Of a stretch of 64,000 nucleotides of DNA, positions 1 to 64,000 are shown one piece after another. Source of the stretch: Persephonella sp. (GTDB lineage: Bacteria; Aquificota; Aquificia; Aquificales; Hydrogenothermaceae); assembly GCF_015487465.1 (NCBI RefSeq), contig NZ_WFPS01000047.1:1-64000 (forward strand), read 5' to 3'. The translations under genes were made by a program, and so were the position numbers. Numbering within the stretch: the first letter of the stretch is position 1; each line of letters starts with the position of its first letter. The notes beneath the pieces are model-generated. The model was not told the origin of the DNA. It worked only from the letters and a program-made list of their open reading frames with translations, and searched no databases.

Positions 1-192
1 CAGTTTTATATCTTTTTCATTAAGCTGTTTCACAAGATCATCAATAGACCTGTCAAACTCCTCATATGTAAGGATAAAGTATCTATGCTTCAAGATATCC
101 TTGCCGTTTTCTGAAACAACATAATAGATATCTACAAGTTTCTCAACAACAGGTTTTGTGAACTTTACGTTTCCGACATTTATCTTTTTCAT
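1..192 (-). CDS. Unknown protein, C-terminal part outside the window
   Basis: An ATG at 192 opens 64 codons without a stop to the left edge, so only the N-terminal part is visible. It begins MKKINVGNVKF and is rich in Lys, Asp and Glu, with no membrane segment or signal peptide. The start is supported by a GGAG sequence lying in the last codons of guaA, seven bases upstream. The gap to the guaA stop is one base, so the gene is probably co-transcribed and translationally coupled with guaA. I do not recognise the family. Confidence 0.6.
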   Translation of the reverse strand, partial: MKKINVGNVKFTKPVVEKLVDIYYVVSENGKDILKHRYFILTYEEFDRSIDDLVKQLNEKDIKL

Positions 193-193
193 T

Positions 194-1732
194 TTACTCC
201 CATTCTATAGTTCCTGGAGGTTTTGATGTTATGTCATAGACTACTCTGTTAACACCTTTTACCTCATTTATTATTCTTCTCATTATTCTGTCAAGAAGAT
301 CATAAGGAAGCCTTGCCCAGTCTGCAGTCATACCGTCTGTTGATTCAACGGCTCTGACAGCTATAACCTTTTCATATGTTCTGTAATCTCCCATCACACC
401 TACAGTATGGATCGGAAGTAAAACCGCAAAAGACTGCCAAAGATCCCTGTATAGACCTGCTTTTTTTATCTCTTCCACAACGATCGCATCAGCCTCTCTC
501 AGAATGTCTAAGTCTTTCTCATTCACCTCACCTATTATCCTGATCGCAAGACCGGGACCTGGAAAAGGCTGTCTGTATATTATCTCATCAGGAAGACCAA
601 GCTCTTTCCCAAGTTCTCTAACCTCGTCTTTGAACAGCTCTCTTAGAGGTTCTATCAGCTTAAGGTTCATCTTTTCAGGCAGTCCCCCAACATTATGGTG
701 GGTTTTTATTACGGCAGACGGTCCCTTAACAGAGACGCTCTCAATAACGTCAGGATAAAGTGTTCCCTGAACCAAAAACTCAACATCAGGAATTTTTCTT
801 GCTTCCTCCTCAAATATCTCAATAAAAAGGTTTCCTATTATCTTTCTTTTTTTCTCAGGGTCTGTTATCCCTTTGAGGGCTTTTAAAAACCTTTCTTTTG
901 CATCAACAACCACCAGAGGTATGTGAAAATGATCCCTGAATGTTTTTTCTACCTTTTCCCTTTCACCTTTTCTCAAAAGACCGTTATCAACAAAAATACA
1001 TGTGAGGTTATCCCCAATAGCATTGTGAACCAATACAGCGGCAACAGAAGAGTCAACCCCCCCAGAAAGTGCGCATATGGCTTTTTTTCCGTCGACAAGC
1101 TGTTTTATTTCTTCCTCTTTTTCCTTAAGAAAGTTCCCCATAGTCCAGTCCTGAGAACATCCGCATATCCTGACCGCAAAGTTTTTCAGTATCTCTTTAC
1201 CAAGATATGTGTGGGAGACCTCAGGGTGAAACTGAACTCCCCATATTCTTTTTTTCTTGTTTCTAATGGCTGCAAATGGGGCGTTGTACGTTCTTGCTAT
1301 TGGTTCAAAGCCTTCAGGAAGTTTTGTAACCCTGTCCCCGTGAGACATCCATACGTGTATCTCTTTTGGAAGTCCGTAAAAAAGATCTTCATGATCAAGT
1401 ATCTCCAGCTCTGCCCTTCCATACTCATGTCTTTCTGCTTTGACAACTTCCCCTCCAAAATGTTGGGTCAGCAGCTGAAGACCGTAGCATATACCAAGTA
1501 TTGGAATGTTCAGATCAAATATTCTTTCGTCCGGTTTTGGAGCATCTGGGTGGTAAACAGATGCGGGTCCACCGGAAAGTATTATGCCTTTAGGTCTGTG
1601 TTTTTTTATCTCATCAATTGTTGCGTTGTAGGGCAGTATTTCGCTGTATATATGAAGTTCCCTTATCCTTCTGGCTATGAGCTGGGTATACTGGGAACCA
1701 AAATCAAGAATAACAATCCCTGTATGTTCCAA
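194..1732 (-). CDS. guaA: GMP synthase (glutamine-hydrolysing)
   Basis: Converts XMP, ATP and glutamine to GMP in the cytoplasm, the last step of de novo GMP synthesis. At 512 aa it has the usual length. The N-terminal class I glutamine amidotransferase domain shows nucleophile Cys82 in GICYGLQ and the His169/Glu171 pair in QFHPEV. The ATP pyrophosphatase P-loop SGGVDSS follows at residues 223-229, and the C-terminal dimerisation domain ends in the typical KPPGTIEWE. It lies ten bases after the KamA-like gene and one base before the next minus-strand gene, so the three probably form one transcript from the promoter near 3105-3133. Confidence 0.97.
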
Positions 1733-1742
1733 AACATTCCTC

Positions 1743-3062
1743 CTACCTGTTTAATACCTCTTCTAATTCTAACATCTGTTCAAGCTCATCTTCATAAAAA
1801 AATCTGTTCCCTTCGTAAGGTTCAAGTTCATCAAGCCACATTGCTTCTGGATTGTATTTTGCAAAAAACGGTCTTCCAACCCAGTCAGGATTTCTCCCCT
1901 GTAGGAAATCAAGGACTATGACCTTATCACCACCTATCTCTGATACTCCGAGAATTCTTACCTTACCTGGAGTTGCAGACATAGAGGGACCTTTAACAGT
2001 TCTTCCAATTCCGCTTACAGACTTAAATGCGTCCCTGAATATTTCCCATGCTCTTACAAGGGGAACGCCAAAATAATGCTGTGCTCCAGTATCCCTTGCC
2101 ATAAACATATAATACGGAACCATGTTCATCTCAACCTGTTTTCCCCACATTTTTGCCCAGACCTGTGGGGAATCATTAATATGCCTCAGCACTGGAGATT
2201 GTGTTCTGATCACAGCACCGGTGGAAAGAATCCTGTCAACAGCCTCCTTAACTTCCTCTGTTTCAAGCTCTTGATAATGGTTAAAATGTGCCATGTATGC
2301 AAGGTGGTATCCAGCCTCTTTTATTTCTTTAAAAAGGTTTATCAGATCTTCAGCATCATCGTCTTTAGTAAATCTGTAGGGCCAGAAAGCAAGGGCTTTT
2401 GATCCAAATCTTATCGTTTTCAGATGAGGAATATCTGCCTCAAGGATAGGCTGTATATACTGCCTTAAGATTTTCGTTTTCATTATGAGGGGATCTCCAC
2501 CTGTAAAAAGAAGGTCAGTTATTTCAGGGTGTGCCTTTATGTAATCAATTAAAACCTGAACCTCTTTCATAGCAAATTTAAGCTCATCTATACCAACAAA
2601 CTGGGGCCATCTAAAGCAGAAAGAACAGTATGCGTGGCATGTTTGACCCTGTTTAGGGAAAAAAAGTATTGTTTCTTTATATTTGTGCTGGGCTCCGTGA
2701 AGTTTAACACCGTTTATCTGGGGTATGTTGTATTTTTGACCTGCCGGGTGAGGGTTCAGTTTCATTCTTATCTCATTTGCCTTCTGTTTTATGATCTCTT
2801 TCGGTGCATTTTCCCTTAAAAGAAAAGCTATTTCATTGTAGTCTTCCTCTTTCAGCATACCTTTCTGAGGGAAAGTAAGCCTGAAGATAGGGTCTTCAAG
2901 GGGATTATCCCAGTTTATCAGCTTTTCAACAACATAGTTGTTGGTCTTAAACGGAAAAACCTGTGCCACCACTTCTATGTCAAATCGTTCTTTCTCAGAC
3001 AGCCTTTCTCTTATCTGTGGGATCTCTCTAAAGTTGTTAACTGTGTAACTTCTATACTTCAT
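1743..3062 (-). CDS. KamA-family radical SAM protein (lysine 2,3-aminomutase-like)
   Basis: A 439-aa radical SAM enzyme. Cys142, Cys146 and Cys149 form the CxxxCxxC cluster motif in CHAYCSFC, and FTGGDPL is the SAM-binding glycine motif. The overall pattern matches the KamA/YodO/EpmB group, which moves amino groups on lysine or glutamate using PLP. A TPGK sequence near residue 350 sits where lysine aminomutases carry the PLP lysine in a glycine-rich loop, but the surrounding loop differs, so substrate and PLP use are uncertain. The ATG at 3062 follows GGAGG with 8-base spacing. It heads the transcript that continues into guaA. Confidence 0.8.
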
Positions 3063-3104
3063 AGGCAGTAACCTCCGTATTTTATCACCGGAAGGTGAAA
3101 GGTT

Positions 3105-3133
3105 ATTATAAATGAACTAACTTTTGTATGCAA
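3105..3133 (-). promoter_or_regulatory. Likely sigma-70-type promoter for the kamA-like/guaA unit
   Basis: On the minus strand TTGCAT (3133-3128) and a perfect TATAAT (3110-3105) are separated by 17 bases. This places transcription start about 35 bases before the ATG at 3062, ahead of a GGAGG ribosome site. It is the best sigma-70-type match noticed in the window. Confidence 0.6.
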
Positions 3134-3164
3134 ACAGCCTGCCAAAAGCATATACTAATATATT

Positions 3165-3641
3165 ATGGAGCTAAAAGTTAAAAATACCAGACTTGAGAAT
3201 TTTTCAGATGAAAAAATAGATGATCTTATTGGCATACTTATGGACGCCTATCAAGAATATCCAGAGTATGGAGAAGCCAGTAGAAAACAGGCAAAAAGGT
3301 ATATCAAATGGCTGAATAAACATTCAACATTTTTTAAGATACTTTATCACAATCATGAACCTGCAGGGTTTGTTGTTGGAGACAGCAACTGGATAGATCT
3401 TAAAGGGGAAAATGTAGGGGAAATTCACGAGCTTTCTGTTAAAAAAGAGTATTGGGGTAAAGGATACGGTGATTTTCTTTTAAATCAGGTTTTAAAACAT
3501 TTTAAAGAAAAAGGGTTAAAAAAGGCTTCATTATGGGTCGGCGAAAAAAACAAAAGGGCTATAGATTTTTACAAAAAGCATGGGTTTAAGGAAACAGGTT
3601 TAAACTACTATGGCTGGTTAAGAATGGAAAAAAGGTTGTAA
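3165..3641 (+). CDS. GNAT family N-acetyltransferase
   Basis: A 158-aa cytoplasmic acetyltransferase of the GCN5 fold. The acetyl-CoA pyrophosphate-binding motif is visible as GKGYGD near residue 103, followed by the typical helix and the C-terminal AIDFYKKHGF strand-helix signature. Its substrate cannot be read from the sequence. The ATG at 3165 has no clear Shine-Dalgarno sequence; a TATACT at 3151-3156 would put the start of transcription almost at the ATG, so it may be leaderless. The last 34 bases overlap the 3' end of the convergent M20 peptidase gene. Confidence 0.85.
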   Translation: MELKVKNTRLENFSDEKIDDLIGILMDAYQEYPEYGEASRKQAKRYIKWLNKHSTFFKILYHNHEPAGFVVGDSNWIDLKGENVGEIHELSVKKEYWGKGYGDFLLNQVLKHFKEKGLKKASLWVGEKNKRAIDFYKKHGFKETGLNYYGWLRMEKRL

Positions 3642-4678
3642 AGAACCTGATACATTAAATGTAAATCCTCAACAGATATGTTTTCCCTATCTGTATGGCA
3701 GTCCTGTAGACTGCAAAAGCCAAAAATCACACATTCAAGACCGGCTTTATGAAAGTTTGAAGCGTCTGTCCATGAAGGCATTATTCCTTCTTTCGGTTTT
3801 TCCCCAATAGCCTTTTCGTAAGATCTGCACACCAGGTTATATAAATTTCCCTTTTTAAAACTTAAAAACTCCTCAAAATCCTCCACTTCAAGTTCAACCT
3901 CATACTCAAATCTGTCAATCACATTTGATAACTTTGCCTCAATTTCAGAAATAAGCTCATTCTCAAAAACCTTGAACTCACACAGAAGTTGTGCTTTCTC
4001 AGGAACAGCATAGTAATCCCAACCGCTGATAAACTTTATTATGTTTACCGGTCTTTTTAACTCTTTTTCAATCATATCTATAACTTTGAAAGCCTCTTTT
4101 GATGGGTTTTTAAACCTCTCAAACTCTGATCCATGTGCCGAAGGAAGTTTTATTCTCAGGCTGAACTCATAAGATCCCATCTGTTTTGTACACACTTTAC
4201 CGTAGGTTGGTTCAAGGACTACAGCAGATGTTATCCCGTCCAGAACTTCAACAAGCCTTTCAGACCCAAGAGCTGTGTTTTCCTCCTCATCAACAGTAAA
4301 AGCTATTGATACAGGAATATCCTTTTCAGGATTGTTTTTCTTAAAATCCTCAAGAGCTATTATTAGAGAAGCTATTAATCCCTTTGTATCGCATGCACCT
4401 CTGCCGTAAATCCTTCCGTTTTTTTCAACTGGAGAAAAGGGATTTTTCATACTTATAGGGGGAACAGTATCAACATGTGTGTTTATTAAAACAGGTTTTT
4501 CTGGGGATATGCTGTAGATATTGTAAAGATTTCTTTTTCCAACAAACTGATCATTAAAGTTGATAAAGGAAAGCCTGTTTTTGATATAACGGTTTATTCT
4601 GTCGCAATCTCTGTGGGAAGGTATAGAGACGAGATTGTAAAGCTCTTTTTTCAGTCTACTAATAAGATCTTTCTGCAT
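3608..4678 (-). CDS. M20 family metallopeptidase/deacylase (ArgE/DapE/LysK-like)
   Basis: A 356-aa zinc hydrolase of the ArgE/DapE/aminoacylase family. The metal-site motifs are present in order: THVDTVP, GRGACDTKG, the catalytic DEEE, VLEPT, and a late CHTDRE. The order and spacing fit LysK/ArgE-type enzymes that remove acyl or carrier groups from amino acids, but the substrate is not certain. I start it at ATG 4678, preceded by AGAGG, rather than at 4810; the upstream extension lies inside the preceding gene and looks non-coding. It overlaps that gene by 20 bases and the convergent acetyltransferase by 34. Confidence 0.85.
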   Translation of the reverse strand: MQKDLISRLKKELYNLVSIPSHRDCDRINRYIKNRLSFINFNDQFVGKRNLYNIYSISPEKPVLINTHVDTVPPISMKNPFSPVEKNGRIYGRGACDTKGLIASLIIALEDFKKNNPEKDIPVSIAFTVDEEENTALGSERLVEVLDGITSAVVLEPTYGKVCTKQMGSYEFSLRIKLPSAHGSEFERFKNPSKEAFKVIDMIEKELKRPVNIIKFISGWDYYAVPEKAQLLCEFKVFENELISEIEAKLSNVIDRFEYEVELEVEDFEEFLSFKKGNLYNLVCRSYEKAIGEKPKEGIMPSWTDASNFHKAGLECVIFGFCSLQDCHTDRENISVEDLHLMYQVLYNLFSILNQP

Positions 4679-5258
4679 ACCTCTGCTCTTTCCAGGGATC
4701 TCCAAGAATGTGATAGCCCCTTTGCTCCCAGTAACCAGGTTGATCTTTATCCATAAACTGTATTTTATGAACAAACTTTGCACTTTTCCATGAATAAAGT
4801 TTAGGAACAATTAACCTTAAAGGATAGCCGTGATCTAAAGAAAGAGGCTTATCAAACAGTTTGTATGCGAAAATAACATCTTCATCAAAAAAGTACTCTA
4901 TCGGAATGTTTGTAGTGTAACCATCAAGGGAATGCACCATTACAGACCTGACTGTTGGCTTAAGCCTAACAAGATTTTTTATCTGATCAACATGAAATCC
5001 TGTCCATTTTACATCAGGACAGCTCCATCTTGTAACACAGTGGAAATCTGCTATAAGCTCCACAGGTTCTAAGTCAATAATATCATTCCAGCTAAGTACT
5101 GCAGGCTCTTCAACCTCACCAAGAATGTGTAGTCTGTATTCAGAAAGATCTGTTTCAGGTGGTTCTGATATACCAAGCACATGAAGTCTGTTGCTCCAGA
5201 ACTGTCCGGGAGGAAGCCTATCAGGTCTTTTGTTTATGGGACTTATGATTTTTCTCAA
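4659..5258 (-). CDS. Molybdopterin-dependent oxidoreductase of the sulfite oxidase fold
   Basis: A 199-aa protein made of the oxidoreductase molybdopterin-binding domain (sulfite oxidase/MsrP family). The cysteine in DFHCVTRWS is the expected molybdenum ligand, and the FHVDQIK and HGYPLRL blocks are typical. No Tat signal is present, so unlike MsrP it is probably cytoplasmic. The likely start is TTG at 5258, giving a 4-base overlap with the perR stop, so the two are translationally coupled. Control by PerR would suggest a role in oxidative or reactive-sulfur stress; that is inference. Confidence 0.8.
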   Translation of the reverse strand: MRKIISPINKRPDRLPPGQFWSNRLHVLGISEPPETDLSEYRLHILGEVEEPAVLSWNDIIDLEPVELIADFHCVTRWSCPDVKWTGFHVDQIKNLVRLKPTVRSVMVHSLDGYTTNIPIEYFFDEDVIFAYKLFDKPLSLDHGYPLRLIVPKLYSWKSAKFVHKIQFMDKDQPGYWEQRGYHILGDPWKEQRYAERSY

Positions 5259-5653
5259 TTCTGATTTCCGTTACATTTTGGACAGATGCCTGAGAAAATA
5301 ACATCAAAGCTGTGAACCTGATAACCTTCTCTTCTCAGGTCGTTATAATCAACGGTAACTATCTGTGTGTTGTCAATGTCGTAAATACTATTACAGCTTA
5401 TACATTTGAAATGGAAATGCTGATCAACTCTTCCATCAAATCTGCTCTGTTTTCCGTCGCTCAGCTCAAGGATAAGACCCTCATCTTTTAGTATTTTTAG
5501 ATTTCTGTAAACTGTGCCAAGACTGATGTTAGGGATAACCTGTCTTGCTTTTTCGTATATCCAGTCAGCTGTAGGGTGAATATCTGTTGACCTGAGAATT
5601 TCAAGTATTACCTTTCTCTGTTGTGTATTCCTTCTTTTTACATTTTTTTCCAT
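5255..5653 (-). CDS. perR: Fur-family regulator, PerR type
   Basis: A 132-aa ferric-uptake-type regulator. The N-terminal winged helix includes HPTADWIYE and GTVYRNLKIL; two CxxC pairs (CISC and CPKC) form the structural zinc site. The sequence SRFDGRVDQHFHF keeps the aspartate that marks PerR rather than Fur, so I infer peroxide sensing by metal-catalysed oxidation. It is the first gene of a three-gene minus-strand unit with the molybdoenzyme and M20 peptidase. The long AT-rich gap upstream, shared with divergent pyk, is a plausible operator region. Fur or Zur cannot be fully excluded. Confidence 0.85.
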   Translation of the reverse strand: MEKNVKRRNTQQRKVILEILRSTDIHPTADWIYEKARQVIPNISLGTVYRNLKILKDEGLILELSDGKQSRFDGRVDQHFHFKCISCNSIYDIDNTQIVTVDYNDLRREGYQVHSFDVIFSGICPKCNGNQN

Positions 5654-5862
5654 CTGCTGCCACCTTCATAATATTTTTATTTTTTATTAATAATTTCATT
5701 TATGTATTAACCTCATATTAAAAACTATGATTTAAACCATATACCAGTGAAAAACAAAAATTTGAATATTAATATTATATTATAAACTTTTTCTAAAATT
5801 CAATCTTAAATAATAACTATTATTATATAATTAAATATAACTACAATTAAGATGGTGTCATC
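5654..5862. promoter_or_regulatory. AT-rich divergent intergenic region between perR and pyk
   Basis: This 209-base gap is extremely AT-rich and holds no gene. It must contain promoters for both perR (minus) and pyk (plus). The clearest element is the inverted repeat AATAATAACTATTATT at 5809-5824, two perfect 7-base arms around a 2-base centre. It resembles but does not match the 7-1-7 PerR box of Bacillus. Other AT palindromes occur near 5765-5790 but are expected in such biased DNA. Confidence 0.4.
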
Positions 5863-7284
5863 ATGAAAAAAGTCAAGATAGTGGCAACAATAGGACCAGC
5901 AACCTCATCTGAAGAGATGATTGAAAAATTGATAACAGCAGGGGTTGATGTTTTCAGATTTAATTTCTCACACGGAGATTACCAAACACACAGCAAGAAC
6001 ATGGAACGGATAAGAAAGGTTTCAAAACAGTTAGACAGGGAAGTTGCTGTTCTTCAGGATCTTTCTGGTCCAAAAATCAGAATAGGTGATGTTAAAGAGC
6101 CTTTTTATCTTCATTACGAAGATCAGATATGGATAGTTAAAGATCAGATAATAGGGGATAAAGAAAAAATAAGCCTGAACCACCCGGAGATCATAGATAA
6201 ACTGAGAGAGGGAGATAGAATATACATATCAGACGGTATGATAAGGCTGAAAGTTATAAAAAAAACTAAGGACGGTGTTCTCACAACGGTTATTGTTGGC
6301 GGAATGATATCATCAAGAAAAGGGGTAAACTTTCCCAGCGTAAAAATAGACATACCGGCTTTAACAGAAAAAGATAGAGAAGACATAAAATTTGGTATTA
6401 AAATAGGGGTGGACATAGTTGCCCTATCATTTGTTAAGTCTGCAGATGAGGTAATCAGCACCAAAAAGTTTATCAGGAAAAATGGAGGAGATGCCCCTGT
6501 ATTTGCAAAGATTGAAAAACATGAGGCTATAGATGATATAGATAACATTATAAGAGTGTCTGACGGAATAATGGTAGCAAGAGGAGATCTGGGTGTTGAG
6601 ATAGACATGGAGAAGGTTCCTGTCCTCCAGAAAATGATAATATCAAAATGTAATGATGCAGGAAAGCCTGTTATTACAGCAACCCAGATGCTGACATCAA
6701 TGCTAACTTCACCAAGACCTACAAGGGCTGAGGTGTCTGATATAGCAAACGCCGTCCTTGATGGAACTGATGCTGTGATGCTTTCTGACGAAACAGCTGT
6801 AGGGAAGTACCCTGTAGAGGCTGTTAAAGTGATGAAAAGAACAATACAGGAGACAGAAAATATATACCCCTTTTACAAAAACATGCCTGTTGATGGTGAT
6901 GTTACAACAGCTGTAGCATCTGCTGGAAGCAGTCTTGCAAAGGATCTTAATGCCAGAGCGATAGTCTCTTTTACCAGATCAGGAAGAACAGCAATAAATG
7001 TGGCAAAGTTCAGACCAAAATGTGAGATACTGGGGATAACACATGACATTAAGACTTTCAGAAGACTGAACATAGTTTGGGGTGTTAGACCTTACATGAT
7101 AATTGGGGAAAACCTGAACACAGATCAGATGCTAAAAGGTTTTGTTAAAAAAGCATACAAAGAAGATTTTACTGAAAATGATATAACAATCGCACTTCTC
7201 GGCTTTGTTGGAGGTGTAACAGGATCAACAAGCATAGTAAGGGTTTTGAGAAAAGAGGATATAAAACAGATTATCGGCGAATAA
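5863..7284 (+). CDS. pyk: Pyruvate kinase
   Basis: Transfers phosphate from phosphoenolpyruvate to ADP. The 473-aa length is normal for the short bacterial form without an extra C-terminal domain. Visible hallmarks are KIVATIGPA at the N-terminus, the NFSHG block, the active-site signature around AKIEKHEAIDDID, GVMVARGDLGVE-like sequence and TATQMLTSM with the PTRAEVSD loop. The ATG follows a weak GGTG. Its 3' end overlaps the convergent murJ gene by 14 bases. In an autotroph using the reductive TCA cycle it would work beside pyruvate:ferredoxin oxidoreductase (16.3 kb) at the pyruvate/PEP node. Confidence 0.96.
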   Translation: MKKVKIVATIGPATSSEEMIEKLITAGVDVFRFNFSHGDYQTHSKNMERIRKVSKQLDREVAVLQDLSGPKIRIGDVKEPFYLHYEDQIWIVKDQIIGDKEKISLNHPEIIDKLREGDRIYISDGMIRLKVIKKTKDGVLTTVIVGGMISSRKGVNFPSVKIDIPALTEKDREDIKFGIKIGVDIVALSFVKSADEVISTKKFIRKNGGDAPVFAKIEKHEAIDDIDNIIRVSDGIMVARGDLGVEIDMEKVPVLQKMIISKCNDAGKPVITATQMLTSMLTSPRPTRAEVSDIANAVLDGTDAVMLSDETAVGKYPVEAVKVMKRTIQETENIYPFYKNMPVDGDVTTAVASAGSSLAKDLNARAIVSFTRSGRTAINVAKFRPKCEILGITHDIKTFRRLNIVWGVRPYMIIGENLNTDQMLKGFVKKAYKEDFTENDITIALLGFVGGVTGSTSIVRVLRKEDIKQIIGE

Positions 7285-8794
7285 ACTTTTTTCTTACCGC
7301 ATCTGCAAAAAACAGTGCTGACTTTTCCTTTACTAAATAAGATGTTAGAAAGTATACAGATGCCCCTAATACTACACCTGCAAATACCTGCAGATAAATA
7401 TTTGTCACCATTTTCTTTAAAATAAGAATGAAAATAATCATCACAATTCCAGAAAATGAAGTTTTTAAGAAAGTTTTAAAAAGCTCTACCACATCTATCT
7501 TAAATCTGGAAAAAAAGGTCAGATACAAAAATCCTGATATGCCTCCAGCTGAGGAAGCCAGTGCAAGTCCAAAAACGCCCCAGTCCAGTAAAAACCCAAA
7601 AATTAATGCCAGGATTATACTGACTAAAAGTCCAAAAACTGTTGAGTAAAGGGGGGTCTTTGTATCTCCCACAGAAAAAAATGCACTTTTTAAAGGTCTG
7701 GTAAGGGCATATCCAGTAAGACCTATAGAGTATCCAATCAGGGCAAGGTATGTCATTTCTGTATCAGAAGAAGAAAAACTTCCCCTCTGCAAAAGTGCTG
7801 TAATTATCTCTTTTCCAAGTATTATCATACCAAGAGTTGCAGGAACAGATATAAATACAGCGAACCTAAGTCCGGTATTAAGATCATTCATGAAGGCTGT
7901 TGTATTGTTTTCAGACCTGTGTTTTGACAGCGAAACAAGGAGGGCATTTCCAACACCGATAGCAAAAATCCCAATGGGAAGTTGAAATATCCTGTTGGCA
8001 TAATAAAGATATGAGATCGCCCCACCAACAAGAAATGAGGCTATTACAGTATCAACAATAAAGGCAAACTGGCTGACGCCAAATGACGCAAAGGCAGGGA
8101 TTAGCCTTTTGAATGTCTCTTTTATCTCAGGAAGAAGTCTGAAGGACAGATTTATTTTTATCCTTTCTTTTATCAAAAGGGGTATCTGGATTAAAACCTG
8201 AAGGACACCCCCAACAACAGCCCCAAATGCAAGAGAGTATATACCGTAATAAGGGGAAAGCATAAAAGCAAAAAATATAAAAGAAAGGTTCAAAACGGCT
8301 GGGGACACTGCAGGTATAAAAAATCTATCCTTTGTATTTAAAACCGCCATAAAAAAAGATACCCAACCAACAAGAATGAGATAAGGAAAAACTATTTTTA
8401 AAAGGGCAGAAGCCTCCTCAAGTGTTCCTTTTTCTGATAGACCCGGGGCAATTATTCCTACAATAAAATCTGAAAAAATAACAGCAAAAACAGTGATAAC
8501 AGAGAGAACTAATGTATAGATTGAAAAAAGGGAAGATAGGTATCTTTTTGCATTATCCGGACTGTTTTTTGTCAAATCAGAAAATATCGGTATAAAAGCT
8601 GCGTTAAAACTTCCTTCAGCAATAAGCTGTCTTAAGGTGTTTGGTATTCTCCATGCAACAAAAAATGCATCTGTAAGGGGGTTCGCTCCAAATATATAGG
8701 CAACAGTTGCATCTCTAAGATAACCTAAAATCCTGCTGATAAGAGTGGCAACAGAAAAAAAGAAAGTGTTTTTCAAAAAATGTGATTTGCTCAC
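7271..8794 (-). CDS. murJ: Lipid II flippase MurJ
   Basis: An integral membrane protein of about 507 aa with a dozen or more hydrophobic helices, of the MATE-like MurJ (MviN) family that flips lipid-linked peptidoglycan precursor across the inner membrane. Typical sequences include [26 protein letters not shown] and [17 protein letters not shown] prefer GTG 8794, which overlaps the rlpA-like stop as GTGA and has AAGGTG upstream, over GTG 8803. It is the last gene of a unit with two exported proteins, giving a cell-envelope theme. Confidence 0.93.
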
Positions 8795-9165
8795 CTTCCG
8801 CACCTTAATATCTTTGCGATTATCGGAACCACCCCTTCTCTAAGCATACCTATCTTTTTTGCAGCAATGTAAGACAGGTCTAACACCCTTCCCCTAACAA
8901 ATGGTCCCCGGTCGTTTATTACTACCTTAACAGACTTTCCGTTTCTAAGGTTTTTTACAAGAAGAACTGTTCCAAAAGGGAGGTATCTGTGGGCTGCAGT
9001 ATATCTGTACATGTTGTAAATCTCACCGCTTGCTGTTTTTCTTCTATGGAACTTTTTTCCATAAAATGAGGCTTTACCTTTTATGTAATCGGGACATTTT
9101 TCCCCTTGGTGTTTTACGCTACATGAAAAGAGCAGTAAAGGAATAATAAAAAGGATTATTTTCAT
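8791..9165 (-). CDS. RlpA-like double-psi beta-barrel lipoprotein
   Basis: A 124-aa protein with a lipobox-like signal (LLLFSCS, so Cys15 is the probable lipidated residue) followed by an RlpA/expansin-type domain: [24 protein letters not shown] and [13 protein letters not shown], ending in [13 protein letters not shown]. RlpA proteins of this type are outer-membrane lipoproteins; some are septal lytic transglycosylases acting on denuded glycan. There is no SPOR domain here, unlike longer homologues. The ATG at 9165 overlaps the upstream stop as ATGA and the gene end overlaps murJ. Confidence 0.85.
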
Positions 9166-9566
9166 TTCATTGAGTTGTTTATTTTTACCATAGAAGTTAA
9201 AAATATCCTTTTTCCTTTCTTAAAAACAGTCAGCCTTATGGTGTATTCCCCAGAAGGAACCTGCTCATTCTTAAAATCTTTTTGCTCCCAGCACCATTTT
9301 TTAGACTGGTGGGGTTTTATCTTTACTATAGACTGGGTAGCAACGGGAGAAAAAACAACCTTTTCAAACTGTTTATCTTCAAAAACAGCCCATGGAGCAG
9401 AGGAAGGCAGGTAAATATCTTCCTCAGAATTATTTTTCAGATAAAAGCAGATATTCTCAGATTTGTTGAAAAAATCCTTTTCAGGCTTAAATTCTATATC
9501 TCCTTTTGTTATACCTGCTGCTGCAAAAAAAGGTATAATTAAGATTAGCAAAAGATTTCTAAACAT
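9162..9566 (-). CDS. Exported BsuPI-like beta-sandwich protein
   Basis: A 134-aa protein with a clear Sec signal peptide ([14 protein letters not shown]) and a single beta-rich domain. The pattern [19 protein letters not shown], then [12 protein letters not shown] and [12 protein letters not shown], resembles the intracellular proteinase inhibitor BsuPI domain, which in Gram-negatives is usually found in small exported proteins of unknown role. It opens the minus-strand unit with the RlpA-like lipoprotein and murJ and is divergent from der. The function is not known. Confidence 0.65.
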
Positions 9567-9645
9567 AGCTTTATCCCCTTTGTTTAGAATGTTTAATGTT
9601 TCTAAAAAATTTTATACAAATTTCATATCGTTTCAAGGAGAAAAA

Positions 9646-10992
9646 ATGTTTAGAGTAGCTATTATAGGAAGACCGAATGTAGGCAAGTCTTCCTTATTCA
9701 ACAGAATAATAGGGAAAAGAAAAGCAATTGTTGAGGACATACCGGGAGTTACAAGAGACAGAATTGTAGCTACAGCATTATGGAGAGGTACACCCTTTGA
9801 ACTTGTAGATACCGGAGGATATGTTCAGGAAGATCAGGACAGGTTTGCCCCTTATTTGTTAGACCAGATACGGAAAGAACTTGAACTTTCTGATCTTTTT
9901 GTTTTTGTTGTTGACGGAAAAGAGGGAATTACACAAACAGACAGAGAGATAGCTGATATTTTAAGAAAAACTGACAAACCTGTTATAGTTGCCGTAAACA
10001 AAATAGATAATCCATCACAGGAAGATAGGGTGTATGAGTTTTATGAGCTTGGATTTGAAAAGGTCATTCCCGTTTCATCTATCCAGAGAACAGGTGTTGC
10101 TGAACTTCTTGATGAGATTGTTAAATATATACCAGAATACGAAATTGAGGCACAGAAAGAGGAGGAGAAAGAAGAAAAAGGGGTGATTAAAGTTGCTATA
10201 GTTGGAAAGCCAAACGCAGGCAAATCCTCACTCCTCAATGCGATACTGGGAGAGGAAAGGGCTGTTGTTTCAAACATTCCGGGAACAACGAGAGATGTTG
10301 TTGACACATTTTTTGAGTGGGAAGGAAATAGATTTCTTTTTCTTGACACGGCAGGGCTCAGAAAAAAATCCAGAATTGATTACGGGGTGGAATTTTTTAG
10401 CGTCGGCAGGACACTTGAAGCCTTGAAAAAAGCTGATGTTGTTGTCCATGTAATAGATGCAAAAGAAGGGGCAACAGAGCAGGACACTAAAATAGCTCAT
10501 CTTATTCAGAAATACACAAAACCGGCAGTTATAGTTATAAACAAGATTGATACCGTTCCACAAAAAAAAGAGGTTCTAAACAGGATAAAAAACCAGGTAA
10601 AGGAAAAGCTCTACTTTATTCCCTATGCCCCAGTTATATTTGTTTCAGCAACGCAAAGAAAAGGTATAAAACAGCTTTTACAAGAGATTATAGATGTTTA
10701 CAACCAGGCATGGAAAAGGGTTGGAACAGGACAGTTAAACAGAGCTGTAAAGCAGATTTTGTCACTCAGACACCCACCATCATTCAGGGGAAAGTCTCTT
10801 AAAATATATTACGGAACACAGCTTGAAGGTAAACCTCCATGTTTTCTTTTATTTGTTAACTATCCAGAGGGTTTTAAAGAAAGCTACATAAGGTTTCTTG
10901 AAAATAATCTCAGGCAGATACTTGGTTTTGAGAAAGCTCCTATTAAATTAATTTTTAGGGCGAGGGAAAGCAGGTATCAAAAGGAGGGATAA
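9646..10992 (+). CDS. der: Ribosome assembly GTPase Der
   Basis: A 448-aa double-GTPase (EngA/Der) required for 50S subunit maturation. Two G domains are visible, each with Walker A (GRPNVGKSS, then GKPNAGKSS), a DTGG/DTAG G3 motif and NKID. A C-terminal KH-like domain contains the conserved HPPSFRGKSLKIYY stretch. The real start is ATG 9646, after AAGGAG; the 61 upstream codons lie in intergenic DNA and the divergent gene. Its stop overlaps the next ATG by one base (TAATG). Confidence 0.95.
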   Translation: MFRVAIIGRPNVGKSSLFNRIIGKRKAIVEDIPGVTRDRIVATALWRGTPFELVDTGGYVQEDQDRFAPYLLDQIRKELELSDLFVFVVDGKEGITQTDREIADILRKTDKPVIVAVNKIDNPSQEDRVYEFYELGFEKVIPVSSIQRTGVAELLDEIVKYIPEYEIEAQKEEEKEEKGVIKVAIVGKPNAGKSSLLNAILGEERAVVSNIPGTTRDVVDTFFEWEGNRFLFLDTAGLRKKSRIDYGVEFFSVGRTLEALKKADVVVHVIDAKEGATEQDTKIAHLIQKYTKPAVIVINKIDTVPQKKEVLNRIKNQVKEKLYFIPYAPVIFVSATQRKGIKQLLQEIIDVYNQAWKRVGTGQLNRAVKQILSLRHPPSFRGKSLKIYYGTQLEGKPPCFLLFVNYPEGFKESYIRFLENNLRQILGFEKAPIKLIFRARESRYQKEG

Positions 10993-12431
10993 TGGAAAGA
11001 TTAATAGTTGTGTCTGCAATCCTTCCTATCCATCTGCAGAAGGATAAAGAAGGATACAAGGCAAAGATAAGTCCCGGAGGTCTTGTAACAGCCCTTAAAC
11101 AGGCACTTTACAAAAGAAAAGCTATCTGGATAGGCTGGGCAGGAACAGAAAAACTGACAAAACAGATAAAAGAGATAATAATCTCTGAAGGAAGCAAAGA
11201 GGGATTTATTCTTTACCCTGTGCCTCTTTCTGTAGAGGAAAGAAAAAACTTTTTTGATGGTTTTTCAAACGGAATTATCTGGCCATTATTTCACACATTT
11301 CAGGCTTATGCCAGATTTGAACCTGAATACTGGAATGCTTACAAATCAGTTAACAAAAAGTTCGCTCAGATAATAAAAGGTCTGGTTCACAAAGATGATC
11401 TGATATGGGTTCATGATTACCATTTTTTTCTTCTACCAGAGTATCTGAAAAAGCTTAAAGTAAAAAACAAAACAGCATTTTTCTTACACATACCTTTTCC
11501 AAATCCTGAACTTTTTTTCAAGATACCATGGAGGATTGATCTTCTTAAAGGACTGCTCCAGTATGATCTTATAGGTTTTCACACATATATAGACAGGAAA
11601 AACTTCCTTGACTGTATAAATGAGCTTATTGAAGACATTAACATACAGGTTAAAGAACCTATAACCGAGATAACATACAAAGGCAGAAAGGTAAAGATAG
11701 GCGTTTTTCCGATCAGTATAGATTTTGAAAAATACGAAAAATCAGCAGAAAAAGCCAAGCCTATTGACAGAAGAAGAAAAATAATACTCGGTATAGACAG
11801 GCTTGATTACACAAAAGGTCTGATACAAAAACTGAAGGCATACAGATACTTTCTTGAAAAATATCCCCAGTTCCACTGTAAAGTAAAACTTGTTCAGTCT
11901 GTTGCCCCAAACATAAAAAAACTTCCTGAATACGACCGGTTAAAAGTTGAATTTGAACATCTTGTGAGCGATATAAACGGCAGGTTTGGGACTGACAGGT
12001 GGACACCTGTCCATTACATAGCAAAAAGGCTTGATTTTGAAAAGCAGATCAGATACTACAGGTATTCTGATGTATGCTGGGTTAACTCTATAAAAGACGG
12101 AATGAACCTGATAGGAAAGGAGTACGCTGCTTCAAATGTTGATGAAGAAGGAGTTCTAATGCTTAGTGAGTTTGCAGGTGCCGCAACAGAGATACATGAT
12201 TACTCAATCCTGATAAACCCATACGATCTTGAAGGAACAGCTATGTCACTATACAGGGCACTAACAATGGATAAGAAGAAAAAGAAAAAGATGATGAAAG
12301 GGCTAAGAAATCACATAAAAAAATATAATATAAACTGGTGGAGCAACACATTTCTTGAAACAGCCTTCGGCAGAAAAATGGAAGACTTTCCTGTGCTTGA
12401 GGACGATATACCTCTACATGAGATTATTTAG
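10992..12431 (+). CDS. otsA: GT20 glycosyltransferase, trehalose-6-phosphate synthase-like
   Basis: A 479-aa retaining GT-B glycosyltransferase that would join a glucosyl nucleotide to glucose 6-phosphate, giving trehalose 6-phosphate. Family signatures are SPGGLV near the N-terminus, WVHDYHFFLLP, FFLHIPFP, GIDRLDYTKG and DGMNLIGKEY. No trehalose-6-phosphate phosphatase is next to it, so the partner enzyme must lie elsewhere, or the product may be a related compatible solute such as glucosylglycerol phosphate, since GgpS is in the same family. It is coupled to der by a one-base overlap and ends against dtd with a 4-base antiparallel overlap. Confidence 0.85.
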   Translation: MERLIVVSAILPIHLQKDKEGYKAKISPGGLVTALKQALYKRKAIWIGWAGTEKLTKQIKEIIISEGSKEGFILYPVPLSVEERKNFFDGFSNGIIWPLFHTFQAYARFEPEYWNAYKSVNKKFAQIIKGLVHKDDLIWVHDYHFFLLPEYLKKLKVKNKTAFFLHIPFPNPELFFKIPWRIDLLKGLLQYDLIGFHTYIDRKNFLDCINELIEDINIQVKEPITEITYKGRKVKIGVFPISIDFEKYEKSAEKAKPIDRRRKIILGIDRLDYTKGLIQKLKAYRYFLEKYPQFHCKVKLVQSVAPNIKKLPEYDRLKVEFEHLVSDINGRFGTDRWTPVHYIAKRLDFEKQIRYYRYSDVCWVNSIKDGMNLIGKEYAASNVDEEGVLMLSEFAGAATEIHDYSILINPYDLEGTAMSLYRALTMDKKKKKKMMKGLRNHIKKYNINWWSNTFLETAFGRKMEDFPVLEDDIPLHEII

Positions 12432-12871
12432 AGTTCTCTTGAGTTTATAACAAATGTTACAGGACCATCATTCTCTATAAAAACCTTCATGTCTGCCGCA
12501 AAAACACCTGTTTTGACAGGCAGATACTCAGAAAGTTTTTTTACAAAAAGCTCATAAAGATGTTTTGCTTTTTCCGGCTCTTCAGCCTGATCAAAAGATG
12601 GTCTTCTTCCTTTTTTTACATTTCCTGCAAGGGTAAACTGGGATATTACAAGAGCCTCACCTTCAACATCAATTAAAGAGAGGTTCATCTTTCCTCTTTC
12701 ATCTTCAAATATTCTGAGAAAAGGTATTTTTTTTACAAGTTTATCTATGTCTTCAGTTGTATCTCCTTTCACAACTCCAAGTAGTATGTTTATTCCCCTT
12801 CCTATCTCGCTTACAACCTTCCCGTCAACCTCAACCCATGATCTGTTTACCCTCTGCAGGACAACAATCAA
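12428..12871 (-). CDS. dtd: D-aminoacyl-tRNA deacylase
   Basis: A 147-aa enzyme that hydrolyses D-amino acids from mischarged tRNAs. Signature motifs are VVLQRVNRSWVEV at the start, SQFTLAG with the catalytic-loop serine and glutamine, and NDGPVTF near the end. I place the start at TTG 12871, because a strong AAGGAGG sits 6-7 bases upstream and the protein then begins like other Dtd proteins; the further upstream TTG at 12892 would add seven residues that include the ribosome site. Confidence 0.92.
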   Translation of the reverse strand: MIVVLQRVNRSWVEVDGKVVSEIGRGINILLGVVKGDTTEDIDKLVKKIPFLRIFEDERGKMNLSLIDVEGEALVISQFTLAGNVKKGRRPSFDQAEEPEKAKHLYELFVKKLSEYLPVKTGVFAADMKVFIENDGPVTFVINSREL

Positions 12872-12909
12872 TTTGATCCTCCTTACTGACAAGTTTATAT
12901 ATTTATTGT

Positions 12910-13325
12910 ATGGGAAAACTTATTTATGATGAAAATCTTAAAAATAAGGTTTATATCTTTGAAGACAGAGAAGAAGTAGGAGAAAGACTTGCAGAATTTA
13001 TTAAAGACTTTATTGATAAAAACAGTATTATACTTGCTGTTCCATCTGGAGGGGTTCCTGTAGGAAAAAAATTATCAAAAAAGTTAAAAATCCCCTTTGA
13101 TCTGAAACTTGTAAAAAAATAATATACCCATGGAATACAGAAGCAGGATTTGGTGTTGTAAGTATAGAAGGAGACTACATTCTTAATGATGATGCTGTTT
13201 CTTGTCTTAACTACCGGGACCTTTATCCTTATGCTGTTGCAGATGTTTACAAAAACTGGTATGACCTTACAGATGAAGATGTTTTATACTATCTGAAGGA
13301 GGGAAAAGATGATCAGATTTCTTGA
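12910..13325 (+). pseudogene. Decayed phosphoribosyltransferase (COG1926-like), frameshift plus internal deletion
   Basis: From ATG 12910 the first 70 codons encode the N-terminal half of a COG1926-type phosphoribosyltransferase, including AVPSGGVPVGKKL and FDLKLVKK, then hit TAA at 13120-13122. In the -1 frame the same protein continues directly (IIYPWNTEAGFGVV, then EGDYILNDD) and ends with a family-like C-terminus (YPYAVADVYKNWYDLTDEDV) at TGA 13323-13325. One A is missing from a run of seven. In addition the central part with the PRPP-binding VDDGxATG loop is absent, so an internal deletion of roughly 80-90 codons is inferred. Even if the frameshift is bypassed, no active transferase is expected. 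Its end overlaps yjbQ by 17 bases. Confidence 0.7.
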
Positions 13326-13707
13326 AGTTGTGACACAAAAAAGAACACACTTTGAGGACATCACAGATGAAGTTAGAGAGATAGTAAGACAAAGCGGTGT
13401 AACAGAAGGGATTTGTTACATATATGTTCCCCACACAACAGCTGGCGTGTTTATAAATGAAAATGCCGATCCTGATGTAAGCTTTGATATTGAGGAAACA
13501 TTTGAAAAACTTGTGCCGTGGCACGGAAGATACAGACATATAGAGGGAAATGCTGCAGCCCACATAAAATCTGTTATTGTAGGGACAAACACATTTATCC
13601 CCATAAAAGACGGCAAACTTATGCTTGGAACATGGCAGGGGATATTTTTTGCAGAATTTGACGGTCCCCGAACAAGAAAGGTGATAGTAAAAATAATGGA
13701 AGGATAA
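13309..13707 (+). CDS. yjbQ: YjbQ/UPF0047 family protein
   Basis: A 132-aa single-domain protein of the YjbQ (UPF0047) family. Signature pieces are [20 protein letters not shown], the [14 protein letters not shown] histidine motif and [16 protein letters not shown]. Some members have weak thiamine-phosphate synthase activity, but the true role is unsettled. The start ATG 13309 lies inside the end of the decayed phosphoribosyltransferase and is preceded by AAGGAGGG, so the ribosome site has been kept although the upstream gene is broken. Confidence 0.88.
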
Positions 13708-13735
13708 TTGTAAATTAAACATTTTTGCTTAAAAT
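13708..13735 (+). promoter_or_regulatory. Probable promoter for dnaX-ebfC-recR
   Basis: TTGTAA (13708-13713) and TAAAAT (13730-13735) are 16 bases apart, immediately after the yjbQ stop and about 30 bases before the dnaX start. The same TTGTAA-16-TAAAAT arrangement recurs before the DUF503 gene at 33469-33496. Confidence 0.45.
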
Positions 13736-13765
13736 AATATAAATATTTGAAAAATGGAGAATTTT

Positions 13766-15196
13766 ATGGCATACGAATCTTTTGCCAGAAAGTACAGACC
13801 TAAAAATTTTGAAGAGGTTGTAGGACAGGAAGCTGTGGTAAAAACCCTGTCCAATGCTATAAAGCTTGACAGGCTATCCCATGCCTATATATTTGCAGGA
13901 TCAAGAGGTTTAGGCAAAACAACCATTGCCCGAATAATAACAAAATGCCTCAACTGTGAAAAAGGTATAACAGACAAACCATGTGGGAAGTGTGAAAACT
14001 GCAGGGAGATAGAAAAAGGTTCATTCCCTGATATGTATGAGATTGATGCAGCATCAAACAGAGGAATAGATGACATCAGATCATTAAGGGACAATGTTTC
14101 TTATGCACCTATAAAGGGAAGGTATAAGGTTTACATAATAGATGAGGCTCACATGCTTACAAGAGAGGCGTTTAATGCTCTCTTAAAAACACTGGAAGAG
14201 CCTCCACCAAATAATATTTTTATTTTAGCAACAACAGAGCTTCACAAAATACCTGACACAATAAGATCAAGATGTCAGACATTTATATTTAAACCCCCAT
14301 CAAAAAACCAGATAAAAGAGTATCTAAAAAGAATACTTGAAAGAGAAGGAATACAGTATGATGAAGAAGCACTTGATCTGATATCAAACGCAAGTGAAGG
14401 AGGTGTTAGAGACGCCGCAAGCATACTGGATCAGGCTGTTATATACGGTTCAGGTGAAGTAAAAAAGGAGACAACACAGGAGCTTTTGGGTGTTATACCT
14501 GAAGAAATACTGAAAGGGTTTTTAAAAAACCTGAAAGAAAAAAATCTAAAGGAACTTGTGAAAACGATTGAAAGGTTAGACAGAGAGGGTTATGATCTGA
14601 CAGTATTCTGGAATCAGATCACAGAAAAAATACATAAAGATCTGGTTTCCCTTGTTGTTGGAGAACACACAGAGATATTTGAAAAAGAAGACATAGAGCT
14701 TCTTATTTATGCCAATGATATCTTTAAAAAAGCCTCCTTAGAGGCAAGGTCCTTTAATGACAAAAAAGATATATACCAGCTTGCTGTTTTAAAACTGAGA
14801 TTTATGAAAAATCTGGTGCCTTTAAAAGAGATCCTTGAAAAAGGTGTGCCCGCTTCAAAACCTATAAAAAAAGATGAAGAAAAAAAGGAAGAAACTTTTG
14901 ATCTACAGAAGGCTATACTCAGGATAGGTAGAGAAGCAGGGGGAATAATTTCCGGAGCCTTAAAGAATGCAAGTATAAGAGAGAATGAAAACAGCTTCAT
15001 AATAATGGTGGACAAAACGGTTTCTGACTTACTAAAAGATAAATTAGATATAATACAGAAATATTTTCCCAAACCAGTTATCATTGAGGAAATTGAGATA
15101 AAATCAGACAGAAAGAAACAGAAAAAAAGAGATGAATCTGTTGAAAAGGTACTTGAGCTTTTTGAAGGAAAATTAATTAAATACGAGGAGGAATGA
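13766..15196 (+). CDS. dnaX: DNA polymerase III subunits gamma/tau
   Basis: The clamp-loader ATPase that connects and loads the replicative polymerase. At 476 aa it is short for tau, as in other Aquificota. Domain I has Walker A GSRGLGKTT, a four-cysteine zinc module (CLNCEKG to CGKCENC), Walker B and DEAH-like IIDEAHM, and SRC sensor RSRCQTF; domains II-III follow to about residue 360, then a lysine-rich linker and a small C-terminal domain. I use ATG 13766, spaced six bases from GGAGA, rather than ATG 13754. The linker carries two slippery sequences (14866-14901) that could give a 370-378-aa gamma form. It abuts ebfC without a gap. Confidence 0.93.
   Translation: MAYESFARKYRPKNFEEVVGQEAVVKTLSNAIKLDRLSHAYIFAGSRGLGKTTIARIITKCLNCEKGITDKPCGKCENCREIEKGSFPDMYEIDAASNRGIDDIRSLRDNVSYAPIKGRYKVYIIDEAHMLTREAFNALLKTLEEPPPNNIFILATTELHKIPDTIRSRCQTFIFKPPSKNQIKEYLKRILEREGIQYDEEALDLISNASEGGVRDAASILDQAVIYGSGEVKKETTQELLGVIPEEILKGFLKNLKEKNLKELVKTIERLDREGYDLTVFWNQITEKIHKDLVSLVVGEHTEIFEKEDIELLIYANDIFKKASLEARSFNDKKDIYQLAVLKLRFMKNLVPLKEILEKGVPASKPIKKDEEKKEETFDLQKAILRIGREAGGIISGALKNASIRENENSFIIMVDKTVSDLLKDKLDIIQKYFPKPVIIEEIEIKSDRKKQKKRDESVEKVLELFEGKLIKYEEE
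14866..14901 (+). other. Candidate programmed -1 frameshift (or slippage) sites in dnaX
   Basis: Two runs of seven A lie in the correct phase for tandem slippage. At 14866-14872 the zero frame reads ATA-AAA-AAA, giving A AAA AAA; in the -1 frame TGA follows at 14875-14877. At 14881-14887 the frame reads GAA-AAA-AAG, giving A AAA AAG, the same heptamer used in Escherichia coli dnaX; in the -1 frame TGA follows at 14899-14901. Either event would truncate the protein right after domain III, at about residue 370 or 378. I saw no convincing upstream Shine-Dalgarno stimulator or downstream hairpin, so transcriptional slippage, as in Thermus, is an alternative. Confidence 0.55.
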
Positions 15197-15529
15197 ATGT
15201 TTAACCTTGGAAACTTAGGAGATATGATGAAAATGATGAAAACTATGCAGGAGAATATGGAAAAAGCTAAAGAGGAACTGAGGAATGAGGATATAATTGT
15301 TGAGGTTGGAGGTGGAATGGTAAAGATTGTGGTAAACGGTCTTGGAGAGGCAAAAGATGTTTTTATAGACAAAACACTCTTAACTGAAGAAAATCAGGAA
15401 ATCCTTCAGGATCTTCTTGTAGCTGCCATTAATGAAGCAAACTCAAGATCAAAGGAAGTGATGTCCCAGAAACTTTCAAAGGCTGCCGGAATAATTGGCA
15501 ACATGCCCGGACTGGACAAACTGCTGTGA
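15197..15529 (+). CDS. ebfC: YbaB/EbfC family nucleoid-associated protein
   Basis: A 110-aa DNA-binding dimer that sits between dnaX and recR in many bacteria. The start MFNLGNLGDMMKMMKTMQ, the VEVGGGMVKIVVNGLGE core and a C-terminal MPGL are typical. The ATG directly follows the dnaX TGA, and the recR GTG overlaps its stop, so all three are one unit. The family is thought to coat DNA and influence repair or transcription. Confidence 0.92.
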   Translation: MFNLGNLGDMMKMMKTMQENMEKAKEELRNEDIIVEVGGGMVKIVVNGLGEAKDVFIDKTLLTEENQEILQDLLVAAINEANSRSKEVMSQKLSKAAGIIGNMPGLDKLL

Positions 15530-16131
15530 TAGAGAACATTATTCCTGACACATTAAAAAAAGTTGTGGAAGAGATCTCAAATCTTCCTGGATACGGGGAA
15601 AAGTCTGCCCAGAGACTTGCAGTAAGCATACTTAACATGCCCCGGGGAGAATCACTGGAGCTTATAAAAACCTTTATGGAGCTTCTTGAAAAGGTCCACC
15701 CATGTAGAGAATGCGGTATATATACAGAAGAAGAAATATGTCCCATATGCAAAAGCGAGGACAGGGATAGAAGTATTATATGTGTGGTGGAAGAAAGCTT
15801 TGACGCCTTTGCTGTTGAGAGAACAGGTAAATTTAGAGGTCTTTACCATGTCATAGGTGGAAGACTATCACCTCTTGAGGAGATAACTCCTGAAGACCTT
15901 AATATAAACACTCTCATTGAAAGGGTAAATAAACTACCTGTTAAAGAGGTTATACTGGCAACTAATCCTACAGTTGAAGGAGAGGCAACAGCCTCATACA
16001 TATACAACCTGCTGAAAAACAAGGATATTACTATCTCAAGAATAGGCTACGGTCTACCCTTCGGAGCTGTTCTTGAAAATGCCGACGACTTCACACTATC
16101 AAAGGCTCTTGAGCACAAAACAAAATTGTAG
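15526..16131 (+). CDS. recR: Recombination mediator RecR
   Basis: A 201-aa DNA-repair protein that forms a ring clamp and helps RecFO load RecA on gaps. It shows the N-terminal helix-hairpin-helix (NLPGYGEKSAQRLA), a four-cysteine zinc finger (CRECGIYTEEEICPIC), a Toprim domain (IICVVEES, YHVIGG, LATNPTVEGEATA) and the C-terminal SRIGYGLPFG. Translation starts at GTG 15526, overlapping the ebfC stop as GTGA. It is the last gene of the unit; the following 124 bases hold the por promoter. Confidence 0.96.
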   Translation: MIENIIPDTLKKVVEEISNLPGYGEKSAQRLAVSILNMPRGESLELIKTFMELLEKVHPCRECGIYTEEEICPICKSEDRDRSIICVVEESFDAFAVERTGKFRGLYHVIGGRLSPLEEITPEDLNINTLIERVNKLPVKEVILATNPTVEGEATASYIYNLLKNKDITISRIGYGLPFGAVLENADDFTLSKALEHKTKL

Positions 16132-16188
16132 ATAGAAGTTTTTTCAAAATAAAAATTTAGAAGATAATAATTTTTTAAACCTATATTT

Positions 16189-16217
16189 TTGTTTTACGAC
16201 AGCCATTATGTTATTAT
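16189..16217 (+). promoter_or_regulatory. Possible promoter for the por operon
   Basis: TTGTTT (16189-16194) and TATTAT (16212-16217) are spaced by 17 bases in the AT-rich gap after recR, about 38 bases before the porG ATG, which has a strong AGGAGG. A second TATAAA-like box lies near 16232. No operator or riboswitch was recognised in this gap. Confidence 0.35.
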
Positions 16218-16255
16218 TTATATAACAGTGTTATAAAATTTAGGAGGTTAACATA

Positions 16256-16855
16256 ATGGCAACCGCTACTGACAAAGGTTTGAGAGAAATTCGCTGGCAC
16301 GGAAGAGGTGGGCAGGGAACAGTTACAGCAGCAAAAATGCTCGCTTCCGCTGCGATAATCAGGGGTAAACATGGTCAGGCAATGCCTGAGTTTGGACTTG
16401 AAAGATCAGGAACTCCTGTTAAGGTTTCCACCAGAATAAGCGATCATATTATAAATACAAGAGCTCCTGTTGATCACCCTGAGATCGTTATAATTACAGA
16501 CCCATCGCTTATGTTCACGATAAAAGATATTATAAAATCTGGAACAGATGAAAACACAGTCTTTATAGTAAACACAAACTTCCCTCCAGACAAAGTAAGA
16601 AAAATACTTGACATTCCAAATAACGAGCTGTGGCTAGTTGATGCTTCAAAAATCGCCCTTGAGGAGTTTGGTAGAAATATTCCAAACACAGCTGTTTTAG
16701 GAGCAGTTGCAAAAGCAACAGGAATTGTTGATCTTGACGCCCTTAAGCAGGAGATAACAGAAGCTTTTGAGGCTTCATCAAAACTGAGAGCATTACTTCC
16801 CCAGAACCTTAAAGCTCTTGAAAGGGGATATGAGGAGGTTTATAAGGCTGATTAA
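16256..16855 (+). CDS. porG: Pyruvate:ferredoxin oxidoreductase, gamma subunit
   Basis: The 199-aa gamma subunit of a 2-oxoacid:ferredoxin oxidoreductase. The family start WHGRGGQGTVTAAKMLA and the ERSGTPVKV stretch are clear. Together with PorD, PorA and PorB it forms a four-subunit complex that interconverts pyruvate, CoA and acetyl-CoA plus CO2 with ferredoxin; in autotrophic Aquificota it runs in the carboxylating direction to feed acetyl-CoA from the reductive TCA cycle into biosynthesis. The start has AGGAGG at good spacing. The pyruvate assignment rather than 2-oxoglutarate or 2-oxoisovalerate rests on overall resemblance and gene order. Confidence 0.88.
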   Translation: MATATDKGLREIRWHGRGGQGTVTAAKMLASAAIIRGKHGQAMPEFGLERSGTPVKVSTRISDHIINTRAPVDHPEIVIITDPSLMFTIKDIIKSGTDENTVFIVNTNFPPDKVRKILDIPNNELWLVDASKIALEEFGRNIPNTAVLGAVAKATGIVDLDALKQEITEAFEASSKLRALLPQNLKALERGYEEVYKAD

Positions 16856-16932
16856 TGCTTTATCTCATAAAAAGGCAGAAGTTATCTGATTAATATAAAT
16901 GTATAATTCCAAATAAAAGGAGGATTATATAA

Positions 16933-17253
16933 ATGAGCTACCAACTTAAACCATGGCACCAAATACCTATCGGATCAATAGTTCCAGAGGCAGGCTCCAG
17001 CAAGGTGAACCACACAGGTTCATGGAGAATGCTCAGACCTGTTCTTAACTATGACAAATGTACCCACTGTCTTATCTGCTGGATATTCTGTCCTGATGAT
17101 TCTATACCTGTATCTCCACAGGAAAGATTTGAGACAGATTTTGAGTATTGTAAAGGGTGCGGAATCTGTGCTGTTGAATGTCCTTATGATGCCCTTGAGA
17201 TGGTTCCAGAGATGGAAATAAAACTTAAAGAGCTTGAAGAAGAAATAGGTTAA
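16933..17253 (+). CDS. porD: Pyruvate:ferredoxin oxidoreductase, delta (ferredoxin) subunit
   Basis: A 106-aa subunit carrying two [4Fe-4S] clusters. Two CxxCxxCxxxC motifs are visible, CTHCLICWIFC followed by CKGCGICAVEC. It passes electrons between the catalytic alpha/beta pair and external ferredoxin. The N-terminal extension with the GSWR sequence is typical of PorD. The 77-base gap after porG is the longest in the operon and ends in AAAGGAGG; a TATAAT at about 16904 might be an extra promoter, but its -35 is poor. Confidence 0.9.
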   Translation: MSYQLKPWHQIPIGSIVPEAGSSKVNHTGSWRMLRPVLNYDKCTHCLICWIFCPDDSIPVSPQERFETDFEYCKGCGICAVECPYDALEMVPEMEIKLKELEEEIG

Positions 17254-17272
17254 AAATACGGAGGTTTAAAAT

Positions 17273-18466
17273 ATGGCTCAAACAAAAGTAATAGCTTTAA
17301 CAGGTAATCAGGCTGCCGCAGAAGCTATGAGACAGATAAACTTTGATGTGGCAGCAGTTTATCCTATATCTCCACAGACAGAACTTATGGGCTTTTTTGC
17401 TGAATATGTCGCAAACGGTGAAGTTGATACAGAGATGATAGCTGTTGATGGTGAACACTCAGCGATGGCAACATGTATAGGAGCAGCTGCTGCAGGTGCA
17501 AGAACAATAACAGCTTCTGCAGGACCAGGAATTGCCTACATGGTTGAAAACCTTTATGTTGCATCTGGAATGAGAGTGCCCATGGTTCTGCTTGATGTTA
17601 ACAGGGCATTATCTGCACCCCTTTCTATTCACTGTGATCATGCAGATTCTATGCTTACAAGGGATACGAGCTGGATTTCTATATTTTCAGAAAATGCACA
17701 GGAAGCCTACCACAACATTATAATGTCAGTCAAAATATCTGAAAAAGCTATGTTCCCGATAATAGTTAATTATGACGGTTACATAGTATCACACTCAATT
17801 GAAGATGTTGAGATCCTTGACGATGAAACTGTAAGGGACTTTGTCGGACCATCAGATATACACAGAATTCCTTATCCTCTCCTTGATACAGACAAACCTG
17901 TTACCTACGGAGCTACAGCACAGCCTGATTACTACACAGAATGTAAGTATCAGCAGCATGTAGATTTTCTTAAAGTTTATGATGTGGTCAGGGAAGTATT
18001 TGATGAATTTGCTCAGATCACAGGAAAGAGGTATGACTTCATTGAAGAATACAAAACTGAAGATGCAGAATACATAGGAATATCAATGGGTTCATCTTTT
18101 GGAACACTGAAAGATGCTGTTGATAGACTGAGAGAACAGGGTAAAAAAGTGGGAGCAATTAAGATAAGGCTTTACAGACCGTTCCCTGTTAAAGAGATAG
18201 CTCAGGCTCTCTCAAAAGCAAAAGGCGTCGTAGTCCTTGACAGGGCAGACTCTTTTGATGGTATAGGTGGACCATTATTCAAAGATATAACAGCAGCTCT
18301 TCTTGCAACAGAAAACAATCCATTTGTTCATAACTTTATATACGGGCTCGGTGGAAGGGAAATACATGAAGAAGAATTTATGAGAGCTTTTGATAGACTT
18401 GAACGCCTTGAAAAAGGCATTGAGACAAGAGAAAACTTTGTTGAATACTTACAAGTGAGGGAGTAA
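17273..18466 (+). CDS. porA: Pyruvate:ferredoxin oxidoreductase, alpha subunit
   Basis: The 397-aa alpha subunit, containing the pyrimidine-binding half of the thiamine diphosphate site and the C-terminal transketolase-like domain. Recognisable stretches are VYPISPQTELMGFF, EHSAMATCIGAAAAGARTIT and LSAPLSIHCDHADSML; the region after NRALSAP differs between pyruvate and 2-oxoglutarate enzymes and looks like the pyruvate type. It sits 19 bases after porD with GGAGG upstream, and porB follows two bases after its stop, so the stoichiometric subunits are likely co-translated. Confidence 0.9.
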   Translation: MAQTKVIALTGNQAAAEAMRQINFDVAAVYPISPQTELMGFFAEYVANGEVDTEMIAVDGEHSAMATCIGAAAAGARTITASAGPGIAYMVENLYVASGMRVPMVLLDVNRALSAPLSIHCDHADSMLTRDTSWISIFSENAQEAYHNIIMSVKISEKAMFPIIVNYDGYIVSHSIEDVEILDDETVRDFVGPSDIHRIPYPLLDTDKPVTYGATAQPDYYTECKYQQHVDFLKVYDVVREVFDEFAQITGKRYDFIEEYKTEDAEYIGISMGSSFGTLKDAVDRLREQGKKVGAIKIRLYRPFPVKEIAQALSKAKGVVVLDRADSFDGIGGPLFKDITAALLATENNPFVHNFIYGLGGREIHEEEFMRAFDRLERLEKGIETRENFVEYLQVRE

Positions 18467-18468
18467 TC

Positions 18469-19491
18469 ATGGCGAAAAAAAGACCAATAGCACTTCTTTC
18501 AGAATTAGCTTCACATAAAGAAACCTTTGGTGGCGACATGCCCCTTGCTCCGGGACACAGAATGTGTATCGGTTGTGGTATCCCACCTATCGTTAATGAG
18601 ATAATACTTGCCATAAACGAACCTGTTATTGTTTCTAACGCAACAGGCTGTCTTGAAGTTACCACAGGTGTTTATCCTGTTACAGCATGGAATGTTCCTT
18701 GGATACATGTTAACTTCCAGTCTGCTGCAACAGTTATTGCAGGTGTTGAAACAGCTTACAAAGTTCTAAAGAAAAAAGGTGTTATTCCGGAAGATAAAAA
18801 GATACATTTCATTGCGTTTGGCGGTGACGGTGGGACATATGACATCGGTTTTCAGGCATTATCTGCAACAGCTGAAAGGGGACACAACGTTCTTTATGTG
18901 TGCTACAACAATGAAGGATACCAGAACACAGGATACCAAAAGTCATCAGCAACTCCTATAGGTGCATACACCAAAACAACCCCTGTAGGAAAAGCAAAGG
19001 TAGGAAAACAGGAGCCCAGAAAAGACCTTACAATGATTATGGCAGCACACGGCATACCGTATGTGGCTCAGGCATCACCGCATATATTCAGGGATCTAAC
19101 AAGGAAGACAAAAAAAGCTGTATCCATAGAAGGATTTAAGTTTATAAACGTCCTTGAACCGTGCACCCTTTCCTGGAGATTTTCCCCAGAAGATACAATG
19201 AGGCTCGCTAAACTTGCTGTTGAAACAAGATACTGGCCTGTATACGAGGTAATAGACGGCAAATACTGGAAGGTTAACATCAAACCTAAGAAACCTAAAC
19301 CAATAGAAGAATATATAGCAGCACAACCAAGATGGAAGCATGTTCTAAAATACCCTGAAGTATTAGAAAGAATACAGAAAGAAATAGACGAAAAATGGAA
19401 CCTTCTTCTCCATCTTGAGGAGATGTCTAAAAAATTAGCAGAAGAAGAAGGGGTAGATTACGAAGAACTTTTCAAAGTTCCTGAAGATTAA
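18469..19491 (+). CDS. porB: Pyruvate:ferredoxin oxidoreductase, beta subunit
   Basis: The 340-aa beta subunit that binds the diphosphate end of thiamine diphosphate and the proximal [4Fe-4S] cluster. CIGCGIPP gives the first two cluster cysteines, a further cysteine lies in NATGCLEVTTG, and FGGDGGTYDIG with NNEGYQNTG forms the Mg-ThDP motif. The long C-terminal extension is usual in the POR beta subunit. It ends the por operon, and a hairpin terminator follows within ten bases of the stop. Confidence 0.92.
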   Translation: MAKKRPIALLSELASHKETFGGDMPLAPGHRMCIGCGIPPIVNEIILAINEPVIVSNATGCLEVTTGVYPVTAWNVPWIHVNFQSAATVIAGVETAYKVLKKKGVIPEDKKIHFIAFGGDGGTYDIGFQALSATAERGHNVLYVCYNNEGYQNTGYQKSSATPIGAYTKTTPVGKAKVGKQEPRKDLTMIMAAHGIPYVAQASPHIFRDLTRKTKKAVSIEGFKFINVLEPCTLSWRFSPEDTMRLAKLAVETRYWPVYEVIDGKYWKVNIKPKKPKPIEEYIAAQPRWKHVLKYPEVLERIQKEIDEKWNLLLHLEEMSKKLAEEEGVDYEELFKVPED

Positions 19492-19499
19492 TAAATAAA

Positions 19500-19519
19500 A
19501 AGGGGCTTTTTTGCCCCTT
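19500..19519. terminator. Bidirectional terminator between porB and the DUF302 gene
   Basis: AAGGGGC and GCCCCTT form a 7-base-pair stem around a six-T loop, with A-rich DNA on the left and the complementary stem on the right. It lies between two convergent genes, eight bases after the porB stop, and the last base pairs overlap the stop codon of the minus-strand DUF302 gene. It can serve both strands, although the U-tract is better placed in the loop than after the stem. Confidence 0.6.
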
Positions 19520-20006
19520 ACTCATAAGGTGTGTATCTGCTTTTCATAAACCTTCCGGCTGTTCTGTTGAGTATGCCTATCAGCTCATCTCTTACCTTTA
19601 ACATAAACTTTTTAAACTCCTGATCTTCCGGAGCATATATATCAGCATATTCAGACACATCTTCAACCATTATTTTGATCTTGTTTCCTTCTACAAAAAT
19701 AGCCATTTTACACGGAATAATCACACCTATAGGACGGAACTTTTTTACACCTTCTTTAAGATATTTAGCTTTACACAACAGGTGTGTTTTGTAAGGGGAT
19801 TTCATTTTTGTAGTTTTATCAACATTTATCGTATGTATAACATCCCAGCCCTGTATTCTGATTTCTTCCAAAAGTTTAGAGTTTACATTCTTGAAAGATC
19901 CTTTTGTTATAACTACATAGTAGTAGCCTTTTTCATACTGAACGAAGTCCTCATAGCCATAAGAAAGGCTAAATATGAAAAATAAAACAGGTAAAAAGAA
20001 CCTCAT
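19518..20006 (-). CDS. Exported DUF302 family protein
   Basis: A 162-aa protein with a Sec signal peptide (LPVLFFIFSLSYGYE) and a domain matching DUF302, a family of small periplasmic or cytoplasmic proteins of unknown function often found in sulfur- and hydrogen-oxidising bacteria. Typical elements are the GWDVIHTINV strand and the GVIIPCKMAIF stretch. AGGAGGTGAT precedes the ATG. It is monocistronic, facing the por terminator on one side and a divergent TPR gene on the other. Confidence 0.7.
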   Translation of the reverse strand: MRFFLPVLFFIFSLSYGYEDFVQYEKGYYYVVITKGSFKNVNSKLLEEIRIQGWDVIHTINVDKTTKMKSPYKTHLLCKAKYLKEGVKKFRPIGVIIPCKMAIFVEGNKIKIMVEDVSEYADIYAPEDQEFKKFMLKVRDELIGILNRTAGRFMKSRYTPYE

Positions 20007-20114
20007 AGTATCACCTCCTTATATTTTGTATAACTAAATATAAAATCATTATATAAACTGTCTATACCATAATTTTGGTAATGGCATATAATAATTAGAC
20101 CAACGGAGAAGAAG

Positions 20115-20435
20115 ATGAATGATAGAATATCAGCATTAAAGAAGGCTTTAGAAAAAGATCCTGATAATCCTTTAGGTCTTTACGGGCTTGCAGTTGAGCT
20201 ATTTAAAGAAAAAAGGTATGACGAAGCTATACTTTATCTGCTGAAATACATAGATATCCACGAAGATGAAGGGGCTGCATATAGACTTCTTGCCCAGTCT
20301 TTCTTAAATATCGGAGATGTTGAGAAGGCTGTTGAGTATTACCAGAAAGGTATAGAAAAGGCGAAAAAGTTTAACCACCAGTCAATGGTTGAGGAGTTCC
20401 AGAAGGAGATACAAAACCTGAAAGGTCTGCTGTAG
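20115..20435 (+). CDS. Small tetratricopeptide-repeat protein
   Basis: A 106-aa soluble protein built from about three TPR units; the repeats show the usual pattern, for example NPLGLYGLAVELFKEKRYDEA and AYRLLAQSFLNIGDVEKAVEY. Such proteins act as adaptors; no partner can be named. CGGAGAAGAAG precedes the ATG at 20115. It begins a co-directional run of six genes with gaps of 26 bases or less, so it may be the first gene of an operon. Confidence 0.8.
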   Translation: MNDRISALKKALEKDPDNPLGLYGLAVELFKEKRYDEAILYLLKYIDIHEDEGAAYRLLAQSFLNIGDVEKAVEYYQKGIEKAKKFNHQSMVEEFQKEIQNLKGLL

Positions 20436-20445
20436 AGGAGAAAGA

Positions 20446-21423
20446 TTGAAAATACTGGTGATCAGATTTTCCTCTCTTGGAGATGTTCTACTGGCAACAT
20501 CTGTTATAAAACCCCTCCACGAAAACGGCATAACCATTGATTTTCTTACATTCACACCTTTTGATCAGCTGTTTGAAAAGGACAGCAGGGTCAAAAATGT
20601 AATAAAGATCAACAAAAAAGATCTTAAAAACATCTCAGCAATTAGAGAATTTTCAAAATCCCTGAAAGGTTATGATCTTATACTGGATTTACACTCTAAT
20701 CTCAGATCACTGCTTATAGGATACTTTTCAGGAATTACTGTTGTAAGATATAAAAAAAACAGCATAAAAAGAAGGCTTTATACAAAACCTTTTCTTAGGA
20801 GATTTATAAAAGACAGATTTAATGTGGTTGATGCATATTCGGAGACTTTAAGTAAAATCGGTATAAAGTCAAAAAAGATAAGACCTGAAGTTGTTCTGGA
20901 AAAGGAAGAGATTGAAAGCATGAGGAGATATCTACCTGATAATTTTGTTGTTATAGGTGCAGGGGCAAGATACAAAAATAAAAGCTACCCATATTTTCAG
21001 GAGGTATCCAGTCTTTTTTTAAAAAAGGGCATAAATGTTGTTCTTATTGGAAGTGATTCAGACAAAAAATTTGATACGAAACCATTTCCAGAAGGTGTGA
21101 TAGACCTTAGAGGAAAGCTCTCTTTAAGGGAAAGTCTTTCGGTTATTTCCGTTGCAAAAGTAACCGTCAGCAATGATTCTGCTGTTGCCCACATGGCAAG
21201 GGCTGTAAAAACTCCCCTGTTGATGATCTACGGTGCAACACACCCTTATTTTGGGTTTTACCCATTTGAAGATGAAGGAGATTACATACTGAAAGGTCTT
21301 CCATGTCAACCGTGTGATCTGCACGGTAAAAAAGAGTGCAGGTTCAAAAATGCTGAATGCCTCAACATTGATCCAGAAGTGGTCTATTTAAAGGCTCTAA
21401 ATATAATGAAAAACAGTTTATAA
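20446..21423 (+). CDS. Glycosyltransferase family 9 (heptosyltransferase-like)
   Basis: A 325-aa GT-B transferase of family 9, which builds the inner core of lipopolysaccharide by adding heptose. The start MKILVIRFSSLGDVLLATSVI and the C-terminal TVSNDSAVAHMARAVKTPLLMIYGAT are diagnostic. Two Cys pairs near the end (CQPCDLHGKKECRF) resemble WaaF-type proteins. Translation probably starts at TTG 20446, with GAGGAG upstream. The exact sugar is uncertain because the family includes heptosyltransferases I, II and others. Confidence 0.85.
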   Translation: MKILVIRFSSLGDVLLATSVIKPLHENGITIDFLTFTPFDQLFEKDSRVKNVIKINKKDLKNISAIREFSKSLKGYDLILDLHSNLRSLLIGYFSGITVVRYKKNSIKRRLYTKPFLRRFIKDRFNVVDAYSETLSKIGIKSKKIRPEVVLEKEEIESMRRYLPDNFVVIGAGARYKNKSYPYFQEVSSLFLKKGINVVLIGSDSDKKFDTKPFPEGVIDLRGKLSLRESLSVISVAKVTVSNDSAVAHMARAVKTPLLMIYGATHPYFGFYPFEDEGDYILKGLPCQPCDLHGKKECRFKNAECLNIDPEVVYLKALNIMKNSL

Positions 21424-21449
21424 TTTTATAAAAAAAATCAGGAGAGGAC

Positions 21450-22085
21450 ATGGAAAAGAAAAAAGTTCCCATAGAAAAAGATGTTGATGTTGAGTTTGAG
21501 TACAAAGTTTATATGATATATGACTTTTTGAAAAAGAATAAAGGTTTTGTGATAACAGGTGTTGTTTTGGTTTTTCTCCTTTTAGGTTCTTTCTTTTTCT
21601 ATAAACACCACAAAGAAACAGTTCTTAACGAATCTTCAGTTCTTGTTTACCAGATACAAAAAGCATACGATCAAAAACAGTTAGAAAAGGCAGAAAATCT
21701 GATAAAAAAGATCAAAGAAAAATATCCAGACTCACCATTTGTAAAAGTAGCCTTAGCATACAGCCTTCTAATCAAAAAAGAAAAAGGAAGTATAACACCC
21801 TCCGATCTTAACCTTCTTCAGGTGAGGATAAACTCAGATCAGATAAACTCAGGTCTAACAGAGTTTAGAGGCTATCTGTATTACAAAAACAAAGAGTACG
21901 GAAAAACGCTGACAGTCTTAAGACCTATAGATCAAAGGTTCTACAACTACGTTTCAGCCCTTACCCTCAAAGGATTTACACTGAGAAAAATGGGGGAAAA
22001 TGAAAAATCTGCAAATGTTTTTAATCAGGTTCTTCAACTGTCAAAATATGATTACTTTAAGCTTTTAGCAAAAGAAAATCTGTAG
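21450..22085 (+). CDS. Membrane-anchored TPR protein (YfgM-like)
   Basis: A 211-aa protein with a short cytoplasmic N-terminus, one membrane span (GFVITGVVLVFLLLGSFFFY, residues about 31-50) and a periplasmic helical repeat region. This is the layout of YfgM, which associates with the Sec translocon and periplasmic chaperones. Sequence similarity beyond topology is modest, so it could be another TPR scaffold. It lies between the GT9 and purC genes in the same run, with AGGAGAGG before the ATG. Confidence 0.65.
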   Translation: MEKKKVPIEKDVDVEFEYKVYMIYDFLKKNKGFVITGVVLVFLLLGSFFFYKHHKETVLNESSVLVYQIQKAYDQKQLEKAENLIKKIKEKYPDSPFVKVALAYSLLIKKEKGSITPSDLNLLQVRINSDQINSGLTEFRGYLYYKNKEYGKTLTVLRPIDQRFYNYVSALTLKGFTLRKMGENEKSANVFNQVLQLSKYDYFKLLAKENL

Positions 22086-22094
22086 GAGGATTAG

Positions 22095-22808
22095 ATGGAA
22101 AAAAAAGAAAAGCTTTATGAAGGAAAGGCGAAAATAATCTATGCAACAGATCAACCGGATAGGGTAATAGCTTACTTTAAAGATTCTGCAACAGCTTTTG
22201 ATGCTGTAAAAAAGGCAACCATAAAAGGAAAAGGGGTTTTGAATAACACAATATCATCATTTTTCTTTCAGCTTCTTGGGGAAAAAGGAATTCCAACACA
22301 TTTTATAAAGAAGCTTTCTGACAGAGAGATGCTTGTTTATAAAGTTGAGATCATACCTGTGGAGGTTGTTGTCAGAAATCTTGCTGCTGGAAGTATCGTC
22401 AGAAGGCTTGGTATACCTGAAAAGACAAAATTTGAGCCTCCTTTAATTGAGTTTTATCTAAAAAATGATGAACTTCACGACCCTATAATATGCGAACAGC
22501 ACATATATGCTATGGATCTGGCAAAACCTGAGGAAGTTCAAAAGATGAAAGAAATAGCCCTCAAAGTTAATGAGATAATAAAAGAATTTATGGAAAAACA
22601 GGGTGTAATCCTTGTTGATTTTAAGCTTGAGTTCGGCAGAAAAGACGGACAAATAGTTCTCGCCGACGAGATATCCCCCGACACATGCAGGTTCTGGGAC
22701 GCAAAAACAGGTGAAAGTCTTGATAAAGACAGATTCAGATTTGATCTTGGTGATCTTATTGAAGGATACAAAAAGATACTTGAAAAGATAGAAAAGAAGG
22801 GGGAATAG
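22095..22808 (+). CDS. purC: SAICAR synthetase
   Basis: Phosphoribosylaminoimidazole-succinocarboxamide synthase, 237 aa, joins aspartate to CAIR using ATP in purine synthesis. Motifs are LYEGKAKIIYAT at the N-terminus (ATP binding), EVVVRNLAAGS, and VDFKLEFGRKDG with LADEISPDTCRFWD. The length fits the compact bacterial form. No other pur genes are adjacent. The ATG follows GGAGG nine bases after the preceding stop, and galU begins one base after its stop. Confidence 0.96.
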   Translation: MEKKEKLYEGKAKIIYATDQPDRVIAYFKDSATAFDAVKKATIKGKGVLNNTISSFFFQLLGEKGIPTHFIKKLSDREMLVYKVEIIPVEVVVRNLAAGSIVRRLGIPEKTKFEPPLIEFYLKNDELHDPIICEQHIYAMDLAKPEEVQKMKEIALKVNEIIKEFMEKQGVILVDFKLEFGRKDGQIVLADEISPDTCRFWDAKTGESLDKDRFRFDLGDLIEGYKKILEKIEKKGE

Positions 22809-22809
22809 T

Positions 22810-23691
22810 ATGTACAAAATAAGAAAGGCTGTTATTCCTGTTGCTGGTTTTGGGACAAGGTTTTTGCCTGCAACAAAAGCCACACCAAAAGAGATGATGC
22901 CGATAGTTGATAAGCCTATTATCCAGTATATAGTAGAGGAAGCTGTTGCTTCTGGAATAGATACGATAATATTCGTAACAGGAAGGCACAAAAGGGCTAT
23001 AGAAGATCATTTTGATTATGCACCTGATCTTGAGGAAGCCCTTGAAAGGGCAGGAAAAGATGAGCTTGTAAATCTGGTCAGAGAAGTTTCAAATCTTGCA
23101 AACTTTATCTACATAAGACAGAAAGAACAGCTTGGTCTTGGGCATGCCATACTGACAGCAGAGCCTGCCATAGGAAATGAACCTTTTGCTGTGCTGCTTG
23201 GTGATGAGCTGATCATAAATAACGAATACCCTGGACTAAGACAGCTGATAGATGTTTATAAAAAGTTCGGAAAATCTGTTATAGGAACAACAGAGGTTCC
23301 AAAGGAAGAAACCTACAAATACGGGATAGTTGAGGGGACTTTTATAGAGGACAACATAAGACTTGTTAACTACCTTGTTGAAAAGCCAGAGCCTGAAGAG
23401 GCACCTTCAACGTCGGCTATAATAGGAAGATACGTCCTGACACCAAATATATTTGGTGCATTAAGAAGAACACCTTTTGGAAAAGGAGGGGAACTCCAGC
23501 TTACAGATGCTTTGATGACACTGAGAAAGGAAGAGGTTATATACTCAAAAGATATTGAAGGGTTGAGACATGATACAGGAAACAAAATGGGATATATAAA
23601 AGCGATAATAGACTTTGCCCTTGAAAGAGAAGACACAAAAGATTTTGTAAAAAAGCTGATATTCCAGAAGGCTAAAGAGCTTGAAGGATAA
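22810..23691 (+). CDS. galU: UTP-glucose-1-phosphate uridylyltransferase
   Basis: Makes UDP-glucose from UTP and glucose 1-phosphate, supplying sugar nucleotides for envelope glycans and solutes such as those made by the GT20 enzyme at 11 kb. The 293-aa sequence has the nucleotidyltransferase signature PVAGFGTRFLPATKATPKEMMP split at the N-terminus, QLGLGHAIL, and LVEKPEPEEAPS, all typical of GalU. Its last codons overlap the TTG start of rsmA by 11 bases. Confidence 0.94.
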   Translation: MYKIRKAVIPVAGFGTRFLPATKATPKEMMPIVDKPIIQYIVEEAVASGIDTIIFVTGRHKRAIEDHFDYAPDLEEALERAGKDELVNLVREVSNLANFIYIRQKEQLGLGHAILTAEPAIGNEPFAVLLGDELIINNEYPGLRQLIDVYKKFGKSVIGTTEVPKEETYKYGIVEGTFIEDNIRLVNYLVEKPEPEEAPSTSAIIGRYVLTPNIFGALRRTPFGKGGELQLTDALMTLRKEEVIYSKDIEGLRHDTGNKMGYIKAIIDFALEREDTKDFVKKLIFQKAKELEG

Positions 23692-24478
23692 ACCTTTCAG
23701 AACAAAGAAAAAGTTTGGACAGCATCTTTTAACTGCACCGGGAGTGATCCAGAAAATAGTAGATCAGTTAGATATAAAACCTGAAGACATAGTCGTTGAG
23801 ATAGGTGTAGGAACCGGTCAGCTGACAGAAGAGATACTGGGAAGAAAACCAAAAAAACTATACGGTATAGAGATAGATCCTGAAGCTTATCCTGTGATTG
23901 AAAAAAGATTTTCTGAACACAAAAATTTTCAGCTTATAAAAAAGGATTTTTTTGATGTAAATCTTTTTGATCTATCAGAGGGAAGAAAGATAAAAATTGC
24001 AGGCAATCTTCCGTATAATGTAGCCTCCCTGATACTTGTGAATATGCCTTTTTATCTGGAGATTATTAATCTGTGCGTATTTATGGTTCAAAAAGAAGTT
24101 GCCCTCAAGCTGATCGCCAGACCGAAAACAAAACAGTACACATTCTTGACTGTGTTTTTGAGAACATATTTTGATATTGAGTATGTGATGAGCGTTCCTG
24201 CAAGATTTTTCAAACCTCCCCCAAAGGTGACATCTGCAGTTGTGAAGATGTTTCCCAAAAAAAATGTTCCTGATTTTGACAAAAGAGGGTATAAAAATTT
24301 TGTATCCTCCCTTTTCAGCTCCCGTAGAAAAATGCTCAGAAGCAAAATCGATCCGGAGATACTGAAAAAAGCAAATATCCCTCCTGAAAAACGGGCAGAA
24401 GAACTTGATATTCTGGAGTTTATAAATCTATACCAGCACCTTCTTAGCGAAAAGAATGGCAAAAACCAGAACAGCTGA
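23681..24478 (+). CDS. rsmA: 16S rRNA dimethyladenosine transferase RsmA
   Basis: A 265-aa methyltransferase that dimethylates two adjacent adenosines near the 3' end of 16S rRNA during 30S maturation. Visible motifs are KKFGQHLL at the start, the SAM-binding VVEIGVGTGQLTEEI, the catalytic NLPYNVAS and the C-terminal RRKML. Translation starts at TTG 23681 inside the end of galU. The last 51 bases overlap the tauE-like gene on the other strand, an unusually long tail-to-tail overlap for this window. Confidence 0.95.
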   Translation: MKDKPFRTKKKFGQHLLTAPGVIQKIVDQLDIKPEDIVVEIGVGTGQLTEEILGRKPKKLYGIEIDPEAYPVIEKRFSEHKNFQLIKKDFFDVNLFDLSEGRKIKIAGNLPYNVASLILVNMPFYLEIINLCVFMVQKEVALKLIARPKTKQYTFLTVFLRTYFDIEYVMSVPARFFKPPPKVTSAVVKMFPKKNVPDFDKRGYKNFVSSLFSSRRKMLRSKIDPEILKKANIPPEKRAEELDILEFINLYQHLLSEKNGKNQNS

Positions 24479-25195
24479 GTTTAACGCAAACCTGAAAGGT
24501 TTTTGCGGAAGGTAAGGTGATATTAAAGCCCCCAGAATTACCCCTATTATTCCCCCCTGTAGAAGATAAAAAAGTATTCCTGTATCAACTCCCCCAAGTG
24601 AATAATGAATACCACCTGCAAAGATGCTAAGGATAAAGCCATGAACAATATCTGTTCCTACAATTTTTGAAGGGTTCATAGGGCACAAGGCTAAAAGAAT
24701 TGAGGCAACAATAATACCTGCACCGATTGATGTAAAACCTATATCAAACCCAACAACAAAGCCTATGACAGGTATAACAAAAGGTTTTGTTCTTATATCA
24801 AAATTTATTATCTTTTCATTTTTTGTAAACATTCTGTAGTAAGAAAAACAGCAGGAAGCAACAATCATAAATAGTATAAACGATGGGACCACCTTAGACG
24901 CTAAAGAAGGATTGATATCAAAAAGATAATGAAATGAATAGCTTCCAAGAAAAGCCCCCGGAATGCTTCCTGCTGCAAGTAAGGTGGCAAGTCTTATACA
25001 GACAAGTCCTCTTTTAAGATAAACAACTGAAGCAAAAATTTTTGTAATTGCTGAAAAAAGGAGGCTGGTTCCCACCGCAGTTGCGATAGGAACCCCCACG
25101 AGCAGAGTAAGGGCAGGTGTCGTTAACATTCCTCCTCCCACTCCCGAGATACCTATAATTAAGCCTAATATTCCACCTAATATGGTAAGTTCCAT
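24428..25195 (-). CDS. TauE/SafE family membrane permease
   Basis: A 255-aa integral membrane protein with about seven or eight hydrophobic segments. The TauE/SafE repeat motif appears as ILGLIIGISGVGGGMLTTP and again as VGFDIGFTSIGAGIIVAS. Members move sulfur-containing anions such as sulfite, sulfoacetate or thiosulfate. The ATG lies directly after the cysH stop, with GAAGGA upstream, in a sulfate-assimilation unit. I infer transport of sulfite or another sulfur oxyanion, possibly to avoid sulfite build-up between APS reductase and sulfite reductase. Confidence 0.8.
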   Translation of the reverse strand: MELTILGGILGLIIGISGVGGGMLTTPALTLLVGVPIATAVGTSLLFSAITKIFASVVYLKRGLVCIRLATLLAAGSIPGAFLGSYSFHYLFDINPSLASKVVPSFILFMIVASCCFSYYRMFTKNEKIINFDIRTKPFVIPVIGFVVGFDIGFTSIGAGIIVASILLALCPMNPSKIVGTDIVHGFILSIFAGGIHYSLGGVDTGILFYLLQGGIIGVILGALISPYLPQKPFRFALNSAVLVFAILFAKKVLV

Positions 25196-25903
25196 TTATT
25201 CCTTCTCTGTGAATGTGTGTAATCCACACTCTAATTTTCCTTTTCCTGCCCACCTTCCGGCTCTTTCATCTTCCCCTTCCAGCACAGGTCTCGTACATGG
25301 GGCACAGCCGATACTCAGGTAGCTTTGATCATAAAGGGGGTTGTAAGGAAGATTATTTTTTTCAACATATCTCCACACATCTTTCCTTGTCCAATCTGCT
25401 ATAGGGTTAACTTTAAGTATCAGTTTTCCATCTGGAAGCTTGTGGGTCTCAACCTTGCCTATGTTCGCCCTTGTTGGAGATTGATCCCTTCTCATTCCTG
25501 TAATCCAGACATCAAGATCATTCAACACCCTTTTTAAAGGCTCTACCTTTCTTATCTCACAGCATTTATCTGGATCTTTTTCGTATAACTTTTCCCCGTA
25601 TAATCTGTTTTGTTCTTCAACAGATATGAGAGGTTTTATAACCTTCAGGTTTAGATCCCACTCTTTTTTCAGCTTCTCTACAAGCTGGTAAGTTTCCGGA
25701 AAATGGTAATCTGTATCAATAAAGATAATAAGGGCATCAGGTTTTATCTGTTTTATCATATGGATTATTGATACATCATCTGCACTGAATGATGATGTAA
25801 AGCCTACATTTTTAAAGTTTTTGTAAACCCATCTCAAAAGATCCTGTGCAGGTAGATTTTCAAAGTGGTCGCTTTTTTCTTTCACAAACTCATTTGTAAA
25901 CAT
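25196..25903 (-). CDS. cysH: Adenylylsulfate (APS) reductase, CysH family
   Basis: Reduces APS to sulfite in assimilation. The 235-aa protein has the P-loop-like SSFSADDVS, the KCCEIRKVEPL pair (Cys114, Cys115) and the SIGCAPCTRP pair (Cys200, Cys203) that ligate a [4Fe-4S] cluster, and a catalytic cysteine in KLECGLH (Cys226). The cluster cysteines mark the plant/bacterial APS-type enzyme rather than the PAPS-type without cluster. This fits the absence of an APS kinase nearby. AAGGAGG precedes the ATG. It is the second gene of the minus-strand unit starting at the sigma-54-like promoter 26966-26980. Confidence 0.93.
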   Translation of the reverse strand: MFTNEFVKEKSDHFENLPAQDLLRWVYKNFKNVGFTSSFSADDVSIIHMIKQIKPDALIIFIDTDYHFPETYQLVEKLKKEWDLNLKVIKPLISVEEQNRLYGEKLYEKDPDKCCEIRKVEPLKRVLNDLDVWITGMRRDQSPTRANIGKVETHKLPDGKLILKVNPIADWTRKDVWRYVEKNNLPYNPLYDQSYLSIGCAPCTRPVLEGEDERAGRWAGKGKLECGLHTFTEKE

Positions 25904-25913
25904 CTTCTCCTCC

Positions 25914-26927
25914 TTAAAGTTCGTATATATTTTTATAGTTCAGGTATTCTGAGTATTTCTGGATATTCTTCAACACCTGCAGATAGTCGTATTTTTTAAA
26001 AAGCTCTTTTGACAGTTCAAAGCCTTCTTTAAGATCACTTACAACACCTTTAAGATATAGAAGAAGCCCACTGTTTACATGAAGTAGCGGCTCATACTCA
26101 GGCAGTTTTTTACCTAAAAGGTCTTTTAAAAAGTCTACATGCTCAGATAGATCAAGTTTTTTGTAAAGGAAAGGTTTTCCCCCAAAAACAGATAGATCTA
26201 CCTCTATTATTTCTTCTTTATCCCCAAAGATGTAGATTTTTGTTGAAGATGTTATGTCAGGAAATCCTTCCCTATCTTCAATTAAAGCAAATCTTTTGTA
26301 TCTTCCTTCTAACATGTTTTTATAGAACAATAACTGCCTGTTGTTTTTCACACCACCTACAGAGTATTCTGAAGAAAGTGGGTTCAGATACTTTTCAATG
26401 TGGCAGAAGATATCATTTATATTCAGATCTATTCTTATATGGTTTATTGAGGAAAGCTGAGGTAGAAAAAGCTTTCTGTTGAAAAATCCTACATTTAGAT
26501 TTTTCAGCATATTGTAGCTGTCTTCATTTGAAACGGTTGATATATCAAGATAATCAAAAATATCTTTAGTTGTGGGAACCGGCAGATTTTCCCCGTGGAA
26601 AACAGTTTTTATCTCACTTTTTGGGAGAAGTGATAAAACGATCGCCGATCCAATCAAAAAATACGGTGAAAAACTTTTCCTTTTGTAAGGATAGGCGATT
26701 TCTATAGAATCTTTTTCCTTAAAAGGCAGTTTTTTGTATCCATCAAGTACCTTGAGAGCGGTTCTGTATGATTTTGGAGACTTATGATGTTTAAGGCATA
26801 CAAGGGCAGCTGCAGTTTTTATATCAGAATAATTTCCCTCTATTATATTTTTTATCATTCCTGAGGTTCCGGAGCAGAGTTTGTTTCCATCTTTTCTTTT
26901 TCTCAGCTTAAAAAATATCTTTTCCAT
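25914..26927 (-). CDS. Anthranilate-phosphoribosyltransferase-like (TrpD2/GT family 3) protein
   Basis: A 337-aa protein matching the glycosyltransferase family 3 fold of TrpD. The N-terminal helical region with SDIKTAAALVCLKHH, then FHGENLPVPTTKDIFDYLDI, a LNPLSSEYSVGGV block and a RFALIEDREGFPD strand follow the TrpD order. The glycine-rich PRPP loop (GTGGD) of true TrpD is missing; YPYKRKSFSP stands in its place. It is therefore not expected to make tryptophan precursor and its substrate is unknown. I start it at ATG 26927 after GGAGG, because the predicted transcription start (about 26954) excludes an earlier start. It heads the cysH unit. Confidence 0.6.
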   Translation of the reverse strand: MEKIFFKLRKRKDGNKLCSGTSGMIKNIIEGNYSDIKTAAALVCLKHHKSPKSYRTALKVLDGYKKLPFKEKDSIEIAYPYKRKSFSPYFLIGSAIVLSLLPKSEIKTVFHGENLPVPTTKDIFDYLDISTVSNEDSYNMLKNLNVGFFNRKLFLPQLSSINHIRIDLNINDIFCHIEKYLNPLSSEYSVGGVKNNRQLLFYKNMLEGRYKRFALIEDREGFPDITSSTKIYIFGDKEEIIEVDLSVFGGKPFLYKKLDLSEHVDFLKDLLGKKLPEYEPLLHVNSGLLLYLKGVVSDLKEGFELSKELFKKYDYLQVLKNIQKYSEYLNYKNIYEL

Positions 26928-26965
26928 CACTGATCCTCCGTTTGTGTTTCTGGTTGACATATTAA

Positions 26966-26980
26966 GCAAACAGTATGCCA
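26966..26980 (-). promoter_or_regulatory. Sigma-54-type promoter for the trpD-like/cysH/tauE unit
   Basis: On the minus strand TGGCAT (26980-26975), five bases, then TTGC (26969-26966) followed by T. The GG and GC dinucleotides are 12 bases apart as required by the -24/-12 consensus. Transcription would begin near 26954, 27 bases before the ATG, leaving GGAGG in the leader. The divergent sat gene carries the same kind of element. Confidence 0.72.
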
Positions 26981-27032
26981 TTTGTGTAAGCTATTGAAAA
27001 ATAAGCAATTTTTTAAAATAAGTCTGTAAGCC

Positions 27033-27071
27033 TGGTTAAAAAATAATCATTTGTAGATTACATTTTGACCA
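27033..27071. promoter_or_regulatory. Candidate activator (enhancer) half-sites between the divergent sigma-54 promoters
   Basis: TGGTTAAAA at 27033-27041 and TTTTGACCA at 27063-27071 are inverted copies of TGGYYAAAA, about 30 bases centre to centre. They lie some 55-90 bases from the nearer -24/-12 element on either side. Near-identical half-sites occur upstream of the third sigma-54-like promoter at 31441-31470, which makes them candidate sites for the activator encoded at 32090-33466. Confidence 0.4.
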
Positions 27072-27121
27072 TATTTTTTAAAACAATGGAAATACCTCTT
27101 AAATATCAGCAACTTGTAGTT

Positions 27122-27136
27122 TGGCATGTCTGTTGC
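27122..27136 (+). promoter_or_regulatory. Sigma-54-type promoter for sat-sir
   Basis: TGGCAT (27122-27127), five bases, TTGC (27133-27136) followed by TT. The GG-GC spacing is 12 bases, a full match to the -24/-12 consensus core. Predicted start of transcription is near 27148, giving a leader of about 19 bases that contains AAGGAGG before the ATG at 27167. Confidence 0.75.
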
Positions 27137-27166
27137 TTAATACAGGCAAAAAAAGGAGGTAAGAGA

Positions 27167-28315
27167 ATGATACAGCCCCATGGAGGAAAACTTATAAAAA
27201 GAATTGCAGGCACCGAAGAAAAGGATTTTATCCTTTCCCTTAATTTAAAAAGGATATACATAGAAAAAGATGAGGCGTTAGATGCAGAAAAAATAGCTAT
27301 AGGAAGTTTCTCACCCCTTGAGGGCTTTATGGACAGTGAAGATCTGAGATCTGTCTGCAGTCATTTAACCCTTAAGAACGGCATTGTGTGGTCTATTCCT
27401 ATAATACTCCAGATTGATGATCCTTCAGATTTAAAAGTAGGTGAAAAGGTTTTGCTTGTGGACAAAACAGATAACAACCCTGTGGCTGTTATGGACATAT
27501 CAGACATTTACAAACTGAACAAAAAAGAGATTGCCAATACAGTCTTTGGAACACTTGATGAGAACCACCCAGGAGTAAAAAGGCTTTTTTCAAAGGGAGA
27601 TTACGGCATTGGAGGAAAGATAAAACTTCTAAACAGACCATCTTTTCCAAATAAAGAGTATGAACTGGATCCTGAAGAAACAAGGGAGATATTCAGGGAA
27701 AGGGGGTGGAAAACTGTTGTTGCCTTCCAAACAAGGAATGCACCTCACAGAGCCCATGAATATCTCCAAAGATTAGGCATGGAAATAGCTGAGGGACTTT
27801 TTATACACCCGATAATAGGACTAAAAAAAGAAGGGGATTTTGATAGCTCTGTCATCTTAAAGGCATACCAGATTTTGATAAACAGCTACTACCCACACAG
27901 AAAAGTTTTACTTGCAGGTCTGTCAACATCTATGAGATATGCAGGTCCAAGGGAAGCTGTTTTCCATGCGATAGTCAGGAAAAATTACGGATGCACACAT
28001 TTTATGGTAGGTAGAGATCACGCAGGTGTGGGAGATTATTACGATCCTTTTGCTGCCCATAAAATATTTGATGAGATACCTGATATAGGGATAAAGATAG
28101 TTAAGTTTTACAATGTGTTCCACTGCAACAGATGTGGTGGAATAGTATCAGAAAACACATGCTCACACCCTGAAGAGATGATAACAAAGATAAGCATGAC
28201 AAAAATAAGAAAAGCCCTTTCTGAAGGAAAAAGACCCCCATCAACAATGCTCAGGGAGGAGGTTGCTGACTTTTTGATCAAAAACTTTAATCTTGTAACG
28301 GAGGATTACAGATGA
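27167..28315 (+). CDS. sat: Sulfate adenylyltransferase (ATP sulfurylase)
   Basis: Activates sulfate with ATP to give APS, or works in reverse in sulfur oxidisers. The 382-aa sequence is the single-domain type: AFQTRNAPHRAHEY contains the QxRN and HxxH active-site motifs, GRDHAGVGDYY is the second nucleotide motif, and a cysteine/histidine set around FHCNRCGG may bind zinc. There is no C-terminal APS kinase domain. ATG 27167, after AAGGAGG, is chosen because the predicted sigma-54 start at about 27148 excludes the longer reading frame. Its stop overlaps the sir start as ATGA, so the assimilatory direction (Sat to APS reductase to sulfite reductase) is favoured. Confidence 0.94.
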   Translation: MIQPHGGKLIKRIAGTEEKDFILSLNLKRIYIEKDEALDAEKIAIGSFSPLEGFMDSEDLRSVCSHLTLKNGIVWSIPIILQIDDPSDLKVGEKVLLVDKTDNNPVAVMDISDIYKLNKKEIANTVFGTLDENHPGVKRLFSKGDYGIGGKIKLLNRPSFPNKEYELDPEETREIFRERGWKTVVAFQTRNAPHRAHEYLQRLGMEIAEGLFIHPIIGLKKEGDFDSSVILKAYQILINSYYPHRKVLLAGLSTSMRYAGPREAVFHAIVRKNYGCTHFMVGRDHAGVGDYYDPFAAHKIFDEIPDIGIKIVKFYNVFHCNRCGGIVSENTCSHPEEMITKISMTKIRKALSEGKRPPSTMLREEVADFLIKNFNLVTEDYR

Positions 28316-30600
28316 TAAAAAACGGCATTTACAGGGATTATCTTAGGGATATTGAGGAGTTCAACAGGCTTTACAGGGATTTTAAGGAAGGAAAAGCATT
28401 TGAGAGTGATTTTAAAAACTTCAGACTTGTGAACGGCATATACGGACAGAGACAGAAAGATTTTCACATGGTAAGGATAAAAATACCTGCAGGTATATTA
28501 ACAGCTGATCAGATAGATGAGATAGCAGATATTGGGGACACTTTCTCAAATGGGGTTGCCCACGTAACAACAAGACAGGATATACAATATCACTGGATTA
28601 AATTAGAAGATGTTCCCCAGATAATAAAAAGGATAAATGGAGCGGGGCTCACAACAAAAGATGCTTGTGGAAACGCTCTTAGAAACATTACAGCAAGTTA
28701 TTTATCGGGAGTGTGTCCAAATGAGATAATTGATGTAGGAAGATTAGCTCAGAAGCTTACCGAACTGCTCATAGGAAAATACGAAAATCTCCCAAGGAAG
28801 TTTAAGATAGGTTTTGCCTGCTGTGAAGAGCACAGCTTTCTTGTGCCTTTTAATGATATAGGCTTTTTACCTGTGCTAAATCAGGGGAAACCTGCATTCA
28901 GAGCTTTTGTAGGAGGCGGTCTGGGAGACAGACCTAAATACCCTTATGAATATCCTGAGATTATAAATCTTGAAGATCTTGTCCTGTTTATAAGATCGGT
29001 TATGGATCTTTTTGACAGACATGGTGACAGGAAGAATAAAAGACATAACAGATTGAAATTTTTAATCCAGAAATTAGGAATAGATGAGTTTTTTAGACTG
29101 CTTAAGGAAGAGATACAGAAAAACTCAGCAGAATATGAAAAATTCCAGTGTGATGCTGTATACGTTGAGGAGAAAGAGGAAAATGTTCTTCCAGAAGGAA
29201 AAGACCCACAGCACAAGATCTGGATAGAAACAAACATTATTCCCCAGAGACAGAAAGATCTTTTTGCTGTCCTTATCAGGCTTCCACTTGGAAATATAAC
29301 AACAGGAAAACTCAGAAAAATAGCCGAAATATCAAGGGATTATTCAGTTCAGGTGAGAACAACTCAGGATCAGAACATAGCTCTTATAAATGTTCATAGA
29401 GAGATACTGGATCAGATTTATCACTCTTTAAAAGAAGCAGGATTAAATGATTATGGTGCATCAACATACCTTGACATAACATCATGCCCTGGATCTGAAA
29501 CGTGCAGTCTTGGAATAACTTCATCAAGGGATTTATCAAGGGCTATTTATGAAAAGCTGCCTAAAGACCCTGAAACTGTAAGAAAACTAAAAAACATTAC
29601 AATAAAAGTAAGCGGGTGTCCCAACGCTTGTGCCCACCATCATGTTGCATCAATTGGACTTCACGGGATAGCTATGAAAATTGAGGATACACTGATACCT
29701 GCTTATGTTATACATCTGGGAGGAAACGGAACCCTGCACAACCAGAAAATCGGATACACAGGGATAAAAATTCCTGCAAAGAATGTTCCTGATGCAGTAA
29801 TAGAACTTCTTAATTTTTACCTTGAAAACAGCCATCAGAATGAGAGTTTTGAAGATTTTGTTGAGAGGATAACACCTGAAAGAATAAATAAACTTCTTGA
29901 AAAACATAAAGAACTTTATAAAAAAGTAGAATACAACATTGACTGGGGTTCAGATAAACAGTTCTCACTTGAAGATCTGGGCACGGGAGAGTGTGCAGGT
30001 ATAATCGCAGATAGGGTTGAAGAAGCATTAAAAGAGGGAGAAAGACTTATAAAACAGGCTGAAACACATATAAACAGAGGACTTCCTGAAGATGCAACCG
30101 TCCATATAGAAAAGGCTGTTGATATAATATCATCAGGTCTTCTTATACCCTTTGGTGTTAAAGCAGAAGGAAAAGATGCCAGAGAAAAGTTTATAGAGCA
30201 GATAATAGGTAGAAAGCTTGTTGATGAAAAGTTTATAAAACTTCTTGACAGGCAGATAAAAGACCCTCATGAACTTGTAAATACAGCAAAAGAGTTTTAT
30301 ACCATATGTAAGGAAACATATCTGAAGCTAAGAAGAGAAACAGAAGAAAAAAGAGAGGTGAAAAAAGAAGAAAAGGCAAGAAAAGAATTTTTAGATCTGA
30401 GGGGAGTAGAATGTCCCTTCAACTTTGTTAAAGCTAAATACAAGCTAAAAGAGATGGACGTGGGATCAATACTCGTTATAACAATTGATGGGGAAGAATC
30501 GATTAAAAGCGTTCCACAGAGTTTAAGAGATGAAGGACATGAGATTATTGATATACAGGAGGAGAAAGATTATTATACTGTTGTGGTAAGAAAAAGGTAG
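28312..30600 (+). CDS. Siroheme sulfite reductase fused to a helical region and a TusA domain
   Basis: A 762-aa protein. Residues about 1-530 are a ferredoxin-type nitrite/sulfite reductase: two ferrodoxin-like halves, HVTTRQDIQYHW near 85-95, and the siroheme/[4Fe-4S] cysteines in CPGSETC (392, 398) and GCPNAC (436, 440). Residues about 555-685 form a charged helical region, with ALKEGERLIKQAETHINRG resembling a HEPN-type bundle. Residues about 692-762 are a TusA/SirA sulfur-carrier domain, with Cys701 in GVECPFN. Normal assimilatory enzymes lack the last 200 residues. Coupled to sat and near cysH, it should reduce sulfite to sulfide; transfer of sulfur to the fused carrier is inferred. Nitrite as substrate is less likely. 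Confidence 0.88.
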   Translation: MIKNGIYRDYLRDIEEFNRLYRDFKEGKAFESDFKNFRLVNGIYGQRQKDFHMVRIKIPAGILTADQIDEIADIGDTFSNGVAHVTTRQDIQYHWIKLEDVPQIIKRINGAGLTTKDACGNALRNITASYLSGVCPNEIIDVGRLAQKLTELLIGKYENLPRKFKIGFACCEEHSFLVPFNDIGFLPVLNQGKPAFRAFVGGGLGDRPKYPYEYPEIINLEDLVLFIRSVMDLFDRHGDRKNKRHNRLKFLIQKLGIDEFFRLLKEEIQKNSAEYEKFQCDAVYVEEKEENVLPEGKDPQHKIWIETNIIPQRQKDLFAVLIRLPLGNITTGKLRKIAEISRDYSVQVRTTQDQNIALINVHREILDQIYHSLKEAGLNDYGASTYLDITSCPGSETCSLGITSSRDLSRAIYEKLPKDPETVRKLKNITIKVSGCPNACAHHHVASIGLHGIAMKIEDTLIPAYVIHLGGNGTLHNQKIGYTGIKIPAKNVPDAVIELLNFYLENSHQNESFEDFVERITPERINKLLEKHKELYKKVEYNIDWGSDKQFSLEDLGTGECAGIIADRVEEALKEGERLIKQAETHINRGLPEDATVHIEKAVDIISSGLLIPFGVKAEGKDAREKFIEQIIGRKLVDEKFIKLLDRQIKDPHELVNTAKEFYTICKETYLKLRRETEEKREVKKEEKARKEFLDLRGVECPFNFVKAKYKLKEMDVGSILVITIDGEESIKSVPQSLRDEGHEIIDIQEEKDYYTVVVRKR

Positions 30601-30665
30601 AATTGAAAAAGTTTAAGTTATAGTTTATATATAATAATTACTATTTTGAATTGGAAGTTAAAATT

Positions 30666-30983
30666 ATGAAAAAGATATTTGTTTTACTTTTTGCTTTTTA
30701 TTCAACCGCTCTTGCCTTTCCTTTTGACCATATGGGCGGAGAGGAACAGGGTCAGCAAATGATGGGCTGCATAGGTGATTGTGCAGCCTGCCATTCATTA
30801 ACCCCCATAGAAGCCCAGTCAATTTTAGGGCAGAAATTTGATGTCAAGAAAGTACTCAGGATAGACATAAAAGACGGCTTTTTCGAAGTAGAGTATGAAA
30901 ACTCTAAAGGAGAAAAAGAGAAGATAAACCTGTTTTTCAGCAAGGATAAAGCCTGCAGAGAGGTCATAAATCTTAATGAATAA
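30666..30983 (+). CDS. Exported DsbC N-terminal-domain-like protein with a CxxCH motif
   Basis: A 105-aa protein with a signal peptide (IFVLLFAFYSTALAF) and a small mature domain. GDCAACHSLTPIEAQSILG followed by a KVLRIDIKDGFFEVEYEN strand pair resembles the N-terminal dimerisation domain of DsbC-type proteins found without the thioredoxin part in many thermophiles and deltaproteobacteria. CAACH could bind heme c or act as a redox pair. ATG 30666 is preferred over ATG 30651. It starts 65 bases after sir in AT-rich DNA and may be read from the sat promoter or its own. Confidence 0.55.
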   Translation: MKKIFVLLFAFYSTALAFPFDHMGGEEQGQQMMGCIGDCAACHSLTPIEAQSILGQKFDVKKVLRIDIKDGFFEVEYENSKGEKEKINLFFSKDKACREVINLNE

Positions 30984-30995
30984 ACGGGGGGCATC

Positions 30996-31433
30996 ATGAA
31001 TGGACCTGCTTTTATCAGAAAATCCATAATCAACAGAATTCTTTTTATCACTGTCTCAGGTGCTGTTGTTGTGTCATTTCTGGCATTTTTTCTTTTTTAC
31101 TTTATCTTTGCAAACGAAGGGACTTACCATTTCCTTGAAAACATTCTGAACTACGCAAAAACTCACCCGTTCACCTTTGCGTTGTTTTTAGGTTTTCTCA
31201 CATTTCAGGCATCACTAATTCCTATAATCATGACATACTTCCTTCTGAAAAAAGAGATAATAGATCCTTTACAGGACATATCTGAAAGAATGGAAAAGAT
31301 ATCTATGGGTGAGCTTGAGCAGGAAATTCCTGTTGAAAGAGAAGATGAGATAGGACATCTGCAGGAATCCTTTGAAAGAATGAGAATGAGCCTGAGGGTT
31401 ATTGTTGAAAAACTGGAAAATGAGGAGCTTTGA
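30996..31433 (+). CDS. Two-span membrane protein with a lone HAMP domain
   Basis: A 145-aa protein with membrane spans at about residues 16-40 and 60-84, then a HAMP linker (EIIDPLQDISERMEKISMGELEQEIPVEREDEIGHLQ, shown here only to mark its extent, residues 86-123) and a short coiled coil. There is no kinase, methyl-accepting or cyclase output domain. HAMP units pass conformational signals, so it might sense the envelope state and act through a partner, for instance the unphosphorylatable activator at 32090; that is speculation. It follows the DsbC-like gene by 12 bases, with GGGGG before the ATG. Confidence 0.7.
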   Translation: MNGPAFIRKSIINRILFITVSGAVVVSFLAFFLFYFIFANEGTYHFLENILNYAKTHPFTFALFLGFLTFQASLIPIIMTYFLLKKEIIDPLQDISERMEKISMGELEQEIPVEREDEIGHLQESFERMRMSLRVIVEKLENEEL

Positions 31434-31440
31434 TTAAAAC

Positions 31441-31470
31441 TTAACCATTAGAGTGGTTAAATTTTAGCCA
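31441..31470. promoter_or_regulatory. Nested inverted repeats upstream of the third sigma-54-like promoter
   Basis: TTAACCA (31441-31447) and TGGTTAA (31454-31460) are perfect inverted arms around six bases. The second arm is also the left half of TGGTTAAATTTTAGCCA (31454-31470), a 17-base palindrome with one mismatch. The half-site TGGYYAAAA matches those at 27033-27071. The position, about 55-80 bases before the -24 element, fits an enhancer site for a sigma-54 activator. Confidence 0.45.
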
Positions 31471-31522
31471 GTTAAAAGGGTTGTTTTTATAGTATTCTAT
31501 ATTTATCAATGATTTATTCAAT

Positions 31523-31537
31523 TGGCACAGATGTTGT
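31523..31537 (+). promoter_or_regulatory. Sigma-54-like promoter for the exported thioredoxin-like gene
   Basis: TGGCAC (31523-31528), five bases, TTGT (31534-31537) followed by TT. The -24 box is perfect and spacing is right, but the -12 box has GT in place of GC, so it may be weak or strongly activator-dependent. Transcription would begin near 31549, inside the left arm of the hairpin at 31543-31568. Confidence 0.5.
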
Positions 31538-31542
31538 TTAAT

Positions 31543-31568
31543 ACCTCCTGAAAATAAAATCAGGAGGT
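31543..31568 (+). promoter_or_regulatory. Hairpin that would sequester the ribosome binding site
   Basis: ACCTCCTGA (31543-31551) and TCAGGAGGT (31560-31568) form a perfect 9-base-pair stem with an 8-base A-rich loop. The right arm is the Shine-Dalgarno sequence of the gene starting at 31576. RNA read in from upstream would hide the site, whereas RNA starting at the predicted sigma-54 start (about 31549) would lack most of the left arm and stay open. Confidence 0.5.
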
Positions 31569-31575
31569 TTTGATA

Positions 31576-32025
31576 ATGAAAAAAGTAGTGCTGTTTGTTT
31601 TGTTGGGAATTTTTCTATCGGTTCCGGCTCTGGCTCAGGATAAGCTCCTTGTCATTTATCTTTACCACAAAAACAGTCCGTATCTTGAAAAAATCAACAA
31701 CAAAATCATGAAAAACAAGTATCTTGCAAAGAGGATCAAAAAAAGTTTTGATTTCAGAAAGATCCAGTTAGACACCCCAGAAGGAAAAAATTTTGCAAAA
31801 AGATTTAATATCTCCCAAAAAGAAGGGGTTTATTTTATTGATCCGTCATCTGGAAAAATTCTTTACAGTCTTACAGATCTTTCCCAGCCATGCAGATGTG
31901 CAAATCTTATCAACTATTTCTCAAGAAATCTCCACAAAAAAGGTATAGATCCAGATAGATATCTGCACATGGCTGAAAAAATAGGGGCTTACACAAAAAA
32001 GGTAGAAAAAGACTACCTATTCTAA
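31576..32025 (+). CDS. Exported thioredoxin-fold protein without a CxxC pair
   Basis: A 149-aa protein with a clear signal peptide (LFVLLGIFLSVPALAQ). The mature part starts with a strand and then HKNSPYLEKINNKI, where thioredoxin-like proteins carry CxxC; here the cysteines are replaced. A later region (FNISQKEGVYFIDPSSGKI) fits the central thioredoxin-fold strands, and CRC occurs near residue 110. It resembles small periplasmic thioredoxin-like proteins of sulfur oxidisers, but the function is unknown. ATG 31576 is spaced 8 bases from GGAGG. It is transcribed alone, between a sigma-54-like promoter and a terminator. Confidence 0.6.
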   Translation: MKKVVLFVLLGIFLSVPALAQDKLLVIYLYHKNSPYLEKINNKIMKNKYLAKRIKKSFDFRKIQLDTPEGKNFAKRFNISQKEGVYFIDPSSGKILYSLTDLSQPCRCANLINYFSRNLHKKGIDPDRYLHMAEKIGAYTKKVEKDYLF

Positions 32026-32050
32026 GGGGATTGTAAAATCCCCCTCTTTT
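32026..32050 (+). terminator. Rho-independent terminator after the thioredoxin-like gene
   Basis: GGGGATT (32026-32032) and AATCCCC (32037-32043) form a 7-base-pair stem with a GTAA loop, followed by CTCTTTTA. It begins directly after the stop codon and separates the gene from the downstream sigma-54 activator. Confidence 0.7.
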
Positions 32051-32089
32051 ACATATCTTAAGTAAAAATATCCCTGGGGGTGGAACTTT

Positions 32090-33466
32090 TTGCCAGACAG
32101 AGTTTATGTTTTATCAAAAAACAAAGATGTTGTGGAAAACCTGAGAAAATATTTCACCAAAATATCCCAGATCAGTAGTCCCAAAGATATAGAGAAATTA
32201 GAAGCAGGGGTTGTGTTTATTAACATAAAGGATTTTGGTATTGTTCCTGTTCCTGTCAAGAAAGGTCTTTTTTCAGTTGCTGTGATAGACAAAGACATAT
32301 CCAAAACAAACCTTGCAGCATTTATAATGAGAATAATGAGCAAAAATTATTTTGAGTATATAGAATATCCGTTTACCCAGTCAGAAATACACAGCTTAAA
32401 AAATAAACTGACCATAAAAGAAAAAAATGAAGAAAAAGTGATTAACTTTAAAAGTTCCTCAGCATCAAACGGTATGATATGTCAGTATCTATGCTCAATT
32501 ATAGGATCGTCCCCACAACTTAAACAGATATGTAAGTTGGCAGGTGAGGTTGCCCCAACAGATATTCCGGTTCTTATCACAGGAGAGACGGGAACAGGGA
32601 AAGAGCTTCTTGCGAAAGGAATATGGAAACTGAGCAAAAGAGCCAATAAACCATTTATAGCAATAAACTGTGCAGCAATCCCTGAAAACCTTATTGAATC
32701 AGAGCTTTTTGGATACGAAAAGGGAGCTTTTACAGGAGCAGACAGACCAAAACCGGGAAAGTTTGAGATAGCAGATGGTGGCACAATTTTTCTTGATGAG
32801 GTTGGAGAACTTCCCCTTTCTGCACAATCAAAACTCCTCAGATTTCTTCAGGAAGGGACATTTTACAGGTTAGGTGGAACAAAAGAGATAAAGGTTGACG
32901 TAAGGATTATGGCAGCAACCAACAGGGACCTTGAAAAGATGATAAAGGAAGGAAAGTTCAGGGAAGATCTTTACTACAGATTAAACTTTGTTCATATAAA
33001 GCTGCCTCCCCTGAGGGAAAGGAAAGAAGACATACCTTACATAGTTGAATGTATAGTGAACAAATACAACAAAAAATTAAGCAAGAATATTACCGGGGCA
33101 TCTGTTGAATACATAAAAAAACTTCAAAATCAGAGATGGGAAGGAAATATAAGAGAGCTTGAGAATGTTGTCGTCAGATCAATGATACTGTGCAGAAATA
33201 ACATTCTGAGCCTTCCTGATCTTGAATTTCTTGAGGAAAAACCTGATAAAGAGATACAGCACTCCCCTGAGGTTGAAGAATTTATAAGAGAGCATGTGCT
33301 TTCAGCTATAAAAAACGGGGGACTGAAAAATCTTGAAGAAAACATAGAAAGATCAATAATAAAAACCGTTCTGGAATACACAGGAAATAATCAGGTCAAG
33401 GCAGCCGATCTTTTGGGCATAAACAGAGCAACCCTCAGAAAGAAAATCCGCAAATACTCTCTGTAA
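32090..33466 (+). CDS. Sigma-54-dependent transcriptional activator with degenerate receiver
   Basis: A 458-aa enhancer-binding protein. Residues 1-105 have a receiver-like alternating pattern ([14 protein letters not shown] to [10 protein letters not shown]), but the acidic pair, the phospho-acceptor Asp (FINIKD region) and the conserved Lys (replaced by Tyr in YP) are missing. The AAA+ domain has Walker A GETGTGKE (165-172), the sigma-54 contact loop GAFTGAD (212-218), Walker B FLDEVGE and the arginine finger region LPPLRER. A Fis-type helix-turn-helix ends the protein ([18 protein letters not shown]). Translation seems to start at TTG 32090. Its neighbourhood contains the only three sigma-54-type promoters I found, so it is the natural candidate activator for them; its signal is unknown. 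Confidence 0.88.
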
Positions 33467-33468
33467 CC

Positions 33469-33496
33469 TTGTAAAAATTCAAATTTTGTATAAAAT
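33469..33496 (+). promoter_or_regulatory. Probable promoter for the DUF503-rbfA-sppA unit
   Basis: TTGTAA (33469-33474) and TAAAAT (33491-33496) are 16 bases apart, just after the activator stop and about 30 bases before the ATG at 33525. It is the same arrangement as before dnaX. Confidence 0.42.
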
Positions 33497-33524
33497 AAGG
33501 CTAAAAAATTTTTAAAGGGGTAAA

Positions 33525-33806
33525 ATGTTCATAGGAAGTATTGTGTTTGATCTGCACATTCCTTACTCAAGTTCCTTAAAAGAAAAAAGAATGGTCATAA
33601 GATCTGTAAAAGAAAAGCTTAAGTCAAAATTCAATGTTTCTGTCTCAGAAGTTGGGGATCAAGATATGTGGCAGTCAGCACAGATAGCTGTTGTTACAGT
33701 TGCACCAGACCAGAAACAGGTAGAAAAGGTTATGCAAAATGTAATAAACTTTGTTGAGGTAAGTTTTCCGGATCTTCACATAAATATATACAAGGAGATT
33801 TTTTAA
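33525..33806 (+). CDS. DUF503 (YlxP-like) protein
   Basis: A 93-aa ferredoxin-fold protein of the YlxP/DUF503 family. The pattern LHIPYSSSLKEKRMVIRSVKEKLKSKFN split over the first 40 residues and SEVGDQDMWQSAQIAVV are characteristic. These proteins lie near infB/rbfA in many genomes and may bind RNA or ribosomes; the role is not established. The next gene, rbfA, starts one base after its stop, which supports a translation-related role. Confidence 0.85.
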   Translation: MFIGSIVFDLHIPYSSSLKEKRMVIRSVKEKLKSKFNVSVSEVGDQDMWQSAQIAVVTVAPDQKQVEKVMQNVINFVEVSFPDLHINIYKEIF

Positions 33807-34100
33807 ATGAAAAAAGGACATAAAACAGAAAAGGTAAATTCTGCAATAAAAAAAGCTTTAAGCGAAATATTTATCTACGATATGCCGCTGGGGGATAATC
33901 TTTTAACTATAGTAAGGGTTGAAACCTCCCCTGATCTATCAAAAGCTGATGTGTATATAACAGCCTTAAAAGATGTTGAAGAACTATCCAATCAGCTAAA
34001 CAAAAAAAAGGGATATATAGGACATCTTTTAGGTCAGAGGATAAAGATAAGAAGAATACCAGATATTAGATTTATTCCCCTTCCACAAACAACAATTTAG
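33807..34100 (+). CDS. rbfA: 30S ribosome-binding factor RbfA
   Basis: A 97-aa KH-like protein that assists late 16S rRNA maturation, especially at low temperature. It has the N-terminal VNSAIKKALSEIF helix, the VETSPDLSKADVYIT stretch and the typical GQRIKIRRIPDIRFIP ending. It is slightly shorter than the 115-130 residues usual elsewhere, lacking the flexible tail. It is immediately after the DUF503 gene and ten bases before sppA. Confidence 0.9.
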   Translation: MKKGHKTEKVNSAIKKALSEIFIYDMPLGDNLLTIVRVETSPDLSKADVYITALKDVEELSNQLNKKKGYIGHLLGQRIKIRRIPDIRFIPLPQTTI

Positions 34101-34109
34101 AGGGAAAAA

Positions 34110-34943
34110 ATGAAGAAAAAGATAGCTGTAGGCATTATTGTATTCCTGGTGATACTCTTTCTTTTTTCTCAATTTTTAGCAAAGTCTGCACCGAAAATAG
34201 CAATGGTAGAGATTAAAGGTGTAATTTCAGAGTATATGTCTGTTATAGATAACATACAAAGAGCCCAGAATGACCCCAGCATAAAAGCTGTTGTCCTGGT
34301 CGTTGACAGCCCGGGAGGTTCGGTGGGAGCAGCTCAGGAAATTTACTCTGCAGTAGAAAAACTGAGAAAGCATAAGCCTGTTGTGGTATCTATGGGGAAT
34401 GTCGCAGCTTCTGGGGGATATTATGTCAGCCTCCCTGCAAATGTTATATATGCTAATCCAGGAACAATAACAGGCTCAATAGGTGTTATCATCCAGCATG
34501 TAAATGTATCAAAAGTTCTGGAAAAACTGGGAGTAAAAGTTGAAAACATAAAAAGCGGTAAAAATAAAGATATACTGTTCCCAAACAATAAGTTAACCCC
34601 AGAGCAGAAAAAATTGATCATGGAAACTATACAGGATGTTTACGATCAGTTTCTTGAAGATGTTGTTAAGTACAGACCTATCAATATGGAAACCCTGAAA
34701 AAGTATGCTGACGGTAGAATACTTACAGGAAGACAGGCAAAGAAAATCAAGCTTGTTGATAAACTTGGGAACATACAAGATGCTGTAAATGAGGCTAAAG
34801 CCCTCGCAGGACTTGAAGGTAAAAAGGTTTTGATTATCAGGCTGAGAAAAGAGGAAGGTTTTCTGAAGAAACTGGTCGGCTCAAAGGTTGAAATAACAGA
34901 CTTTATACCATATTCCCAGCTTTTTTACATGATGCCTTTCTGA
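34110..34943 (+). CDS. sppA: Signal peptide peptidase SppA
   Basis: A 277-aa membrane-anchored serine protease that degrades cleaved signal peptides. The N-terminus is a single span (GIIVFLVILFLFSQFL). The Ser/Lys dyad is recognisable: VAASGGYYVSLPA carries the nucleophile Ser, and the general-base Lys is expected in the PGTITGSIGVI to ENIKSGKNKD region. The short form works as an oligomer, unlike the duplicated enterobacterial protein. It is ten bases after rbfA. Confidence 0.93.
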   Translation: MKKKIAVGIIVFLVILFLFSQFLAKSAPKIAMVEIKGVISEYMSVIDNIQRAQNDPSIKAVVLVVDSPGGSVGAAQEIYSAVEKLRKHKPVVVSMGNVAASGGYYVSLPANVIYANPGTITGSIGVIIQHVNVSKVLEKLGVKVENIKSGKNKDILFPNNKLTPEQKKLIMETIQDVYDQFLEDVVKYRPINMETLKKYADGRILTGRQAKKIKLVDKLGNIQDAVNEAKALAGLEGKKVLIIRLRKEEGFLKKLVGSKVEITDFIPYSQLFYMMPF

Positions 34944-35012
34944 TAACAATCATAATAAAAAAGTGTGATAAGGTATATCCTGTAAAAGAATAACAAAAAA
35001 TGGAGGTATATC

Positions 35013-35354
35013 ATGCAGTCTACAGTAAATTTTAAGGTTACAGAAACTGCAGCAGCAGAGATCAAAAGAATAGCTGATGAACAGGGAATTGAAAATCCAA
35101 TACTGAGGGTAAGGGTAGTTCCTGGAGGCTGTTCAGGATTTCAGTATGCAATGGGATTTGATGAGTCTGTTGAGGAAAACGACAAAGTGATTGAGCTTGA
35201 AAACGGGGTAAAGATAGCTATTGATGAGTTTTCTGCCCCATATATAGGTGGAGCTGTTCTTGATTATGTTCAGGACTTTATGGGAGGAGGCTTTACAATT
35301 AAAAATCCTAACGCTGCAAACTCCTGCGGTTGTGGAAACTCATTCTCCTGCTAA
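35013..35354 (+). CDS. erpA: A-type iron-sulfur carrier (ErpA/IscA)
   Basis: A 113-aa HesB/IscA-family protein that carries and inserts Fe-S clusters. The three conserved cysteines are present: one in PGGCSGFQY and two in SCGCGNSFSC, which itself has an extra terminal Cys. The GGAVLDYVQDFMGGGFTIKNPNA block is typical. GGAGG precedes the ATG. The stop codon abuts, base to base, the stop of the small Cys-rich gene on the other strand. The choice among ErpA, IscA and SufA cannot be settled here. Confidence 0.88.
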   Translation: MQSTVNFKVTETAAAEIKRIADEQGIENPILRVRVVPGGCSGFQYAMGFDESVEENDKVIELENGVKIAIDEFSAPYIGGAVLDYVQDFMGGGFTIKNPNAANSCGCGNSFSC

Positions 35355-35498
35355 TCAGACCTTTTCTTTGCTGTCGCATTTATCATAAAGGGGACAGGAA
35401 GCACACTGTCCCTTTTTTATTTCTTTCCTTATTTTTCTAATCAGGTAATAAAAAGCCCCGCCAACAACCAGACCAATCAGGATATATTCCAATAACAT
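35355..35498 (-). CDS. 47-aa Cys-rich single-span membrane protein
   Basis: A short frame of 47 codons from ATG 35498, preceded by GAGGTGAT. Residues 4-20 are a membrane span (EYILIGLVVGGAFYYLI), followed by a basic stretch and a tail with CASC and a third Cys in KCDSKEK. This is the layout of FeoB-associated Cys-rich membrane proteins, although no feoB is in the window. It sits tail to tail with erpA, with no base between the two stops. The good ribosome site, codon use and family-like architecture support it as a real gene. Confidence 0.65.
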   Translation of the reverse strand: MLLEYILIGLVVGGAFYYLIRKIRKEIKKGQCASCPLYDKCDSKEKV

Positions 35499-35594
35499 CT
35501 CTATCACCTCTAATTTTAATTTACACCTAATCTACAAAAAAGTTTATAAATAAAATCATGTAAAATATTTACAAACTTATCAGGAGGATATTTA

Positions 35595-36023
35595 ATGTAT
35601 CTATGGGTAAAAGCCTTTCATATCATATCTGTTATCTCATGGATGGCTGTCCTTTTTTATCTGCCGAGGCTGTTTGTTTACCATGCTGAGAATAAAGAAA
35701 AGAAAGAGTTCGTCTCTGTGGTCAAAATAATGGAATATAAACTCCACAAGTATATCGGAATTCCAGCCTTTTGGGGAACGATTCTTACAGGAGGATTTAT
35801 GATATTTTTAAATCCTGAGATATTTAAATCGGGAGGCTGGATACATGCTAAGCTCACCGCAGCAATCCTTCTAATCGCTTACTACATTCACTTATCCATA
35901 ATAAGAAAAAGACTGGAACAGGACAGATGCAACAGATCAGGCAGGTTCTTCAGAATGTATAACGAAGTGCCAACTATCCTTATGATAATAATAGTTATCA
36001 TGGCAGTGGTCAGACCGTTTTAA
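35595..36023 (+). CDS. hemJ: HemJ-type protoporphyrinogen oxidase
   Basis: A 142-aa inner-membrane protein with four hydrophobic helices that oxidises protoporphyrinogen IX in heme synthesis. The start YLWVKAFHIISVISWMAVLFYLPRLFVYH contains the conserved His, and later HAKLTAAILLIAYYIH and YNEVPTILMIIIVI complete the family pattern (fragments separated here by intervening residues). CAGGAGG precedes the ATG. It begins a unit with nadC, leuB and a peroxidase that needs heme. Confidence 0.88.
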   Translation: MYLWVKAFHIISVISWMAVLFYLPRLFVYHAENKEKKEFVSVVKIMEYKLHKYIGIPAFWGTILTGGFMIFLNPEIFKSGGWIHAKLTAAILLIAYYIHLSIIRKRLEQDRCNRSGRFFRMYNEVPTILMIIIVIMAVVRPF

Positions 36024-36032
36024 AGGTGGAAA

Positions 36033-36863
36033 ATGTTAGACAGGCTGTTTATCAAAAAAAAGATTGAGGAATTTCTACTTGAGGATATAGGACATCAGGA
36101 CATCACCACCGATAATTTAAAAACAGATAAAACTGTTGAAGCACACCTGATCTCAAAAGAAACAGGCATTCTGGCAGGGATTGATATATCTCTGGTAGCT
36201 TTAGAGATAATAGACCCCTCTATCAGGATTATTAGGCATAAAAAAGACGGACAGAGAATTAAAAAAGGGGATAAAATAGCAACGATTAAGGGCAGCGGAA
36301 AATCAGTTTTAAAATCAGAAAGGGTGATGCTCAATATCCTACAGAGGCTTTCAGGAATAGCAACAAACACATCTTATTATGTTGAAAAGATAAAAGGAAC
36401 AGGTGTGAAAATCCTTGACACAAGAAAAACAACCCCCGGCTTCAGGGCTTTTGAAAAATATGCTGTTAAGGTTGGGGGGGGATATAATCACAGATTTGCC
36501 CTGTTTGATATGGTAATGATAAAAGACAACCATATAGCACTGGTAGGAAGCATAAAAGAGGCTGTAGAGCAGATAAAAAGTAGTCTGTCTCCCATGGTAA
36601 AAATTGAGGTTGAGGTCAGCAGTATCCAGCAGTTTGAGGAAGCCCTGTCTACAGATGCAGACATCATTATGCTGGACAACATGAATGTAAATGAAATCAA
36701 AAAGGCTGTTGAGATAAACAAAGGAAGAAAACTTCTTGAGGTATCAGGAAACATAACGATAGACAACATCAGAGATTATGCCCAGACAGGAGTTAACTTC
36801 ATATCCTCAGGGGCAGTGATCCATTCAGCAAAATGGCTTGACATAAGTCTAAAATTTAAATAA
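36033..36863 (+). CDS. nadC: Nicotinate-nucleotide diphosphorylase (carboxylating)
   Basis: Quinolinate phosphoribosyltransferase, 276 aa, makes nicotinate mononucleotide in NAD synthesis. Typical motifs are LLEDIGHQDITTD-like sequence at the start, LDTRKTTPGFRAFEKYAV, GGGYNHRFALFDMVMIKDNH, and the C-terminal LEVSGNIT and FISSGAV. A run of eight G at 36474-36481 encodes part of the conserved GGG. It is nine bases after hemJ and 15 before leuB. Confidence 0.95.
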   Translation: MLDRLFIKKKIEEFLLEDIGHQDITTDNLKTDKTVEAHLISKETGILAGIDISLVALEIIDPSIRIIRHKKDGQRIKKGDKIATIKGSGKSVLKSERVMLNILQRLSGIATNTSYYVEKIKGTGVKILDTRKTTPGFRAFEKYAVKVGGGYNHRFALFDMVMIKDNHIALVGSIKEAVEQIKSSLSPMVKIEVEVSSIQQFEEALSTDADIIMLDNMNVNEIKKAVEINKGRKLLEVSGNITIDNIRDYAQTGVNFISSGAVIHSAKWLDISLKFK

Positions 36864-36878
36864 CAGGAGGTCAGTTTA

Positions 36879-37955
36879 ATGAAAAAAAGCTTTAAGATTA
36901 CCGTTCTTCCGGGAGACGGTATTGGACCTGAGATAATGGAGTCTGCCATTGAAGTTCTTAAAGCCGTCTCAAAAAAGTATGGGGTAAATTTTGAATTCCA
37001 TGAAGCTCTCATAGGAGGGGCTGCCATAGACAAGGCAGGGGATCCTCTACCTGAAGAAACACTGAAAATCGCAAAGGAAAGCGATGCAGTCCTTCTTGCT
37101 GCTGTGGGAGGTGAAAAATGGGATAACCTTCCTACAGATAAAAGACCTGAAAAAGGGCTTCTCAGGATAAGAAAAGAGCTTGATCTATTTGCAAATCTCA
37201 GACCCGGAAAGGCTTACACAGCCCTTCTTGATGCTTCTCCCCTGAAAGAAAACCTTATAAAAGGTGTTGATCTTCTGGTTATAAGGGAGCTTACAGGGGG
37301 AATATACTTTGGAGAACCAAGGGGAATAGAAGAAAGAGGTGGTGAAAAAGTCGGCTTTAACACAATGATATATTATGAACATGAGATCAAAAGAATAGCA
37401 AAACTTGCCTTTGAGATATCCAGAAACAGAAGAAAAAAGGTTACAAGCGTGGACAAGGCAAATGTTCTTGAGGTTTCGGCTGTATGGAGGGAGATTGTAA
37501 ATGAAGTCCATGCAGACTATCAAGATGTTGAACTTGAACACATGTATGTTGACAACTGTGCAATGCAGCTTGTAAGGAGACCAAAAGATTTTGATGTTAT
37601 AGTCACAGGAAATCTTTTTGGAGATATCCTCTCTGATGAGGCAGGAGCTTTAACAGGATCACTTGGTATGCTCCCTTCGGCAAGCATAGGAGAAAAGTAT
37701 GCACTTTACGAGCCTGTCCACGGTTCTGCCCCTGACATAGCAGGACAGGGTATAGCCAACCCTATAGCAATGATCCTTTCAGCAGCGATGATGCTTGAGA
37801 TCACCTGTAAACTGCCGGAAGCTGCAAGGGATATTGAAAACGCAATAGATAAAGTTCTTGAGGAAGGATACCGAACAGGAGATATATGGGCTCCCGGAAC
37901 TAAAAAGGTAGGAACTAAGGAGATGACAGAAGCGATAATAAGATATATTATATAA
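36879..37955 (+). CDS. leuB: 3-Isopropylmalate dehydrogenase
   Basis: Oxidatively decarboxylates 3-isopropylmalate in leucine synthesis with NAD. The 358-aa length is normal. Motifs include [25 protein letters not shown], the [14 protein letters not shown] catalytic-Lys/Asp region and [18 protein letters not shown] at the NAD site. GGAGG lies before the ATG. No other leu genes are in the window, so the pathway is dispersed as in other Aquificota. Confidence 0.95.
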
Positions 37956-37958
37956 ATA

Positions 37959-38885
37959 ATGAGAATTATTATTGTTCTGCTATTCTTAATAAATACGATC
38001 TATGGATATGAACCGGTTCAGCCTATTCCCAAAAAAATTGAGTATAACAGGGAGAAGGCTGAACTGGGTAAACTTCTATTTCATGATCCAATACTATCAA
38101 GGGACAATAAAGTCTCATGTTTTTCATGCCATGATGTTTACAATAAGTGTGGAACCGATCATAAACCTGTATCCACAGGATTTCACAACAGAAAGGGAAA
38201 GGTAAATGCATCTACGGTTTTTAATGCTGTGTTTAACTTCAGACTTTTCTGGGATGGAAGTGCAAAAAATCTGAAGGAGCAGGTTTACGGACCTATACAA
38301 AGCCCTGAAGAGATGAATATGACCATTGAAGAAGTTGAACAAAGGCTGAACAAACACCCCCTTTACATTAGAAAATTCAAAAAAGTTTACGGTGCAAACA
38401 GAATAACATTTGATATGGTGGCTGACGCCATAGCCGAGTTTGAAAAGGCATTAATAACCCCTAACAGTAAATTTGACAGATACCTCAGGGGTGAGATACA
38501 GCTATCACAGGAAGAATTAGAAGGATACAAACTATTTAAAAAATTAGGTTGTGTGAGCTGTCACAACGGTATAAACCTTGGGGGAAATTCATTTCAGAAG
38601 GTTGGCGTGATCAAAGAATATCCATGGAAACCTGACAACCCAGATAGATATCGGATAACCAAGAATGAGTTTGATAAAAATGTTTACAGGGTTCCTGTCC
38701 TCAGGAATATAGACTGCACATATCCGTATTTTCACGACGGAAGCGTAAAAACCCTTGAAGAAGCTGTTCAGGTAATGGCTTACTATAATCTTGGCTTTAA
38801 ACTACCCGAAAATGAACTTAAGAAGATTATTGCCTTCTTAAAAACTTTAAGGGGAGAACTGCCTGAAATCCTAAGAGGAGAGTAG
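37959..38885 (+). CDS. Di-heme cytochrome c peroxidase (MauG/CcpA family), copy 1
   Basis: A 308-aa exported protein with a signal peptide (IIVLLFLINTIYGYE) and two heme c sites, SCFSCHD near residue 54 and GCVSCHNG near residue 205. The FRLFWDGSAKNL, GPIQSPEEM and YPYFHDGSVKTL stretches are typical of bacterial peroxidases that reduce H2O2 with electrons from small cytochromes in the periplasm. It starts three bases after leuB, and its TAG stop overlaps the next gene's GTG start by one base. A paralogue lies at 48332. Confidence 0.9.
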   Translation: MRIIIVLLFLINTIYGYEPVQPIPKKIEYNREKAELGKLLFHDPILSRDNKVSCFSCHDVYNKCGTDHKPVSTGFHNRKGKVNASTVFNAVFNFRLFWDGSAKNLKEQVYGPIQSPEEMNMTIEEVEQRLNKHPLYIRKFKKVYGANRITFDMVADAIAEFEKALITPNSKFDRYLRGEIQLSQEELEGYKLFKKLGCVSCHNGINLGGNSFQKVGVIKEYPWKPDNPDRYRITKNEFDKNVYRVPVLRNIDCTYPYFHDGSVKTLEEAVQVMAYYNLGFKLPENELKKIIAFLKTLRGELPEILRGE

Positions 38886-40993
38886 TGAAAAAACTATACA
38901 TCGTAATATTTCTTGCAATACTGGTAACGATAGGGCTTATAATATTCAACCAGTTCACAAAACAGTTTGTTGAAGTTTCATCGTATACACTGGACAAAAT
39001 AAAAGATATAGAAAAAGGAGAATACAAAATAGAAAGTAACATACTAAAAAGCAGTTTTTATTTGTATTACAATTACGATAATATCTACAGATCAATCGAA
39101 GAGATAAAAAAAGATCTAAAAGTTCTCAAAGAAGAACATCTTAAAAATCCTTTTCACTCAGGCTCATATAAGATACTTGAAGATTACGAAAAGGAATTTG
39201 ATAAAAAAATAAGAGCCATAGAAGAATTTGAAACTTTAAATTCCCTTATCAAAAACTCCCAGATATACATTCCGTCCCTCGCATTAAAATATTTTAAACT
39301 CACAAAAAAACCAGATATAGAATACTTTATTACCATAAATAGAGTTATATCAACCATTTTTATACTGAAAAATAGCCACGACAGAGCATTCTTGAACGAC
39401 CTACAAAAAGATATACAAATCCTTAAAAAATATAGATTTAACGATCCTGACCTCCAGAACTTCCATGAGGTTTTCCTTTCTCACCTGAATGTTTTTGCAC
39501 AAAACTTTCCCATTTATTACCAGAAACTCCAGTTTATCCTTGAAAAAAGCAGGGACAAAAAACTTATAAACAAGCTAAAAGAAAAGTTCATTCAGGAAAC
39601 AAATGAGGAATCAAAAATTGTTACAGCTTTCTCTGCCGGTGCCACAGGTTTGTTTCTGACTGTTCTGGGTTATCTTGCTTATCTACTTGTTAAACTTGAG
39701 ATGAACAACAGAATGTTAAAAAAACTTCAGGAAAATCTTGAGATAAAAATGATAACAGACGAGCTGACCGGCTTACCTAACAGAAGGGCATTTTTTATTA
39801 AAGAGCAGAACTACAAAGAACCTACATTTATACTGGTGAATATAGACAACTTCAAGCATATAAATGATCTTTACGGTTCTGATTTTGGGGATACTCTCCT
39901 TGTTCAGCTTGGAAGCCTGATAAAAAAGTTCTTTGAGGAAGAAAACATAAAAGCAGAAGTATTCAGGCTGGGTGCAGACGACTTTGGAGTGCTTTATGAA
40001 AACCTCAGGGATAAAACGGTTCAGATAGTTGAAAAACTGATAAAATCCATAGAAAACCACCTGTTTGTTATCAAAAGTATAGATAAAGAAAAAAATATAG
40101 AGATAGAGCTTAATATTGATGTTTCGGTAGGCGTCTCTTACGAAAAACCCCTGCTTGAAAAGGCTGATATGGTCTTAAAATACGTCAAAAAAAGAAGAGA
40201 AAAATACATGATTTACTCCCCAGACCTGAATCTTGCCAAGATTATTGAGGACAACCTGAGAATACTGGGTGTAATCAAGTATGCGATAAACAACAACAAA
40301 ATAAAACTTTTTTTCCAGCCGATATTTGACAACAAAACAGGAAAAATAGCAAAATATGAATGCCTTGTAAGAATAGAGGATCAAAACGGAAACATAATAT
40401 CACCTATGTTTTTCCTTCCGATAGCAAAAGAATCAAAATATTACGGAACAATAACAAAGACTGTCATACAAAAGGCTTTTGACAGGTTCAGAAATACAGA
40501 TGCTGAATTTTCAATAAACCTATCAAGTGAAGACATGACAGACAAAGAGATAGTAAATTACATCTACTCTGTCTTGGAAAAAGAACCTGACATAGCAAGG
40601 AGGGTAACCTTTGAAATACTTGAAAGTGAAAGTATAAAAAATTACGAAACGATATACACATTTGTTAAAAATATAAAAAATCTTAAAGCTAAAATAGCTA
40701 TAGATGACTTTGGAAGCGGATACTCCAACTACTCCCACATAGTAAACCTTGAGCCTGACTACATAAAAATTGATGGATCATTGATAAAACAGCTTCCTTA
40801 TGACCTTTATGTTCAGATAATAGTATCAACAATTGTAGATTTTTCTAAAAAATTAGGTATAAGGACTGTTGCTGAGTATGTCTACAACGAGGACGTTTAT
40901 ATGATGGTAAAAAGTATGGGGATAGATTACTCACAGGGCTACTTCCTTGGAAAACCATCAGAAAAATGTTGCATTAAAAAGAATATAAATTAA
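38885..40993 (+). CDS. Membrane GGDEF-EAL protein with degenerate GGDEF
   Basis: A 702-aa protein: membrane span 4-22, a helical, probably periplasmic sensor region to about 245, a second span about 250-270, GGDEF domain (about 285-445) and EAL domain (about 460-690). The cyclase motif is GADDF (363-367) rather than GGDEF/GGEEF, so c-di-GMP synthesis is doubtful. EAL is ECL (492-494), but the metal and catalytic residues appear kept: Glu492, Asn545, Glu577, DDFGSG (607-612), Lys628, Glu664 and Gln684. Phosphodiesterase activity is thus plausible. It starts at GTG 38885, coupled to the peroxidase gene. Confidence 0.85.
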   Translation: MKKLYIVIFLAILVTIGLIIFNQFTKQFVEVSSYTLDKIKDIEKGEYKIESNILKSSFYLYYNYDNIYRSIEEIKKDLKVLKEEHLKNPFHSGSYKILEDYEKEFDKKIRAIEEFETLNSLIKNSQIYIPSLALKYFKLTKKPDIEYFITINRVISTIFILKNSHDRAFLNDLQKDIQILKKYRFNDPDLQNFHEVFLSHLNVFAQNFPIYYQKLQFILEKSRDKKLINKLKEKFIQETNEESKIVTAFSAGATGLFLTVLGYLAYLLVKLEMNNRMLKKLQENLEIKMITDELTGLPNRRAFFIKEQNYKEPTFILVNIDNFKHINDLYGSDFGDTLLVQLGSLIKKFFEEENIKAEVFRLGADDFGVLYENLRDKTVQIVEKLIKSIENHLFVIKSIDKEKNIEIELNIDVSVGVSYEKPLLEKADMVLKYVKKRREKYMIYSPDLNLAKIIEDNLRILGVIKYAINNNKIKLFFQPIFDNKTGKIAKYECLVRIEDQNGNIISPMFFLPIAKESKYYGTITKTVIQKAFDRFRNTDAEFSINLSSEDMTDKEIVNYIYSVLEKEPDIARRVTFEILESESIKNYETIYTFVKNIKNLKAKIAIDDFGSGYSNYSHIVNLEPDYIKIDGSLIKQLPYDLYVQIIVSTIVDFSKKLGIRTVAEYVYNEDVYMMVKSMGIDYSQGYFLGKPSEKCCIKKNIN

Positions 40994-41038
40994 ATTTAGA
41001 TAAATTGTTGTAGAATATTAAAAAAACAGAGGTCAGTA

Positions 41039-41950
41039 ATGATAAAGTTTAATCAGTATCTTAAGGAAAAATACGGAGGCAGAATTCAGAAAATATCAAT
41101 AGATGCCGGTTTTTCCTGCCCAAACAGAGACGGTAATGTTGCCTTCGGAGGCTGCACATTCTGCAACAACACATCTTTCAGCCCATATGCGATGTCAGAA
41201 AAAACTGTTGAAGAACAGATAGAAAAATCAATACAGTTCTACACCAAAAGGTTCAAAAACATAAAAGGATACATAGCTTACTTTCAGGCATTTTCTAACA
41301 CTTACGCCCCTGTTGAAAAGCTAAAAGAGATATACGACAAAGCAATGGAATATGATCAGATGATAGGAATGTCAATAGGAACAAGACCTGATGTAGTTCC
41401 TGAACCTGTCCTTGATCTTATAGCAACATACACGACTGAAAAACCTGAGATCTGGATAGAGTACGGTCTTCAGACGGCAAACATAAAAACCCTTAGAAAC
41501 ATAAACAGAGGTCACGGAGTTTCTGAGTTTGTTGATGCTGTTTTGAGAACCAAAAAAAGACCGGGGATAAAGGTTTGTGCCCACATAATAGTTGGTCTTC
41601 CGGGAGATGAGTATGAAGATTACATAGAAACGGCAAAGCTAATAGCAGTCCTTCCTATAGACGGCATCAAAATCCACCCCCTTCATGTTGTAAAGCACAC
41701 AGTCATGGCAAGGCAGTTTGCAAATGGTGAGTTTGGTGTTCTTGAGCTTGAAGAATATGCAAAAATAGTTGCAGACATTCTGGAGGTTCTTCCTGACGAT
41801 ATAATAGTCCAGAGATTAACAGGGGAAGCCTCAGATGATGAGCTTATAGCACCTGAGTGGTGTTCATCAAAAAGAAAGATGGACGTTCTTAAGGCTATTG
41901 AACAGGCTGTAGAAAAGAAAAAAGAGGAAAAAAACCTCCTTAAGATCTAA
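41039..41950 (+). CDS. TIGR01212/YhcC-type radical SAM protein
   Basis: A 303-aa radical SAM protein of the YhcC group. The cluster cysteines lie in CPNRDG and GGCTFCNN, the spacing typical of this family rather than plain CxxxCxxC. EYGLQTANIKTLRNINRGH and VGLPGDEYEDY are also characteristic. The members' substrate is unknown. AGAGGTCAG precedes the ATG. It ends with a 4-base antiparallel overlap with the helicase gene. Confidence 0.88.
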   Translation: MIKFNQYLKEKYGGRIQKISIDAGFSCPNRDGNVAFGGCTFCNNTSFSPYAMSEKTVEEQIEKSIQFYTKRFKNIKGYIAYFQAFSNTYAPVEKLKEIYDKAMEYDQMIGMSIGTRPDVVPEPVLDLIATYTTEKPEIWIEYGLQTANIKTLRNINRGHGVSEFVDAVLRTKKRPGIKVCAHIIVGLPGDEYEDYIETAKLIAVLPIDGIKIHPLHVVKHTVMARQFANGEFGVLELEEYAKIVADILEVLPDDIIVQRLTGEASDDELIAPEWCSSKRKMDVLKAIEQAVEKKKEEKNLLKI

Positions 41951-44394
41951 CTTAGCTCTTTCAGTATTTTGTGGGACAGAAGTATAGAGGCTGTTTTATC
42001 AAGATAATCATTTGAGTTTCCACATTTTGGGGAGTATATGCAGGAAGGACAGCCTGATACACATCTGCATCTTGATATCCCTTTGTAAGTGCTTTCCATC
42101 ATCTCTTTAAGCCTTTTGAAACCTATCTCAGAATAACCTACTCCCCCTTCGTATCCGTCGTATATAAATATGGTTGGTTTTCCAGTCTGGGGGAAAAATG
42201 GTGTTGAAAGTCCCCCTATATCCCATCTGTCATTCATCGCAAAAAGGGGGTATATACCTATCAGAGCATGCTCAACACCGTGTAAACCGCCTAAGAAACC
42301 GTTTTTGCCCTCTTTTATCCTTTTTGTTATCTCTTTAAACTGCTCTTTTTCTTTATCACTCAGTTTCATATACACGGTCTGGAATGCTTTTATCACATTG
42401 TTAAGAAGATCTAAATCCATTTTCTTTCTAAGCATTAAAAGATTTTCAAAAACTATATCTCTGTAAACAAACTCCCCCTTATAAAGCCTTCCCTTTTCCT
42501 GTATAAAACTGTTTAAGATCCTGAGATTATGTTTTATGTTTCTGTGAATTATCTCTTCTTCCCACTCAGGGGGCATAGTCCACCAGAATGCAACGGTCTC
42601 AAACTCCCTTGAGATATAGTTCTCCTCAGGAAAGATATGATCCCCCATCTTTTCTTCATTTTCCATATCCCTCATTGAATAACCTAAAACTGTTGTTTTA
42701 ACATTTACCTTTCCTTTGAATATTTCTATTTTCCCCTCTTTTTTTGCTTGATCAACACTCAAAATATCAATAAAAGACTCTTTTAGAGGCTCTGTCAGGT
42801 AAGATACATTACTTTTCACAACATAAACGGCTCTTTCTTCTTTGTCTATCTGCTCAACGACATACTTTTCTCCGTTGTGAATATAAACAGCTCCCGGATA
42901 AGCCTCATAGGGAAGAATATCCTCCGATATATCCCCAACAACCTTCCCTGTAACAGAATCTGTTATCACAAAACTTTCGCCTGCCGATCTTATGCTGAAA
43001 GGCTGTTGCTTTGATGCATAAAGTTTGTTGTTTGCAAATCTCAGCTTTTTCTCCCTGTAAAGCTCCCTTGCCACCTCTTTTTCAGTTTCTGAAAGCTCAT
43101 TAATCCTGATAGGAAGTTCAAAAGCCATAACAGGAATATGCTTTTTCAGAATGTACCTGTTTTCAGGGTTTATCACAGGTTCTTCCATCTGCCTGTAAAA
43201 AAGCTCTTCAGGATTTTTTACAAAATACTGGTCAAGGGCGTCCCTTTTGGGAATTAGTATGTTGTAAGCTTTTCTATCCCTTCTTCCTGCTCTTCCAAAC
43301 CTCTGCCACAGCTGTGCCAGTGTTCCTGGGTATCCAACAAGGATACAGCTTTCCAGATCCCCAACATCTATTCCCATCTCCAGGGCACTTGTTGAAACAA
43401 CCGCAAGAATATTCCTTGTCATAAGCTTAAACTCAATCTCCCTCCTCTCCTCAGGTGTGTATCCTGATCTGTAGGGGCTAACCTTATCTACAAGATCTTC
43501 CCTGCCCCTTTTTATAAGGGCATCTTTTATCCTGAGAGACAAAAGCTCTGCCTCTTTTCTGCTGTCCACAAATATTATGGTTGATATATCCTGAATAACA
43601 AAGTTTGCCACCATCTCAGACAGCTCTGATTTTTTCATACCTCTGAATATCTTTATCTGTCTTTCAGGTAAGGGAGCTCCTGATTTTGATATCTCAAAAA
43701 CATCTTCTCCTATCAGTTTTGATGCAAATTCAGAAGGGTTGTGTATCGTTGCAGAGTTCATAATAAAAACAGGCTTTTTTGTTCTGTAAAAGGACACAAT
43801 TCTTTTAAGTCTTCTTATGATGTTTGAGATGTGGGAACCAAGAACCCCTCTGTAGGCATGTATCTCATCAAGCACAACAAAATCAAGATCCTCAAAAAAT
43901 GATGACCAGCCTGTATGGTAAGGAAGTATTCCTGCATTCAGCATGTCAGGTGTTGTTATAAGAAAGTTTGGGGGATCCCTTTTTATTTCTAATCTTTTTT
44001 CTTTTGGCGTGTCCCCATCATAAACATCAACCGTTGCATCAATCTGTGTCTCAAATATTATGTCCATAATTTTACCATACTGATCCCTTGCAAGGGCTTT
44101 AAGGGGAAAAACAACAAGAGCTTTTGTTTGGGGGGTCTGGTTCATTTTTTCAAGAACAGAAAGGATGTAAACAAGAGATTTCCCTGATGCTGTCGGCGTT
44201 GTCAGAACTACATTTTTCCCTTCAGACGCAAGTTTTAGCCCTTCAGCCTGATGTGAATACAGTTTTATGCCTTTCCTGTTCATAAAATCCTTTATTTTTT
44301 TACTTTTAAAATCAAAATTTCCGTAAACAGGCTGAAGTGGAGGCAGAGTCTTAGAGTATGCTATTTTGTTTTTATACTGTCTTATTATCTCCAT
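41947..44394 (-). CDS. MrfA/YprA-like DEAD/DEAH-box helicase with C-terminal Cys cluster
   Basis: An 815-aa superfamily 2 helicase. Domain 1 has TTPTASGKSLVY (Walker A) and VLDEIHAYRG (DEIH box) with SATIHNPSEF; domain 2 has VSTSALEMGIDVGDL and LWQRFGRAGRRDRKA. The C-terminal region is of the MrfA/DUF1998 type, with cysteines in RCRCVSGCPSCIYSPKC near residues 780-795 that would bind a metal. MrfA repairs mitomycin-type DNA damage in Bacillus with an exonuclease partner; none is adjacent. The ATG has its Shine-Dalgarno sequence unusually far upstream, about 17 bases. Confidence 0.85.
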   Translation of the reverse strand: MEIIRQYKNKIAYSKTLPPLQPVYGNFDFKSKKIKDFMNRKGIKLYSHQAEGLKLASEGKNVVLTTPTASGKSLVYILSVLEKMNQTPQTKALVVFPLKALARDQYGKIMDIIFETQIDATVDVYDGDTPKEKRLEIKRDPPNFLITTPDMLNAGILPYHTGWSSFFEDLDFVVLDEIHAYRGVLGSHISNIIRRLKRIVSFYRTKKPVFIMNSATIHNPSEFASKLIGEDVFEISKSGAPLPERQIKIFRGMKKSELSEMVANFVIQDISTIIFVDSRKEAELLSLRIKDALIKRGREDLVDKVSPYRSGYTPEERREIEFKLMTRNILAVVSTSALEMGIDVGDLESCILVGYPGTLAQLWQRFGRAGRRDRKAYNILIPKRDALDQYFVKNPEELFYRQMEEPVINPENRYILKKHIPVMAFELPIRINELSETEKEVARELYREKKLRFANNKLYASKQQPFSIRSAGESFVITDSVTGKVVGDISEDILPYEAYPGAVYIHNGEKYVVEQIDKEERAVYVVKSNVSYLTEPLKESFIDILSVDQAKKEGKIEIFKGKVNVKTTVLGYSMRDMENEEKMGDHIFPEENYISREFETVAFWWTMPPEWEEEIIHRNIKHNLRILNSFIQEKGRLYKGEFVYRDIVFENLLMLRKKMDLDLLNNVIKAFQTVYMKLSDKEKEQFKEITKRIKEGKNGFLGGLHGVEHALIGIYPLFAMNDRWDIGGLSTPFFPQTGKPTIFIYDGYEGGVGYSEIGFKRLKEMMESTYKGISRCRCVSGCPSCIYSPKCGNSNDYLDKTASILLSHKILKELS

Positions 44395-44421
44395 AAGAAA
44401 AAATATATAACACTCCTTTTT

Positions 44422-47316
44422 CTATTCCAGCTGAATGTTCATTTTTATCTCTTTGCCGTTTCTTTTTACCACTATCTCATTTTCTCCTTGTGAGAAGAAA
44501 AGCTCTATCTTAAGATCAATAATATCATTTATCTGTCTGCCGTTAAACCGGATAATAGTATCTCCCTTTTTAATTCCTGCTTTTTCTGCTGGAGAGCCTT
44601 TTACTACTTTATCAACCTTCAGTCCTTTTCCTGTTTCCTCAACATAAACGCCTATTTTCCTTTCTTTCTCTCCTGTAAGATGTGCAGTGTAAATCATATA
44701 ATCACTTATACCCTTTTTAAGCTGATCGTCCATAAGAATAGTTAATCCCTTTTCTCCTGTCCTTCTTTCAACCCTTGATGGTATTCCGTATCTGTATCTT
44801 ATATGTCCTCCTCCTGCAAGGATTATCAGTTTTCTGTCAGGATTTTTTGTTATATACTTTGATGCTGTTTGTGCCATAGTTTCGTCCCAAATAATCTGGG
44901 ACTGTAAAAAGCTTGAGAACTTTTTCTTTTTTGTGACGCTGCTGCCATGTTCTGCAAAAATATCCTTTAGATACTCAATATAACCAAAGTTAACAAAATC
45001 CATATCTTCAGGGAGTTTTTTTATCTCTTCTTTTGACAGACTTTCTATACCTTTTTGAGATACTTTTCTGACAATATCCCTATCAGCGTTTAAAGCTATA
45101 ATAGGTACCCCTTTTTCCTTGCAAAACTGAATTATAGGTCTGTAAAGATGGTAATTGTACTTCCACGCCTTGTAGTATTCAGACTCTTTTAAAAATGTTT
45201 TCTCATCTATCTCCCCCCTCAGATATCTGTCAATAACATTTTGTTTTGATCTCTGGAACATCTCCATACCGATAGCTATCTTAGGATATTTTTCATAAAG
45301 AGCCTTTATAATATTAAGCTGCATTGCATGGTTTGAGAACATAGTGTGCTGCTCTCCTATATAGATTACCCTGTGACTTAGGGCATCATTTACCATGTCT
45401 ACAAATTTTTTAATCCCGTCCTCAGATACAATCTCTGCTTTCTGTCTTACCTTCAGCTTTATCCCATTCTGGTAATTTTTGATCTTTTTATCTGTTATCC
45501 GGAAGCCTTCAAATACTATCTTTGAGTATTTTCCGTAATGTTTTATCCTTCCTATTACCATCTTTGCCTGCATCACAGATTTTAGATTAAATACAGTTAC
45601 AACATTTCTGTCTCCAAAAGGATTTTTGAAAACCTCAACATAAGAGTTTTTTTGTGGAAGATTTTTCCCGAAAATCCTTTTTACAACTGGGTTGTCTCCA
45701 CCTAAGATCACAACATTTTTGTTGTAGATGTCGCTGTAAGAAAACTGATCAGGATTTTTCAAAACCCCATCCCTGTAATAACCTGATATAGGAACATAAA
45801 CCATATTGTCCTGAGAATAAACAACGGCGTTTTTGTCTGCAAGTGTGAAGTACACGACAGGATTTATCTCCTCCCACTGAAGGTCTCTAAAAATCTGGTA
45901 ATCCTTATCAACATAAACCTCAAGAGGCTCATCGTCTGTTGTCAGTTCTAATGTCTGCTCTTTTTTGCTTATCCAGAAGGTTTTTTTCTCAATACCTATG
46001 TATGTTTTCACAAATACATTTAGCTTCAGTCTGTAAGGCTTTTTTTGTTTTACACTGATCTTTATATGAAAACCGTCATCTTTTAGTGAGTGATCCTCTA
46101 CAGAAACATCAAGCTGTGGCATTCCTGCCCTGTTAACCCACTGCTCAAAAAACCACAGATAATCATCGTCTGTTATCCGGTTGATAATATTTTTTATATC
46201 TTCCCATGATGCTCTTTTAAATCTATAGTTGGTGTAAAGCTGTGATAAAAACTCTGTAAATCTCTCTTTACCTATAATCTCTTCAAGCATGTAAAAAACC
46301 ATCATAGTTTTGCCGTAACCAATCGCCTCTGACCTTTTATCAGTTTTTCCCCGAAAATCTTTTAAAGGATAATCAGGCTTTCCGTAAGCGAGGTATTTCA
46401 GTATCGTATTTTTCCTGTATTGTTTTTTATCCTCTGAGTAGTAGTAATCAGATAAATATGTGGTTAGACCCTCAGCCCAGTTTCCATTCTGGTCATCTAC
46501 ATATACTGAACAGCCGAACCACTGGTGGAGGATCTCATGGGGAAGGGAACTGTTTATAACAAACGGAAATCTTATTATCCTCTGTCCTATAAGGGTAAAT
46601 GTGGGCATTGAGTAGCCTGTTGGAAAAAAATTCTCAACAACAGCAAATCTCTTGTAAGGGAACTTTCCTATCCTTTTTTCATATTCCTTTATATACTGGA
46701 CTGTTTTGTCTAAAAATTTTTCTGACAGATCCTTATCCCTTTCAAAAAAGTAAGTCTGAACTTTTATTCCGTTATACTCTTTTTCCTGAACGATCCATTT
46801 TTTTGTTCCTATTAGATGGATACGCTCAAGGGGATAAGGAAACTCAAATGAGTAAACAGATCTGTTATCTCTGTTTTCAATCTTCCAGTTTTCTGCCTCA
46901 GAAACAAGGACAAAACCTTTATCTATATCAACCCTGAGTCTGTAAAAGGCAAGTTTGTCAATAAATGGATACCAGTTGTTCAGCAGGCTTACAGCCTCAT
47001 CAGTTATAATATCCTGTGAGTTGTAATCCTGAAATTTTGCAGAGTAGATGATGGTTAGATCTTTTTCTGGCGTTATTTTCAGGCTGTAAATACCTCTATC
47101 TACAGGGAGTTTTTTCTTCCCGTAAAGGACAGCCTGAACATCAAGCCCATTTGTGTAAACTTTTATGTTTACTGGACTGTCTGTTTTTACTGTTGCCGCT
47201 GCCTTTAATGAGCTGTTTTTCGTGTCAATAGATACATCAAGGATATAGTTTATCTGGGCGTAGGATAGACCTATGTAAGAAAGAAAAGCCAAAAGAAAAG
47301 ATATAATTATTCTCAT
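44422..47316 (-). CDS. Exported M1 peptidase / ChaN-like / PDZ fusion protein
   Basis: A 964-aa protein with a signal peptide (residues 1-20). Residues about 25-400 form an M1-type gluzincin, with zinc motif HEILH (260-264) and Glu282 in AEGLTTY, 18 residues later. The GAMEN exopeptidase motif is absent, so it may not be a standard aminopeptidase. Residues about 400-640 include a beta domain and a linker. Residues about 645-870 match the ChaN/DUF399 fold: YIGEQH (652-657), GMEMFQR, WDETMA and GGGHIRYRYG, a family reported to bind heme. Residues about 885-964 are a PDZ domain (GSPAEKAGIKKGDTIIRFNG). I know ChaN-PDZ pairs but not this triple arrangement. It lies 27 bases upstream of the helicase gene. 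Confidence 0.82.
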   Translation of the reverse strand: MRIIISFLLAFLSYIGLSYAQINYILDVSIDTKNSSLKAAATVKTDSPVNIKVYTNGLDVQAVLYGKKKLPVDRGIYSLKITPEKDLTIIYSAKFQDYNSQDIITDEAVSLLNNWYPFIDKLAFYRLRVDIDKGFVLVSEAENWKIENRDNRSVYSFEFPYPLERIHLIGTKKWIVQEKEYNGIKVQTYFFERDKDLSEKFLDKTVQYIKEYEKRIGKFPYKRFAVVENFFPTGYSMPTFTLIGQRIIRFPFVINSSLPHEILHQWFGCSVYVDDQNGNWAEGLTTYLSDYYYSEDKKQYRKNTILKYLAYGKPDYPLKDFRGKTDKRSEAIGYGKTMMVFYMLEEIIGKERFTEFLSQLYTNYRFKRASWEDIKNIINRITDDDYLWFFEQWVNRAGMPQLDVSVEDHSLKDDGFHIKISVKQKKPYRLKLNVFVKTYIGIEKKTFWISKKEQTLELTTDDEPLEVYVDKDYQIFRDLQWEEINPVVYFTLADKNAVVYSQDNMVYVPISGYYRDGVLKNPDQFSYSDIYNKNVVILGGDNPVVKRIFGKNLPQKNSYVEVFKNPFGDRNVVTVFNLKSVMQAKMVIGRIKHYGKYSKIVFEGFRITDKKIKNYQNGIKLKVRQKAEIVSEDGIKKFVDMVNDALSHRVIYIGEQHTMFSNHAMQLNIIKALYEKYPKIAIGMEMFQRSKQNVIDRYLRGEIDEKTFLKESEYYKAWKYNYHLYRPIIQFCKEKGVPIIALNADRDIVRKVSQKGIESLSKEEIKKLPEDMDFVNFGYIEYLKDIFAEHGSSVTKKKKFSSFLQSQIIWDETMAQTASKYITKNPDRKLIILAGGGHIRYRYGIPSRVERRTGEKGLTILMDDQLKKGISDYMIYTAHLTGEKERKIGVYVEETGKGLKVDKVVKGSPAEKAGIKKGDTIIRFNGRQINDIIDLKIELFFSQGENEIVVKRNGKEIKMNIQLE

Positions 47317-47383
47317 TGTTTTTTTCCTTCCCTCTGATTAGTTTTATAATTATTCTAACCTTAAAAAATGAAATGGTGATGAA

Positions 47384-47842
47384 ATGGGAATAAAAGTTGT
47401 TGCAACTAACAAAAATGCTTACCACAACTATAACATATTAGAAACATATGAAGCCGGTATTGTCCTTGAAGGATCGGAAGTAAAGTCTATTAGAGAAGGC
47501 TCAGTTAACCTGAGGGACTCGTTTATCAGGATAGATAACGGGGAAGCCTTTATTTACAACATGTATATAGCCCCTTACAAACCTGCAGCAAAGCTCCAGC
47601 ATGATCCCTACAGAAAAAGAAAACTCCTTCTCCACAAAAGGGAAATTCTGAAACTGATGGGAAAGGTTCAGGAAAAGGGTTTGACCTTAATTCCCCTTAA
47701 ACTATATTTTAAAAATGGAAAGGCAAAACTTGAGATAGCCCTTGCAAAAGGAAAAGCAAAGTATGAAAAGAGAGAGGCTATTAAAGAAAGGGACATAAAG
47801 AGAGAACTATCTAAAAAATACAAAGGAAGGATCAAGCTGTGA
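47384..47842 (+). CDS. smpB: tmRNA-binding protein SmpB
   Basis: A 152-aa partner of tmRNA in ribosome rescue. YNILETYEAGIVLEGSEVKSIREG, split by the usual residues, LRDSFIRI, YKPAAKLQHDPYRKRKLLLHK and the basic KYEKREAIKERD tail are diagnostic. No ssrA gene was recognised next to it. A TATAAT lies about 35 bases before the ATG but with a poor -35. Its stop overlaps the following GTG as GTGA. Confidence 0.95.
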   Translation: MGIKVVATNKNAYHNYNILETYEAGIVLEGSEVKSIREGSVNLRDSFIRIDNGEAFIYNMYIAPYKPAAKLQHDPYRKRKLLLHKREILKLMGKVQEKGLTLIPLKLYFKNGKAKLEIALAKGKAKYEKREAIKERDIKRELSKKYKGRIKL

Positions 47843-48093
47843 ATATAAAAGAGATAAAAGAGCTTGCTAAAAGGTTTACTCCAGAGGAGATTGAGCTGTG
47901 CATTGATCAGACATTAAAAATAGGAAAACCTACACTGAAAGGGTGTGAGGTCTCTGGAGATATAATAGAAATTCTCAACACACTTGCAAAGGCTGAAACT
48001 GTTAGAGAGCTTATGGAACAGGGAATGACAGAGGTTGAAGCTATAAGAGAGCTTGCAAGAAGAATAAGAAAAATTCAGGGGGCTGAAAAATGA
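47839..48093 (+). CDS. Small helical protein, tandem paralogue A
   Basis: An 84-aa soluble, probably all-helical protein starting at GTG 47839. It shares the start NIKEIKEL and the C-terminal half (TLAKAxTVRELMxQGM, AIRELARRIR) with the next gene, so the two arose by tandem duplication. A cysteine in IELCIDQ is conserved between them, while the second (KGCEV) is shifted. I do not recognise a characterised family. It is coupled to smpB in front and, by a 4-base overlap, to its paralogue. Confidence 0.75.
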   Translation: MNIKEIKELAKRFTPEEIELCIDQTLKIGKPTLKGCEVSGDIIEILNTLAKAETVRELMEQGMTEVEAIRELARRIRKIQGAEK

Positions 48094-48335
48094 ATATAAA
48101 AGAGATTAAAGAGCTTTCGTTGAAGTTTACAAAAGAACAGCTTGAGCTGTGTATTCTCCAGACGATGCAAGATGGAAAAAATGAGTGTGAAATAGATGGG
48201 GAGGTTATGGAGGTTGTTAACACACTTGCAAAGGCACAGACGGTAAGGGAGCTGATGGATCAGGGTATGAGCCAGATGGAAGCTATAAGAGAGCTTGCAA
48301 GAAGGATAAGACAGGTTCAGGGAGCTGAAAAATGA
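48090..48335 (+). CDS. Small helical protein, tandem paralogue B
   Basis: An 81-aa paralogue of the preceding gene; the two can be aligned along their whole length, with the middle (GKNECEIDGEVMEVV) most different. LELCILQ carries the shared cysteine. Starts at ATG 48090 and ends with a 4-base overlap with the second di-heme peroxidase gene, so it is translated in the same unit. The pair sits between smpB and a periplasmic peroxidase without an evident functional link. Confidence 0.75.
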   Translation: MNIKEIKELSLKFTKEQLELCILQTMQDGKNECEIDGEVMEVVNTLAKAQTVRELMDQGMSQMEAIRELARRIRQVQGAEK

Positions 48336-49336
48336 GAAAAATCTTCCTGATATTTTTTGTTCTGTCTGTCGGTTCTGCCTTTGGAGGAGATGCGAAACTT
48401 TTAAAAGAAGCAAGAAAATACTTCTCGCCTATTCCTGATCTTTTTCCATCAGATACAAATCCTCTCACCCCTGAAAAAATAAAACTTGGGAAGATACTGT
48501 TTTACGAAAAAAGGATATCAATTGATGGAACAACAAGCTGTGCAAAATGCCACCCAATCGGTTATTACGGCACAGACCGACTTCCAAAATCAAAGGGAAA
48601 TTTTTCCAAAGAAAACCCAAGAAATGCTCCAACTGTGTTTAACTCTGCTGGACAGATAGCACAGCACTGGAGAGGTGACAGAAGAGATGTTGAAGATCAG
48701 GCAAAAAGGGCATTACTTGGAAAAGGCTCTTTTGGAGCTCTTTCTTATAAATGGGTAGAAGACAGGCTAAAAGAGATAAAAGGATACAAAAAGCTTTTTA
48801 AAGAGGCTTTTCCTGAAGACAAAGATCCTGTTAACGTGGACAATTTTGCAAAAGCTGTAGGAGCATGGGAAAGAACATTAACAACTCCATCAAGATTTGA
48901 TAGATTTTTAAAAGGTCATCTTGATGCACTTTCTAAAGAAGAAAAAGAAGGATTAAAAGAGTTTATAAAGGTAGGTTGTGTAAGCTGCCATTCTGGAACT
49001 CTTGTAGGAGGAAACTCTTACCAGAAATTTGGTATTTTAGAACCATACTGGAAATACACAAAAAGTAAAAAAGTAGATTATGGAAGATACAATATAACAA
49101 AAAAAGATGAAGATAAATATGTTTTTAAGGTGCCACCTTTAAGAAATGTAGAAAAAACATCTCCTTATTTTCATGACGGCTCAGTTAAAGATCTTAAAAA
49201 GGCTATATGGATAATGGGAAAAGTTCAGCTTGGAAAAGAACTCAGTGATAAGCAGGTTTCTCTTATAGAAGCATTTTTAAAAAGTTTAACAGGAAAACTT
49301 TCTGAAGATATAAAAACCCTACCTGTTATGCCTTAG
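48332..49336 (+). CDS. Di-heme cytochrome c peroxidase (MauG/CcpA family), copy 2
   Basis: A 334-aa exported protein (signal IFLIFFVLSVGSAFG) with heme c sites TSCAKCHP and GCVSCHSG. It shares the C-terminal pattern GGNSYQK, VPPLRNV, SPYFHDGSVKDL with copy 1 at 37959, but the N-terminal heme region differs (IGYYGTDRLPKSKGNFSKENPR), suggesting different electron donors or substrates rather than recent duplication. It overlaps the upstream small gene by four bases and is followed by a lipoprotein gene. Confidence 0.88.
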   Translation: MRKIFLIFFVLSVGSAFGGDAKLLKEARKYFSPIPDLFPSDTNPLTPEKIKLGKILFYEKRISIDGTTSCAKCHPIGYYGTDRLPKSKGNFSKENPRNAPTVFNSAGQIAQHWRGDRRDVEDQAKRALLGKGSFGALSYKWVEDRLKEIKGYKKLFKEAFPEDKDPVNVDNFAKAVGAWERTLTTPSRFDRFLKGHLDALSKEEKEGLKEFIKVGCVSCHSGTLVGGNSYQKFGILEPYWKYTKSKKVDYGRYNITKKDEDKYVFKVPPLRNVEKTSPYFHDGSVKDLKKAIWIMGKVQLGKELSDKQVSLIEAFLKSLTGKLSEDIKTLPVMP

Positions 49337-49345
49337 GAGGTAAAA

Positions 49346-49774
49346 ATGAAAAAAATAATATTAGGTATCGTAGGGGCAGGTTTGTTGCTTTCAGGCTGCA
49401 CAAAACAGGCTTATGAAGGTGCTGTTGTTGGGGGAGCTGCCGGATCTGCTGTTGGGGCTATACTTGATGAGGAAAATCCGTGGAGAGGAGCTTTTATCGG
49501 CGGTGTAATCGGTGCTGTCGTTACAGGAACGATCGTTGAGATATCATCAAGGGCTGCTGAGGAATGTGTAGAATACGACAGACCTGTGGTTTACAGATGT
49601 CACAGATGCAGGGAAAACATAATAATCAGGGCTGTTCCCGGAAGGTGGATCGGAAGATGCAGAATGGTAAAGATAAAGTATTTCAAAGGAAACAGACTTA
49701 TCAAAGTTAAAGAGAAGAAGGTTTGTGTAAAAAAGGCTCCTCCATTTAGAAAAGGCTGGGGTCATAGACACTGA
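49346..49774 (+). CDS. Glycine-zipper outer-membrane lipoprotein
   Basis: A 142-aa lipoprotein: LLLSGC places the lipidated Cys at residue 18. A glycine zipper follows (AVVGGAAGSAVGAIL, then GAFIGGVIGAVVTGTIV), the type of segment that inserts in or lines the outer membrane. The C-terminal half is basic and has a cluster of cysteines (CHRCREN, GRCRM and a later CVKK), unusual for Rcs/YMGG-type lipoproteins. GGAGG precedes the ATG. Its stop is adjacent to the stop of the next, convergent gene. Confidence 0.8.
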   Translation: MKKIILGIVGAGLLLSGCTKQAYEGAVVGGAAGSAVGAILDEENPWRGAFIGGVIGAVVTGTIVEISSRAAEECVEYDRPVVYRCHRCRENIIIRAVPGRWIGRCRMVKIKYFKGNRLIKVKEKKVCVKKAPPFRKGWGHRH

Positions 49775-50077
49775 TTATATTTTAACAACCATACAGGTTG
49801 TTGCCTTTTTCACACCTTTTATTCCATGAATATCCCTTATAACAACCTTTCCTATCTCGTTCTGATCTTCACCTTCAAGAAAAATTATTATGTCATAAAT
49901 CCCTGTGACAACATCAGCAGACTTTACATTCTCTATCTTGGCAAGCTCTTCCATTATGTAAGGAATATCTGGAGGATTTGCCTCAATAAGCACATAAGCT
50001 GTTGATTTGTCTTTGATTTCTATCTCTTTCAAAAGCTGTGAAAAAGGAATAGGAGTTTCATTGAGCTGTTCTTCCAT
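49775..50077 (-). CDS. Lrp/AsnC ligand-binding (RAM) domain protein
   Basis: A 100-aa protein consisting of a stand-alone RAM domain of the Lrp/AsnC family: STAYVLIEANP, VKSADVVTGIYDIIIFLEG and the closing VKKATTCMVV. The helix-turn-helix of full regulators is missing. Such proteins can bind amino acids or modulate full-length Lrp members. An N-terminal extension of about 25 residues precedes the domain. It is the last gene of the pyrG-acd-hslU unit. Confidence 0.8.
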   Translation of the reverse strand: MEEQLNETPIPFSQLLKEIEIKDKSTAYVLIEANPPDIPYIMEELAKIENVKSADVVTGIYDIIIFLEGEDQNEIGKVVIRDIHGIKGVKKATTCMVVKI

Positions 50078-50088
50078 CTGTCTACCTC

Positions 50089-50352
50089 TTATTTAAGATT
50101 TTTCTTTGCTCCTTCTATTGCACCGATTATAGCACCTTCAAGAACTGCAAAGGTTTTTTTGATAATATCTTCTGTCTCATCAAGTATTTTAACAACTGTT
50201 TCTTTTTTCATCATCTCTGTAGGCGACTTTGGAACTGTTTTCAGTTTCAGCCTTTCAAGATCCTGCTTCAGTCTTTCAAGATCCTGTTTTATAACCTCAA
50301 TGTTGACCTCTTCCTCCATCTTTTTCTTTTCCTCTTTTTTCTTTTCAGCCAT
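50089..50352 (-). CDS. Small charged coiled-coil protein
   Basis: An 87-aa protein with a Lys/Glu-rich N-terminus and two near-identical heptad-like repeats (DLERLKQDLERLKLK). The DNA shows the same repeat near 50250-50290. The C-terminal part has alternating small residues (AVLEGAIIGAIEGAKK), perhaps an amphipathic helix. No family was recognised. AGGAGGGATT lies before the ATG at 50352. It is 16 bases after hslU and 11 before the RAM gene. Confidence 0.65.
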   Translation of the reverse strand: MAEKKKEEKKKMEEEVNIEVIKQDLERLKQDLERLKLKTVPKSPTEMMKKETVVKILDETEDIIKKTFAVLEGAIIGAIEGAKKNLK

Positions 50353-50368
50353 AATAATCCCTCCTTAT

Positions 50369-51709
50369 TTATAAGATATACCTTGTTAGATCCTCACTCT
50401 GTATTACATTTTCAAGCTTTTGTTTCACAACTTTCTGATCAATTATTATATACTGCCCTTTAAGTTCTGGAGCTTCAAATGAGTAATCCTCCATAATCTT
50501 CTCAAGTATTGTGTGAAGCCTTCTTGCTCCAATATTTTCAGTCTTTTCGTTAACCTCTTCTGCTATTTCTGCTATCGTTTCTATAGCATCATCTGTAAAC
50601 TCAAGATTAACCCCTTCAGTTTCAAGTAGTGCTTTATACTGTTTTATCAAAGCATTTTTTGGTTGGGTAAGTATCTTTACAAAATCCTCTTTTGTCAAAG
50701 GCTGAAGTTCAACTCTTATTGGAAATCTACCCTGAAGTTCAGGGATAAGATCGGAAGGTTTTGAAAGATGAAAAGCACCTGCAGCTATAAAAAGTATGTG
50801 ATCTGTTTTTATGGGACCATACTTTGTTGATACTGTCGTTCCCTCGACTATAGGGAGTAGATCCCTCTGAACCCCTTCCCTTGAAACATCAGGGGAAGAT
50901 CCTGTTGATTTTCCTGCAACTTTATCTATCTCATCTATAAAAACTATCCCGTAATTTTCTGCCCTATAAACAGCCTCAGAAGCAACCTCGTCCATATCTA
51001 TAAGTTTTTCGGCTTCCTGCTGTTGTATGATTTTTAGTGCTTCCTTTACTGTTACCTTTCTTTTTTTTCTTTTAGAAGGGGAAAGGCTTGAAAATAAATC
51101 TCTAAGCTGATTTTCTATATCCTCCATTCCGGGAGCTATCACCCCTCCTATAACAGATACAGGCTTTTCCTCCACATCTATCTCAACGACTTTTTCATCA
51201 AGCTGACCTTCTTTTAGCATCTGTCTGAATTTTTCCCTTGCAGGGGATTCCTCCTCGTAAGACTCAAGAGTTCCGTAAGCCCTTACCTTTCTTGGAACAA
51301 GGTAGTCCAGCACTTTTTCTTCTGCAAGCTGTTTTGCTTTTTCCTGAACTTCTTCCATCTTTTCAGCTTTTACCATTTTGAAAGATGCTTCTGCAAGCTC
51401 TCTGATTATAGATTCCACATCTCTACCTACATACCCAACCTCTGTGAATTTTGTTGCTTCTACCTTTATAAATGGTGCTCCCACAAGGTTTGCAAGTCTT
51501 CTCGCTATCTCTGTTTTACCTACACCTGTAGGTCCAATCATAAGTATGTTTTTAGGGATAATTTCATCTCTCAATTCCTCAGGAAGCTGCTGTCTTCTCC
51601 ATCTGTTTCTCAATGCTATTGCAACAGCTTTTTTAGCATCTTTCTGTCCAACTATATACTTATCAAGCTCTTGAACTATCTGTTTTGGTGTTAATTCTTC
51701 TTTAATCAC
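50369..51709 (-). CDS. hslU: HslU ATPase of the HslVU protease
   Basis: A 446-aa AAA+ unfoldase that feeds the HslV peptidase. Walker A is GPTGVGKTE, Walker [11 protein letters not shown], and the pore-loop region follows [16 protein letters not shown]. The long I-domain (about residues 110-245) is present, and the end (TRYIL) has the usual C-terminal tail that docks in HslV. I choose GTG 51709 with AGGAGG five bases upstream rather than GTG 51724. No hslV is adjacent on either side, so the protease subunit must lie elsewhere. Confidence 0.94.
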
Positions 51710-51720
51710 TGCCACCTCCT

Positions 51721-53847
51721 TCACACAAGAATTGTGTTTTTTCCTTTTTCTAAGCTCAGTTTTATTCTCCCGTCAACAGCCCACACCTGATTTTCTTTCA
51801 CAACAACAGGGTTAATGTCCAGCTCTTTTATCTCAGGGTGGCTCTGTAATAAATTTGATACATTCATTAATATATTTACAACCTTTTTTATTTCCACAGG
51901 TTTTTTATTCCTGAAGCCTTCTTTTAATATCTTATAGATTTTGGTTGATGAGACCATTTCCTTTGCAAAACTTTCTGATAAAGGAATAAAATCAAATGAA
52001 ACATCTTTAAAGAACTCAACCATTGTTCCCCCCATTCCAAACATTATATACTGGCTGAACAGACTGTCGTAACTGCTCCCTATTATCAGCTCAAAATCTC
52101 CCTTCACCTGTTTCTCAACAATAATACCCTCTATTGTGGCATCTTTTTTGTAGGATCTGGCGTTTTGGGTAATTGTATCGTAAGCCTCTTCTACCTGTCT
52201 GCTGTTTGAAACATTAAGTATTACACAGCCGGCATCAGATTTATGAAGTATATCAGGGGAGTTGATTTTCATAACTACAGGATAGCCAATCTCCTGAGCT
52301 ATCTTTACAGCTTCCTCCTTTGTCTTGGCATTAAATGTTGGATTTACAGGAATTGAGTAGGCTTTTAAGATCTTTTTCACATCAAGTTCTGTCAGCAAAA
52401 GCTGGTTTTGTTTTATTTTTGATTTTATAAACTCATCGATTTCAGCCTTTCTTTCTGGTTTTGGGGGGATATTATCCTTCCTTACAAGATCTGTGCAGTA
52501 TCTATACCTCCACGCCATAAACATGCTGTCTACAGCTTCTTCAGGGGTTTCAAAAACCGGAATGTCATGCTCCTCAAGATACCTTCTGGCTTTCTGAAGT
52601 TTTTCCCCCCCAAGTAAAACCGAGTAAAAAGGCTTTTTCTTATCTTTAGAAACCTCATAAAAGACCTGTGCACTCTCAAAAGGTTTAGTCATAAACTGGG
52701 GAGTAAGGATACATATTATCCCGTCAACTTCTGGTGCATCAAAAAGAATGTCAAGTGTTTCCATATACCTTTCTGGTGGTGCATCTCCAATAATGTCTAC
52801 AGGGTTGTTATGACTCCACACAGGAGGTAAAATCCGGTTTAGTTTTTCTATTGTTTCCTTGGATAACTTTGCAGGTTGGGTGTGCCATCTGTCAAACTGG
52901 TCTGCAGCCATAACACCAGGACCGCCTGCGTTTGTAACTACAGCAAATCTACTACCTTCAGGGATCGGTTTTTTTGACAGGGCTTCTGTCATGTCAAAAA
53001 GCTGGAGAACGCTTTCTACCCTTAATGCACCAACCCTTTTAAACAAAGCCGTATAAAGAAAATCTTTCCCTGCGATTGCTCCTGTGTGGGAAACTGCTGC
53101 TTTCTGTCCTGTCTCAGATTTCCCTGCTTTAGCTATTACTACCGGCTTTTTTATTGTTACATCTCTACAAGCCTTTGCAAACTTCTCAGGATCAGACAGG
53201 CTTTCCATATATATTAAGATCGTTTCTACCTCATTCTTATCACCTAAATACCTGATAAGATCCCCAAAGTCTACATCAGCCATATTTCCTATGCTTACTG
53301 CATAAGAAAAACCTATCCTTTCCTGAAGTGCCCAGTCCATTATAGCCGTAAACAGTGCCCCGCTCTGGGATATAAAAGCTGTTTTACCTTTCAAGGGTTT
53401 ATCAAGTCCAAAGTTTGCATTTAGATCAATAAGGGTGTTTGTAAAACCAAGGCAGTTTGGTCCTAAAAATCTTATTCCATAACTGTCAGCCTTCTGTTTT
53501 ATAGTCTGTTCTATTTTCCGACCTTCTTCCCCTGCTTCTTTCCCTCCAGCTGATACCACAACAGCTGCTTTTACTCCCTTTTTACCAAGCTGGTCAAAAA
53601 TCTGGGGAACATAAACGATAGGTATTGCAATTATTGCAAGGTCTATCTGATCAGGAATTTCTAAAACAGAGGGATAGACTTTATACCCTTCCAGATACTT
53701 TAATCTTTTGTTTACAGGGTATACCCTTCCTTTAAATCCACCGTCAATAATATTTTTGAAAATGGCATATCCTACTTTCTCTTTTTTGTCTGTCGCCCCT
53801 ATAACGGCGATACTTTTCGGATTAAATAACTTTTCAAAGTTGTTCAT
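51721..53847 (-). CDS. ADP-forming acyl-CoA synthetase, alpha-beta fusion
   Basis: A 708-aa NDP-forming acetate/acyl-CoA ligase. The alpha part (1-460) has a CoA-binding Rossmann domain ([14 protein letters not shown]), two succinyl-CoA-ligase-like domains and the phospho-histidine region GAIAGKD with VSHTG. The beta part (about 480-708) is an ATP-grasp domain ([20 protein letters not shown], split here). It would exchange acetyl-CoA or a related acyl-CoA, ADP and Pi with the acid and ATP. A protein lysine acetyltransferase role is less likely as no GNAT domain is attached. ATGA overlap with pyrG supports one transcript. Confidence 0.85.
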
Positions 53848-55460
53848 TCCTGTGTTTTCCTTTTTCTATTTTCAAATGATGCCTTAACGAAAGAGACGAA
53901 CAAAGGGTGTGGTTTGAAAGGTTTGCTTTTAAATTCAGGGTGAAACTGACATGCAACAAACCACTGGTGTTTTTCCTCAGGAAGTTCTATGATCTCTGCA
54001 AGATTTTTTGCTTTGTAAACACCTGAGACTATTAGTCCTTTTTCTTCTAAAAGGGGTCTAAAATCCGGATTAAACTCATACCTGTGTCTGTGTCTTTCAT
54101 ATATCTCTTTCTGACCGTAAATCTCAAAAGCCTTTGTGCCTTCTATAAGACTGCACCTGTAAGCTCCAAGTCTCATCGTTCCACCTTTTTTCTCTATTCC
54201 TTTCTGATCAGGCATCAGATCAATAACCGGGTAAGGTGTTTCAGGATCAAACTCTGTTGAATTTGCCTCTTTTAGTCCCACAACATTTCTTGCAAACTCA
54301 ATAACAGCAACCTGCATGCCCAGACATATCCCAAAGTAAGGAATGTTGTTCTCCCTTGCGTATTTTGCTGTCAGTATTTTTCCTTCAACACCCCTTTCAC
54401 CAAACCCGCCCGGAACAAGAATACCGTCAACATGACCAAGTTTCTGGTCAATGTTTTCCTCTGTAAGCTCATCTGCATTAATCCAGTGGAGGTTTACCTT
54501 GATCTCATTTGGTATCTGGGCATGGGTAAAAGACTCAATAATACTTTTGTAGGCATCTTTCAGTTCAACATACTTTCCTACTATTGCTATATCAGTCTCT
54601 TTTTTTAGTTTTGTCAGAGTGTTTACTATTTTTTGCCAGTGTTTAAGATCAGGTTCTCTATACTCAAGATTAAGATGTCTTGATATTATCCTGTCTATCT
54701 TTTCCCTGTGGAAATATAGAGGTATCCTGTAAATAATATCAACATCTGGTGCAGATATAACAGAGTCTTCCTCAACATTTGTAAAAAGTGCAAGTTTTCT
54801 TTTTATAGCTTTTGGAAGCGGTCTGTCAGCTCTGCATATCAAAATATCAGGCTGAATACCAATAGCCCTCAGCTCTTTTACAGAATGCTGTGAAGGTTTT
54901 GTTTTCAACTCACCTGCTGCCTTTATGTAAGGAACATAAGTAAGATGGATAAAAAGGGCGTTTTCTTTCCCAAGCTCAAGACCCATCTGTCTTATAGCTT
55001 CAAGAAACGGAAGACTTTCAATATCTCCGACAGTTCCACCTATCTCAACGAGGGCTATCTCCGACTTTGATGCTGCTTTTTCAATACTTTTTATTATCTC
55101 ATTTGTAAAGTGAGGTATTACCTGAACTGTGGCACCCAGGTAGGCACCTCTCCTCTCCTTTTCCAAAAGAGAGTGGTAAAGCTTTCCAGATGTTGTGTTG
55201 TTGTATTTTGTAAGCACCACATTTGTAAACCTTTCGTAATGTCCAAGGTCAAGGTCTGTTTCTGCCCCATCTTCAGTAACATAAACCTCCCCATGCTGAT
55301 AGGGGTTCATCGTTCCAGGGTCTATATTTAGATAAGGGTCAAGTTTGAGGAATGTGATGCTGTATCCCATCTTTTCAAGTATGGAACCTATACTTGCTGA
55401 AGCTACACCTTTGCCGAGAGATGAAAGAACCCCACCTGTTATAAATATAAACTTCTGCAA
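53844..55460 (-). CDS. pyrG: CTP synthase
   Basis: Aminates UTP to CTP using glutamine. The 538-aa protein begins FIFITGGVLSSLGKGVASASIG and carries the C-terminal glutamine amidotransferase with nucleophile Cys in FGICLGMQ and a later QFHPEF. Translation starts at TTG 55460, preceded by GAGGTG. It is the first gene of a minus-strand unit that continues through the acyl-CoA synthetase and hslU to the RAM protein. Confidence 0.96.
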   Translation of the reverse strand: MQKFIFITGGVLSSLGKGVASASIGSILEKMGYSITFLKLDPYLNIDPGTMNPYQHGEVYVTEDGAETDLDLGHYERFTNVVLTKYNNTTSGKLYHSLLEKERRGAYLGATVQVIPHFTNEIIKSIEKAASKSEIALVEIGGTVGDIESLPFLEAIRQMGLELGKENALFIHLTYVPYIKAAGELKTKPSQHSVKELRAIGIQPDILICRADRPLPKAIKRKLALFTNVEEDSVISAPDVDIIYRIPLYFHREKIDRIISRHLNLEYREPDLKHWQKIVNTLTKLKKETDIAIVGKYVELKDAYKSIIESFTHAQIPNEIKVNLHWINADELTEENIDQKLGHVDGILVPGGFGERGVEGKILTAKYARENNIPYFGICLGMQVAVIEFARNVVGLKEANSTEFDPETPYPVIDLMPDQKGIEKKGGTMRLGAYRCSLIEGTKAFEIYGQKEIYERHRHRYEFNPDFRPLLEEKGLIVSGVYKAKNLAEIIELPEEKHQWFVACQFHPEFKSKPFKPHPLFVSFVKASFENRKRKTQE

Positions 55461-55560
55461 TTTCTCACCTCGTTTTTGTTTTATTATTTTAAATCTTTTT
55501 CAATTTCCACAAAAGCCGATGTTGTAAAATATTAAGAAACAACAATTATAAAGGAGAAAG

Positions 55561-57222
55561 ATGAAAGAGGAAATCAAGGCACAGATAATAAAACAGCTGG
55601 AAAAGGATATTCCTGAAATTTCGCAGATAAAACAAAAGATAAAATTAGATATTCCAAAAGAAGACAGGTTCGGGGATCTCTCTATAAATGTTGCTTTTCT
55701 CCTTGCAAAACCCTTAAAGAAAAAACCGATTGAGATAGCAGAACAGATAAAAAGTATCCTTGAAAGTTTTCCGTATTTTTCAAAGGTGGAGGTTGCAGGA
55801 GGAGGATTTATAAACCTTTTCTTATCAAAAGAATACTACAGAGATGTCCTGAAGCAGATACTTAAAGAAAAAGATAGATACGGAGCTTCTCCAGAAAAAA
55901 ACAAAGGAAGGATAAATGTTGAGTTTGTCAGTGCAAACCCAACAGGTCCACTCCATCTTGGACACGGCAGAGGTGCTGTCGTAGGGAATGTCCAGTCAAA
56001 CCTGTATGAGTATATAGGTTACAAGGTTGAAAGGGAGTTTTACATAAATGATGCAGGAAGACAGATAAAAAAACTGGGGGAATCTGTTTACGCAAGGTTC
56101 AGACAGATAGATCAGCCGGATTACCCTTTTCCTGAAGACGGCTACCACGGGGATTACATAAAAGAGATAGCACAGCACCTTTACAAATACGAAAGAGAAA
56201 AGATACTGTCATTTGTTGATGAAAAACAGGCTGTAGATTTCTGCTCAGAATTTGCAAAAGAGATGCTCCTTGAAAAGATAAAGGAAGATCTGAAAGATTT
56301 TGGCGTTGAGTTTGATATATGGTTCAGCGAAAAAAAACTTTACACCACAGGAAAGGTTGAAGAAGCTATCCAGTTTTTGAAGGAAAAAGGAATGATATAC
56401 GAAAAAGAAGGTGCTGTATGGGTAAAAACAACCCTTTACGGAGATGACAAAGACAGGGTAATAATAAAATCTGACGGCTCTTACACATATTTTGCAGGAG
56501 ACATCGCATACCACTACGACAAGTTCAAAAGAGGGTATGATTTTATCGTTAATGTGTGGGGGGCTGATCATCACGGATATTTCCCAAGACTGAAAGCAGC
56601 TGTAATGGCTTTTGGGGTTCCGGAAAACTGGATAAGGGTAATGTTTATCCAGCTTGTTAAGCTGTTCCGTAAGGGACAGGAAGTCAAAATGTCAAAAAGG
56701 TCAGGTAGTTTTGTAACACTAAAAGAGCTGATTGAGGAAGTTGGGAAAGATGCTGTTATATACTTTTTCCTCACAAAAGACAGCAACACCCACCTGAATT
56801 TTGATATTGATCTTGCCCTGAAAAAAAGTTCAGAAAATCCTGTTTATTATGTTCAGTATGCCCACGCAAGAATATGCAGTGTTTTCAGGGAAGCAAAGGA
56901 AAGGTTTAGTTTTGATCCTGAACAGGATTTTGAGGCAGACATTAGCCTGTTGAAAGAGGATCAGGAGAGAGTTCTTATGAAGCATCTTGCAGTGATCCCT
57001 GATCTTATCAGAGAAGCGGGGGAAAAACAACAACCCCACAAACTGACCCAGATTACCTATGATCTTGCTTCTGATTTTCATTACTACTACAACCATTTCA
57101 AGTTTTTAATTAAAGATGACGAAAATCTAATGAGGGCAAGATTATACTTACTAAAAGGAATAAGAGAAGCCCTTAGAACGCTTTTTAAACTTATGGGAAT
57201 AACGCCGGTGGAGAGGATGTAA
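55561..57222 (+). CDS. argS: Arginyl-tRNA synthetase
   Basis: Class I synthetase, 553 aa, charges tRNA-Arg. The N-terminal Add1 domain is followed by VEFVSANPTGPLHLGHGRGA with the HLGH signature, and MSKRSGSFVTL is the KMSKS-like loop (EVKMSKRSG). The DALR anticodon domain ends the protein at RTLFKLMGI. GGAGAAAG precedes ATG 55561. The 100-base gap to divergent pyrG must hold promoters for both; a TAAAAT box is near 55527 without a good -35. Confidence 0.95.
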   Translation: MKEEIKAQIIKQLEKDIPEISQIKQKIKLDIPKEDRFGDLSINVAFLLAKPLKKKPIEIAEQIKSILESFPYFSKVEVAGGGFINLFLSKEYYRDVLKQILKEKDRYGASPEKNKGRINVEFVSANPTGPLHLGHGRGAVVGNVQSNLYEYIGYKVEREFYINDAGRQIKKLGESVYARFRQIDQPDYPFPEDGYHGDYIKEIAQHLYKYEREKILSFVDEKQAVDFCSEFAKEMLLEKIKEDLKDFGVEFDIWFSEKKLYTTGKVEEAIQFLKEKGMIYEKEGAVWVKTTLYGDDKDRVIIKSDGSYTYFAGDIAYHYDKFKRGYDFIVNVWGADHHGYFPRLKAAVMAFGVPENWIRVMFIQLVKLFRKGQEVKMSKRSGSFVTLKELIEEVGKDAVIYFFLTKDSNTHLNFDIDLALKKSSENPVYYVQYAHARICSVFREAKERFSFDPEQDFEADISLLKEDQERVLMKHLAVIPDLIREAGEKQQPHKLTQITYDLASDFHYYYNHFKFLIKDDENLMRARLYLLKGIREALRTLFKLMGITPVERM

Positions 57223-57223
57223 G

Positions 57224-57856
57224 ATGGATCAGGATTTAAAAGACACCATAAAAAAACTTGAGGAGGCAAAAAGCAAACAGGAAAAAATAGAAAGGATAAT
57301 AATTCTTCTGTCTGGTCTTCTTATAATAGTTATTTTTTCAATAATAGGTATAAATATTTATTCCAACAAAGAAGAAACTGTTTCAGAACCTGAAATAAAC
57401 ATAGTAGCTAAAAACGAGGCTGATAAAGAAATCCCAAAAAAATCAGAAATTCAGTTAGAACAAAAACAGACATATAAACAACCTGAAAAAATTTCTCAAA
57501 AAGTAGAGAAACAAAACACTCCTCCCCCTAAACAAGAAATAAAAAAACAGATAGAAACTAATACAAAACTCACCACAAACAAAACGGAAAAAAAGGAAGA
57601 AAAACCTGTTAAAACAGCTAAAGAGGAGAAAAAAAAGGCTGTCCCTTCATTTAAATCAGGATACTACATACAGGCTGGTGCCTTCACAACAAGGAAAAAA
57701 GCAGAAAGACTGCTAAAGACACTTAATCTTAAAAATGCCAGAATTAGAAAAGAAGGACAGCTTTATAAGGTTCTTATAGGGGAGTTTAAAAACAGAAAAG
57801 AGGCTTACAGCTTTATGAAAAAAATAGGGATTAAAGGGTTTATAAGAAAAATTTGA
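57224..57856 (+). CDS. Single-span SPOR domain protein
   Basis: A 210-aa inner-membrane protein: a short cytoplasmic helix, a membrane span (IIILLSGLLIIVIFSIIGI, residues about 25-44), a Lys/Glu/Pro-rich periplasmic linker and a C-terminal SPOR domain (GYYIQAGAFTTRKKAERLL to KVLIGEFKNRKEAYSFM). SPOR domains bind denuded peptidoglycan at division sites, so a role like FtsN or DedD is possible. It starts one base after argS, and a hairpin terminator follows the stop. Confidence 0.85.
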   Translation: MDQDLKDTIKKLEEAKSKQEKIERIIILLSGLLIIVIFSIIGINIYSNKEETVSEPEINIVAKNEADKEIPKKSEIQLEQKQTYKQPEKISQKVEKQNTPPPKQEIKKQIETNTKLTTNKTEKKEEKPVKTAKEEKKKAVPSFKSGYYIQAGAFTTRKKAERLLKTLNLKNARIRKEGQLYKVLIGEFKNRKEAYSFMKKIGIKGFIRKI

Positions 57857-57877
57857 AATGGGGAGAACTTCCCCATT
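57857..57877. terminator. Terminator between convergent SPOR and DUF3880-like genes
   Basis: AATGGGGA and TCCCCATT form an 8-base-pair stem around a five-base loop, directly after the SPOR gene stop. The right arm overlaps the stop codon of the minus-strand gene. AT-rich DNA flanks it on both sides, so it may work in both directions, although no strong U-tract follows. Confidence 0.5.
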
Positions 57878-59129
57878 AATTAAGCTTCTCTGGTGCGTCT
57901 TCCTTTAGTTCACCTTTACCATTTTCAGAAGGTTCAGACGCTCTTTTTATAATATCGTTAAGCATGTTGGCAAGAAATTCTCCCCTGTGGAGAAGGGTAT
58001 GGTTCTGAAATACAGTATCCCTTCCCTGTTTTGCGATAGCTTCCCTTTCCGAAGGGGCATCTTCAAGATAATAGGCGATCTTTCCCTCTATCTCAACAGT
58101 ATCTATAGGGTGGTAGGTGATAAGATCCCTTCCCTCAATAAGAAAGGATTTTGATGATAGCCTTTCTTCTACCATAGTCAATGTGTTTGATCCTACAGAG
58201 GCAAAAACGGTATATGCAAGACCTGTGGGGATAAACGGAGGCTGAGAAAGTAGTGATATCTTTGTTTTGGAAAGGAAACTTATTATATCCTCATTGGCTA
58301 TTATTTTAGGATATACAACAACATTATCCTTCGTTTCACCTTCAACAGGACCCAGAACATTTATCTCAAAATCCTCTATAGAATCTATTATGTTCCATCT
58401 CCTTAGGTGCATAGCATAAAGGGTTATTTCTGTTAAATACTGCATAAACTCATCTTCCTTTTCCTGTTGGAACTTTATCATAGCCTGTTGAAAATCCTGA
58501 TTATACTGGGATAAAAGGTAACCGGAAGCAAACCTTACAGGCATGTCAGGATTTCTGTAAAGCATTCTTCCAAGCTCAACAGCAAAACCAAAAAGATTTT
58601 GATCAAACCTTTCTTTCCAAGAATTCTCAATGTTGTCAGGATCAGCAACAGGTCCCACAAAGGCAATGTCAAACTCCTTCTCCACATTGGGAGGAGGAAA
58701 ATCAGAAGGGTTTATTCCAGGTGCAAGAAATGCAACATTTTTTCCCATCGAACCAAGCCACTGTCCATGTTCTATATCAATAGTCAGGTATAAAAGCTGG
58801 TTTGACTGGAGAGCAGATTTTAGCTTTGTAAAATGTATCATCGGATCGTCTAAAAACCATGTCACATGAATATTTCCGATTATGTCAGCAAGGATTTTTT
58901 GTTGTCCGTCTTTCTCGGCAAAAATTAAACCGTCAAGATTGAAATCAAAAGTAAACAGAGGTTTATACTCTATAATCTGGTTTACAACCTCCTGAATGTT
59001 GTCCTGAGTAGGCTCAAAAATTCTGGTCTCAAAATTTCTCGCAGAAAGGGACTTAGAAAGTCCTGAGATGATAGTATCGGTAATACCCCTTGGATCCGGT
59101 GTTTTAATAAAAGCTACTTTCGGTTTCAT
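57876..59129 (-). CDS. DUF3880/CgeB-like glycosyltransferase-fold protein
   Basis: A 417-aa protein. The N-terminal half has a GT-B-like pattern typical of DUF3880: TFDFNLDGLIF, HVTWFLDDPM, LTIDIEHGQW and VAFLAPGINP. The C-terminal half (SLLSQPPFIPTGLAYTVFASVGS, divided by ordinary residues) resembles the CgeB-like region. Related proteins occur in flagellin or envelope glycosylation loci. A catalytic role is likely but the sugar and acceptor are unknown. GGAGGAGAT precedes the ATG. It stands alone between a terminator and the divergent RCK gene. Confidence 0.65.
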   Translation of the reverse strand: MKPKVAFIKTPDPRGITDTIISGLSKSLSARNFETRIFEPTQDNIQEVVNQIIEYKPLFTFDFNLDGLIFAEKDGQQKILADIIGNIHVTWFLDDPMIHFTKLKSALQSNQLLYLTIDIEHGQWLGSMGKNVAFLAPGINPSDFPPPNVEKEFDIAFVGPVADPDNIENSWKERFDQNLFGFAVELGRMLYRNPDMPVRFASGYLLSQYNQDFQQAMIKFQQEKEDEFMQYLTEITLYAMHLRRWNIIDSIEDFEINVLGPVEGETKDNVVVYPKIIANEDIISFLSKTKISLLSQPPFIPTGLAYTVFASVGSNTLTMVEERLSSKSFLIEGRDLITYHPIDTVEIEGKIAYYLEDAPSEREAIAKQGRDTVFQNHTLLHRGEFLANMLNDIIKRASEPSENGKGELKEDAPEKLN

Positions 59130-59193
59130 ATCTCCTCCATTCTGTTTTGATATAATGAATTGAAATTTATTTTACTATAAACATGGAGATATT

Positions 59194-60633
59194 ATGGTTT
59201 CAGAGGGTGGGAAAAGTAAGCTTGCTATTTTCGGACTTGGTTTTTTCGGTATTAAACTCCTTGAAAAGCTTTCAAAGAAGTGGGAAATAATTGGAATAGA
59301 CATATCAGAAGACAACATAAAAAAGATCACAGAAAAATTTTCAGATAGGGAAAATATAGAGCTTATATCAGGAGATGCATCAAGCATACTAACGTGGAAA
59401 AAGATAAAGCTTCAAAACATCAGATATATAGTCTCAACAATAAAAGATACCGATGTTTCCCTTGAGATATGCAGAATAGCAAGGGAGGTTTTTAACCTTG
59501 ACTCGTCAATTATGGTTATGCTGTTTGATGAAAGCAGGGAGGAGGAGTTTGAAAAATACGATATCTCAATAATAAAACCGGCAGAAATAATAACCAACGC
59601 GGTAGTATCAAAAATAGAAAAAAATTACACAATAGCTACAAATATAGGATTAGGTAAAGGAGAAATAATAGAGGTAAACATTCTTTCAAAATCCCATCTT
59701 GTTGATAGGAAACTAAAGTATCTTAAACCTTCAAAATGGAAAATAGCTGCAATATACAGAAATGGGGAACTTATTATCCCTTCCGGTGAAGAAAAAATAA
59801 AAGTGGGAGACAGGGTAATAATCATCGGTGATCCTGTGGTTTTAGAAAACCTTGTTAATATTCTGCTAAAAGGAATACCCCAGTTTCCCCTCCAGTTTGG
59901 TTCAGACTTTGGTGCGATCTACCACAAAAAATATAAGAAAAGTTTTGAGGAAGCCTCATACTTTAAGAGAAATACTAAGGCACACAAACTATTAATATAC
60001 CCTTTCAGAGGTTACGACATAAGAAAAGATTTTGAATACATAAAGAAAACGGTAGATAATTTTGAGATCAAAACAGCTGTCAATGATTTTTTTGAGTTTT
60101 TAAAAAATAAAGACAGCATAGGGGTTCATGTGATACCTTTCATAAAAAAACCCTTTTTTAGCTGGTTTTTTCTCAAGAAAGTGTTCAAAACAGCAAAGAA
60201 ACCTTTTCTCCTCAGCAGAGGAACATTCCCATACAAAGGTATTGTTATATCATTAAACAGTTCTGATCCAGCTTTTACCCTTGAGATAGGTATTGAGATA
60301 TCAAGGCTGATGAAAATTCCTTTTGAGGCTATTTTTGGGGTTATGCCCTCAGAACTAAGAGGAATTGAGGAGGAAGAAGCCCTGAAAGAAAGAAACAGCA
60401 TAATCTCAGATTTTGAACATATTTACAAAACAGGAATAAGATACTCAGTTTTAGAGGGAAACCCTGTAAAGGAAACTTTAAAATACCTGAAGGAAAAAGA
60501 GGATCACCTTCTTTTACTATCTTTTAACAAAAATGAAGAAATATCAATATTCAACCCAAATGTGCCCTTTTACATAGCAAAAGAGAGTAAACTTTCCACA
60601 CTGTGTATTCCTTTAGAGGAAAGCTATGAGTAA
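59194..60633 (+). CDS. RCK/TrkA-type regulatory protein with USP-like C-terminus
   Basis: A 479-aa soluble protein. Residues 1-140 are a TrkA-N (RCK) nucleotide-binding domain: AIFGLGFFGIKLL is the GxGxxG loop, and DISEDNIKKI and SGDASS match. Residues about 150-225 are a TrkA-C ligand domain. Residues about 275-479 look like one or two universal-stress-type modules (GIVISLNSS, LEGNPVKETLKYLKEKEDHLLLL). It overlaps the antiporter gene by eight bases, so it most likely regulates or is a subunit of that transporter in response to NAD(H) or a nucleotide. Confidence 0.8.
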   Translation: MVSEGGKSKLAIFGLGFFGIKLLEKLSKKWEIIGIDISEDNIKKITEKFSDRENIELISGDASSILTWKKIKLQNIRYIVSTIKDTDVSLEICRIAREVFNLDSSIMVMLFDESREEEFEKYDISIIKPAEIITNAVVSKIEKNYTIATNIGLGKGEIIEVNILSKSHLVDRKLKYLKPSKWKIAAIYRNGELIIPSGEEKIKVGDRVIIIGDPVVLENLVNILLKGIPQFPLQFGSDFGAIYHKKYKKSFEEASYFKRNTKAHKLLIYPFRGYDIRKDFEYIKKTVDNFEIKTAVNDFFEFLKNKDSIGVHVIPFIKKPFFSWFFLKKVFKTAKKPFLLSRGTFPYKGIVISLNSSDPAFTLEIGIEISRLMKIPFEAIFGVMPSELRGIEEEEALKERNSIISDFEHIYKTGIRYSVLEGNPVKETLKYLKEKEDHLLLLSFNKNEEISIFNPNVPFYIAKESKLSTLCIPLEESYE

Positions 60634-61780
60634 AGAAGAAGCAATACTTCTGCTTGTTGTGTCCCTTGGGGCTTTTGTAATTCCATTCATAAGCAAAAGG
60701 CTGATGCTCCCTTCAGCTGTAGGAGAGATCATATTTGGACTGATTATAGGAATTTTTTTTAAGGAAGCCACAGAAAGTTTGACGGTTATTCATTTTCTCG
60801 GAAGTTTAGGCTTCTTGATACTTATGTATCTTGCAGGTTTAGAGATAAATTTTGAGAGAATAAAGATAACCCCCAAGAAAGAGCTGTTTATCTACACACT
60901 CTCTTTGATTATTATTATACTCTCATCATTTTTTATCGTGATTTATTTTGATCAGCCGAAAATTAATATTCTTATATATCTGACAATCGCCATAGGTCTT
61001 CTGTATCCTGTGTTGAAAGACAGCAATCTCTTGTCAACTGAGTTTGCCCAGTCAACACTGATAATAGCAAGTCTTGGGGAAGTAATAAGTCTTATATTTA
61101 TCTCCGGATTTTTTATGTATTTTAAGTACGGCTTTTCAGAAAAAACATTTATTCATCTGTTTGAGATATACATTTTCTTCTTCACAGCTTACGTTATCTT
61201 GAAAGCCTTTCAGCTTTATTCCTGGTGGAACCCAAAAAAGGTGTTCAAGTTTATTAAAGCTGAAGACCCTACAGAAACAGACGTAAGGGCAAATTTTGCC
61301 AACATGTTTGTATTTGCTGCTCTGGCAAGTCTTTTAGGTCTTGAATACATAATAGGGGCATTTTTTGGGGGAATGCTTTTTGCAATGATCTTTAAAAAAA
61401 GGGAGGAAATTCAGGAAAAAATAAGCAGTTTTGGTTATGGGTTCCTTATTCCTGTTTTTTTTATAGAAGTTGGTCTAAGATTTGACATTTTTGAATTTTT
61501 AAAAAAGGAGATCATATTAGGTGCAGTTTTGATCTCTGTAACTATCCTGATTATAAGGGTGTTCGGTGCTGTTCCCCTTCTTTTTTCCGGATTTTCATTA
61601 AGGGAGGTTTTTGCTTTCCCATTCGCACTATCTATGCCCCTTACCCTTCTTGTTGCTATTTCAACCCTTGGACTGGAAACAGGTGTTATAAAAGAGGATT
61701 ATGCCTCAATGATAATATTATCTGCATTGATAAGCGGTGTACTTTACCCGTGGTTGTTTAAATTAATTATGAGGATATAA
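60626..61780 (+). CDS. Cation:proton antiporter, CPA2 (Kef-like) family
   Basis: A 384-aa integral membrane protein with about 11-13 hydrophobic helices and the Na+/H+ exchanger fold of CPA2. LPSAVGEIIFGLIIGIFF near the start and IIGAFFGGMLFAMIF are characteristic. It stops after the membrane part, without the C-terminal RCK domain of KefB/KefC; that function seems to be provided by the overlapping upstream RCK/USP gene. The transported ion (Na+ or K+) cannot be told. Confidence 0.87.
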   Translation: MSKEEAILLLVVSLGAFVIPFISKRLMLPSAVGEIIFGLIIGIFFKEATESLTVIHFLGSLGFLILMYLAGLEINFERIKITPKKELFIYTLSLIIIILSSFFIVIYFDQPKINILIYLTIAIGLLYPVLKDSNLLSTEFAQSTLIIASLGEVISLIFISGFFMYFKYGFSEKTFIHLFEIYIFFFTAYVILKAFQLYSWWNPKKVFKFIKAEDPTETDVRANFANMFVFAALASLLGLEYIIGAFFGGMLFAMIFKKREEIQEKISSFGYGFLIPVFFIEVGLRFDIFEFLKKEIILGAVLISVTILIIRVFGAVPLLFSGFSLREVFAFPFALSMPLTLLVAISTLGLETGVIKEDYASMIILSALISGVLYPWLFKLIMRI

Positions 61781-61802
61781 TAATAACAAAAAGGCATTAG
61801 GA

Positions 61803-62420
61803 ATGTTTAATCTGACCACAGATGAAGCTGTATTTACAGTTATAGATCTGGAAACTACAGGATTTAATCCTGAAAAGGATTACATAATAGAAATAGCAGC
61901 AATAAAGTTTCAGGGAAGTTTTGAAGTCGGCAGATTTTGGAAGCTTGTAAAACCTGATACAGGTTTTGTTCCGTCACACATAACCAGACTTACAGGCATT
62001 ACAAATGCTATGGTAGTTGATCAGCCTCTAATAAAAGAGATACTTCCTGATTTTTTTGATTTTATTCAGGATACGATTATTGTTGCCCATAATGTGAAGT
62101 TTGATCTATCTTTTTTGAACCACAACACAAAGGTCTATTTAGGCAGGTCAATAAAAAACCCATCAATCTGCACAGACAATCTTGCAAGGAGGATACTCCC
62201 TGATATAGACAGTAAATCTCTGGAGCATATAGCCTACCACTTCAGTATACCCTACAAACAAAAACACAGGGCTATGTCAGATGCAGAAGTGACCTTAAAA
62301 ATATTTGAAAAGATGCTCAGCTTTCTTGAAGATTACAATGTGAACAGGGTTATTGATATAATAAAACTTTCAGAAGGGAAAAGGATAAACTACAGAGAAA
62401 AGAGGAAAAAGTATGTTTAA
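61803..62420 (+). CDS. DEDDh 3'-5' exonuclease (DnaQ/PolC-epsilon-like)
   Basis: A 205-aa exonuclease. The DEDDh motifs are visible: DLETTGF (Exo I), AHNVKFDLSFL (Exo II) and HRAMSDAEVT (Exo III). It could be the proofreading epsilon subunit of DNA polymerase III or an exonuclease of other use; the alpha subunit gene is not in the window. The ATG follows TTAGGA, 22 bases after the antiporter gene, and the proC start overlaps its end by eight bases. Confidence 0.88.
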   Translation: MFNLTTDEAVFTVIDLETTGFNPEKDYIIEIAAIKFQGSFEVGRFWKLVKPDTGFVPSHITRLTGITNAMVVDQPLIKEILPDFFDFIQDTIIVAHNVKFDLSFLNHNTKVYLGRSIKNPSICTDNLARRILPDIDSKSLEHIAYHFSIPYKQKHRAMSDAEVTLKIFEKMLSFLEDYNVNRVIDIIKLSEGKRINYREKRKKYV

Positions 62421-63213
62421 AATTGGAATTATAGGCTGTGGAAACATGGGTGAGGCTGTAGTCAGGGGAATTATAAACAGCGGAAAGGTAAAATCAACAC
62501 AGATAATAGTTTCGGATATTGATCCTGATAAGGTTGAGATGACCGTTGAAAAATACAATGTGGCAGGCACAACAAGCAACAGGAGGGTTGTTGAGAATTC
62601 CGAGATTATATTTTTGGCGGTAAAACCTAAAGATCTTGAAAAAACTGTTTTACCTATAAAAGATGCGTTTAATAATAAAAAAACTGTTGTATCAGTGCTG
62701 GCAGGAGTAAAAATAACAAAAATAAAAAACCTTATTCCCCAATCTACAGTTGTAAGATGTATGCCTAATACACCTGCCTTAATAGGAGAAGGGGCTTTAG
62801 GGGTGAGTTTTGAAAAGAATATTGACATTTCAAAAAAAGAGGAAATTACACAGATATTAAAATCACTTGGAACCGTTGTTGAGGTTGATGAAGAACTTAT
62901 GGATGCAGTTACAGGTCTGTCTGGAAGTGGACCGGCTTATGTCTTTATGTTTATAGAGGGTTTAATTCAGGGAGGTATCAAAGAAGGGCTTTCTTACAAA
63001 CAGGCAAAAGATCTCGCTGTGCAGACTGTATTAGGGTCAGCAAAACTGATGAAAGAAAGTGATGAACACCCTTCGGTTCTAAGAGATAAGGTTAGCTCTC
63101 CGGGAGGAACAACCATATACGCCCTCCATAAATTAGAGGAAAAGGGTCTAAAAGATGCCGTTATATCTGCCGTATCTGAAGCTTCTAAAAGAAGTAAAGA
63201 ACTGTCTAAATAA
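62413..63213 (+). CDS. proC: Pyrroline-5-carboxylate reductase
   Basis: Last step of proline synthesis, reducing pyrroline-5-carboxylate with NAD(P)H. The 266-aa protein has the dinucleotide-binding IGIIGCGNMGEAVVRG, VRCMPNTPALIGEGALG, TGLSGSGPAYVFMFIE and the C-terminal VSSPGGTTIYALHKLE. It overlaps the exonuclease gene by eight bases and the hemW gene tail to tail by eight bases. Confidence 0.96.
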   Translation: MFKIGIIGCGNMGEAVVRGIINSGKVKSTQIIVSDIDPDKVEMTVEKYNVAGTTSNRRVVENSEIIFLAVKPKDLEKTVLPIKDAFNNKKTVVSVLAGVKITKIKNLIPQSTVVRCMPNTPALIGEGALGVSFEKNIDISKKEEITQILKSLGTVVEVDEELMDAVTGLSGSGPAYVFMFIEGLIQGGIKEGLSYKQAKDLAVQTVLGSAKLMKESDEHPSVLRDKVSSPGGTTIYALHKLEEKGLKDAVISAVSEASKRSKELSK

Positions 63214-64000
63214 GCATTGATGATATGTAGTTGGAAATCAGAATACCTTCTGGAGTCAAAATAAGCTTTCCGTCTTTTACCTGTGCAAAACCTTCATTAA
63301 CGATCTGCTCAATAAATGGCATTTTATCTTTTACAATGTCCAGATCAATACCTTTACTTAACCTTAGTCCCAGAAAGATCCTTTCTTTTCTTCTTTCTTC
63401 GGGTGTTATTTTTTCAAAAAAAACAGCAGGTCTTTTGCCTTCATTCACTATTTTTAAGTATAACCTGAGATTGTTAGTATTACCAAACCTTACCCCATTC
63501 ACATAAGACCATGCAGAAACTCCCAAGCCCAAAAACTGTTTACCTTCCCAGTAAAAAAGGTTATGCCTGCATTGGTATCCTCCTTTAGCCCAGTTTGAAA
63601 TCTCGTATCTGGAAAAGCCGTTTTGCTCTAAATATTCATCAATCATTTTAAACATATCAAGAAGGAGACTGTCATCAGGTAATAAATATCGTCCTTTCTC
63701 AACCTCAACACCAAGAGGGGTATTCTCATAGGCTGTCAGCATATACGCAGATATATGTTTTACAGGAAGTGATATATATGCTTTTAAATCTTTTTCAAGA
63801 TCACTCAGACTTTGTCCTGTTATTCCGTAAATCAAATCAAGGTTTATATTTTCAATACCGACTTTAAATGCTGATTCCACAGTTTTTAAAACATCTTCTG
63901 GAGAGTGCTTTCTTCCTAATGCTTTTAGATTTTTTTCAAGAAAGCTCTGGGATCCAATGCTAATCCTGTTAATACCCGCCTCTTTCAAAATCTTAAAATC
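63206..64000 (-). CDS. hemW: HemW-like radical SAM protein, N-terminus outside the window
   Basis: Open from the right edge (frame starts at 64000) to a stop at 63206, giving 264 codons of the C-terminal two thirds of a HemN/HemW-family protein. INRISIGSQSFLEKNLKALGRKHSPEDV is the family's block after the SAM site, followed by NLDLIYGITGQS and RHNLFYWEGKQFLGLGVSA. The [4Fe-4S] CxxxCxxC lies beyond the edge. HemW proteins are heme chaperones rather than coproporphyrinogen oxidases; the QSF and GxGxSAW patterns fit HemW better, but this is not proof. Confidence 0.85.
   Translation of the reverse strand, partial: DFKILKEAGINRISIGSQSFLEKNLKALGRKHSPEDVLKTVESAFKVGIENINLDLIYGITGQSLSDLEKDLKAYISLPVKHISAYMLTAYENTPLGVEVEKGRYLLPDDSLLLDMFKMIDEYLEQNGFSRYEISNWAKGGYQCRHNLFYWEGKQFLGLGVSAWSYVNGVRFGNTNNLRLYLKIVNEGKRPAVFFEKITPEERRKERIFLGLRLSKGIDLDIVKDKMPFIEQIVNEGFAQVKDGKLILTPEGILISNYISSMLI

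Follow-up and report, generated by a model that had tools for sequence, protein, structure and literature searches.

The genes for assimilatory sulfate reduction in this Persephonella genome very probably form a regulon of dedicated sigma-54 promoters served by a neighboring enhancer-binding protein (EBP), a reading based on the DNA sequence and its comparison among relatives. The two arms of the gene cluster diverge from a 239 bp gap (26928-27166 of the window, i.e., of the whole 64,000 nt stretch that was analyzed), which runs exactly from the ATG of a trpD-like gene (26927, minus strand) to the ATG of sat (27167). The gap holds one sigma-54-type promoter facing each arm and, between them, two dyads that are the putative binding sites of the EBP. 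The EBP gene is located about 4 kb from the gap (Table 1). The enhancer dyads, a third promoter, the EBP and the lineage-wide spread of the arrangement go beyond a preliminary description of this DNA.

Table 1. Features of the sulfate cluster and its control region; positions are those of the window.
Feature	Position	Strand	Remarks
TauE/SafE family transporter	24428-25195	minus	
cysH, APS/PAPS reductase	25196-25903	minus	
TrpD/phosphoribosyltransferase-like paralog	25914-26927	minus	First gene of left arm; below curated cut-offs
Sigma-54 promoter P-left (predicted)	26966-26980	minus	TGGCATACTGTTTGC; -24 TGGCAT, -12 TTGC; kept in 12/12 loci
IHF-consensus-like element (putative function)	26987-26999	minus	TTTCAATAGCTTA; fixed distance of -19 from -24 box
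Dyad 1, putative EBP site	27033-27049		TGGTTAAAAAATAATCA; center 61 bp from left -24, 81 bp from right
Dyad 2, putative EBP site	27055-27071		AGATTACATTTTGACCA; center 83 bp from left -24, 59 bp from right
IHF-consensus-like element (putative function)	27104-27116	plus	TATCAGCAACTTG; -18 from -24 box
Sigma-54 promoter P-right (predicted)	27122-27136	plus	TGGCATGTCTGTTGC; kept in 12/12 loci
sat, sulfate adenylyltransferase	27167-28315	plus	First gene of right arm
sir, siroheme sulfite reductase with C-terminal TusA domain	28312-30600	plus	Sulfite rather than nitrite suggested by context
Small exported protein, CxxCH motif	30666-30983	plus	No family match
Membrane HAMP-only protein	30996-31433	plus	
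Dyad	31431-31447		TGATTAAAACTTAACCA; center 84 bp from third -24; overlaps HAMP gene stop codon
Dyad	31454-31470		TGGTTAAATTTTAGCCA; center 61 bp from third -24
Third sigma-54-like promoter	31523-31537	plus	TGGCACAGATGTTGT; TGGCAC-N5-TTG; predicted start 31549
Small exported protein	31576-32025	plus	No family match; first gene of EBP unit
Sigma-54 enhancer-binding protein (EBP)	32090-33466	plus	AAA+ with GAFTGA, Fis-type HTH, linker C131-x3-C135

The Promoter Pair

P-left faces the trpD-like/cysH/tauE unit and P-right faces sat-sir, with starts predicted from the -12 geometry at 26954 and 27148, respectively. Two divergent elements of the TGGCAT-N5-TTGC type had been placed at 27122-27136 and 26966-26980 by the preliminary description; the coordinates proved exact, and GG-N10-GC is exact in both. 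The further claim that these starts leave out longer reading frames holds: the in-frame starts farther upstream, at 26981 and 27065, are both excluded. The two promoters are the only zero-mismatch TGGCAY-N5-TTGC sequences in the window. When up to two mismatches are allowed, the window has 87 matches against a shuffle mean of 74, which is little enrichment. Across the whole genome, pattern searches gave 8 exact matches and none to the reversed-pattern control. Thus, a divergent pair within 239 bp is far beyond chance. Since the loose motif is near the shuffle level, the evidence lies in the exact pair and its conservation, not in the motif alone. We did not find a sigma-70-like promoter in the gap (0 versus 1.4 expected in shuffles). 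The genome has a single copy of rpoN (PF04552, E 3.9e-59).

Nearly all cluster promoters also have an element like WTCAAYAACTTA at a fixed distance of -18/-19 from the -24 box, including one at 31504-31516. Two sigma-54 sites elsewhere in the genome, unrelated to these promoters, have it in part (L049, L054). The element resembles the IHF consensus or may be an extended sigma-54 promoter element.

Conservation Among Relatives

The boxes of P-left and P-right are kept at 24/24 sites in 12 loci, which represent three genera of the family and share ancestry, so that their counts are of non-independent events. The preliminary description had named a comparison of this spacer in relatives as a check and the loss of GG or GC in relatives retaining the gene order as its refutation. 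Such losses were looked for and none was seen, and 22/22 sites are kept in the 11 further loci that retain the cluster. The distance between the two -24 boxes is 137-144 bp in 12/12 loci. When ten non-redundant loci are compared, identity is 100% in each of the nine fixed motif columns and averages 61-63% in the surrounding columns.

The boxes are constant while gene order and flanking sequence vary between loci. Both sites are present in all nine other Persephonella loci with the cluster, across which sat identity ranges from 97 to ~75%. In G020 (L087), sat is gone from the cluster and the equivalent of P-right faces sir, with both boxes retained. The pair is likewise kept in two other genera. 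In one (L138), the trpD-like gene is ~49% identical, sat is again gone from the cluster and the right promoter faces sir; in the other (L141), cysH lies on one side and sir on the opposite side, and the left unit includes a cobA-like gene and a sat of another type.

The Central Dyads

The two dyads in the middle of the gap are 17 bp sequences of the TGGTTA-N5-TAACCA type, about two helical turns apart. Measured from the left -24 box, their centers lie at 61 and 83 bp; measured from the right one, they lie at 81 and 59 bp. The promoters therefore see one arrangement in mirror image. Dyad 2 is the weaker copy; it is clear in most relatives and weak in L015 and L016. The half-site consensus of each family was derived from these very spacers, and position played no part in the choice. 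The best central dyad scores above shuffled sequence in 11 loci; the twelfth is L138, whose central dyads are no better than shuffles (P 0.53). The combination dyad-N44-74-TGGCAY occurs at only two places in the genome, the gap and 31454-31528; neither the reversed control nor any of four congeners without the cluster gave a match. The single match in G020 is the corresponding locus. A chance origin of P-left and P-right was considered and is ruled out by the exact matches, the reversed control, this combination of dyad and -24 box, and the column conservation.

In both families considered here, the near dyad is mostly 59-64 bp upstream of the -24 box, with exceptions that are mostly one turn off, as in helical phasing, and the separation between dyads is 20-23 bp throughout. 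A vector-strength comparison of the phasing is descriptive only, the loci being related.

The EBP and Its Putative Promoter

Seven EBPs are encoded in the genome, i.e., six besides the one in the cluster. The latter has the expected domains (PF00158, 8.6e-75; PF02954, 1.9e-14), and its GAFTGA motif was seen in the alignment. It was found in 8/9 other Persephonella genomes with the cluster; in the ninth (G027) the contig ends inside sat. It is absent from G019 and G024, congeners with 99-100% complete genomes that are also without the cluster. Because EBP and cluster co-occur, the dyad module is found only at both, and homologs in a second family adjoin the reductase, there is good genomic evidence for this protein as the cognate activator of the cluster and of its own unit.

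The third promoter precedes the gene of a small exported protein and the EBP gene. Promoter and dyads are present in ten genomes, and in some relatives the dyad distances grow to 72-73 and 92-96 bp, an increase of about one turn. TGGCAC is kept in all. At -12, the window has the dinucleotide GT and most relatives have GA; the canonical GC occurs only in G020 and G016, and this promoter may therefore be a weaker one.

The leader of the EBP unit contains a hairpin (ACCTCCTGA/TCAGGAGGT, 31543-31568) that covers the ribosome site. All nine loci that were folded have it, at -15 to -21 kcal/mol, and show paired substitutions such as CCTTCTAAA/TTTAGGAGG in G025. Transcription is predicted to start at 31549, inside the left arm of the hairpin, and so read-through RNA is predicted to be blocked for translation and RNA from the dedicated promoter to be free.

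Just ahead of the AAA+ domain, an LC-x2-LC motif (C131 and C135 in the window EBP) is common to ~30 homologs from the two families. Five paralogous EBPs from this genome were aligned and do not have the C-x3-C, and residues 1-120 of the Persephonella EBPs have no conserved Cys. We offer as a hypothesis that thiol, persulfide or metal sensing takes place at the C-x3-C. The EBP N-terminus gave no Pfam match to a Response_reg domain. In the Persephonella orthologs, N or D occupies the phospho-Asp position, and Tyr/Phe replaces the Lys that would precede Pro. With no Response_reg match and no constant acceptor Asp or Lys, control by phosphorylation appears unlikely in Persephonella. Modeled alone, the N-terminal domain is predicted to be a five-strand alpha/beta fold (pLDDT 83). 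The model had no significant match in the PDB, and the best were flavodoxin-like and receiver-like folds (TM ~0.5); as modeled, the domain resembles a degenerate receiver. The full-length model (pLDDT 49) is too poor for placing the cysteines.

Gene Content of the Cluster

Two small exported proteins and the HAMP-only protein are kept with the sulfate cluster and could serve signal input or periplasmic sulfur handling. The TrpD-like paralog, which curated models match only below the cut-off, heads the cysH arm in Persephonella and in L138. A second sat, 47% identical (G000:C54:442-1578, L030), is found in this genome and in many genomes of the family. This second type is without a TGGCAY-N5-TTGC site nearby, yet in L141 it lies inside the sigma-54 cluster.

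A Second Family

With a profile built on the N-terminal part and linker of the EBP, homologs were found in another family of the order (f2), which we take to be the Aquificaceae. Here, 17/18 EBP homologs are divergent beside a siroheme/sulfite reductase; the remaining one, in G090, is located on another contig. TGGCAY-N5-TTGC or -ATGC is present between the genes in 17/17 divergent pairs of EBP and reductase. The spacers contain two dyads with other half-sites, TGTTTA-N5-TATACA, mostly at 61-64 and 81-85 bp. Most of the exceptions are displaced by 10-11 bp, one helical turn; the dyads of G058 are off phase and weak. In one genome (G100; L145/L187), ~290 extra bases separate the sigma-54 site from the start of the sulfite reductase; they may be an insertion or stem from the assembly.

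The three reductases of this family that were scanned with Pfam are fusions of NIR_SIR, ThiS and PAPS_reduct (CysH), and the reductase of the g20 genomes is followed by cysH and tauE. These fusions and the downstream cysH/tauE therefore assign the reductase class of the second family to sulfate reduction. Apparent fusions of sulfite reductase, a ThiS-like domain and APS/PAPS reductase, ~880 aa long, occur at L151, L163, L170, L153, L168 and L161 (Pfam on three). It was also considered that the Aquificaceae COG0155 genes with sigma-54 sites are nitrite reductases; for the EBP-linked class this is ruled out by the NIR_SIR + ThiS + PAPS_reduct fusions.

Proposed Mechanism and Alternatives

From the promoters, dyads, geometry, conservation and EBP linkage observed in the DNA, we infer a mechanism in which sigma-54 RNA polymerase would sit closed on both divergent -24/-12 promoters and the EBP would bind the two central dyads of the gap. 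Since each promoter has dyads at ~60 and 82 bp, one EBP location could open both. The sat-sir and trpD-like-cysH-tauE units would then be activated together, and Sat, sulfite reductase and CysH would rise jointly. Through the second dyad pair, the EBP would act on its own promoter at 31523, with presumably positive feedback. Judging from the gene content, the EBP would be active under a shortage of reduced sulfur, perhaps sensed through the linker C-x3-C; we regard this signal as roughly an even call. More tentatively, this EBP family of the Aquificales, with its degenerate receiver-like domain, may be a new class of sulfur-supply sensor in which the linker C-x3-C gates the AAA+ ring through thiol, persulfide or metal chemistry; in this lineage it would have replaced CysB/CymR-type control of assimilatory sulfate reduction and would fire two promoters from a mirror-symmetric enhancer.

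The sigma-54 promoters could be real and yet be activated by another EBP, e.g., a nitrogen regulator, with the neighboring EBP controlling something else. There are enough EBPs in the genome for this, and linkage is no proof of cognate action. Nevertheless, we consider it improbable: the module of dyad and -24 box occurs only in the gap and at the EBP's own promoter, EBP and cluster are found together among genomes, the homologs of the second family likewise adjoin a sulfite reductase, and the linker C-x3-C of the orthologs is absent from the five paralogs aligned. A still more doubtful alternative, which we rate as very improbable, is that the boxes are conserved for another reason (coding overlap or another regulator) and that an unrecognized sigma-70-type promoter drives transcription. 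The starts are indeed predicted and the sigma-70 scan is blind to other promoter types, but the gap has no sigma-70-like site, rpoN is present, and the GG-N10-GC spacing is exact in 24/24. Coding overlap is ruled out as the cause of conservation because the boxes persist where sir or cysH takes the place of sat as the downstream gene. Control of both arms by sigma-54, as the preliminary description had it, is thus favored by fully conserved boxes, a single rpoN, the lack of a sigma-70-like site in the gap, the common dyads and the nearby EBP.

Compatible with EBP-driven sigma-54 control, though rather unlikely in our view, is a different signal, for instance oxygen, sulfite or redox state; the C-x3-C would then serve as a site for a metal, an Fe-S cluster or a disulfide. 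The conservation of the motif in ~30 homologs of two families would suit such a signal, as would the CxxCH exported protein and the HAMP protein, which lie in the same unit, and the N-terminal domain gives no hint of a ligand. The targets, however, are the steps of sulfate reduction, for which control by supply or end product is the simplest expectation.

Comparison With Known Systems

By AAA+ sequence, the closest solved relatives of the window EBP include PDB 1ny5 and 3dzd, NtrC1 and NtrC4 of Aquifex aeolicus; the matches cover the AAA+ region. The window EBP differs in its C-x3-C and in that no Response_reg domain is detectable in it, and it does not have the features of a phosphorylated response regulator of the NtrC type.

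SfnR of Pseudomonas putida is a sigma-54 activator for the utilization of dimethyl sulfone under sulfate starvation (PMC8234197, and the references therein). Like the window EBP, it is a sigma-54 EBP for acquiring sulfur when easy sulfur is missing, but its targets are organosulfur oxygenases and sfnR is regulated by CysB. In the window system, the apparent direct targets are the core genes of sulfate reduction, and the EBP seems to control its own unit; the two systems thus differ in target type. FisR of Cupriavidus and Acinetobacter is a sigma-54 activator responsive to sulfide and persulfide, with an N-terminal regulatory domain, AAA+ and a DNA-binding domain like the window EBP (PMC7315123). 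Its targets are also linked to sulfur and include a TauE-like protein, and cysteines are implicated in Cupriavidus (PMC7315123). However, FisR activates sulfide oxidation at high sulfide, and the sensing cysteines of the Cupriavidus protein are in the regulatory domain (PMC7315123), whereas the C-x3-C of the window EBP is in the linker just before AAA+ and its targets are sulfate reduction genes. Neither regulatory-domain cysteines nor sulfide-oxidation targets of the FisR kind were found for the window EBP.

A similar layout is known around DVUA0100 of Desulfovibrio vulgaris, where divergent sigma-54 operons have a predicted EBP site in their common upstream region and the EBP gene is within one of both operons (excerpts of PMC4641369). 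That system concerns type III secretion, and a mirror geometry conserved across genera is not described in these excerpts (PMC4641369). A 2025 computational survey states in one sentence that the sulfite reductase COG0155 is enriched among predicted sigma-54 targets in Aquificia (PMC12316311). The enrichment probably covers the Aquificaceae genes seen here, and the survey thus anticipates part of the present finding. We did not find mention in it of the divergent promoter pair, enhancer dyads, a cognate EBP, autoregulation or the C-x3-C (PMC12316311). Nor did our searches of the open-access literature turn up a description of a dedicated EBP, of an enhancer shared by the promoters or of the C-x3-C family.

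Implications

The compact, mirror-symmetric gap is a clean natural model for a single enhancer firing two sigma-54 promoters. The EBP found in many Aquificota genomes now has a probable function, and its signal and the chemistry of its C-x3-C have become directly testable. Textbook control of sulfate assimilation is by LysR-type regulators (CysB/Cbl), CymR or riboswitches. Direct sigma-54 control had been called unusual in the preliminary description; this is apt when set against CysB, CymR or riboswitch control, but not within the Aquificales, where the arrangement recurs at this type of sulfite reductase. It seems to be an ancient alternative to the usual cysteine regulators that extends across the lineage. 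In two families of a deep-branching phylum, core sulfate assimilation is apparently under enhancer-dependent sigma-54 control with an activator of its own.
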